A stretch of DNA of 35,437 bases. Source: Microcoleus sp. GA_180221_E-2-1-MAG-45_12 (GTDB taxonomy: Bacteria; Cyanobacteriota; Cyanobacteriia; Cyanobacteriales; JAAUUE01). The stretch lies in the NCBI GenBank assembly GCA_020692245.1, contig JAIMKT010000041.1, positions 1 to 35,437 on the forward strand. The letters are read 5' to 3'. The position numbers were made by a program, and so were the translations under genes. This document shows positions 1 through 35,437 of this stretch, piece by piece (positions within the stretch are counted from its first letter, which is position 1; each line of letters starts with the position of its first letter). A model generated the notes under the pieces. It had not been told where the DNA came from. It ran no database searches and saw nothing but the letters and a program-made list of their open reading frames with translations.

Positions 1-70
1 CTTACTAGAAAAGTGCTGTATTACTACCAAAAAGAGTAAAGTACTCTACACAAGACTTTCTCTTAACTTT

Positions 71-376
71 TTACTTTTTATCGGAGATTGGACGATCGAA
101 TACTACTGAAATCAATCTAGTCCACGCATTAATCAACCTAGTAATCGACTGGGTACAAGCACTAAACATAGCAAAAGCGAGAATTATCTGGGTAATTGGG
201 TTACTCATATTTTCAGTTAGTTCAGTAGGGATGTTGACAGAAATCACCGAAGGCGGAACCTCGATCGTATTCTGGGCTTTGCTGGCGGGAGTAAGAGCAT
301 TCGATAGCGCATCAGGATTTATCGGAGAAGTAGACTCGATCGCTACTTTCACCGCATTGGTATTATTTATGGTCAC
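71..376 (-). CDS. small hypothetical protein, possible membrane-associated C-terminal half
   Basis: I do not recognise this family. I chose the GTG at 376 because AGGAG lies about 8 bases before it; the longer frame would need a TTG at 445 and has no in-frame ATG nearby. That gives about 101 residues. The first half is polar and rich in Asn, Thr, Ser and Pro. The second half has a hydrophobic or amphipathic stretch (around ITQIILAFAMFSACTQ) followed by a basic helix (LINAWTRLISVVFDRP), so it may associate with membrane or oligomerise. It lies downstream of ileS in the same direction, but about 290 bases and a strong stem-loop separate them, so an operon is doubtful. It could be a non-genuine frame; the ribosome binding site is the main support. 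Confidence 0.45.
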   Translation of the reverse strand: MTINNTNAVKVAIESTSPINPDALSNALTPASKAQNTIEVPPSVISVNIPTELTENMSNPITQIILAFAMFSACTQSITRLINAWTRLISVVFDRPISDKK

Positions 377-489
377 AGGGATCTCTCCTATTTCGTTTAT
401 AGAATAGAAAACCGCTGTTCTTTGAGCTAAAATAATAGGCGACAACCATTTATTTAAAAACTCAAAGTTTTAAACAGCGAGATTTTTAA

Positions 490-525
490 CAAGCTCTGTT
501 GGGTCTGCAAACCTGATGGAGCTTG
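490..525. other. strong stem-loop between ileS and the small hypothetical gene
   Basis: CAAGCTC at 490-496 is the exact reverse complement of GAGCTTG at 519-525. Inside, TTGGGT and ACCTGA can also pair, with two G.T wobbles, around a 6-base loop. The fold has a 7-bp outer stem, a small internal loop and a 6-bp inner stem. It lies about 140 bases beyond the ileS stop codon. No long U tract follows on either strand (TTAAAAAT leftward, ATCTTTTA rightward), so it is a poor textbook terminator. It could stabilise an mRNA 3' end or be a palindromic repeat copy. Confidence 0.5.
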
Positions 526-664
526 ATCTTTTACTAATAATAACATTGGGCTAAAGATTACGGGAAATCTAGATTAATCATTAAGATATCTATTAAATAT
601 AAGCATCTGATGCATTACTCCTCTTAACCTATACTTAAGCTTTTTGGTTGATCGGGTAGTGATA

Positions 665-3547
665 TTAGAATTCCCCAGCAAGGGCAGCTTCACAGCGATC
701 GCACACCGCCGGATGTTCGCTAGATTTCCCCACATAATCAGAGTAGTTCCAGCATCGATCGCACTTCTCGCCATCTGCTTTGCTAATTCCCACTGCCAGT
801 TTTTCCGTTTGGGAATGATAGCCCGCCGTCTGTGCTAGTTCCGGGGTTGCCACAATTTCGACTTGAGAAGCAATTAAGAGGTAGCGTAACTGATCTACTC
901 GGTTCCCGGTCAGAGGATCAATGGGGTTAAGCTGGTCTAACTTTGTCTTCAGTTCTGCATCAGCCACATAAAGCAAAACCTTCGCTTCGAGGGAAGAACC
1001 AATCAGTTTTTCTGCCCTGGCCTGTTCCATGACCTTATTCACTTCCGTGCGGATTTGGCGTAACTTTTCCCAAGTGCTGCCTAGGTCTGGTTGTTGCCAT
1101 GCCGGATCAAAATCAACCCAGCCCGACTGAAACACCGACTCAAAGGGAGTGGCGTAGGGTAAATACTGCCAGATATCCTCTGCCATATGGGAAAGGACGG
1201 GGGCGATCGACCGAGCGAGGTTTTCTACAGCGATAGACAGAACAGTCTGGCAACTCCGCCGCCGGGGCGAATCTAAGGCACTGATATAAAGACGATCCTT
1301 GGCAATATCTAGATAGAAATTAGATAAATCCACCACACAAAAATTTTGTACGGTTTGGAAAAACTTAAAGAACTGGAAACTGTCAAAAGCTGCCGTCACT
1401 TCCGTAAATACTTCTGTCATTCGGTGCAACATGTAGCGATCGATCTCCGGCAGGTCAGCGTAGGCAACCGCATCTTTCGCCGGATCAAAGTCGTGAAGAT
1501 TTCCCAAGAGGAACCGGGCAGTATTGCGAATTTTCCCCCGCACATCCCCCATTTGCTTCAGGCTGGTTTTGCCGATCGACATATCTGAAGAATAATCCAC
1601 AGAAGAAGCCCACAATCTCAACACATCAGCACCGTAGGGCGGGTCTTTTTTCTGGTCTTTGCCCCCATCAATAATTACTTGAGGATCTACAATATTCCCT
1701 AAGGATTTACTCATTTTTCTACCCTGCTCATCCAAAACAAAGCCGTGGGTCAAAACAGTTTTGTAGGGTGCTTGATTGTGGGTTGCCACACTGGTGAGGA
1801 GGCTCGACTGGAACCAGCCCCGGTGTTGATCGGAGCCTTCGAGATACATATCCACGGGATAAACCAAGTCCGCCCGTTGATCAGCCACCGCTGCCCAAGA
1901 GGAGCCGGAATCAAACCACACATCCATAGTGTCCATGCCTTTGCGGTAGGTCTTGCCATTGTCTCGATAGCTGGGGGGCAATAACTCCGCCACAGATAAT
2001 TCCCACCACGCATCGGAACCTTTCTCTGCAAAGATTCGCTGCACATTATTAATCGTCTCTTCCGTCAGCAATGGCTCCCCAGTTTCCTCATCATAAAATA
2101 CTGGGATTGGCACACCCCAACTGCGCTGCCGAGAAATACACCAGTCAGAGCGATCGCCCACCATCGCCGTGATCCGATTTTCCCCCATGGCTGGAATCCA
2201 CCGCACGGATTTAATGGCAGCCAGAGCTTCTTCTCGAAATCCTGCCACCGAGGCAAACCATTGTTCTGTCGCCCGGAAAATAGTGGGTTTCTTGGTGCGC
2301 CAATCGTGGGGATAGCGGTGGGCATACATTTCTTCTTGGAGTAAAGCTCCGGCGGTGATCAGAGCTTCGATTACGCCCCCATTGGCATCTTTCAGGACAT
2401 TTAACCCCGCAAACTGCCCCGCCTCATCGGTGAAATCGCCCCTGGCATCCACGGGACAGAGGACTGGCAAATTATAGCGCTTACCGACTTTGAAGTCATC
2501 TTCCCCATGTCCGGGAGCTGTGTGGACTAAGCCTGTCCCCGATTCGGTAGTGACATACTCGCCCCCAATCACGATCGGGCTGGTGCGTTCAAATAAAGGA
2601 TGCTGGTAGGTAGAAAATTCTAAATCCTGACCCTTAATTGTTGCCTTAACCGTCAAACTCGTCCCAAATTTTGCCTCTAATTTCTCCACTAGAGCTTTAG
2701 CAACCAGCAGATACTTAAAGTTGGTGCTATGCACTGGAGTTCCCACTTCTACGACCACGTAATCCAAGCTGGGATTCACTGCCACCGCCAAGTTTGCCGG
2801 AATTGTCCAGGGCGTAGTCGTCCAGATGGCAACCCCCAGACTATCTAGATAAGGTTGCAATGCTTGGGCAGTATCGGCTAGTTTTGTCACCGCAAAAGCA
2901 ACGTAGATACTCCGGGATTGGTAATCATCGGGATATTCTAGTTCGGCTTCAGCAAGGGCAGTTTGGGAAGTAGGACTCCAATGAACGGGCTTAAATCCCC
3001 GATAAATATAACCTTTCAATACCATCTGCCCAAACACCCCAATCTGGGCGGCTTCGTAGTCTGCCGTCAGGGTCAGGTAAGGGTTCTCCCAATTGCCCCA
3101 CACCCCGTAGCGTTGGAATCCCTTGGATTGTTCTTGCACTGTCGCCAGAGCAAACTCCCTAGCTTTTTGGCGAATCTGCATAGCCGTAAGATTTTTGGCT
3201 TCGCCGGGGGGCATTTGTTGGAGGACTTTCTGCTCGATCGGTAGCCCATGACAATCCCAACCAGGGGTATAACGAGCTTTTCTGCCCCGCAATAGTTGGT
3301 ACTTGTTGATAATGTCCTTCAAGATTTTATTCAGAGCATGTCCCATGTGCAGCGTGCCATTGGCGTAGGGAGGCCCATCGTGGAGGACAAAAATTTCCCC
3401 AGAGTTATGCTGGGACAGGTTCTCATAAATACTTTTTTCTGCCCAAAACTGCTGAATTTCCGGCTCCCGCTTGGTAGCATTGGCCCGCATATCAAATTTA
3501 GTTTGGGGAAGATTTACTGTATCTTTGTAGCTTTTAGAGTCTGTCAC
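665..3547 (-). CDS. ileS: isoleucyl-tRNA synthetase
   Basis: Cytosolic class I aminoacyl-tRNA synthetase that charges tRNA-Ile with isoleucine and hydrolyses mischarged Val-tRNA. At 960 residues it has the usual bacterial length. The HIGH-type signature is seen as PPYANGTLHMGH near residues 58-70. The KMSKS loop (KMSKSLGN) is near 608. The inserted editing domain lies between them and includes TTTPWTIPANLAV and the GTGLVHTAPGHGEDD segment. The C-terminal zinc site has four cysteines at about 929, 932, 949 and 952 (CDRC...CDRC). The start is GTG at 3547; the N-terminus (TDSKSYKDTVNLPQT, then DMRANATKREPEI) resembles the usual cyanobacterial IleS opening. It appears monocistronic and leftward. 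No T-box is visible upstream, as expected outside Gram-positive bacteria. Confidence 0.98.
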   Translation of the reverse strand: MTDSKSYKDTVNLPQTKFDMRANATKREPEIQQFWAEKSIYENLSQHNSGEIFVLHDGPPYANGTLHMGHALNKILKDIINKYQLLRGRKARYTPGWDCHGLPIEQKVLQQMPPGEAKNLTAMQIRQKAREFALATVQEQSKGFQRYGVWGNWENPYLTLTADYEAAQIGVFGQMVLKGYIYRGFKPVHWSPTSQTALAEAELEYPDDYQSRSIYVAFAVTKLADTAQALQPYLDSLGVAIWTTTPWTIPANLAVAVNPSLDYVVVEVGTPVHSTNFKYLLVAKALVEKLEAKFGTSLTVKATIKGQDLEFSTYQHPLFERTSPIVIGGEYVTTESGTGLVHTAPGHGEDDFKVGKRYNLPVLCPVDARGDFTDEAGQFAGLNVLKDANGGVIEALITAGALLQEEMYAHRYPHDWRTKKPTIFRATEQWFASVAGFREEALAAIKSVRWIPAMGENRITAMVGDRSDWCISRQRSWGVPIPVFYDEETGEPLLTEETINNVQRIFAEKGSDAWWELSVAELLPPSYRDNGKTYRKGMDTMDVWFDSGSSWAAVADQRADLVYPVDMYLEGSDQHRGWFQSSLLTSVATHNQAPYKTVLTHGFVLDEQGRKMSKSLGNIVDPQVIIDGGKDQKKDPPYGADVLRLWASSVDYSSDMSIGKTSLKQMGDVRGKIRNTARFLLGNLHDFDPAKDAVAYADLPEIDRYMLHRMTEVFTEVTAAFDSFQFFKFFQTVQNFCVVDLSNFYLDIAKDRLYISALDSPRRRSCQTVLSIAVENLARSIAPVLSHMAEDIWQYLPYATPFESVFQSGWVDFDPAWQQPDLGSTWEKLRQIRTEVNKVMEQARAEKLIGSSLEAKVLLYVADAELKTKLDQLNPIDPLTGNRVDQLRYLLIASQVEIVATPELAQTAGYHSQTEKLAVGISKADGEKCDRCWNYSDYVGKSSEHPAVCDRCEAALAGEF

Positions 3548-3720
3548 AGGTTTAGGTTCGGGGTAGATATATTAAGTATTGCAAGGTAAGCCCTAATTAT
3601 AAATTCTAGGAGCGATCGCCCGAAAAATCAATCCTTCGACAAGGCTCAAGAACCATCTCTCCCTAATCTGCACTGAATCCTACAGGTAATGCTATGGGTT
3701 AAGATGGGGTTAGCAATTAC

Positions 3721-3757
3721 TTCAGATAATATTTCAGACAATAATGCTTCAGACAAT
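3721..3757. repeat. three direct copies of TTCAGAYAAT before the PIN-toxin module
   Basis: TTCAGATAAT (3721-3730), TTCAGACAAT (3733-3742) and TTCAGACAAT (3748-3757) are spaced 12 and 15 bases apart, just before the ribosome binding site GAGGGAGGT. If the upstream in-frame ATG at 3689 were used, they would encode an S-D-N repeat. If translation starts at 3773, they sit in the leader, where an antitoxin-toxin complex might bind for autoregulation. The operator role is inference only. Confidence 0.4.
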
Positions 3758-3772
3758 GAGGGAGGTAGAGCG

Positions 3773-4258
3773 ATGACAAGGAAAAAATCAGCAGATACGC
3801 CCACAAGCCCACCCAATCCTGATGATCTAGACGATCTAGATGTAATGTCTATCGTCAATGAGACTATAAAAATGATGAAAGAAGATATTAGCGAGGAGGT
3901 CATAACTGGCAAGCCAAAATTAACAGATATGACTGTTGATGACCTTAAAATTTTGATTGGTGAAGTTGTTGCTGCCGAACTTCAAAAATGGTCTAACCAA
4001 TCAACTAGCAAGGATTTAGATAATTCTGCCAGCAAGAAACCCTATCTAAACTCTGAAGGTCAGTATATATTGCTAGAAAGAACTCCAGAGGAAATCGCCA
4101 GACAAGCCCAATCTATTAGAGATATGTTCACTGAATGGGAGAGGGAATATGATGCAGAAGAACAAAGAGAAACCTTTACCTATCTTCAGAAAGCATTAAG
4201 GGATGACTTTCCCTCTGAAGGTTCATTTTCTGAGAATCCACTATCGGATTTACAATGA
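3773..4258 (+). CDS. antitoxin-like protein partnered with a PIN toxin
   Basis: About 161 residues from the ATG at 3773, chosen because GAGGGAGGT sits 6-7 bases upstream. A longer frame opens at 3689 but has no such site. The N-terminal third is acidic and charged. A segment around LTDMTVDDLKILIGEVV resembles the short motif (T-V-D-E-L-K-x-L-I) seen in small cyanobacterial proteins encoded next to PIN toxins. The C-terminal half is predicted helical and charged (EEIARQAQSIRDMFTEWERE). Its stop overlaps the start of the next gene by 4 bases (ATGA), implying translational coupling, as is usual for antitoxin then toxin. No DNA-binding fold is evident to me. The antitoxin role is inferred from gene order, overlap and the short motif. 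Confidence 0.6.
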   Translation: MTRKKSADTPTSPPNPDDLDDLDVMSIVNETIKMMKEDISEEVITGKPKLTDMTVDDLKILIGEVVAAELQKWSNQSTSKDLDNSASKKPYLNSEGQYILLERTPEEIARQAQSIRDMFTEWEREYDAEEQRETFTYLQKALRDDFPSEGSFSENPLSDLQ

Positions 4259-4710
4259 TTGTTTTACTTGATTCGGGTCCTCTAGGAATATTATCAAACC
4301 CCAATTCTTCACCCGAAAATTTGGAATGTCGATACTGGGCAGAAGGACTTACTGACAAAAGATATACATTGATCGTGCCTGAAATTGTTGATTATGAATT
4401 AAGGCGAGAGTTGCTACGGGCAGACAAGCAGAAGGGACTCAGGCGTTTAGACACTCTCAAAGCTAAATTTCAATATTTGCCTCTGACAACAAAAACTATG
4501 CTTAAGGCGGCGGAACTTTGGGCAGAATCACGACGGGCTGGGAAACCTACCGCAAGTCCCGATGCTCTGGATGGAGATGTAATTTTAGCGGCTCAAGCAT
4601 ATTTAATTGCAGAGGAGTTGGAAGATCGCCTCCCTGTAGTGGTAGCAACAACCAACATGAATCATCTAGAAAGGTTTACGATCGCCAAAAAATGGCAAGA
4701 CATTGAGTAA
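4255..4710 (+). CDS. PIN-domain ribonuclease, probable VapC-like toxin
   Basis: A 151-residue protein with PIN-fold features: Asp6 in MIVLLDSGPLG on the first strand, Glu43/Glu48 in VPEIVDYELRREL, and Asp106/Asp108 in DALDGDVILAAQA. The fourth acidic position appears as Asn in VATTNMNHLERF (Asn134). Known PIN toxins cleave RNA (tRNA or rRNA) using Mg2+ held by these acidic residues. The start codon overlaps the stop of the upstream gene, as in type II toxin-antitoxin operons. A Uma2-type nuclease follows 59 bases later on the same strand but is probably separate. The PIN fold is fairly sure; activity and target are unknown. Confidence 0.8.
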   Translation: MIVLLDSGPLGILSNPNSSPENLECRYWAEGLTDKRYTLIVPEIVDYELRRELLRADKQKGLRRLDTLKAKFQYLPLTTKTMLKAAELWAESRRAGKPTASPDALDGDVILAAQAYLIAEELEDRLPVVVATTNMNHLERFTIAKKWQDIE

Positions 4711-4769
4711 TTGGGAGAATGATTTAGACTGCTATATTCAAATAACTATTCAATATAAATATCCAAACT

Positions 4770-5384
4770 ATGATAGCTCTTTCAGATCATTATCAACGCC
4801 TGAATGTCGATGAATACCTTGGATTAGAAGCCCAGAGTCTTGTCAAACACGAATATATGGACGGGGAAGTCTATGCTATGGCTGGGACTACGGATACCCA
4901 TAATACAATCGTGGGCAATATAGTTATGCTCATTCGTAATCACCTCCGAGGGACAGATTGCCGAGTATATTTCCTTGATATCAAAGCCCGTCTCGAAAGA
5001 TGTAATTGCTTTTATTATCCTGATCTCCTTGTTACCTGTGATCCCCAAGACCGGGAAACCCCTACCTATAAGCGTTTTCCTAAGTTAATTGTCGAAGTTC
5101 TTTCTGATAGTACTGAATCCTTCGATCGAGGTGATAAATTCTATAATTACCAAACCCTAGATAGTTTAGAAGAATATATTTTAGTCAACACCAAATCCCC
5201 ACGGGTAGAAATTTTTCGCCGTCATTCTCAAGAAGGCTGGCTTTTTCAGACTTACACGCCTACTGATTTGGCTATCACAATCAAAAGTCTTGACTTGGGT
5301 GTATCCTTTGTTGATCTTTACGAAGATACTACCCTCCTTAATAATCCGGCAAATAATCAAGCTGATAGTCAGGCATCTAATTGA
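4770..5384 (+). CDS. Uma2 family (DUF820) putative restriction-fold endonuclease
   Basis: A 204-residue Uma2 protein, a family with a PD-(D/E)XK fold that is greatly expanded in cyanobacteria and of unclear function. Visible signatures are the N-terminal KHEYMDGEVYAMAGTT with following H-N, FYYPDLLVTCDP with the presumed catalytic Asp, and KLIVEVLSDSTESFDRGDK with the Glu of the active site. The tail after about residue 185 is polar and Asn/Gln-rich. No clear ribosome binding site precedes the ATG. It converges with the next gene, with only 3 bases between the stops. The family assignment is strong; nuclease activity has not been shown for most members. Confidence 0.9.
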   Translation: MIALSDHYQRLNVDEYLGLEAQSLVKHEYMDGEVYAMAGTTDTHNTIVGNIVMLIRNHLRGTDCRVYFLDIKARLERCNCFYYPDLLVTCDPQDRETPTYKRFPKLIVEVLSDSTESFDRGDKFYNYQTLDSLEEYILVNTKSPRVEIFRRHSQEGWLFQTYTPTDLAITIKSLDLGVSFVDLYEDTTLLNNPANNQADSQASN

Positions 5385-5387
5385 TCT

Positions 5388-6581
5388 TTACTCCAGAGAG
5401 ATGTCTCCACCCCAGCGCTCTTGGGGCAGAAAGGCTCGATCGAGGGGAATGGGGGCGACGGGTTCCGTGAGGGTAAACTCACCAGCGAGGATCCATTTTT
5501 TGAGTTCTTCGGCAACTTGGAGCGATCGAGCAATACTTGCCAAGGGAGCCACCCGGATCGTTTTACCGTTGAGGGTAATTTTCCCAGATTTCAATTGAGC
5601 ATAGGTAACTAAACCAAAGGTAGGACGCACCCGGCGGGGAATGGAAAAATCGACCACTGGAGCCACCACCTCTTGATCTTGGACAGCACAACGGCGGATC
5701 ACTTCAGGATTGAGGACAGGCAAGGGAACCCCCACCCCCAACATTAATGAAGAACCGTAGTTTTTGAAATAACAGCCTCGTACCCACTGAGTATTCATGG
5801 CTTTAGCATCCCCAATCAGAGCTAAGGTCGCTGCCGGTCCAATGGGAGTATGGTTTTCTAGGCGCTTTTGCAAAGGAAAATGTTGAGTTCCTTCCCAAGT
5901 TACGTAGCCGATCGCACCTCCTAGGAAAATCCGTGTACCAATGCCGACTAGATTTAGGTCTGGGTCATTCAACAATGGCGAAATTGCTCCCGGATTGGAA
6001 TACACCGCATTGCCTAACTGGGGTTGCAGAGGTCCAAGGTAGGTAAATAGGGGTCGATCGCCACCGTTGACACCGACAATAAAATTTTGGTACAAATTCC
6101 GGGGATTGTAGAGGTAAAACTGATTGATTTTATCTTTAGTAATGGTGGTTTCCAAGCTAGAACGGGGATAACAATCACTCACCTGCCCGATCGCCCGCAA
6201 TGGCACTGCCAAACCCGCCACCAAATCCTCGATCACATGCCCGCCACCCCGTTCCCGAAAATCTTCCCCATCCCCAGTTTCACAAAGCTGAGTTGCCCCT
6301 AGGTACAAATCCACTGCCCCAAACCCAGCGTAGGCAGCCACCCCATCGAGCCAGCAGGAACGAATATTGATAGGCGGATCCGTATGCCCCAGATTGATCA
6401 TCGCACCAGAAGATTCCATGGGTTCAAAGGTTCCCGTAGTCACCACATCGACTTGGGAGGCGATCGCTTCACAGCCCAACTCTCCTACCCTTGCCTTCAC
6501 CTCTGCCACTGTCCACACTACGGCTTTTTTTTGGATAATCTTTTCGTTAATTTCCTCGATCGTCCGCAACCCTGACACCAT
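5388..6581 (-). CDS. DUF39 / homocysteine biosynthesis-type protein (COG1900)
   Basis: A 397-residue protein that I assign to the DUF39 family from its overall pattern: an N-terminal EEINEKIIQKKAVVWTVAE, TTGTFEPMESSGAMINLG, a Cys-containing NIRSCWLDGVAAYAGFGA, a Gly-rich GIGTRIFLGGAIGYVTWEGTQ and the C-terminal RPTFGLVTYAQLKSGKITL. In methanogens the homologue MA1821, with ferredoxin-like MA1822, is needed for sulfide assimilation into homocysteine from aspartate semialdehyde. The methanogen protein carries CBS domains; none is apparent here, and no ferredoxin partner is adjacent. GGGAGA lies about 5 bases before the ATG. The gene is leftward and alone. Whether the cyanobacterial protein performs the same reaction is inference. 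Confidence 0.8.
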   Translation of the reverse strand: MVSGLRTIEEINEKIIQKKAVVWTVAEVKARVGELGCEAIASQVDVVTTGTFEPMESSGAMINLGHTDPPINIRSCWLDGVAAYAGFGAVDLYLGATQLCETGDGEDFRERGGGHVIEDLVAGLAVPLRAIGQVSDCYPRSSLETTITKDKINQFYLYNPRNLYQNFIVGVNGGDRPLFTYLGPLQPQLGNAVYSNPGAISPLLNDPDLNLVGIGTRIFLGGAIGYVTWEGTQHFPLQKRLENHTPIGPAATLALIGDAKAMNTQWVRGCYFKNYGSSLMLGVGVPLPVLNPEVIRRCAVQDQEVVAPVVDFSIPRRVRPTFGLVTYAQLKSGKITLNGKTIRVAPLASIARSLQVAEELKKWILAGEFTLTEPVAPIPLDRAFLPQERWGGDISLE

Positions 6582-6873
6582 ATTTTCTCCCTACCTAAGC
6601 AAAACTATTGACAAACAAGCTGGAGTAGGACAACGCCCTAGAGGATAAACTATACTGTTTTTAGGCCTAAGTTAAAATACTCCAGCCTTGCCGATTCAGG
6701 ATTATTGCATCTTTTCAGAGTATCTTGATGTTCCCATAATATTTTTTCTGGAATACTTTGTGTCCCCCAGCCATTCAAAATAATTCCTCCTGAATTAACT
6801 CTGAGTAGAGGAAATTATCAATAGTATTCTTGGATGTTTTCTAAATAGTCGAGTTGATTATTCCCAAGGTTAT

Positions 6874-6890
6874 ACCCAAGGCTATTGGGT
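6874..6890. promoter_or_regulatory. inverted repeat ACCCAA-N5-TTGGGT upstream of the cyclase gene
   Basis: A perfect 6-bp inverted repeat with a 5-base spacer. The 12 bases just to its left (CCCAAGGTTATA at 6863-6874) resemble its left arm (CCCAAGGCTATT), so there is also a direct repeat. It lies about 190 bases before the cyclase start. It could be a regulator-binding site or a small hairpin; nothing assigns a factor. Confidence 0.3.
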
Positions 6891-6947
6891 TTGAGGGACT
6901 TGGCTTGAGGGTATCAACTTGCAGGTTTTAGTTTGCAGATGTTAATT

Positions 6948-6976
6948 TGAGAGCATTAATTATCGAGGTACTCTCA
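6948..6976. promoter_or_regulatory. imperfect inverted repeat TGAGAGCA / TACTCTCA
   Basis: The 8-base arms pair except at one position and are separated by 13 bases. The site lies about 105 bases before the cyclase ATG. It might be an operator or part of the 5' leader. Support is limited to the symmetry and the position. Confidence 0.25.
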
Positions 6977-7081
6977 ACCTAAATTAGAATAGCGATAGTC
7001 CAGAAAAATAATGGTCAGGAGAGATGGGATTTAAGTAGAGTTCCGTAATCTACCCAACTCAATTAGTGAGGTTTAATTTCT

Positions 7082-8821
7082 ATGGGAGAACTTAGCCTGC
7101 GTATCCACATCGAAGGATTTGCAGAGAAAATTATCAAAGTAGATAAGAATCCTTTTGTGATTGGGCGATTACCAGAGTGTGATCTGCCCCTGATCTACAT
7201 TGAGGTATCCCGCTACCATGCACGGTTGAGTGGCTCCCATTCTGGAACTTGGATTGTTGAGGATTTGGGCAGCACTAATGGCACCAAGCTGAACGACACG
7301 ATTATTTCTGCACCCCAGAAGATTCGGGATGGGGATTTTTTGCAGATTGGCAATGTGGGTATGTATGTGATGCTAATGAAGCCGCCCCGGGATGTGGCTC
7401 GTGATATGTCTACAGAGGGTTTGACGATTATCCGAGATGTGAAGTATTTACAGGAGCAATGGTTGCAAGCCGAGGATCCTGATGACCAGTCGGCAACTCC
7501 CGAACGGGCGATCGACCGCCTCAAGGAATTGGTAAATATTGCTAAAGCCCTGAACTCGGCAGAATCCATTGAAGCAATTTTTTCTCAGGTGAAGGAAGTT
7601 GTGTTTCGAGAACTCAAGGATATCGATCGCTTGGCTCTACTGGTCGATGTCACTGCTACTGGGAAGCTAGAACTCCTGAATGCAGCGGGACGGGATACGA
7701 GCCACGAAGTTAATATGATTGCTGATGACCAGTGGATTAGCCACACTATCTGTCAGGCGGTTTTTAGTGACCAAATAGCCATCAAGACTGCCAATGCCCA
7801 GGTGGACGATCGCTTCCAAGGAGAAAATAGTATTCTTGCCAAGGGGATTTGTAGTGCCTTAGCTGTACCTCTCTGGGATGAAAATAAAATTTTTGGGGTT
7901 CTCTACGCTGATGCCCCCTCCGCAATCCATGACTGGCACCAAGGTGGGGAGGAAGACCTAAGCTTTTTTTCGACCCTGGCAAATCTTGTAGCCTCGGCCG
8001 TGCAACGCTGGCTCCTGACCCGACAACTCCGTCAAGAAGAAACCATCCGCCGGAGTCTAGAGCGCTACCATTCCCCCTCGGTGGTGCAGCAGATGATGAA
8101 AACTTCTGGTTTGGTTGATAGCCGGATTGTCCCAGCCGAATTTGATATCAGTATCCTCTTTGCAGATATTGTCGGCTTCACTGCCCTCTCTGAGCGCCTC
8201 AGCCCTAAAGAAATTTCTTCTCTGCTTAATGCCTTTTTTGAAGAAATGCTCCAAGAAGTATTTATGGTGGGGGGAACCCTCGATAAATTTATTGGGGATT
8301 GTATTATGGCTTTTTTTGGAGCTCCAGAACCCCAAGTTGATCATGCACTCCGGGCGACCCAAGCTGCCCAAGGAATGCTCCGCCGCCTCGCCCGACTCAA
8401 TGCCCATCATGTGCTTTCGGAACCCCTAGAACTCCGCATTGCTGTAAATAGTGGTAAAGCTGTAGTGGGAGATTTGGGCAGTTCTCAACGGGTGGACTAC
8501 ACGGCGCTGGGGGGAACCATTAACCTAGCCTCCCGCATGGAAGGTATCTGTCCACCGGGGAAGTGCGTTGTCAGTGAAGTTACCTATAACCAGTTGGATA
8601 GTGCCAAAGAAAATTTTCAACTTTTGGGAGAGCATCGGTTCAAGGGGATCGATCGACCGATTTTAATTTATGAAAGTATGATCACTTCTTCGATCTCCCT
8701 AGGCAAACCCCAAAGCCCACAACAAAGTCCACAACAAAGTCCACAACAAAGCCATCGCAAGCCCCCACCACCACCACCGCCGCCCCAAAATATCACCCCC
8801 AAGAGAAGTAATCTGGCTTAA
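7082..8821 (+). CDS. FHA-GAF class III adenylate cyclase
   Basis: A cytosolic 579-residue signalling enzyme predicted to make cAMP from ATP. Domains in order: an FHA phosphothreonine-binding domain at about 20-100 (VIGRLPECDL, SRYHARLSG, DLGSTNGTKL), a GAF sensor domain at about 150-320, and a class III cyclase domain at about 350-520. Metal-binding Asp362 sits in FADIVGFTAL and Asp406 in DKFIGD. The adenine-specifying pair is Lys402 and Thr474 (VDYTALGG), the Lys/Thr arrangement of cyanobacterial CyaB-type adenylate cyclases. Asn481 and Arg485 of NLASR are the transition-state residues. All key residues are present, so it should be active as a homodimer. The C-terminal tail has three SPQQ repeats, then an eight-proline run. 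The start has GTGAGGT upstream. It stands alone; the GAF ligand is unknown. Confidence 0.93.
   Translation: MGELSLRIHIEGFAEKIIKVDKNPFVIGRLPECDLPLIYIEVSRYHARLSGSHSGTWIVEDLGSTNGTKLNDTIISAPQKIRDGDFLQIGNVGMYVMLMKPPRDVARDMSTEGLTIIRDVKYLQEQWLQAEDPDDQSATPERAIDRLKELVNIAKALNSAESIEAIFSQVKEVVFRELKDIDRLALLVDVTATGKLELLNAAGRDTSHEVNMIADDQWISHTICQAVFSDQIAIKTANAQVDDRFQGENSILAKGICSALAVPLWDENKIFGVLYADAPSAIHDWHQGGEEDLSFFSTLANLVASAVQRWLLTRQLRQEETIRRSLERYHSPSVVQQMMKTSGLVDSRIVPAEFDISILFADIVGFTALSERLSPKEISSLLNAFFEEMLQEVFMVGGTLDKFIGDCIMAFFGAPEPQVDHALRATQAAQGMLRRLARLNAHHVLSEPLELRIAVNSGKAVVGDLGSSQRVDYTALGGTINLASRMEGICPPGKCVVSEVTYNQLDSAKENFQLLGEHRFKGIDRPILIYESMITSSISLGKPQSPQQSPQQSPQQSHRKPPPPPPPPQNITPKRSNLA
8713..8757 (+). 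repeat. 12-base tandem repeat in the cyclase C-terminal coding region
   Basis: The unit CCACAACAAAGT is repeated about three times and encodes SPQQ repeats. It is followed by a CCACCACCACCGCCGCC tract encoding eight prolines. The repeat is a multiple of three, so length changes keep the frame. It lies outside the catalytic domain, in a likely disordered tail. Confidence 0.85.
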
Positions 8822-8934
8822 TAACTCAGTGGTCAAGGCTTTGACTACGCTCAACCGCCAATAATGGCTGCTGTTTTCGGGAAATGGATCAAGGGTATTT
8901 TTTATCCTGAACTCACGTTAACTATTAGGCATCC

Positions 8935-8992
8935 CTCCTCTACCTCCTTTACCTCCCCTTACCTCCTTTACCTCCTCCTTCCCTACCTTCCC
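8935..8992. repeat. TACCTCC-type tandem repeat array at the 3' end of pdxJ
   Basis: The plus strand is built of ACCTCC and ACCTCCTTT units with a few variants. On the pdxJ strand it reads GGAGGTA, GGAGGTAAA and GGAAGGTAG. It begins at the pdxJ stop codon. Similar arrays occur near 25434, 27050 and 30237. Confidence 0.8.
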
Positions 8993-9702
8993 AGCATCGC
9001 CAACTTCATATCCCGCACAGCCCGCTCCATGCCGACTAAGACGGCTCGACTGACGATCGTATGCCCGATGTTTAGTTCTTCCATACCCGGAATACAGGCA
9101 ACAGGGTGGACATTTTGGTAGGTTAAACCATGCCCCGCATTAACTCGCAGACCGAGGGCGATCGCTTCCTCTGTACCTCTGGTAAGGACTCCCAACTCCC
9201 ATGCTCGATCGGCGGCGGTTTTGGCTTCGGCATAGCGCCCGGTGTGGAGTTCAATAAACTTTGCTTGGGTTTTTTGGGCTGCCTCTAGTTGAGGGGTGTC
9301 AGCATCAATAAAGAGGCTCACGGGAATCTCCGCACTCTGGAGCTTATCGACAATTTCCTGCATTCTCAGCAGTTGCCCCGCCACATCTAGACCGCCCTCG
9401 GTAGTTACTTCTTGACGTTTTTCTGGCACTAGGGTGACATAATCGGGTTTAAGGTTGAGGGCGATCGAGACCATCTCATCGGTGGCAGCCATCTCTAAGT
9501 TGAGGTGGGTTTGCACAGTTTCCCGCAACAGGCGCACATCCCGGTCTTGGATATGGCGACGGTCTTCTCGCAGATGGACGGTGATCCCATCGGCTCCCCC
9601 CAATTCTGCCAACACTGCTGCCGCTACGGGGTCTGGTTCAATAGTTTGTCTAGCTTGTCGAATAGTTGCTACGTGGTCAATATTTACGCCTAGGGTCAGC
9701 AT
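8983..9702 (-). CDS. pdxJ: pyridoxine 5'-phosphate synthase
   Basis: The last step of the DXP-dependent vitamin B6 pathway: it condenses 1-deoxy-D-xylulose 5-phosphate with 3-amino-2-oxopropyl phosphate to give pyridoxine 5'-phosphate. The 239-residue TIM-barrel length is standard. Recognisable segments are [17 protein letters not shown] at the N-terminus, [41 protein letters not shown], and [12 protein letters not shown] with the phosphate-binding glycine/His region. The start is ATG at 9702. It is monocistronic and leftward. The last codons and the stop (GGA AGG TAG) run directly into a GGAGGTA repeat array. Confidence 0.97.
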
Positions 9703-9776
9703 GGAAATTAATAATTAATTGATAAGACTATTTTATGATAATTTATTTTATGATAATTTCCCCTATATTTGTGTTG

Positions 9777-11432
9777 CTAACCCAACTTGAGAGGGATTTC
9801 AATGATAAATTCTGCTCCCTGCCCCGGAGTAGAAACACAGGATAGTTGTCCACCGTGCTTCTCAGTTATAATTTGATAGCTAATAGATAATCCTAATCCT
9901 GTTCCCGAACCTACTTGTTTGGTAGTAAAAAAAGGATCAAAAAGACGATTTTTAATATCATCAGGAATCCCCGTTCCATTATCCTTAATACTGATCACTG
10001 CTCTACTATAATCACCCATCTCAACAACTCGAGTTGTAATTGTAATTGCACTAGGATTTTCCAGCATATCTTCCGGTTCCCTCGATCGATCCCATTCTCG
10101 CAGCGCATCGATCGCATTACTAATTATATTCATGAATACTTGATTTAATTGCCCCGCATAACAATCCACAGGCGGCACTTCCCCATAGTTTTTGATAATC
10201 TCAATATCTGTCATATCCCCATAACCCTTCAGGCGGCTTTTGAGAATTAACAATGTACTATCAATACCTTCCCGAATATCCACGGGCTTCATTTCGGACT
10301 CATCCAATCGAGAGAAATTTCGTAGAGTTAAAACAATTTGCCGAATTCGGTCTGTGCCAATTTTCATCGACTCTAAAACATCAGGAATATCTTGTAAAAT
10401 AAAATCTAAATCAATATCTTTAATATATGCCAATACTTGGCTATCTGTCGGAGCTAATCCCTGTTGATATAAACCAATTAATGATAATAAATCCTCGGTA
10501 TAGCCTTTAATATGAGCAAGATTGCCATGAATAAAATTAACGGGATTGTTAATCTCATGGGCTACCCCTGCTACTAGTTGTCCCAAGCTCGACATTTTTT
10601 CGGCTTGAATTAACTGCGATTGAGTTAATTGCAAATCCATTAATGCCTTTTTTAGGCGATCGGCTTGTTGGATTTTTTCTTGAATAGTTTCTTCAATTTT
10701 ATTCGTATACTGAATAGAAGTTGTGAGATAGTTAACTAATAGAGTTGTTAATAATAAGCCACAACCAACTACGATGATTAAAGCCTGATAATGCCGATAA
10801 TCTCCATAGCTTAATTTCGGGATTAAAAGTATTTCCCAAGTATCATAGGCATTCATATCTAAACTCCGAGAGCATTTCGACCAGTCATCCTGACACAAGG
10901 TATGAAATTCAATATTTAAGTTTTCCCTTGGCTCTTTTGTAATTACCGATGCCTTAGTTTTAGGGTCATAAATCAAGACAAAATTACGTCCTTCTCGGTT
11001 GGGTTTGTATTGATCTGCTGATTCTGGTATTTGAGGCATAACTCCTACTGGCAGCACAAATTTAGCCGAGTCTTGGTTGTAAAGATACAGAGTCAAATTT
11101 CTTAGATCAATTTCTTGATCAGATTCTTGAAGGAGACGGGAGAGAATTGAATTGGCTGGGTCGCTAGGCAGAGGCGAAAATAGCTCTTGGGGATGATCTT
11201 GAGCAGAAAATATTGGCTCAATCCGACGTTGGAGAGTAATAGAAAGGCGAGTTGCTGTTCGATCGATCTGATCCCGGAGACGACTTTTTTCATACTGCCA
11301 CACCACCAGCCCCGCTAGGAGAGAGAGACTGATCCCCGCAGCGATCGCAATCTGCACAGGATTAATCGTTGGGATCGATCGACAGCAGTAGATATAGAAG
11401 TGGCGATAAATTGCCGATATTTTTTTCTGCAT
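9777..11432 (-). CDS. membrane-bound sensor histidine kinase
   Basis: A 551-residue two-component sensor. Topology: TM helix at about 26-45, a periplasmic sensory domain at about 47-215 with Cys180 and Cys187, a second TM at about 217-238, a coiled-coil linker at 240-280, then the HisKA dimerisation domain with phospho-acceptor His292 in GVAHEINNPVNF. The HATPase domain follows, with an N box (VFMNIISNAIDAL), G1 (DNGTGIPDDI), an F box (FDPFFTTK) and G2 (GSGTGLGLSIS). All kinase motifs are intact. No HAMP domain is obvious. It is an orphan: no response regulator is adjacent. The ATG at 11432 has GGAAGT almost touching it, so the exact start is uncertain. The periplasmic ligand is unknown. Confidence 0.93.
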   Translation of the reverse strand: MQKKISAIYRHFYIYCCRSIPTINPVQIAIAAGISLSLLAGLVVWQYEKSRLRDQIDRTATRLSITLQRRIEPIFSAQDHPQELFSPLPSDPANSILSRLLQESDQEIDLRNLTLYLYNQDSAKFVLPVGVMPQIPESADQYKPNREGRNFVLIYDPKTKASVITKEPRENLNIEFHTLCQDDWSKCSRSLDMNAYDTWEILLIPKLSYGDYRHYQALIIVVGCGLLLTTLLVNYLTTSIQYTNKIEETIQEKIQQADRLKKALMDLQLTQSQLIQAEKMSSLGQLVAGVAHEINNPVNFIHGNLAHIKGYTEDLLSLIGLYQQGLAPTDSQVLAYIKDIDLDFILQDIPDVLESMKIGTDRIRQIVLTLRNFSRLDESEMKPVDIREGIDSTLLILKSRLKGYGDMTDIEIIKNYGEVPPVDCYAGQLNQVFMNIISNAIDALREWDRSREPEDMLENPSAITITTRVVEMGDYSRAVISIKDNGTGIPDDIKNRLFDPFFTTKQVGSGTGLGLSISYQIITEKHGGQLSCVSTPGQGAEFIIEIPLKLG

Positions 11433-11647
11433 ACTTCCAAAAATACTTAGAAATTATTGAGAAAGATTCTTATTTATACCTGAGTATAACAGAGTGTTTT
11501 CCTGAAAATCAATCCGGGGATTTACTCTACCTAACGCCCCGATAGCTTCTAGAATTTTTGCAACCTGCGAGCAGGGACTTTGGGAGTAAGTTAAACTAGA
11601 AGAAAAAAATTTAGAAAGTCTTTTAGAAAGTAAAAATTGTTGAACCT

Positions 11648-13543
11648 ATGCTGCAAAAAGCTGCCGTTGATTTTCAGGATGAATTTGAAGTAATTATTGT
11701 CGGGGCTGGTCATGCGGGTTGTGAGGCAGCCTTGGCAGCAGCTCGGTTGGGGTGTCGGACGATGTTGTTGACCTTAAACCTCGATAAAATTGCGTGGCAG
11801 CCCTGTAATCCAGCCGTAGGCGGCCCGGCAAAATCTCAGCTTACCCACGAAGTCGATGCCCTAGGGGGAGAAATTGGCAAAATGGCCGATCGGACTTATC
11901 TGCAAAAGCGGGTGTTGAATGCTTCCCGTGGTCCGGCGGTGTGGGCGTTGCGGGCGCAGACAGATAAGCGAGAATACGCTGCCATTATGAAAACCATCAT
12001 TGAAAACGAGCCAAATCTCTCGGTGCGGGAAGGCATGGTGACGGATATTGTCCTTGGTAGCAACGGGGAAATAGCAGGGGTGGCGACCTATTTTGGAGTT
12101 GCCTTTGGTTGCAAGGCGGTGGTGTTGACCACGGGGACTTTTCTGGGCGGTGTGATCTGGGTGGGGAATAAATCCATGGCGGCGGGTCGAGCTGGAGAAT
12201 TTGCAGCGACAGGATTGACGGAAACCTTGAATCAACTAGGGTTTGAAACCGGAAGATTAAAAACTGGAACCCCCGCCCGAGTAGATAAGCGATCGCTCGA
12301 TTACACCAAGCTCGAACCCCAACCCGGTGATACTCAAGTGCGCTGGTTTAGCTTTGATCCCCAAGTCTGGATAGAACGGGAGCAAATGCCCTGTTACCTG
12401 ACCCGGACAACCCCAGCCACCCATCAGTTAATTCGGGATAATCTCCATCTTTCCCCTGTTTATGGCGGTTGGGTCGATGCCAAGGGACCCCGCTACTGCC
12501 CCAGTATTGAAGATAAAATCGTTCGCTTTGCTGATAAAGAAAGTCATCAAATTTTTATTGAGCCAGAGGGCAGGGATATTCCAGAGTTATACATCCAAGG
12601 TTTTTCCACGGGCTTGCCAGAAAGTATTCAACTCCAACTCCTCCGCACCCTGCCGGGGTTAGAACATTGCACGATGCTCCGCCCCGCCTACGCTGTGGAC
12701 TATGACTATCTACCAGCTACCCAGTGCTATCCGACTTTAATGACCAAAAAAATTGAGGGGTTATTTTGTGCCGGACAGATTAATGGGACTACAGGCTACG
12801 AAGAAGCGGCGGCTCAGGGGTTAGTGGCGGGGATCAATGCGGCGAGGTTAGCTCAAGGCAAGGAAATGATTATCTTTCCACGGGAGCAGAGCTATTTGGG
12901 AACCCTGATTGATGACCTGTGTACCAAGGATCTGCGGGAGCCTTACCGGATGCTGACGAGTCGATCGGAATACCGCCTCCTATTGCGTTCTGATAATGCC
13001 GATCAACGTTTGACTCCCCTTGGTCGAGAAATTGGCTTGGTGGACGATCGCCGCTGGGAACTTTTTACTAATAAATTAGCCAACATTGCCGCCGAAAAAG
13101 AACGCCTCTACACCACCAGAGTTAAGGAACAGGAAGAACTGGGGAAATTAATTACCATAGAAACCCAGCAAGTGATCAAAGGCTCCATTACCTTGGGGGA
13201 ACTCCTGCGCCGTCCCGGTTTTCACTATGCAGATTTAGATACCTACGGTTTAAGCAATCCCCAACTCAACCTTGCGGAACGGGAAAGCACGGAAATTGAC
13301 CTGAAATATTCTGGCTATCTCCACCGTCAGCAGCACCAGATCGATCAAGTCGCCAAGCATGAACACCGAGCTTTGCCCCCAGATTTGGACTATCACAGCA
13401 TTGAAACCCTCTCGAAAGAATCCAGAGAAAAACTCACCAAGGTCAGACCACTGACGATCGGGCAGGCTTCCCGGACTGGGGGCGTAAATCCGGCGGATGT
13501 TAATGCCTTGCTAGTGTATTTAGAAATCAGCTCCCGCCAATAA
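11648..13543 (+). CDS. mnmG: tRNA uridine-5-carboxymethylaminomethyl modification enzyme MnmG (GidA)
   Basis: A cytosolic FAD-dependent enzyme that works with MnmE to install (carboxymethyl)aminomethyl groups at U34 of certain tRNAs. At 631 residues it is normal for the family. The FAD-binding GAGHAG is at 19-24 ([18 protein letters not shown]). Other family landmarks are [47 protein letters not shown] and [17 protein letters not shown]. The C-terminal helical tRNA/MnmE-interaction domain ends with [19 protein letters not shown]. No strong Shine-Dalgarno precedes the ATG. It converges with the 486-residue membrane protein gene 19 bases downstream. MnmE is not in this window. Confidence 0.97.
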
Positions 13544-13562
13544 AAGTTGCATTAACTCAATC

Positions 13563-15023
13563 CTAAAAAGTCTTTTGATTGGATTTTGTAATCGCCTGAG
13601 TTTCTGTAAGAATTTCTTCCCATTCCTCTTGAGAAAGACGCTGCACATAATTGATTTTAATCTCTTCTAGGAGGTCAATTAATAAAGATTTAACCTTATT
13701 TACACTTTTATTATTACGGGCTTCTTGGAGTAATATTTGATTGAGTTTCTTCGTCAGATTTTGAGCTAGTTGGGTAGTCTGATCGTCCACTTGGGGCATA
13801 TTTTTGAGAGTATGAAATAGACTCTGGGAAATTTGCAGGACTACTTGTTCAGTTAACTGTTGCTGGATAGAACCTAAACCGGGAATTTGGGCAACTCCTT
13901 TGTAGACAAATACTTGTTGGAGGGCGGTTTCTGTAGTATGTTTGAGGAGAGCTTCAATATCTGGGCGCAGTTGGGGCAGGATATCTTCTACGGTGGTTTG
14001 CATGACAATACTAGCGATCGCCGCCACCTCGTTAGTATTGTTAATATCAATATACTTATTTTCTGATCCCGCCGTTAGCAACTGTTTCACATCTACTTGC
14101 TTTACTGATTCTTGCATCTGGGATACTACGCGCACAATTACGGTCTGGGTAATTTCCTCAGAAAAAGCTGCTAAGAAACTAGCATGGAGTTGCTGGTTAA
14201 TCACCTGAAGATCAATTAATTCTGCCTTGTGTAGCCGAAATAGGACAGGGATAATTCTTAGAAATTGATAAAAAGGTAGAACTAGAAAAATATCGTACCA
14301 CCGCCACGAAGCTGCCTCAGCCCAACTTAAATTTTTACTTTTGTGGATATAAAAAATCCTTAAGGCAATCTCGATCGCCATGAGACTCATAAACCAGATA
14401 TCTAAAAAGAAAAAGCGATCGACAAAGCTCCCAGTTTCTCCAATTTGTCGGAAATAATTAGTCTGGATTGGGCGTTTGATTTGTTCATCAAAGAAGCTCA
14501 TTTCTTCTAGGAAACCAGCTTGGGATAGGTAGGGCTGGCTCCAAAATTCATCAAAAGCACCCTTGGAAGAATCTGTCCCGATCCTCGATCGCATCCGGTT
14601 TTTAATCCGCTCTAGGGTTCCAGTTTTGTCAGCCAAGGCAAAAGGATTAGTATCAACCATTTGATTACTAAGTTCCCGCAACTCTGCCAAGGTCGATGTC
14701 ACTTGGGTTGATCGCAACCCCTGATCTGCCACTTCTGCTTTTAACTGCTCTACTTTCTCTAGGTAAGCAACCGTATCTCGGTAGGGTTCAATCCCTTTAA
14801 TAGGATCATAAATATCGGTAATTCGGGGAATTTGGGCTTGAAAACCAAAGAGTTCGATCCGCAAACCACCAATATTAAATAAATAAAAATTTCGCCACGG
14901 AATATAACTTAGATCAAATAAAACTAAGCCCAGATTAGCTACGGTGATTATCGCCATTACCTTCTCAAATAAAAGGTTCCGGCGCTTGGATTTGGGTCTA
15001 CGTTTTTTTGCAAGGACAGTCAT
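13563..15023 (-). CDS. membrane protein with voltage-sensor-like segment, unknown function
   Basis: 486 residues; family not recognised. The N-terminus is very basic (AKKRRPKSKRR), then a TM helix at about 22-40. A large region at about 45-200, probably extracytoplasmic, includes a helical stretch. Then comes a hydrophobic segment at about 204-226 containing Glu218, a segment RWYDIFLVLPF (Asp244), and a segment with Arg256, Arg263 and Lys266 (FLRIIPVLFRLHKAEL). This S2-S3-S4-like order resembles an ion-channel voltage sensor, but no pore helix or selectivity filter is visible. The C-terminal 220 residues are long, helical and polar, presumably cytoplasmic. The gene starts 3 bases after the stop of the 123-residue membrane protein, so the two are co-translated. 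The channel-like reading is inference. Confidence 0.7.
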   Translation of the reverse strand: MTVLAKKRRPKSKRRNLLFEKVMAIITVANLGLVLFDLSYIPWRNFYLFNIGGLRIELFGFQAQIPRITDIYDPIKGIEPYRDTVAYLEKVEQLKAEVADQGLRSTQVTSTLAELRELSNQMVDTNPFALADKTGTLERIKNRMRSRIGTDSSKGAFDEFWSQPYLSQAGFLEEMSFFDEQIKRPIQTNYFRQIGETGSFVDRFFFLDIWFMSLMAIEIALRIFYIHKSKNLSWAEAASWRWYDIFLVLPFYQFLRIIPVLFRLHKAELIDLQVINQQLHASFLAAFSEEITQTVIVRVVSQMQESVKQVDVKQLLTAGSENKYIDINNTNEVAAIASIVMQTTVEDILPQLRPDIEALLKHTTETALQQVFVYKGVAQIPGLGSIQQQLTEQVVLQISQSLFHTLKNMPQVDDQTTQLAQNLTKKLNQILLQEARNNKSVNKVKSLLIDLLEEIKINYVQRLSQEEWEEILTETQAITKSNQKTF

Positions 15024-15026
15024 GAA

Positions 15027-15398
15027 TTATTCAAAGGAATCTAGGTCAAGAACCTTAAATCCACCAGTTTCAATTTGTTTGAGCATACTCCCCAATTGTA
15101 ACCAGATAAAGAGGCTACTAACAGTGGTTAAAGGAATGGCGACCCCAAAGGCAAGAATGGGCGGGAAGCCAAATACTTCTAACCCCGCCGTCAGAAAAAT
15201 AGCGATGCCAATGGTGATTCCCCAAAAAGGTAGTTTTAGCTGGATACTCCGCATCTGAGCAATACTCCGGGTCGATCGATTGGTTTTCCAAGCCATAGCC
15301 TGTTCCTTCAGGGTAGCCTGAAAAGCAATGCCAGAGGTGAGACCAGCGAATAAGCCGAAAAACAACAAAAAGTATGGAGGATCAAAAAACATGGGCAT
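15027..15398 (-). CDS. small hydrophobic membrane protein, unknown function
   Basis: 123 residues with about three TM segments: 6-27 (PPYFLLFFGLFAGLTSGIAF), 57-76 (PFWGITIGIAIFLTAGLEVF) and 79-99 (PPILAFGVAIPLTTVSSLFI). A basic cytosolic-type loop (KTNRSTRSIAQMRSIQ) lies between the first two. No family recognised. GGAAAA lies about 6 bases before the ATG at 15398. It is the middle gene of a likely three-gene leftward operon: the ABC1/UbiB kinase ends 67 bases upstream and the 486-residue membrane protein begins 3 bases downstream. The context suggests a membrane partner of one or both neighbours. Confidence 0.75.
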   Translation of the reverse strand: MPMFFDPPYFLLFFGLFAGLTSGIAFQATLKEQAMAWKTNRSTRSIAQMRSIQLKLPFWGITIGIAIFLTAGLEVFGFPPILAFGVAIPLTTVSSLFIWLQLGSMLKQIETGGFKVLDLDSFE

Positions 15399-15465
15399 AG
15401 AATTTTCCGAAAGTACGGGGAATTATCAAATTTGAGTAAATAATTGAGCTGATCAGCCAAAAGCC

Positions 15466-17220
15466 CTAGCGCATTGCCGGGATGGGCAGGAGGGCGGCGA
15501 TATTTTCGGTAGAGAAGTCGCTGAAGGCAGACCAAGCTACACCAAATAGTTTACTGGGTTGGATGTCATCTTTGATCAAATCCCAGAGTCTTTGAACTTC
15601 GGCAGTGTGGAGTCGATCGTCCTCTGTGAGGGCTAATACTAGTTGCCGCCGGAGGAGTTTTCCTTCTTCCGACATTAGGTATTGCAAACCAATTCCCGCC
15701 GTGGGGAGTAGATCAAAGCCTTCATTCGATCGAGCGATCGCAATCAAATTCTCCAACCTTTGCCACTGGAATTTCCCATCCTTAAAGAGAATATCAATTA
15801 ACCTGCGCCGTAGCTGGGGCGATTCTCCTGTTAATAATCTCTGGGCAACGTAGGGATAGGCCACTTCCACAATCTTAAACTCTGGATTCATGGTCAGAGC
15901 CAGCCCTTCTTGGGTAATCAAAGAGCGAATGATCAAGGCAAACTTGGCGGGGATGCGGAAGGGATAATCAAACATCAACTCCGAGAACTGGTCGGTGATA
16001 GTTTTGAAGTTAAAATCAACAACTTTCTCGCCCATGACATTACCCAGAACTGATTCCAAAGCGGGGACGATCGGGGCAATATCTGTTCCCGGAGCCAAGA
16101 AACCCAAATCTATAAATACCCGTGCCAAAGCTAGGTAATCCTTATTGATCAAGTACACCAACGCATCTACGAGATTTTCTTTTGTGCCTTCATCTAGTTG
16201 ATCCATCATCCCAAAATCAATAAAAGCCATGGTTTCCTTATGCCATGCTTCTACCTGTTCGTTTCCATCTACGGGGCATTGGGGGCGGAGGGCAAACAGA
16301 TTGCCGGGGTGGGGATCGGCATGGAAAAAGCCAAACTCCAATAATTGACGCAACCCAGAAGTCACCCCAATTTTAATTAAGTTATCGGAGTCCATGCCTT
16401 CTCGACAGATCGCTTGAGAATCCGTCAGCTTGCAGCCATTGATCCACTCTAGGGTCAAGACTCGCCGACTTGTATAGTTCCAATAAATAAGGGGGACTTT
16501 TACCGTAGGATCATCTTCAAAATAACCAGCAAATCGCTCGGCATTTCTGCCCTCATTGATATAGTCGATTTCTTCAAACAGCTTGGTGCCAAATTCATCG
16601 ACGATCATGGACAGGTCATGCCCTAAGTTTAATGGTAGCCACTTGCCAATCCACCCCGCCGTCCAGCGCATCAGATACAAATCGAGGGTGATCACGGGCA
16701 AGAGGTTTGGGCGTTGGACTTTGATGGCAACACTTTCCCCAGAGTAGAGCCGACCTTGGTATACCTGCCCCAAACTAGCTGCTGCCACTGGCTGTGCAGA
16801 AATTTCACTGAAGATATCTTCGGGGTGACTGCCCAACTCCTGCTGAATCATCTGGAAGGCGATCGAACTAGGAAAGGGTGGTAGTTGGTCTTGAAGTTTG
16901 ATCAATTCATCCAAATAATCCTTGGGGACAAGATCGGGACGAGTGGAGAGAGCCTGTCCGACTTTAATAAAGGTGGGTCCGAGGTGAGTTAGAAGATGGC
17001 GCAACTGGGCAGCACGTTTGAGCTTATGGGCTTCTAGTTGGTTTGTCCATTTATCTAGCTGCAATCCCCAGGCAAACAAGGCACAGCGCCAAAAAATTGT
17101 CATCCCACGAATAATTAGTTTCCCCCATCGCCATTGGTATTGTCGGGCGATTTCTTGGGCATCGTAGCGCTGCAACATTGGTTGCGATCGAGAAAAAGAA
17201 GTCACGGGTTCTTGCTTCAC
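15466..17220 (-). CDS. ABC1/UbiB family atypical kinase (AarF)
   Basis: 584-residue ABC1-family protein, a kinase-like ATPase linked to quinone and isoprenoid lipid metabolism; cyanobacteria and plastids carry several. The hallmark KxGQ motif is at 86-89 (FIKVGQALSTRPDLVP). The Ala-rich nucleotide loop is at about 146-152 (AAASLGQVYQG), with Lys167 in VAIKVQRPN. The catalytic-loop equivalent is HADPHPGNL (His300, Asp302) and the DFG equivalent is FIDFGMMD (Asp335). All are intact. The listed start is GTG at 17220, with AAGGA 11 bases upstream; ATG at 17178 (MLQRYDAQEIARQYQ) is an alternative and is close to where many homologues begin. It heads a likely operon with two membrane protein genes. 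Substrate and exact role are unknown. Confidence 0.93.
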   Translation of the reverse strand: MKQEPVTSFSRSQPMLQRYDAQEIARQYQWRWGKLIIRGMTIFWRCALFAWGLQLDKWTNQLEAHKLKRAAQLRHLLTHLGPTFIKVGQALSTRPDLVPKDYLDELIKLQDQLPPFPSSIAFQMIQQELGSHPEDIFSEISAQPVAAASLGQVYQGRLYSGESVAIKVQRPNLLPVITLDLYLMRWTAGWIGKWLPLNLGHDLSMIVDEFGTKLFEEIDYINEGRNAERFAGYFEDDPTVKVPLIYWNYTSRRVLTLEWINGCKLTDSQAICREGMDSDNLIKIGVTSGLRQLLEFGFFHADPHPGNLFALRPQCPVDGNEQVEAWHKETMAFIDFGMMDQLDEGTKENLVDALVYLINKDYLALARVFIDLGFLAPGTDIAPIVPALESVLGNVMGEKVVDFNFKTITDQFSELMFDYPFRIPAKFALIIRSLITQEGLALTMNPEFKIVEVAYPYVAQRLLTGESPQLRRRLIDILFKDGKFQWQRLENLIAIARSNEGFDLLPTAGIGLQYLMSEEGKLLRRQLVLALTEDDRLHTAEVQRLWDLIKDDIQPSKLFGVAWSAFSDFSTENIAALLPIPAMR

Positions 17221-17524
17221 TCCTGCACTCGTCCTTTGGTTTATTTGGTGGTTAATGGGTTTTGTGTAGTTTTCTATTTAAAAGGTTTTGATATATTTCT
17301 ACTATAGTATACAAAAGTACAAATTATCCTAGAAAAATCAGTTACCCCAACCACTCATTCTCATCCTCTCAAGGCAATTTCAAGGCAGTTTCAACATAAC
17401 ACTCGATCGATGGCGAGTTTGGTACTCTAGAAAACATAGATATAAATAATCAAGAATATTAGTAAAACTTAATATAACCTTCCTCTAGATTGGTTGACAT
17501 TACCCTAGAGAGTTTGTTTGCTCG
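17221..17524. other. AT-rich region between the ubiB-family gene and the toxin-antitoxin island
   Basis: No gene is seen. On the leftward strand TATACT/TATAGT (from 17303-17315) could serve as a -10 box for the ubiB operon, but the matching -35 is weak. CAAGGCAATTT and CAAGGCAGTTT form an 11-base direct repeat near 17369-17390. ACTCG...CGAGT around 17401-17420 can form a small stem. No function is assigned. Confidence 0.35.
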
Positions 17525-17531
17525 GCTACTG

Positions 17532-17647
17532 GATTAAACTATTAAAGACATTGACTTTGCCATCGCCGTCGCCGTATCCAGCAAAAGATTAGCGATCGCA
17601 TTGACAAACGAAAAGAATTACCGGAACTGCAACATAGAGAAAGTTGA
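17532..17647 (+). pseudogene. degraded relE-type toxin remnant
   Basis: Bases 17569-17609 match 39 of 41 bases of the intact relE-type gene at 18723-18763, and the next 23 bases match at 18. The fragment reads RRIQQKISDRIDKRKELPELQ where the intact protein has RRIRQKISDRIDKLRESPELQ, then ends in a TGA at 17645. Weaker similarity extends upstream: TTAAACTATTAAAG parallels TTAAACTACTGAGA of the intact gene, but in a different frame. So the remnant has lost its start, frame and C-terminal half. Its stop lies in the GTTGAGGAG that serves as ribosome binding site of the DUF433 gene. It looks like an old duplicate of the toxin, or the relic of a second module. Confidence 0.75.
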
Positions 17648-17659
17648 GGAGCCGAAAAT

Positions 17660-17986
17660 ATGACCCTGAAAGAATTAGAACCCCAACTCCTTGCCCTTTC
17701 CGCCACCGAAAAAAACCAGGCAATTCAACTCATCCTTAACAGTCTGCCCAATGGCTGGCATGGCATTGAGAAAAATCCCGGTGTGTGTGGCGGAGATGCT
17801 TGTATTCGTAGCACCAGAATTCCAGTTTGGTTATTGGTTAGTTATCATCATCAAGGCTTGAGCGATGCCAAAATCTTAGAAGCCTACCCTACCTTGAATG
17901 CGATCGACTTAGCCAATGCTTGGATGTATACCGAAATCCACCCCGAAGAAATCACCACTGCCATTAAGGAAAATGAGGCAGAATAA
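17660..17986 (+). CDS. DUF433 antitoxin (VapB-like)
   Basis: 108-residue DUF433 protein; this small helix-turn-helix-containing family serves as antitoxin to DUF5615 PIN-like toxins. The DUF433 core spans about 38-90: NPGVCGGDACIRSTRIPVW, then HHQGLSDAKILEAYPTL and DLANAWMYTEIHPEEI. The N-terminal 35 residues (LKELEPQLLALSATEKNQAI) form a helical extension common in cyanobacterial members. TTGAGGAG precedes the ATG by about 8 bases. The stop overlaps the next start by one base (TAATG), so antitoxin and toxin are translationally coupled. It presumably also represses its own promoter; that is inference from the family. Confidence 0.92.
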   Translation: MTLKELEPQLLALSATEKNQAIQLILNSLPNGWHGIEKNPGVCGGDACIRSTRIPVWLLVSYHHQGLSDAKILEAYPTLNAIDLANAWMYTEIHPEEITTAIKENEAE

Positions 17987-18333
17987 TGGCTCAACTTTAT
18001 GCAGATGAGCAGTTTCCCTTACCCGTCGTGAAGATTTTGCGGAATTTAGGGCATGATATCCTAACAGTTCAAGAAGCAGGAAAAGCCGATCAGAAAATTC
18101 CCGATCGTGAGGTACTACAGTTCGCCATTAATCTAAACCGAGCCGTTTTAACCATGAATCGCCGAGACTTCATCCAACTACATCATCAATATCCCGAACA
18201 CACAGGCATCATTATTTGCAGAAGCAATACTAACTGGGAAAAACTTGCCCAGAGCATACACAATCATATTTCTGGATTGGAATCTCTAACGGGTCAACTA
18301 GTAAGAGTCAAATTCTCATCAACATCGCTATAA
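17986..18333 (+). CDS. DUF5615 PIN-like toxin
   Basis: 115-residue DUF5615 protein, a PIN-like (Mut7-C related) presumed ribonuclease toxin. Visible motifs are Asp7/Glu8 in LYADEQFPLPVVKILRNLGHDILTV split over the first strand and helix, DREVLQFAINLNRAVLTMNRRDF with the acidic cluster, and the C-terminal TGIIICRSNTNWEKLAQSI. The start overlaps the stop of the DUF433 gene, which is the usual pairing. The acidic residues expected for metal binding are present, so the toxin is probably functional. The RNA target is unknown. Confidence 0.9.
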   Translation: MAQLYADEQFPLPVVKILRNLGHDILTVQEAGKADQKIPDREVLQFAINLNRAVLTMNRRDFIQLHHQYPEHTGIIICRSNTNWEKLAQSIHNHISGLESLTGQLVRVKFSSTSL

Positions 18334-18388
18334 TCAACTTACAGGAAAGCGACAGGCAGCTAAATTACCATAGCTTTATGGAGTAAAA

Positions 18389-18658
18389 ATGATATCTAAC
18401 ATTCCCATCACCGAAGCAAAGCACGAGCTAAACTCCTTGCCCGAAAAGCTCACCCAGCAAGGCGGAACCCTCGCCATCACCCGCAACGGCAAACCTGTCT
18501 TAGCCGTGATGACATGGGAGCATTACGAATCAATTCTCGAAACCCTAGAAATACATGGTGATGCCGATCTCATGACTAACTTACGTCAAGGGATTATCGA
18601 GGCAAACTCAGCCCAAGGCATAGATTGGGAATTGGCAAAACAAAACCTAGATTTATAA
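18389..18658 (+). CDS. Phd/YefM-type antitoxin
   Basis: 89-residue antitoxin. The N-terminal Phd/YefM DNA-binding fold is seen in NIPITEAKHELNSLPEKL and LAITRNGKPVLAVMTWEHYESIL. The C-terminal third (LRQGIIEANSAQGIDWEL) is the likely toxin-wrapping segment. GGAG lies about 6 bases before the ATG. The RelE-type toxin follows after 8 bases, so the pair forms one unit; members of this family normally repress their own promoter, with the toxin as co-repressor. It lies 55 bases after the DUF5615 toxin on the same strand, so read-through from the first module is possible. Confidence 0.93.
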   Translation: MISNIPITEAKHELNSLPEKLTQQGGTLAITRNGKPVLAVMTWEHYESILETLEIHGDADLMTNLRQGIIEANSAQGIDWELAKQNLDL

Positions 18659-18666
18659 AGCCTCTA

Positions 18667-18999
18667 ATGTATCGCATTGTCATTCAGCCTACAGCCCTTA
18701 AACTACTGAGAGAAATCAACGATCGCCGTATCCGGCAAAAAATTAGCGATCGCATTGACAAACTCAGAGAATCACCGGAACTCCAAGGAAAGCCATTGCG
18801 AGGGGAATTAGATGGCTATTACAGCGTGCGAGCAGTTGGACAAAGATATCGAATAATTTATGAGATCGAAGAAACGCAAGTCACTGTCATAGTTGTAGCC
18901 TTAGGTATTCGGAAAGAAGGCAGTAAGCAAGATGTATATATTCTGACTCAAAAGTTATTGAGACTCGGACTACCAGATGAGCCAGAAAAAGATAAATAA
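18667..18999 (+). CDS. RelE/ParE-superfamily toxin
   Basis: 110-residue RelE-type toxin from the ATG at 18667 (MYRIVIQPTALKLLREI). The RelE core is seen as RRIRQKISDRIDKL, GKPLRGELDGYYSVRAVG and RYRIIYEIEETQVTVIVVALG. The basic residues and the YRIIYEI strand are those usual in ribosome-dependent mRNA interferases. A longer frame open from 18625 overlaps the antitoxin and lacks the family N-terminus, so it was rejected. No Shine-Dalgarno precedes it; translation is probably coupled to the antitoxin 8 bases away. The last 20 residues (TQKLLRLGLPDEPEKDK) extend past the usual core. A degraded copy of its 5' half lies at 17532-17647. Confidence 0.92.
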   Translation: MYRIVIQPTALKLLREINDRRIRQKISDRIDKLRESPELQGKPLRGELDGYYSVRAVGQRYRIIYEIEETQVTVIVVALGIRKEGSKQDVYILTQKLLRLGLPDEPEKDK

Positions 19000-19028
19000 G
19001 AACGACCCAAGCACTCTTCTAGTCCAGA

Positions 19029-21023
19029 TTAATTTAACAAGGCGGGTTGGGGGATGGCGGCGATTAGTTGGCGGGTGTAGTCAGAGGTGGGATGGCGGTA
19101 GATATTTTCGGCAGTGTCAATTTCCTCGATCGACCCCCGATTCATCACCATGATCCGATTACTCATAAACTTCACCACACTCAGATCGTGGGAAATAAAA
19201 ATATAAGTTAGATTAAACTCCTGTTGGAGAGCCTTGAGCAGATTGAGGACTTGGGCTTGCACCGACACATCAAGGGCAGAGACAGATTCATCACAGATAA
19301 TAAACTGCGGATTCAGCGCTAAAGCCCTCGCAATACAGATACGTTGCCGTTGCCCTCCAGAAAACTGGTGGGGATAGCGATCGAGTGCTGTACCATCTAA
19401 GCCAACTTTTTCCAAGAGATATACCGCCCGTTCCCGTTGGGATGCTTTCTGCCCGACCTTGTGGATCACCAAAGGCTCCATGATCGCCGCCCCTACCTTT
19501 TGCCGGGGATCGAGGGAACTGTAGGGATTTTGGAAAATTATTTGCATTTGTCGCCGGAGTTGCCGGAGGCGATCGCCCTCCCAAGGCAGGATATTGGCTC
19601 CCTCAAAGAAAATTTTTCCCGCCGTTGGCTTCACTAACCTCAGAATCGTCCTCGCTAGGGTACTTTTACCACAGCCCGATTCCCCCACCAAACCCAAAGT
19701 TTCCCCCGGAAAGACCTGAAAAGAAACATCATCTACCGCCCAAAACATCCGTTGCTGCCCCCGGAGTTTACCACCCACCGGAAAGCCTACCCGGAGATTT
19801 TCCACCACCAAGAGGGGATCACTGCCGATGACTTGATTCTCTAAGGGATGGTTCACACCAATACTCTTCATCACCACATTTTCATCCACAGACTTTTCCC
19901 GTAACTCTACGCCCCTGTCTGTCGTCACAACTTCCATAAAATCACTCACCGTAGGCAGATACTGACGAGTTTCTAGCAGGCGGGGACGACAAGAGAGTAA
20001 ACCTTTGGTGTAGGGGTGTTGGGGTTCTCGGAAAATCTGCATCGCTGTCCCGGTTTCCACAATCCGCCCTTGGTACATCACCGCCACCGTGTCCGCAATC
20101 TCCGCAATAATCCCCAGATCGTGGGTAATGAAAATCAAAGACATTTGGCGGGAGTCTCGCAGTTCTCGCAACAAATCTAGGATCGTCGCCTGTACCGTCA
20201 CATCAAGGGCAGTGGTGGGTTCATCGGCAATGAGCAGATCGGGGTTGCAGGAAATTGCCATGGCGATCATCATCCGTTGCAGTTGTCCCCCAGAAAGTTG
20301 GTGGGGATAGCGATCGAGCATCGCTTGCTTACGGAGATTAATTTGCTGCTCTACTTCCATATCCGTGGGTGCTTCGGTTGGGGGGCGCTGGGGATTTTCC
20401 TGCTGCCACTGCTGGAGATATTCTTGCCGGAGTTGTTCATCCTTGGGTAATAACTTCACTTCTTGGAGGCTGGCGATCGCTAAGCGGCGGGCTTGGGGCA
20501 GGGAAACCTGTTGATGGAGTTGGATCGCTTCCGTGAGTTGAAAGCCGCAGGTAAAGACTGGGTTGAGGGAACTCATGGGTTCTTGGAAGATCATTGCCAT
20601 CCGTCCGCCCCGGTACGATCGTCTCGTCTCTGGATCAAGCTGCAACAAGTTCACCGCCGTCCCATTAGATTTATTTTTAGAGTCACCTGATGCTATAGAT
20701 TGATGAGAGTCACCGGAATTTTGACCAGAGTTATGAGAGTTAGTCGGTGTAAACCAGATTTCTCCCCCAATAATCTTGCCCGGATGGGGAACCAGACCCA
20801 TAAGAGCCAAGGAAGTAACCGATTTCCCAGAACCCGACTCCCCTACAATTCCTAGAGTCTGTCCCCGTTGCAGTTGGAAGCTAATATCATCTACTGCCAG
20901 CTTTGGAGCCAATTTTTGATCCAAGGTCTGTCTTAATTTTTTAGCTAATCTTTGTGCTAACTTCTCCTCTGGAGCATTAAACTTTACTTGCAAGTTACGG
21001 ACATCGAGAACTAGGTCATTCAT
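19029..21023 (-). CDS. fused double ABC transporter ATPase, oligopeptide/nickel type
   Basis: 664-residue protein with two complete Opp/Dpp-type nucleotide-binding domains in one chain, as in GsiA/YejF. Domain 1: Walker A GESGSGKS at 61-68, signature LSGGQLQR near 243, Walker [13 protein letters not shown]. Domain 2: Walker A GESGCGKS near 448, signature FSGGQRQR near 552, Walker [13 protein letters not shown]; here Ser replaces the more usual Pro-Thr after Glu. Each domain ends with the C-terminal peptide-transporter extension ([14 protein letters not shown]). It energises uptake of peptides or similar solutes at the inner membrane. Oddities: a charged helical insert at about 18-42 before the first Walker A, and a Ser/Asn-rich linker near 95-115. 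No permease or binding protein is adjacent. Confidence 0.95.
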
Positions 21024-21301
21024 AGTTAAATTTAGTAGGGCTTGGTAACTTTACGGGCAAATAATAGGCAACTAGCCAAATTTCTCTCAATTAATTTTTC
21101 TGAATTATAGACCACTCCCCCAATCCAAATCGTTGTAGTCCAAACACAATCCAAATTTTCTAAAAAACAACTTAATTAATCCAAATTAATACCAAACCAA
21201 TATAAAATAGTTATCCGGCAGGTATGGACTGCTATAGGAAAACTCTGATATAATTGCAATTCTGAGTAAATTTTATACTGGAGACACAAAGGAAAAGTCA
21301 T

Positions 21302-21910
21302 ATGTCCCGATATCGAGGTCCCCGACTACGCATCGTCCGCCGTCTAGGAGAATTGCCCGGTTTAAGTCGGAAAACCGCTAAACGAGCCTATCCCCCTGGT
21401 CAGCATGGACAAAATCGCAAAAAACGCTCTGAGTATGCTGTCCGTCTAGAGGAAAAGCAAAAACTCCGCTTTAACTATGGCGTGAGCGAGAAACAATTAT
21501 TACGTTATGTCCGTAAGGCAAGAAGAGCGACTGGTTCTACTGGTCAAACCCTATTGCAACTATTAGAAATGCGTCTGGATAATACTGTATTTCGCCTTGG
21601 GATGGCGGGAACTGTTCCCGGTGCGCGCCAGCTAGTCAATCATGGTCACGTTACCGTTAACGGTCGGGTGGTTAATATCCCTAGTTACCAATGCCGTCCC
21701 GGTGAAGTGATTAGCGTTAGAGATACAGAACGATCGAAGAAATTAGTTACCCAAAATCTAGAATTTCCCGGTTTAGCGAACTTGCCCAGCCACCTAGAAT
21801 TTGACAAAGCCAACTTGACAGGCAAAGTTAATGGTGTGGTAGAAAGGGAATGGATTGCTCTGCAAATTAATGAACTATTAGTAGTTGAGTTCTATTCTCG
21901 GAAGGCTTAG
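21302..21910 (+). CDS. rpsD: 30S ribosomal protein S4
   Basis: 202-residue primary 16S rRNA-binding protein that nucleates 30S assembly. The sequence opens with [20 protein letters not shown]. The S4 RNA-binding domain spans about 92-155 ([39 protein letters not shown]). No N-terminal zinc-binding cysteine cluster is present, so it is the zinc-free form. A good AAGGAAAAG lies just upstream of the ATG. It stands alone rather than in a ribosomal operon, as is usual in cyanobacteria. A stem-loop with a U tract about 100 bases downstream probably ends the transcript. Confidence 0.98.
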
Positions 21911-22012
21911 AGTATTTTTTATAGTGTTTGCAATATTCTTTTAACCTGCTAAATCTACAAATATTATTAACTGTGTTCCTTTGGGAATGACAACCGAACC
22001 TACTTCAACATC

Positions 22013-22048
22013 AACAGGCTTAGTTCCCGGTTAACTAGACCTGTTTTT
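22013..22048 (+). terminator. rho-independent-type terminator after rpsD
   Basis: ACAGGCTTAGTT (22014-22025) pairs with AACTAGACCTGT (22033-22044) at 10 of 12 positions around a 7-base loop (CCCGGTT). The right arm runs straight into a T tract (GTTTTTGC). The orientation fits termination of rpsD transcription before clpS. Confidence 0.75.
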
Positions 22049-22064
22049 GCTGTTTAGGTATTTA
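22049..22064. repeat. 16-base word shared with the rsmD upstream region
   Basis: GCTGTTTAGGTATTTA here is identical to 24343-24358, upstream of rsmD. Both copies are intergenic and AT-rich. At the second site the word continues into a tandem TTAGATATTTAGAT array. It may be a dispersed repeat fragment. Confidence 0.6.
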
Positions 22065-22207
22065 ATAATCTGTGTGATAATACTGGTGTAATCATCTATT
22101 TGATGTTTAGCTGGCAAGATTTTGTTTCCTAGGCATAAAAGTGTTATATTTAGCTAGATATCTATAAAAAAACTATTAAACTTAACAATTAGTTCTAGAG
22201 GGAAGCC

Positions 22208-22489
22208 GTGTCTGTTGAAACTATCCAAAAACCTTCTACAGTCCGGAGGCTGGCTCCCCGTTACCGGGTCTTACTCCACAATGATGACTTTAACCCAATG
22301 GAGTATGTGGTGCGGGTTTTGCTGGAAACTGTCAGTAGCCTAACCCAGCCTCAAGCTATAAATATCATGATGGAAGCTCATCACAGTGGTGTTGCTTTGG
22401 TGATTGCCTGCGCCCAAGAACATGCCGAATTTTATTCTGAGACTTTAAATAATCATGGCTTGACTAGTACGATAGAGCCAGACGAATAA
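22208..22489 (+). CDS. clpS: ClpS, adaptor of the ClpAP/ClpCP protease
   Basis: 93-residue adaptor that delivers N-degron substrates to the Clp chaperone. The ClpS core covers about 15-88: RYRVLLHNDDFNPMEYVVRV with the Asn-Asp-Asp pocket residues, MMEAHHSGVALVIACAQEHAEFY with the pocket His, and the C-terminal strand HGLTSTIEPDE. The start is GTG at 22208, preceded by GAGGGAAG 4-5 bases away. Cyanobacteria often have two ClpS paralogues; I cannot tell which this is. The CPBP protease gene follows after 39 bases in the same direction and may be co-transcribed. Confidence 0.95.
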   Translation: MSVETIQKPSTVRRLAPRYRVLLHNDDFNPMEYVVRVLLETVSSLTQPQAINIMMEAHHSGVALVIACAQEHAEFYSETLNNHGLTSTIEPDE

Positions 22490-22528
22490 ATCCATAAATA
22501 ACTGGATAAATACCTTAACCAAAATCTA

Positions 22529-23353
22529 GTGAAATTTAACCCCCAACTCATTGCCCACTACCCAGTAATCAAACGACTGGGTATTTTTGTGATCTTGCTA
22601 CTTCTCGTCTGGCTGCCCCTAGCTGCGCCGATTTACCTGTTGGTGGCCGATCAAAATCTTGTGTCTATCTTAACTTTAGTCCTGCTTTATTTGGAATTTG
22701 TGATCCTGTTGCGGTGGTGGGGTAGGGCAGTTTATCAAGAACCAAGGCTGCTGACTAGGTATGGTTTAGAGGCAAGTTGGGTTAATGGGCGGTTAATTTT
22801 GCTGGGGTTGGCGATCGGGGTCGCTCTGGTCGTGGGGATGTTTTTGTTCCAAGGCTGGTGGGGATGGCTCAGATGGCAGGCTCCGGGGCAGAATTTTTTG
22901 CAAATTGTCCTAGAGGGTCTGTTAATGTCTCTGGCGATCGGGACGGCGGAGGAGTTGCTCTTTCGGGGTTGGCTGTGGGATGAGTTGCGCCGGGATTATA
23001 GTTTGCGGACTAGTTTGGTAGTGAATACCCTAATTTTTGCCACCCTGCATTTTATCAAACCCCTAGAGGCGATGCTCGCCAGCCTGCCCCAGTTTCCGGG
23101 CTTGATCTTACTAGGACTAGCATTAATTTGGGCAAAACAACGATCGAACGGTCGGCTAGGTTTGTCGATCGGACTCCACGGCGGCTTAGTTTGGGGTTAT
23201 TACCTAATTAATGTGGGTAATCTGATTACCTATACGGGAACTGTTTCTGACTGGATCACGGGAGTGGGCAAAAATCCCCTGGCGGGCTTAGTCGGCTTGG
23301 GTTTTCTAGGGATCACGGCGGGAGTGATGCGGGGGCGATCGACCCAAACTTGA
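22529..23353 (+). CDS. CPBP family intramembrane metalloprotease (Abi/CAAX-like)
   Basis: 274-residue, multi-spanning protein of the CPBP (CAAX protease and bacteriocin-processing) family. It has about seven hydrophobic segments, starting at 18-42. The catalytic motifs are present: Glu141-Glu142 and Arg146 in GTAEELLFRGWLW, His174 in FATLHFIKP, and His217 in SIGLHGGLVWGYY. These residues act as a Glu/His-based intramembrane protease in the family. The start is GTG at 22529. It lies 39 bases after clpS on the same strand. Possible roles include prenyl-protein processing or self-immunity; the substrate is unknown. Confidence 0.93.
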   Translation: MKFNPQLIAHYPVIKRLGIFVILLLLVWLPLAAPIYLLVADQNLVSILTLVLLYLEFVILLRWWGRAVYQEPRLLTRYGLEASWVNGRLILLGLAIGVALVVGMFLFQGWWGWLRWQAPGQNFLQIVLEGLLMSLAIGTAEELLFRGWLWDELRRDYSLRTSLVVNTLIFATLHFIKPLEAMLASLPQFPGLILLGLALIWAKQRSNGRLGLSIGLHGGLVWGYYLINVGNLITYTGTVSDWITGVGKNPLAGLVGLGFLGITAGVMRGRSTQT

Positions 23354-23396
23354 GTATTTAGAGTGTTATAATTACCAGCAAAAATCATTTAACGGT

Positions 23397-23421
23397 AAGG
23401 GCGCAAGGCTTTGCGTCCCTG
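23397..23421. repeat. palindromic AGGGCGCAAGGCTTTGCGTCCCT element
   Basis: AGGGCGCAA (23398-23406) pairs with TTGCGTCCCT (23411-23420) with a single bulged base. It resembles the dispersed cyanobacterial GGGCGCAAGGCCTTGCGCCC palindromes. It lies between the CPBP protease gene and the YciI-like gene and could act as a transcript-end hairpin, although no T tract follows. Confidence 0.55.
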
Positions 23422-23425
23422 CAAT

Positions 23426-23448
23426 CAACTTTTCAGACATCCTCTAAC
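23426..23448 (+). repeat. left copy of a 23-base direct repeat flanking the YciI-like gene
   Basis: This copy starts CAACTTTTCAGACAT and ends CCTCTAAC. It matches 23776-23798 at 20 of 23 bases in the same orientation. The pair encloses the YciI-like gene at 23466-23735. Confidence 0.65.
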
Positions 23449-23465
23449 AAGAACAAATAAAAATT

Positions 23466-23735
23466 ATGCCGAAATACGTGATGTGGGGCAGCTACTGCGA
23501 AGATGTATTAGAAAAACGGACACCCTACCGAGAAGCTCATTTGGCGGGGTTAGCGGCGCAGAAAGCCGAGGGCGTGTTAATCACCGTGGGGCCAACCAAA
23601 GATGTCACCAAGGTTTTTGCAATCTATGATGCTCCTGATGAAACCACCGTCAGAAATCTGGTCGAAAGCGATCCCTACTGGAAAAATGGGATTTGGACAG
23701 AGTATCAAGTTAAAGAATGGATTCAGGTTTATTAA
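23466..23735 (+). CDS. YciI-like protein
   Basis: 89-residue alpha/beta protein of the YciI family (ferredoxin-like, dimeric). Family features are an N-terminal strand (MPKYVMWGSYCEDVLEKRTP), the conserved His of YREAHLAGLAAQ, the strand GVLITVGPTK, and FAIYDAPDETTVRNLVESDP near the end with the Asp-Pro typical of YciI. One or two members of the family are dehydrochlorinase-like or cofactor-tailoring, but the function of most is unknown. No strong ribosome binding site precedes the ATG. The gene is enclosed by 23-base direct repeats and preceded by a palindromic element, so it may be a mobile or repeat-inserted unit. Confidence 0.88.
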   Translation: MPKYVMWGSYCEDVLEKRTPYREAHLAGLAAQKAEGVLITVGPTKDVTKVFAIYDAPDETTVRNLVESDPYWKNGIWTEYQVKEWIQVY

Positions 23736-23775
23736 GAAGTAGTTGTGACTTTAGTCGCTCATGTCAAGCAAATAT

Positions 23776-23798
23776 CAGCTTTTTAGACATACTCTAAC
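23776..23798 (+). repeat. right copy of the 23-base direct repeat, overlapping the rsmD stop
   Basis: This copy starts CAGCTTTTTAGACAT and ends ACTCTAAC. It matches 23426-23448 at 20 of 23 bases. Its last bases contain the rsmD stop codon (TAG on the minus strand, 23794-23796). Confidence 0.65.
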
Positions 23799-24333
23799 TG
23801 GGCTGATAAAAAGTTACACCAGTATTACTATAGGTTTTTTGACGGCAGATTTCTAAGCCGATCGTCTCCGGTAAGGGCAGTTTAGGATCATGTTCTACGG
23901 CTAGTTCTCCACTGGGATGGAGGATTTTGAGTTGGGCAATTAATTCTAGAACTGGGGTGTATAAATCGCCATTGTAGGGGGGATCAAAATAGATAAGATG
24001 GAACTGCTCCCCGGCTAATTTTTTTAACTTTTGGCTCACATCTCCCCGGATGAGGGTAAATTTTTGAGTATCTTGGGCTACCAGTTGCCAATTTTCTTGA
24101 ATGATACTGCAAGCTCTGGGCGATCGCTCAATCCCCGTCACCGAGTCTGCCCCCCGGACTAGAGCCTCAGCTCCCATGGCTCCACTGCCACTACATAGAT
24201 CCAGCCACGCACAACCCCCCAATCTTTCCTGCCAAATATTAAAGATCGCCTCCCGAACCCTTGCAGTTGTTGGTCTAGTATCTTTACCCGGTAGAGTTTT
24301 TAACAATCGATTGCCGTAAATTCTGAGACTCAT
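23794..24333 (-). CDS. rsmD: 16S rRNA (guanine966-N2)-methyltransferase
   Basis: 179-residue class I SAM-dependent methyltransferase that modifies G966 of 16S rRNA in the assembled 30S subunit. Motif I is WLDLCSGSGAMGAEAL at about 43-58. The acidic ribose-binding end is VTGIERSPRA. The catalytic (D/N)PPY motif is seen as YFDPPYNGDLY near 116. The N-terminal RIYGNRLLKTLPGKDTRPTT is a strong RsmD signature. Start ATG at 24333. It is leftward and convergent with the YciI-like gene. Length and motifs fit RsmD; no fusion with a nucleotidyltransferase (CoaD) is present. Confidence 0.95.
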   Translation of the reverse strand: MSLRIYGNRLLKTLPGKDTRPTTARVREAIFNIWQERLGGCAWLDLCSGSGAMGAEALVRGADSVTGIERSPRACSIIQENWQLVAQDTQKFTLIRGDVSQKLKKLAGEQFHLIYFDPPYNGDLYTPVLELIAQLKILHPSGELAVEHDPKLPLPETIGLEICRQKTYSNTGVTFYQPS

Positions 24334-24808
24334 TAGAGTTTAGCTGTTTAGGTATTTAGATGCTTAGATATTTAGATATTAAATGCTATAGATTAAGATA
24401 GAATAAAATAATAATGGTGTGGGAAAAAGGGAACGATCGAGGCGATCAATCATTGATTCCAGATATTATTCCAAATGTTAATTCAAAAATTGCTTGCTAG
24501 AGTAGATTAATATACCCATTTATGATTTTAACCAGCGATTGATATTTTAAAAGTATCCGCAAAAGATTCTCTAAAACTATTTAGCAATCTCTCAAAATCT
24601 CTCAAACAAAGTACAAGATTTCTGGAAAAGACAAATAAAGGATGCTTACCCTCATCCGAGTTGCCCTAATTTCAGAGTATGCTTTGGGAAAAGTTTTTGA
24701 CATTAACCGGAATTCTTAATTTAGCTCTGTTTTTCTAAAGATAACTACCAAAGATAATCCCTATCATTAATCACCAAAATTACTAAAGCTGATTCAAGCT
24801 CACTCCTA
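24334..24808. other. 475-base divergent intergenic region between rsmD and the DUF4126 gene
   Basis: No credible gene. The left end has two imperfect 16-17-base tandem units (TTTAGGTATTTAGATG, 24347-24362, and CTTAGATATTTAGATA, 24363-24378) that share 16 bases with 22049-22064. The longest small frames (28 codons from 24414, and a 19-codon hydrophobic one starting at ATGCTTTGGGAAAAG) lack ribosome binding sites. It must hold the promoters of rsmD and the DUF4126 gene, but no clear -35/-10 pair stands out. Confidence 0.4.
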
Positions 24809-25387
24809 ATGCTAGAAATTCTCGCTGTTCTGTCTGCCTCGGCTGCTGCCGGAATGCGTATCGCCTTGCCCTTGTTGGTCATTGGTCTCATCGAGAATGA
24901 AAAACTGTGGTCAAGAGTGCCGATCCTATCAGCGATTCATCCCCAAGTTGTGGTGTGTGTTTTGGTGAGTTGGTCTTTATTTGAGTTGTTTGCCTCCAAG
25001 AAATTAGTCGGTCAAAGAATTTTACAAGTTGTGCAGTTAGGCTTCAGCCCGATCGCCGGAGCAATTTTGGGGATCACCGTAGCAAAGTTTACGAGCTTAA
25101 CTTCAGAATTGGGCTGGTTAGTGGCGATCGTGGGGGGCTTGTTAGCTTTTGTCTTGCAATTGGTTCAAACTGGATGGTTCTATCGCCTCCGGGGTTTACC
25201 GATCTGGCTAGTGCTGCTACAAGATGTTCTTTGTGTTTGCTTAGTCATTTTTGCCTTTGATGCTCCCAACCAAGGGGGGTTAATTGCCCTGTTGCTTTTG
25301 TGGTTAGCAATCCGCAGTTCCAAGCAATGGTATGACTTTTACCACGAACGTCGTCAAAATCAATATCCGTCCCAAAAACCGGATTAA
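24809..25387 (+). CDS. DUF4126 membrane protein
   Basis: 192-residue integral membrane protein of the DUF4126 family, function unknown. The N-terminal hallmark is LAVLSASAAAGMRIALPLLV followed by E-N. About five hydrophobic helices are visible: 2-27, 47-62, 75-95 (GFSPIAGAILGITVAKF), 101-123 (LGWLVAIVGGLLAFVLQLVQ) and 130-165. The polar tail (YHERRQNQYPSQKP) is cytoplasmic by the positive-inside rule. No ribosome binding site is evident. It stands alone, with a repeat-rich region downstream. Confidence 0.88.
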   Translation: MLEILAVLSASAAAGMRIALPLLVIGLIENEKLWSRVPILSAIHPQVVVCVLVSWSLFELFASKKLVGQRILQVVQLGFSPIAGAILGITVAKFTSLTSELGWLVAIVGGLLAFVLQLVQTGWFYRLRGLPIWLVLLQDVLCVCLVIFAFDAPNQGGLIALLLLWLAIRSSKQWYDFYHERRQNQYPSQKPD

Positions 25388-25389
25388 AC

Positions 25390-25432
25390 AGTGAACAGTG
25401 AACAGTGAACAGTTATCAGTTATCAGTTATCA
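25390..25432. repeat. tandem 7-base repeats GTGAACA and ATCAGTT
   Basis: GTGAACA is repeated three times, then ATCAGTT three times, with further ATCAGTT copies at about 25480-25487 and 25515-25524. Such heptamer arrays are the short tandemly repeated repetitive sequences known from cyanobacterial intergenic DNA. Confidence 0.8.
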
Positions 25433-25433
25433 A

Positions 25434-25479
25434 GGAATAGGAGGTACAGGGAGGTAAGGGGAGGTACAGGAGGTAAAGT
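25434..25479. repeat. GGAGGTA tandem repeat array
   Basis: Units GGAGGTACAG, GGAGGTAAGG, GGAGGTACAG and GGAGGTAAAG lie in a row. It belongs to the same family as the arrays at 8935, 27050 and 30237. Confidence 0.8.
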
Positions 25480-25693
25480 TATCAGTTACTCGTACTGAGC
25501 GGAGTTGAAGTATCAATTTATCAGTTATTAATAGCTTAGGCATTGCCCATCTGATACCACCAATAGTAGATAAAACCTTATTTTGTAGAACCCCCGTAAC
25601 CGTGAACAAATAGGTAAAGTTACTTTTAATTATGGGTGGGAGGGCTGGAGAGCGAAATTTTCGGTAAGTTCTGCTACAGAGTCTGGGGAAGAA

Positions 25694-25743
25694 TTTAGTT
25701 AGATTCACTAAACCATCCTTGTCTTTGGCTAATATTTGGCTAA
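25694..25743. promoter_or_regulatory. candidate LysR autoregulatory sites
   Basis: TTTAGT-N7-ACTAAA at 25694-25712 is a 6-bp inverted repeat that contains a T-N11-A core, the type bound by LysR regulators. Two direct copies of TTTGGCTAA at 25724-25732 and 25735-25743, 11 bases apart (about one helical turn), follow just before the LysR start at 25751. Autoregulation is inferred from position and symmetry. Confidence 0.4.
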
Positions 25744-25750
25744 CTAATTC

Positions 25751-26707
25751 ATGCGTATTGATCAGTTACAGGCTTTTTTGGCCGTGGCAGAAACGGGAAG
25801 TTTTCAACAGGCAGCCCAGAAGTGCCGAGTGACCCAATCTACTGTTAGCCGTCAGGTACAGGCTTTGGAAACAGAGCTGGGGCTACCCTTATTTCATCGG
25901 AGTAATCATTCTAAGTTGACGATCGCTGGCGAGCGGTTATTGCGCTATGCCAAAAAAATTGCCCAAGATTGGCACAATGCCACCCAAGAACTACAGGAAC
26001 TCCGGGAGGGGAAGCAGGCAGAAATGTGTGTAGCGGCGATTCATTCCGTGTGTGCCTACCATCTGCCCCCAGTGTTGCAGAAATTTTGTACCGACTATCC
26101 TCAAGTGCAGTTGCGGGTGACGGCGTTGGGGAGCGATCGAGCCTTAAAAGTTCTCAAGGATGGCTTGGTAGATATGGCGATCGTCATGCATAATCGCTAT
26201 TTAACCAACAATAATGAGATGGTGGTGGAAAGTCTCTTTGATGAACCGATCGAAGTCTTAATGGCGGCGGATCATCCCCTCGCTGAGTTTCCCTTGGTGA
26301 CTTGGGCAGACCTAGCTCCGTTTCCCCAAGTGGTTTTTAAGCATGGCTACGGAATGCAACGCATTATTCAAGAGCAGTTTTCCCAGTTGGGAGTCAGTCT
26401 CCACGCCGCCCTAGAGTTAAATACTCCCGATGCGTTCCGGGGGGTTGTCCGTCAAAGTAAAATGATTGCTCTGCTGCCTCGATCGGCGGTTATCGACTCC
26501 GAGAAAGACCCTACCCTAGCCGTGCGTTCTATCTCTACAACTCCCCTTCGTCACAGCGTTGGCGTAGCCTCTCCCTTGGAGAATCAACCCGTCACCTTCA
26601 GCCGTCAAGTAGTCCTCGTCACCACGAGAGATCGCTTACAAATTCCCCCCATTCAACATTTCTACCAACTAGTAAAACAACACCTTTCAGCCACCCTGAA
26701 GTATTAA
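25751..26707 (+). CDS. LysR-family transcriptional regulator
   Basis: 318-residue LysR regulator. The winged helix-turn-helix is at about 1-60 (MRIDQLQAFLAVAETGSFQQ, AAQKCRVTQSTVSRQVQALE, LGLPLFHRS). A linker helix follows at 60-90, then the effector-binding domain from about 92 (EMCVAAIHSVCAYHLPPVL; DGLVDMAIVMHNR). The effector is not identifiable; I see no match close enough to call it RbcR, CmpR, NdhR or NtcB. Near 265-280 the coding sequence contains a palindromic TCTCC-CTT-GGAGA within a GCGTTGGCGTAGCC context that resembles a dispersed cyanobacterial repeat. The stop overlaps the recJ stop region by 4 bases. Upstream symmetrical sites suggest self-regulation. Confidence 0.95.
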   Translation: MRIDQLQAFLAVAETGSFQQAAQKCRVTQSTVSRQVQALETELGLPLFHRSNHSKLTIAGERLLRYAKKIAQDWHNATQELQELREGKQAEMCVAAIHSVCAYHLPPVLQKFCTDYPQVQLRVTALGSDRALKVLKDGLVDMAIVMHNRYLTNNNEMVVESLFDEPIEVLMAADHPLAEFPLVTWADLAPFPQVVFKHGYGMQRIIQEQFSQLGVSLHAALELNTPDAFRGVVRQSKMIALLPRSAVIDSEKDPTLAVRSISTTPLRHSVGVASPLENQPVTFSRQVVLVTTRDRLQIPPIQHFYQLVKQHLSATLKY

Positions 26708-29046
26708 ATTTCTAAACTCCAGTGAAAATATTGATAACGAAATTGCTCTTCAGTAATAGCTGTCAAAAATTGATTTATCTTAGGGGAAATATATTGAGGA
26801 GATACTAATTGTTCACCAGTTTGTAGAATTTTAATTTTATTAGTAGTTTTATTAGTCTGGGTCAAGTCTTCTAAATATTCTTCTAAATATTCCACTCTAA
26901 AACCCCAATCATTAATAGCTATTAATCCTAAATTTAAGCATTGATCACCTAAGCCTAATTTCTTTTGGAGTTGCTCGATCGAGACCACAGTTTCTGTACG
27001 GCTGAGATATTTGGCAATGCCGAGGAGTTGGTGGAGAATTTCTAGCGGCAGGAGAGAAGGAGGTAAGATTGAAGGAGGTACAGGGAGGTACAGGGAGGTA
27101 AGGGAAGGTAGAGAATTGTTAGTGGATTTTGAGATTATTGAGGATCGGGATAATATTTCTAGAGAGGATGGGGGGAGGAGAGTTAGGAGTTCGAGTTGGG
27201 GGCGTTTTTCGTAGTTGTTGTAATCTAGTTTGACGATCGCATCCCAAGAGGTTTCTGGAGGTAATTCATCTTTGTAGTGACCCCACCACAAACCGGGAAA
27301 ACCTATGGAATCAGATTGATCATAAACTTCAAAACTAGTTTTAATATAAGATACTTTCTTATTTTTAGCATCAAAAATATTGGCATTACTTACAGACTTG
27401 AATTGACAATTTTTGATCAAAATCTTTGGTTGAGGATTACCCATACCACAGGGTTCAAGAAGTTTTAACTCTTGCCAGAGTTCCTGCCCCAATTCATCCA
27501 CGGTTACAACTAGATCGGGCTGATCTTGAGAATTTGTAGCTAATTCTGGATTGAATTTTTGTCGGAGTTTTTGATTGATAGCTGCCGTAAAAATAGGGAT
27601 ATTTTCCACGGGTAAACTCAACCCCGCAGCGAAGGGATGACCACCAAAGTTATGGAGAAGATGGGATTGGGAGGTAACTAATTCGTAGAGATCAATACCA
27701 CCAAAGGAACGGGCAGAACCTCTGGCAATAGCCACTGGATTTTGCAAATTTTGATTATAGTTTGTCGCCTTAGTAGGTAATTTATCCGGCTCTAATTCTG
27801 AGCTTAATTTCAAGTCTAATTTTGAGACTAATTGTAAGTTTAATTCTGGATTTGATTCTGGATTTGATGGAAAATTTAGCTCTAGGTCTAATTCTGCATT
27901 TAATAAAATTGTTGGTCTTTGATATTCTTGAGCAATTCTCCCCGCCACTAAGCCGAGAATTCCTACCTGCCATTGGGGATCGGCTAAAACAATCACGCTG
28001 GTAGTAGACAGGTCTAGCTGGGCAATTTTCTGTTTTACTTGCTTAATTAATTCTTTTTCTAGGGCTTTACGCCTCGTATTTGCCATTTCTACTTGAGCCG
28101 CTAATTCCTGGACTCGTTTTTGATCCGAGCTAGTGAGCAGTTCCACCAAAGTTCCGGCATCTCCATGAATTCGGCTGATGGCGTTGAGGCGGGGAGCAAT
28201 GCCAAAGGAAATATCGGTGGGTCGATCGCCACTTCTTTTGCAATAGTTTAATAATTCCTGCACTCCTAACCGCTTAGTTTGCCGGAGTTGCTCAATGCCT
28301 AACTGGGCTAAATAGCGACAATCTCCGGTGAGTTGCACCAAGTCAGCAATCAGCCCGATCGCCACCAAGTCCAACAAGTCAGTCACTGGTTGCTGGGGAA
28401 TATTTGGTAGTAGAGTATAGAGGGCTTCGATAAATTTGTAGGCGACGGCTACTCCAGAGAGATGGGCGAGGGGATGATCGGTGGGGAGGTAGCGGGGATT
28501 GAGGATAGCGATCGCCGGAGGTCGGGAGGTCGGGGTGGTGTGGTGGTCGGTGATGATGATATCTAGGCCTAGGCTTTGGGCGTGGATGATTTCGGCAATA
28601 TTCGTACTGCCCGTGTCACAGGTGATAATCAGGCTAGTTCCTCCTTGGGCAAGACGATCGATCCCCGCACAGTTTAAGCCGTGGGATTCCGTGAGGCGAT
28701 CGGGAATGTAGTAATCTAAGTTTCCTTGGGGCAGAAATTCCGATAACCCAGACCATAGCACCGCCGTGGAGGTAATCCCATCCGCATCAAAATCTCCCCA
28801 GATTGTCACTTTCTCACCCTGCTCGATCGCTCTTCGCATCCTAGCTAGGGCTAAATCTAATTCCTGTCCAAATACTTGAGAAATGCTGGGTTGATAAAAA
28901 TCTGGTTTCAGAAAAGCGTGCAGTTTTTCAATGCTATTAATTCCCCGTTGCCACAGGAGTTGAGCCGCATAAAGTCCCTGAGATTTTGGGCAGTAGGGCT
29001 GGAGGGCAGCTAAAAACCATGGAGGAATAGAGTTTGAGTCAATCAC
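26704..29046 (-). CDS. recJ: single-stranded-DNA-specific exonuclease RecJ, expanded
   Basis: 780-residue 5'-3' single-strand exonuclease for recombination and repair, well above the roughly 570 residues of E. coli RecJ. DHH-family motifs: I DFDADG at 85-90, II CDTGS at 143-147, III TDHHTTP at 166-172, and the DHHA1 motif GGHPFAAG near 460. All metal-binding Asp/His residues are present. Two expansions explain part of the length. One is a low-complexity Asn/Leu/Glu/Ser insert at about 380-437. The other, at about 644-666, is translated from a GGAGGTA array and reads SLYLPVPPSILPPSLL. Both lie between or beyond catalytic motifs, so activity is probably kept. It converges on the LysR gene with overlapping stops. 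Confidence 0.94.
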   Translation of the reverse strand: MIDSNSIPPWFLAALQPYCPKSQGLYAAQLLWQRGINSIEKLHAFLKPDFYQPSISQVFGQELDLALARMRRAIEQGEKVTIWGDFDADGITSTAVLWSGLSEFLPQGNLDYYIPDRLTESHGLNCAGIDRLAQGGTSLIITCDTGSTNIAEIIHAQSLGLDIIITDHHTTPTSRPPAIAILNPRYLPTDHPLAHLSGVAVAYKFIEALYTLLPNIPQQPVTDLLDLVAIGLIADLVQLTGDCRYLAQLGIEQLRQTKRLGVQELLNYCKRSGDRPTDISFGIAPRLNAISRIHGDAGTLVELLTSSDQKRVQELAAQVEMANTRRKALEKELIKQVKQKIAQLDLSTTSVIVLADPQWQVGILGLVAGRIAQEYQRPTILLNAELDLELNFPSNPESNPELNLQLVSKLDLKLSSELEPDKLPTKATNYNQNLQNPVAIARGSARSFGGIDLYELVTSQSHLLHNFGGHPFAAGLSLPVENIPIFTAAINQKLRQKFNPELATNSQDQPDLVVTVDELGQELWQELKLLEPCGMGNPQPKILIKNCQFKSVSNANIFDAKNKKVSYIKTSFEVYDQSDSIGFPGLWWGHYKDELPPETSWDAIVKLDYNNYEKRPQLELLTLLPPSSLEILSRSSIISKSTNNSLPSLTSLYLPVPPSILPPSLLPLEILHQLLGIAKYLSRTETVVSIEQLQKKLGLGDQCLNLGLIAINDWGFRVEYLEEYLEDLTQTNKTTNKIKILQTGEQLVSPQYISPKINQFLTAITEEQFRYQYFHWSLEI
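27050..27112. repeat. GGAGGTA tandem repeat inside recJ, in frame
   Basis: The plus strand carries GGAGGTAAG, GGAGGTACAG, GGAGGTACAG and GGAGGTAAGG units with variants. recJ is read on the other strand (TACCTCC), and the array is open in that frame. Same family as the arrays at 8935, 25434 and 30237. Confidence 0.85.
27775..27905 (-). repeat. degenerate tandem repeat encoding a low-complexity insert in RecJ
   Basis: Imperfect units around TCTAATTCTGAG / TTTGATTCTGGA recur about ten times. They encode an Asn/Leu/Glu/Ser-rich segment that is unlike normal RecJ sequence and is placed between the DHH and DHHA1 regions. Confidence 0.7.
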
Positions 29047-29140
29047 AGTAAGTTTTTAGATTTTTTGTACTAGTTATTGTACTCTAAATTCATCATTAGA
29101 TATTTCTGTAATCTCGATCGCCTTTTGATACATTAGACAA

Positions 29141-30064
29141 ATGACTGATCACGATCGCCTATTCAAAGAACTTCTATCTACCTTTTTTCTCGAGTTTTTA
29201 GAACTCTTCCTTCCCGAAATTGCCAGCACTCTCGATCGAGCATCCCTGCGCTTTCTCCCTCAAGAATATTTTGCTGACCTGACAGCAGGAGAAGAGCAAG
29301 TGATTGATTTGCTAGTAGAAGTGAAGCAGGCTGGCGAAGAGGTGGGCTTTCTGCTCCATGTAGAGGCTCAATCCTATGTGCAGCAGAATTTCAATCGCCG
29401 CATGTTCTTCTATTTTGCTCGACTGCATCAGAAATATTTGCAACGAATTTACCCGATCGTGGTGTTTTCCTTTGATGAACCCCAGCGAGAGGAGCCTTCG
29501 ACCTACACAGTAGAATTTCCCCATCTGCGGGTATTGGAATTTAGCTTTGAATCCATCCAGTTAAATCGCCTCAACTGGCGAGATTATTTAACCCAACAAA
29601 ATCCTGTTGCTGCTGCCTTGATGGCAAAAATGCGAATAGCACCGGGCGATCGCCCCAAAGTTAAAGCTGAGTGTCTAAGAATATTGGCAACACTACGATT
29701 AGACCCCGCCCGGACTCGATTGATTTCTGGGTTTGTGGATACCTATCTACGGCTGAATGCTCAGGAGAAAGAGGTATTTGAGGAGGAGATTGGTAAACTA
29801 GAAGAAAGAGAACGAGAGGGCATTATGCAGATTACAACTAGTTGGCTAGAGCAAGGTATTGAGCAAGGTATTGAGCAAGGAGTTCAGAGAGAAGCTAAGT
29901 CACTCATTTTTCGGCTGCTTAATCGGCGGGTAGGTGAGTTGCCGGAGCGGGTACGATCGCAAATTGAAGTGCTACCCCTAGCTGAATTAGAGGCTTTAGC
30001 GGAAGCATTGCTAGATTTCTCTGGTTTACCTGATCTAGAAGCGTGGCTGGCAAAGGGTACCTAA
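29141..30064 (+). CDS. Rpn/PDDEXK-type nuclease with DUF4351 domain
   Basis: 307-residue protein of the PD-(D/E)XK nuclease-transposase/Rpn type that is abundant in cyanobacteria. The N-terminus is DHDRLFKELLSTFFLEFLEL. The active-site region is DLLVEVK with FLLHVEAQSYVQ, matching the E-x-Q-S pattern of the fold. The middle (RLHQKYLQRIYPIVVFSFDE) is typical. At the C-terminus a DUF4351 domain (about 250-305) reads SLIFRLLNRRVGELPERV and LEALAEALLDFSGLPDLEAW. Just before it, a 12-base tandem repeat encodes GIEQGIEQG. No transposon ends were seen. Related Rpn proteins promote recombination by DNA cleavage; this one's activity is inference. No clear ribosome binding site. Confidence 0.88.
   Translation: MTDHDRLFKELLSTFFLEFLELFLPEIASTLDRASLRFLPQEYFADLTAGEEQVIDLLVEVKQAGEEVGFLLHVEAQSYVQQNFNRRMFFYFARLHQKYLQRIYPIVVFSFDEPQREEPSTYTVEFPHLRVLEFSFESIQLNRLNWRDYLTQQNPVAAALMAKMRIAPGDRPKVKAECLRILATLRLDPARTRLISGFVDTYLRLNAQEKEVFEEEIGKLEEREREGIMQITTSWLEQGIEQGIEQGVQREAKSLIFRLLNRRVGELPERVRSQIEVLPLAELEALAEALLDFSGLPDLEAWLAKGT
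29851..29886 (+). repeat. 12-base tandem repeat encoding GIEQ
   Basis: GAGCAAGGTATT is repeated about 2.5 times inside the DUF4351 gene. It keeps the frame, and variation in copy number between strains would be expected. Confidence 0.8.
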
Positions 30065-30236
30065 ACATTACCTACCTAATACCTTGAATTTACTGAGAAT
30101 TTACCAAGAATCTAGCGACAAACAAAGAATCTAGATACAATTTGGAAAACCCAACCCCCTCAAAACCTAGACCAATTCCTAAAAATCCCCAAAATCAACT
30201 CACTCCCCCTCTCCCTATAACTCTTCTCTAATTCTT

Positions 30237-30284
30237 TACCTCCCTGTACCTTCCTGTACCTCCTTCCCTAACCTCCTTCCCCCA
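30237..30284. repeat. TACCTCC-type array immediately before the FHA-PBP gene
   Basis: TACCTCC, TGTACCTTCC, TGTACCTCC and TAACCTCC units run up to the start codon at 30285. The leader is therefore pyrimidine-rich and has no Shine-Dalgarno. Same repeat family as the arrays at 8935, 25434 and 27050. Confidence 0.8.
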
Positions 30285-32501
30285 ATGACCAACTCCCCTC
30301 CCAAAACCCTCCTCCGTCAAATAACTCGCTTTGTCGGTTCGGCCCTGAAGCTCAAGCCGAATACCCGTGTGCCGGAACTGTGGGTACAGGAATCGGGAGC
30401 TAGTCAAGCCACTATTTATCCTCTACTGGGCGATCGCCACGTTCTTGGGCGGAGTTCCCAATGTGATCTAGTTGTCGCCAGCCCGGTGGTTAGCCAAGTG
30501 CATTTATCTCTGAATCGAGATAGTAAGTATAAGCGCACCTTCCGACTCCGGGATGAAGAATCGACCAACGGGGTGTATCTGGGTAAACGCAGGATTAATA
30601 ACTTTCCTCTCCGTCATGGGGATACTTTGACCCTTGGGCCGCCGGAACTCCTGCAAGCTGTCCGCCTCCGCTATGTCTTTCCGCCTCCTTGGTATGTTTT
30701 GGCATGGCGGTATTTTCTCTACGGTGTGGGTAGCATTGTGGCTCTGTTGGTGGTGGTAGTCGCGATCGAGGGGAGTAAATTTCCAGTGCGTCCCCTACCT
30801 GCGGGAGTCCAAGGCCCAGTGGTTATCTACTCCCGTGATGGACAAACTCCCCTCCGCCCCCTCGAAACCCAAGCCCATCAGGAAATGCGGAGCCTGAGTG
30901 AATATTCGCCTTACCTGCCCCAAGCCGTCATTGCCTCGGAAGATAGTCGTTTCTATTGGCATTTTGGCGTAGATCCCCTAGGGATTGTCCGAGCCTTGGT
31001 GACAAATTTCCAGCAAGGAGAACTCGTGGAAGGTGCTAGTACCCTCTCCCAGCAGTTGGCTCGGAGTTTATTTCCAGAAACCGTGGGCAGGGAAGACACG
31101 GCGGGACGGAAATGGCGGGAGGCGGTAGTGGCTCTGAAATTAGAAACTTTCTATAGTAAGGATCACCTGCTATTGACTTATCTCAACAAGGTTTATCTAG
31201 GTTTAGGAAATTACGGTTTTGAAGATGCTTCTCGCTTTTATTTTGATAAGCCAGCCAAGGATTTAAGTATTGGTGAAGCTGCCGCTCTTGTAGCTATTCT
31301 TCCGGCTCCCAACAGCTATAATCCTCTCCGGGACTATGAAACTACGGTGCAATTGCGCGATCGAGTGATTAACCGCATGGCAAATCTGGGCATGATCAGC
31401 GATGAAGAGGCAACTAGAGCCCGGCGATCGAGAATTGAGATCAGTCCCAAAGCACGGGAAGCCCTATCCCAAATTAAAGCCCCTTATTTTTATAGTTATA
31501 TCTTTGAGGAGCTACGACAGGTTTTGGGGGAAGAGTTGGCAAAGGAGGGAAATTTCATTGTGGAATCTACGGTGGATTTAACTGCCCAGAGCAGCGCCGA
31601 AACTGCCCTCAAAAATCTGGTTGCCCAAGCAGGGGATAGCCTACAAATTTCCCAAGGGGCGATCGCTACCCTAAATACGACTAACGGTGATCTCCTTGCC
31701 CTCGTGGGGGGTGTAGATTATCTAGAAACCCAGTTCGATCGAGCCACCCAAGCCCAACGCCAACCGGGATCAACCTTTAAGGTGTTTGCCTACCTTGCAG
31801 CCCTGGAGCAGGGAATTTCCCCAGCCACAGCCTACTCCTGTAGTCCCCTCACTTGGGCGGGACAGAGCTATCGGGGGTGCGATCGATCGAGTGGCAGCAT
31901 TAATATGTACCGAGGCATGGCGCAATCAGAAAATGCCGTAGCCCTCCGCATTGCTCAAGAAGCTGGTTTAGATAAGGTGATCCAAATTGCCAAGAAAATG
32001 GGAATTACTTCTGAGCTGCGATCGGCTCCCGGCTTAATTTTGGGGGAGAGTGAAGTGAACTTACTAGAAATGACCTCAGCTTTTGGAAGCTTGGCAAACC
32101 AAGGGGTCTGGAACCGGGGGCATGGCATCCGCCGGATTATTGATAGTGGTGACTGTCAAGACCGAAACAATCCTCAAACCTGCCGGGTAATCTACGATTA
32201 TGAGCAACAGTCAAACCGGAATATTCCTGTAGTTACTCCCCAAGTAGCGGAAACCATGACCCAGCTATTACAAGGAGTGATCCAGAGTGGCACGGGGGGC
32301 GGGGCAGCGATCGGGCTTGATGAGGCAGGGAAGACTGGCACAACCAACGACAATGTGGACTTATGGTTCATTGGTTACAGTGAGCAAATGCAAAAAGCTA
32401 CGGGGGTCTGGTTAGGGAATGATGACAACAGTCCGACCCGTGGCAGTAGTGGGATTGCAGCGCAGTTGTGGGGTAACTACATGGCACAATTGAGAGGCTA
32501 G
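30285..32501 (+). CDS. class A penicillin-binding protein with N-terminal FHA domain
   Basis: 738-residue bifunctional peptidoglycan synthase (PBP1A type) anchored in the inner membrane. An FHA domain lies in the cytosolic N-terminus at about 45-125 (HVLGRSSQCDLVV, SQVHLSLNR, DEESTNGVYL). The TM helix is at about 138-160. The glycosyltransferase 51 domain follows, with catalytic Glu219 in VIASEDSRFYWH and GASTLSQQLARSLF. The transpeptidase domain has Ser496-Thr-Phe-Lys499 (PGSTFKVF), Ser548-Glu-Asn (AQSENAVAL) and Lys683-Thr-Gly-Thr. All catalytic residues are intact. The FHA domain should bind a phosphothreonine protein, so activity may answer to the Ser/Thr kinase encoded tail-to-tail 67 bases downstream. 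The ATG has no Shine-Dalgarno. Confidence 0.96.
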   Translation: MTNSPPKTLLRQITRFVGSALKLKPNTRVPELWVQESGASQATIYPLLGDRHVLGRSSQCDLVVASPVVSQVHLSLNRDSKYKRTFRLRDEESTNGVYLGKRRINNFPLRHGDTLTLGPPELLQAVRLRYVFPPPWYVLAWRYFLYGVGSIVALLVVVVAIEGSKFPVRPLPAGVQGPVVIYSRDGQTPLRPLETQAHQEMRSLSEYSPYLPQAVIASEDSRFYWHFGVDPLGIVRALVTNFQQGELVEGASTLSQQLARSLFPETVGREDTAGRKWREAVVALKLETFYSKDHLLLTYLNKVYLGLGNYGFEDASRFYFDKPAKDLSIGEAAALVAILPAPNSYNPLRDYETTVQLRDRVINRMANLGMISDEEATRARRSRIEISPKAREALSQIKAPYFYSYIFEELRQVLGEELAKEGNFIVESTVDLTAQSSAETALKNLVAQAGDSLQISQGAIATLNTTNGDLLALVGGVDYLETQFDRATQAQRQPGSTFKVFAYLAALEQGISPATAYSCSPLTWAGQSYRGCDRSSGSINMYRGMAQSENAVALRIAQEAGLDKVIQIAKKMGITSELRSAPGLILGESEVNLLEMTSAFGSLANQGVWNRGHGIRRIIDSGDCQDRNNPQTCRVIYDYEQQSNRNIPVVTPQVAETMTQLLQGVIQSGTGGGAAIGLDEAGKTGTTNDNVDLWFIGYSEQMQKATGVWLGNDDNSPTRGSSGIAAQLWGNYMAQLRG

Positions 32502-32568
32502 ATTAGAAGCTAGATTATAAGGCCTATAGTTTTTGGAAAGTTAGAATCTTGAAGTAGAAAGTTAGACT

Positions 32569-33750
32569 TTAAAGATCAGTTTCCGAGATCGGCCAGTTTT
32601 GTCGGGGGGGGAAGGATTGCTCGGTGTGTAACATCGAATCACCGGGGACGATCGGACGATAAATTCTCACAGCCAAACCAAAGCCAGCCCCAGAAATCCC
32701 GGCGATCGCTCCAGTGAATACCAATAGCTTGAGAATAGAAGAAGACTTCATCGGCGAATTTTGAAGATTTGGCAATGTTCTAGAGTTAGATAGTCTAGAT
32801 GCTCTGGTGATCCCTGATGCTTCGGTGGAGTTTTTGGCTAGATTTCTGGAATTTCTAGAATTCTGAGATTTTTTGGAGTACTGAGAATTTTTAGAATTTT
32901 TAGAATTTTTAGCTTGTTCTGAAACCATTGCTCCCAGATTATCTTCCACAGGAGCAAGGAGTTTATCCGGCAAAAGTGCTAACCAAGATTTTAGATCCGG
33001 CGATCGCCATTCTGCTCCCTGAAGACCGAAGTGAAAAATGGCTTGCTCTAATCTGGGGTCGATGTTAGTTAGTTCAGGATGGGGATAGGGATGGTTGACT
33101 CTAGCGATCGCTGGAGGTTTTCCAGTCAAAAGGCTGTAACAAGTGGCAGCAAGAGAGTAGATATCATCTTTGGGGCTGGGGCTAAAATCCTGCGAATAGT
33201 ATTCTGGGGAAGCATAGCCAGCCAAGAGCAGATTGGCGTAGGTTTGGTGAATACCGAGGGTAAAGTTACATACAATTCCCACATCGGTTAGGACTAATTC
33301 TTCCGTGCCTTGCCGACAAATTATATTCTCTGGACGAACATCACCGTGGATCAACCCTCGATCGTGCATTTGCTCTAAAGCCGCCCCAATCTGCTTGGTA
33401 TAATTCACCACCTGATCTGAAGTAAACCGGATTCCAGATTTCTGTAATTCCCCCAACGTCTGCCCCGGTACATATTTCATTACCAAAAACGGCAGGTCAT
33501 TCTCTTCAAAACAATCAATCACTTGCGCTAAATAGGGATGCTCACACTGCCGGAGTAACTCCCCTGCGTGCATAAATTTGCTCTTAAAAGCCGGATAGTC
33601 CTCGTGGGCTTGGAGAGCAGGGGCAATGGTTTTGATCACGACTTCCTTGCCTTCAGGTTGGGCGATCGCTCTATAGGTAGTCCCGAAAATGCCTACGCCT
33701 AACTGTGATTCTAGGATGTATTTACCGTTGTTTAGAGTTGCGATCGCCAT
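32569..33750 (-). CDS. membrane-anchored Ser/Thr protein kinase
   Basis: About 393 residues from the ATG at 33750 (MAIATLNNGKYILESQLG). A longer frame from 33798 overlaps the previous gene. The kinase domain is at about 9-280: glycine loop GVGIFGTTY (18-26), Lys40 in VVIK, Glu64 in the C helix, catalytic loop HGDVRPEN (135-142) and DVG in place of DFG. Arg139 takes the place of the usual Lys of HRDLKPEN. The domain is followed by a low-complexity Ser/Asn/Lys linker (about 290-325) and one TM helix near 340-362 (LLVFTGAIAGISGAGFG), with a short outside tail. It faces the FHA-penicillin-binding-protein gene, a plausible binding partner or substrate. The start is 25 bases after the nucleotidyltransferase stop, so an operon is likely. 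Confidence 0.9.
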   Translation of the reverse strand: MAIATLNNGKYILESQLGVGIFGTTYRAIAQPEGKEVVIKTIAPALQAHEDYPAFKSKFMHAGELLRQCEHPYLAQVIDCFEENDLPFLVMKYVPGQTLGELQKSGIRFTSDQVVNYTKQIGAALEQMHDRGLIHGDVRPENIICRQGTEELVLTDVGIVCNFTLGIHQTYANLLLAGYASPEYYSQDFSPSPKDDIYSLAATCYSLLTGKPPAIARVNHPYPHPELTNIDPRLEQAIFHFGLQGAEWRSPDLKSWLALLPDKLLAPVEDNLGAMVSEQAKNSKNSKNSQYSKKSQNSRNSRNLAKNSTEASGITRASRLSNSRTLPNLQNSPMKSSSILKLLVFTGAIAGISGAGFGLAVRIYRPIVPGDSMLHTEQSFPPRQNWPISETDL

Positions 33751-33775
33751 TGTTTCAAAGGTTTCAAAGTTGTGT

Positions 33776-35398
33776 TTAATTATTAATTCCCATCCCATTT
33801 TGTAGAGGGAAATAAGTTTCTAGAAAAGTCACTGCATTATGTTGATCTGTGACTAAGCCATCTAAGGTAGCAGCGAGGAGAGCTTCAAGGATGACTTTGT
33901 ACTGTTTGCCCGGCAGGTAGCCCAAACTTTGTAGAGCTTTGCCATCAAGGGGCGATCGAACTTCACTCCAAACGGTCAGGTATTGCCAAATATACCGCCG
34001 CCAAGTAGAGGAACTCCTTCCAGCTATCAATAATAGCAATGAACTATCATAGTATCGTAATATTTCTACAACATTACTAACAGCCAACTTAGTTACAACT
34101 GGGGATAAATTTGCTGGATTTGATAATAAATCTGGGGATGAATCTGGGTCGATCGCCTCCAGCACCTTTTCAGCCTGAGCTAGGGTTTCAAGTCTTAGGA
34201 TACTCTCTTGGGATAGTTTTAAGTTTTGAGCCACCAATCTCCGTTCCGAGGAAGGTAAAGCCGCAATGATTAGCTCTAGACGCATCAGCCAGTCTGGAGA
34301 CAGAGCCGAGAGAGCTTTGGGGAATTGAGTTGGTTGATTAAGTAGATTGTGTGGATTGTGTGGATTGTGTGGATTGACTAGATTATCTTGATTGCGTTGA
34401 TCCTGCTGAGGAAGTTTGCGGTACTGCACCAATTTGAGGAGGCGATCGAGCAACCGTACCTGTCGCCATAGCTGGGGATCAAGCTCTAATTTGGGATGCA
34501 GACATTTCCACGCCCCTAAATTTCCTAGTACCTTTGTCGCTGTTTGACTGTAGGCAGCTTGCAGGAGATACTTAATTTCCGTTTTAAGGCGATTTTGCAA
34601 TGCTGGAGCCTTTGAGTGAGTGCGGAGGATGCGATCGTAAATTCCACTGTTAATACTTCGATGTATCTGCGCTTTAGTTTCTGGTTCAAGGGCAAACCCC
34701 AAGCGCACCGCAAACCGCACCGCTCGATAAATCCGGGTAGGGTCATCAATAAAACTATCAGCATGAAGAACCCGTACCTGTTTGTTTAATAGATCTTGCC
34801 ATCCCCCAAAAAAATCTAACACTGAATAATCCGCCCCAGAACTAGGGGAATTTTGAGACAGACTTTGTAAATCAGCAGTTAGCCTCAGAGCCAAGGTATT
34901 GATCGTAAAATCTCGGCGGTAGAGGTCTTGATAAATAGAACTTGTTTTAACTTGAGGATTCGCCGCAGGATAGGCGTAGGATTCAGTTCTAGCGGTGGTC
35001 AAATCAATTTCTAGGGAACCAAAAATGGGGTCTTGATCCCAAATAATCGCCGCAGTCTGAAAATCTCCATGGATTTCTAGGTGTGCTTCGGGATGAAGTT
35101 TTTGTAATGCTTGAGCAACTTCCACCCCAGATCCTGCCTGCGGAGTGTGATGGTAACTATCGATAACTAAATCAATGTCGGTAAAATTTGGAGATTGAAG
35201 TGGAATATTTTCGGCTAAGTTTGGGGATTCTAAATTCTGAGATACTAAATTTTGAGAGAAATAAAGTAAATCCCGGACAACTCCCCCCACAAGATACAAA
35301 TGCCAACCTTTTTGGGATGCGATCGCCGCCGTTTCCCCAAGGATCGATCGAACCTCTGGGGTCAACAAACTCAAATCCGGCTGGGGAGCTACAGACAT
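33776..35398 (-). CDS. CCA-adding-type tRNA nucleotidyltransferase / poly(A) polymerase
   Basis: About 540 residues from the ATG at 35398 (MSVAPQPDLSLLTPEV). An upstream TTG at 35425 would add residues derived from a 12-base tandem repeat, so it was not used. Class II nucleotidyltransferase: Gly38-Gly39 and Arg42-Asp43 in LYLVGGVVRDLL, Asp74/Asp76 in DIDLVID, the RRDFTINTLALRL motif and RIYRAVRFAVRLGF. It adds CCA or A tails to RNA 3' ends. Compared with typical members it carries inserts: a repeat-like SQNL/SPNL stretch at about 48-72 between the two catalytic motifs, and an HNP repeat in the C-terminal half. In cyanobacteria the CCA and A-adding functions may be split between two genes; which one this is cannot be read from the sequence. 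Confidence 0.93.
   Translation of the reverse strand: MSVAPQPDLSLLTPEVRSILGETAAIASQKGWHLYLVGGVVRDLLYFSQNLVSQNLESPNLAENIPLQSPNFTDIDLVIDSYHHTPQAGSGVEVAQALQKLHPEAHLEIHGDFQTAAIIWDQDPIFGSLEIDLTTARTESYAYPAANPQVKTSSIYQDLYRRDFTINTLALRLTADLQSLSQNSPSSGADYSVLDFFGGWQDLLNKQVRVLHADSFIDDPTRIYRAVRFAVRLGFALEPETKAQIHRSINSGIYDRILRTHSKAPALQNRLKTEIKYLLQAAYSQTATKVLGNLGAWKCLHPKLELDPQLWRQVRLLDRLLKLVQYRKLPQQDQRNQDNLVNPHNPHNPHNLLNQPTQFPKALSALSPDWLMRLELIIAALPSSERRLVAQNLKLSQESILRLETLAQAEKVLEAIDPDSSPDLLSNPANLSPVVTKLAVSNVVEILRYYDSSLLLLIAGRSSSTWRRYIWQYLTVWSEVRSPLDGKALQSLGYLPGKQYKVILEALLAATLDGLVTDQHNAVTFLETYFPLQNGMGINN
34345..34376 (-). repeat. 9-base tandem repeat encoding HNP units
   Basis: The plus strand has GTGTGGATT about three times. 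In the gene it encodes repeated His-Asn-Pro. It lies in a polar Asn/Gln-rich linker of the nucleotidyltransferase. Confidence 0.85.
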
Positions 35399-35401
35399 AT
35401 A

Positions 35402-35437
35402 CTGAAAATCCAACTGAAAATCCAACTAAAAATCCAA
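35402..35437 (-). repeat. 12-base tandem repeat upstream of the nucleotidyltransferase gene
   Basis: On the minus strand TTGGATTTTCAG occurs three times (the outermost copy reads TTGGATTTTTAG), ending just before the ATG at 35398. It runs to the window edge, so the array may be longer. Confidence 0.85.

Follow-up and report, generated by a model that had tools for sequence, protein, structure and literature searches.

A window of 35,437 nucleotides, which forms contig C52 of a 4.2 Mb cyanobacterial assembly, carries a gene for a penicillin-binding protein (PBP) with an FHA domain that lies tail to tail with a gene for a membrane Ser/Thr kinase. The first-pass annotation of this DNA had suggested that the two could form a direct phospho-switch on peptidoglycan synthesis. 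The question raised by the locus is therefore whether the kinase serves the PBP that it faces, or whether the FHA domain of this PBP would read a signal of another origin. Gene calls throughout the analysis were stop-to-stop open reading frames.

Architecture and distribution of the FHA-PBP

The PBP gene (30285–32501, forward strand) encodes 738 residues in which FHA (residues 53–118; 30441–30638; E 9.6e-16), Transgly glycosyltransferase (residues 190–365; 30852–31379; E 1.2e-55) and Transpeptidase (residues 459–731; 31659–32477; E 1.1e-31) domains all scored above their Pfam cut-offs. The catalytic motifs ASEDSRF, GSTFK, SEN and KTGTT were all read directly in the translation, the last three within the transpeptidase domain. 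A single N-terminal transmembrane stretch lies between the FHA and the glycosyltransferase, and the FHA is predicted to be cytosolic from its position ahead of this stretch. With both enzymatic domains, a membrane anchor and the catalytic motifs, the protein is by its sequence a class A bifunctional PBP. Its score against the NCBIfam family PBP_1a_fam (TIGR02074) fell slightly under the cut-off (492.8 versus 508.75 bits) and it is therefore named here a class A PBP of PBP1A type rather than a TIGR02074 member. A DUF4351/Transposase_31 protein is encoded 5' of the PBP (29141–30064, forward strand) and had no tblastn match in the sister locus L037.

The FHA domain carries G55, R56 and S57, followed by S70 and H73 in an SxxH arrangement and by S93, T94, N95 and G96, and so shows the canonical phosphothreonine-type features (GR, SxxH and N(G)) on the FHA beta-sandwich. 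An AlphaFold2 model of the domain (pLDDT 84) resembled the solved structures of Rv1747 FHA-1, which was the top match, Slr1951 and FhaA, and the matches included FhaA bound to the intracellular domain of Rv3910. The complete FHA domain on a PBP1A-type synthase that the first-pass annotation had described was thus confirmed by profile and by site residues alike.

The distribution of this architecture was examined in a phylum sample of 244 genomes, using the FHA plus glycosyltransferase part as query and counting by hand. FHA-PBPs were present in all 93 sampled Cyanobacteriia outside Cyanobiaceae, window genome included, and identity to the query was 43–65% for nearly all of them besides the window itself. 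The match in genome G171 starts within the FHA domain, and the FHA of this protein was confirmed with Pfam. In classes other than Cyanobacteriia, the synthase part alone matched among the matches listed, and genome G244 possesses class A PBPs of which none of those found bears an FHA domain. R56, S70, H73 and N95 were invariant in all 131 cyanobacterial rows spanning these positions, including the Arg and Ser whose absence the annotation had named as evidence against its proposal. The FHA-PBP is accordingly nearly universal within Cyanobacteriia and the window protein is a typical one, belonging to the same family as other cyanobacterial FHA-containing PBP1A-type proteins with no difference found. 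The fusion had been called unusual, which holds outside cyanobacteria but not within Cyanobacteriia. No paper describing an FHA fusion in cyanobacterial PBPs was found in the open-licence literature, and an earlier description elsewhere is possible; cyanobacterial PBPs are the topic of Leganes et al. 2005, as that work is cited in PMC2211374.

In a FastTree phylogeny of 122 PBPs, the window PBP paired with that of L037, while the first Cyanobiaceae copies, the second Cyanobiaceae copies and the Thermostichales copies formed separate clades, each with a support of 1.0. The two Cyanobiaceae copies did not cluster together in this tree, which was rooted on FHA-less PBPs and was weakly supported at its deep nodes.

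The convergent kinase and its neighbours

The kinase gene occupies 32569–33750 of the reverse strand (alternative start 33798) and encodes a kinase domain (Pfam Pkinase, 2.6e-33; profile positions 2–198 at 33106–33717, reverse strand), a Ser/Asn-rich linker, one transmembrane stretch and a C-terminal LHTEQSFPPRQNWP tail, as delimited by profile, orthologue alignment and motif scan. The longest frame (32569–33798) comprises 409 residues, and since similarity to relatives begins only at about residue 15–18 of this numbering, Met17 at 33750 is the likelier start, as had been annotated. In alignment the catalytic Lys, the Asp (in HGD, not HRD), the Asn and the Asp of DVG are all kept, and by fold profile and catalytic residues together the protein is a Hanks-type Ser/Thr kinase. 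The earlier description of a membrane kinase facing the PBP at a distance of 67 bases was likewise correct; the gap between the convergent stop codons (32502–32568) was inspected for a shared terminator and contained no terminator-like stem.

When conservation of the gene pair across cyanobacterial genomes was examined, as the annotation had proposed, the tail-to-tail arrangement recurred only in G379, a genome of the same genus that is apparently the Coleofasciculaceae SM2_1_6 genome of sister locus L037, giving two species in total. Between these species identity was 97% for the PBP and 80–83% for the kinase, and purifying selection acts on both genes (dN/dS of about 0.03 and 0.17, respectively). 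A phylum-wide linkage of this kinase type to the FHA-PBP was rejected, as the adjacency is confined to the window genus. A general enrichment of kinases near FHA-PBPs was also rejected, since a kinase lay within 6 kb at 8 of 89 other loci against 7.1 expected from kinase density, a rough expectation that draws on first-look candidate kinase counts and includes stretches ending at contig ends. For loci of the window type, PBP homologues thus usually lie far from kinases, the outcome that the annotation had held to speak against a functional pair. Seventeen kinases scored above the Pfam cut-off in the window genome. At this number a gene has a kinase as one of its two neighbours with a probability of about 0.9%, and a survey of 89 loci should yield about 1.2 such cases by chance alone. 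At one further locus (G083, L166 761–3334), an FHA-kinase gene beside the FHA-PBP appears to have been broken by an integrase-type transposase.

The upstream same-strand neighbour of the window kinase, 25 bp before its Met17 start, encodes the polymerase half of an A-adding tRNA nucleotidyltransferase (33776–35425, reverse strand; Pfam PolyA_pol, with A-tRNAntase as the best NCBIfam match, below its cut-off). This gene pair was also found in G379 and in G056, G191 and G383, the last three representing three other genera in which the kinase orthologue follows directly after the nucleotidyltransferase gene on the same strand. The kinase family is small and is marked by a single transmembrane stretch followed by the C-terminal tail LHTEQSFPxRxxWP, which a motif scan located at 32590–32631 of the window (reverse strand) and at L239, L240, L274 and L277, mostly beside a tRNA nucleotidyltransferase gene; in G384 the tail motif was present and the nucleotidyltransferase gene was absent from the stretch read. 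No FHA-PBP was found within about 5 kb on each side of the family members outside the window genus (G056, G191, G383 and G384). The window kinase is therefore paired with the gene for the A-adding tRNA nucleotidyltransferase, and it adjoins the PBP in the window genus only.

The window nucleotidyltransferase itself is short, with 549 residues in comparison to open frames of about 900–1000 residues in most relatives, and an in-frame TAG occurs just upstream of it, at the contig end and inside a short repeated stretch. This may reflect a split gene, a mutation or an assembly error.

Kinase linkage in Thermostichales and Cyanobiaceae

Neighbouring genes for a kinase and an FHA effector that persist beyond one genus, as expected of a pair of the Rv1747/PknF kind, were found for the FHA-PBPs of Thermostichales and Cyanobiaceae and not for the window pair. 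The search covered nine genomes from the order to which G171 belongs, presumed to be Thermostichales. In G171, G247, G249, G250 and G251 the frame of a PknB-type kinase stops 3 nt short of the FHA-PBP frame that follows on the same strand, and G246 and G245 have a related kinase immediately upstream of the FHA-PBP, which in G245 is split across two frames. In G248 (L230 5115–5997) the central part of the kinase in front of the FHA-PBP, with the kinase domain, is missing and the PBP is intact, an observation counted against the FHA as a phospho-reader. In G244, the ninth genome, no FHA-PBP was found.

Within family f26, presumed to be Cyanobiaceae and represented by 151 genomes, a second FHA-PBP (PBP-II) occurred in 38 genomes. 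Strong matches to the kinase of the accompanying module were found in 39 genomes, namely the 38 with PBP-II and G135, and in all 38 the kinase was on the PBP-II contig, 1,111–1,613 bp from the PBP match. PBP-II is divergent to an operon encoding an FHA protein, the kinase, a vWA protein and a PP2C phosphatase, and this full order was read in about a dozen of the 38 genomes. Pfam identified FHA, Pkinase, VWA and PP2C at L181 and likewise at L178, the same order was recognised by similarity in L226–L229 and L256–L262, and the 30 loci L196–L225, read with a 1.5 kb flank, all contained the FHA gene and all but one the kinase start; the vWA and PP2C genes were read only at loci with longer stretches. 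The FHA and catalytic residues of PBP-II were invariant in the 35–39 spanning rows and the metal-site residues of the vWA and PP2C proteins were retained in 13–16 rows. In the FHA protein of the module itself, the Arg is kept in 29 of 35 rows and the Asn is mostly replaced by Asp, a drift that suggests it may bind differently. In G135 (C6; L255) the module kinase, vWA and PP2C genes are present, but PBP-II is absent and no clear FHA gene of the module was seen. A triad beside the PBP of G127 (L131) was considered and rejected, as the stretch between this PBP and a kinase-like TPR protein present there encodes no relative of the vWA or PP2C proteins.

Across the 151 Cyanobiaceae genomes, 89 had both an FHA-PBP and a kinase, one the PBP only, three the kinase only and 58 neither, where an FHA-PBP was scored by a best match with E below 1e-100 (or, for G275, via the match span), a kinase by a score above the Pfam cut-off, and classes were assigned by hand. 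The Fisher test gave p = 6e-37 with the kinship of the genomes ignored, and the single PBP-only genome is a fragmented assembly. FHA-PBPs and kinases have been lost together in this family; this is a correlation and not proof, because the genomes share ancestry and gene loss is extensive in small ones, and genome reduction in the Prochlorococcus-like clade, which confounds the co-loss, was counted against the phospho-reader explanation.

The FHA domain as a probable reader of kinase signals

We consider the window protein to be a standard cyanobacterial FHA class A PBP, in which the FHA would dock on the phosphothreonine of a partner and so couple wall synthesis to Ser/Thr-kinase signalling, with the window kinase not its dedicated partner, and give this reading a probability of about two in three. 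In this view the FHA-PBP is a bifunctional peptidoglycan synthase anchored in the membrane, and its cytosolic FHA would bind a phosphorylated partner, thereby recruiting or gating the synthase; judged from architecture and gene order, such binding would influence either the activity or the placement of the enzyme. The acting kinase would be encoded elsewhere in the genome in most cyanobacteria, window genome included, and in Thermostichales and Cyanobiaceae the neighbouring kinase or its substrate would be the first candidate partner.

The dedicated local pair of the first-pass annotation, in which the window kinase would autophosphorylate its linker or activation loop for FHA binding or would phosphorylate the PBP, appears very unlikely. 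The adjacency in both species of the genus, the purifying selection on both genes and the membrane location of both proteins are as such a pair would have them, but the adjacency is absent from every other genus sampled, the conserved neighbour of the kinase is the tRNA nucleotidyltransferase gene, the convergent genes have no common promoter and a survey of this size would turn up about one such neighbour pair by chance. In addition, a conserved FHA-binding site (pThr-x-x-D/I/L) was sought in the kinase linker by orthologue alignment and none was seen, the linker being poorly conserved and too variable. What stands of the proposal is the notion of a PBP that reads Ser/Thr-kinase signals, for which the conserved kinase linkage in the two other lineages argues, and not the window kinase as its partner.

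Some FHA domains function without phosphate, which was counted against the phospho-reader, and GarA and OdhI are known to bind the enzymes that they target in a phosphate-independent manner. Complexes of this kind were among the structural match entries of the window FHA and, together with the near-universal presence of the domain in the face of no universally linked kinase, are consistent with a phosphate-independent FHA that serves docking or dimerisation and links the PBP to the divisome or elongasome, the kinase linkage being incidental. We regard this as unlikely, since the Arg, Ser and Asn that contact phosphothreonine are invariant in FHA-PBPs while Arg and Asn drift in the non-PBP FHA protein of the module, and since the FHA-PBP persists in hardly any Cyanobiaceae genome that lacks a Hanks kinase.

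The conserved kinase clusters of Thermostichales and Cyanobiaceae indicate that wall-building may really be under protein-phosphorylation control. We lean slightly towards a broader form of the phospho-reader explanation, in which the phosphothreonine reader fused to a class A synthase is a Ser/Thr-kinase output throughout the phylum, PBP-II being dedicated to the Cyanobiaceae kinase/PP2C/vWA/FHA module and the Thermostichales FHA-PBP to the preceding PknB-type kinase. Most of what is known about kinases that control wall synthesis comes from mycobacteria and Gram-positives, where they act via separate adaptor proteins, and the targets of cyanobacterial kinases are largely unknown; a synthase with its own reader, as proposed here for nearly all cyanobacteria, would, if true, provide a short and testable link from kinases to cell growth.

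Precedent for the mechanism comes from the mycobacterial FhaA and Rv1747 systems, whose functions are taken from a review (PMC6213207) and in part from general knowledge. In the PknB–MviN (Rv3910)–FhaA (Rv0020c) system an FHA reads a Ser/Thr-kinase signal at the wall-synthesis machinery, as is proposed for the FHA-PBP, and the FhaA FHA was among the best fold matches of the window domain; however, FhaA is a separate protein that binds a phosphorylated flippase-like pseudokinase, whereas the cyanobacterial FHA is fused to the synthase. Rv1747, an FHA-ABC transporter paired with PknF, and EmbR, paired with PknH, resemble the FHA-PBP in having an FHA fused to an effector. Their effectors are kinase substrates with a transporter or regulator function rather than PBPs, and, as a further difference, the window kinase is not conserved at its locus.

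The Cyanobiaceae operon, which unites FHA, kinase-like, vWA and PP2C proteins, presumably resembles the vWA–PP2C–kinase triads of TerY-P type and also the T6SS PpkA/PppA/Fha1 pathway. No secretion (T6SS) or tellurite genes were found among the Cyanobiaceae proteins scanned (part of the frames within about 6 kb on each side), and the constant neighbour is the divergent class A PBP. The locus offers a small candidate set, a single kinase, phosphatase and synthase, in genomes that encode very few kinases besides. The window itself encodes a second FHA protein (7082–8821, forward strand) of FHA–GAF–adenylate/guanylate cyclase architecture, which adds a further FHA effector to this genome.
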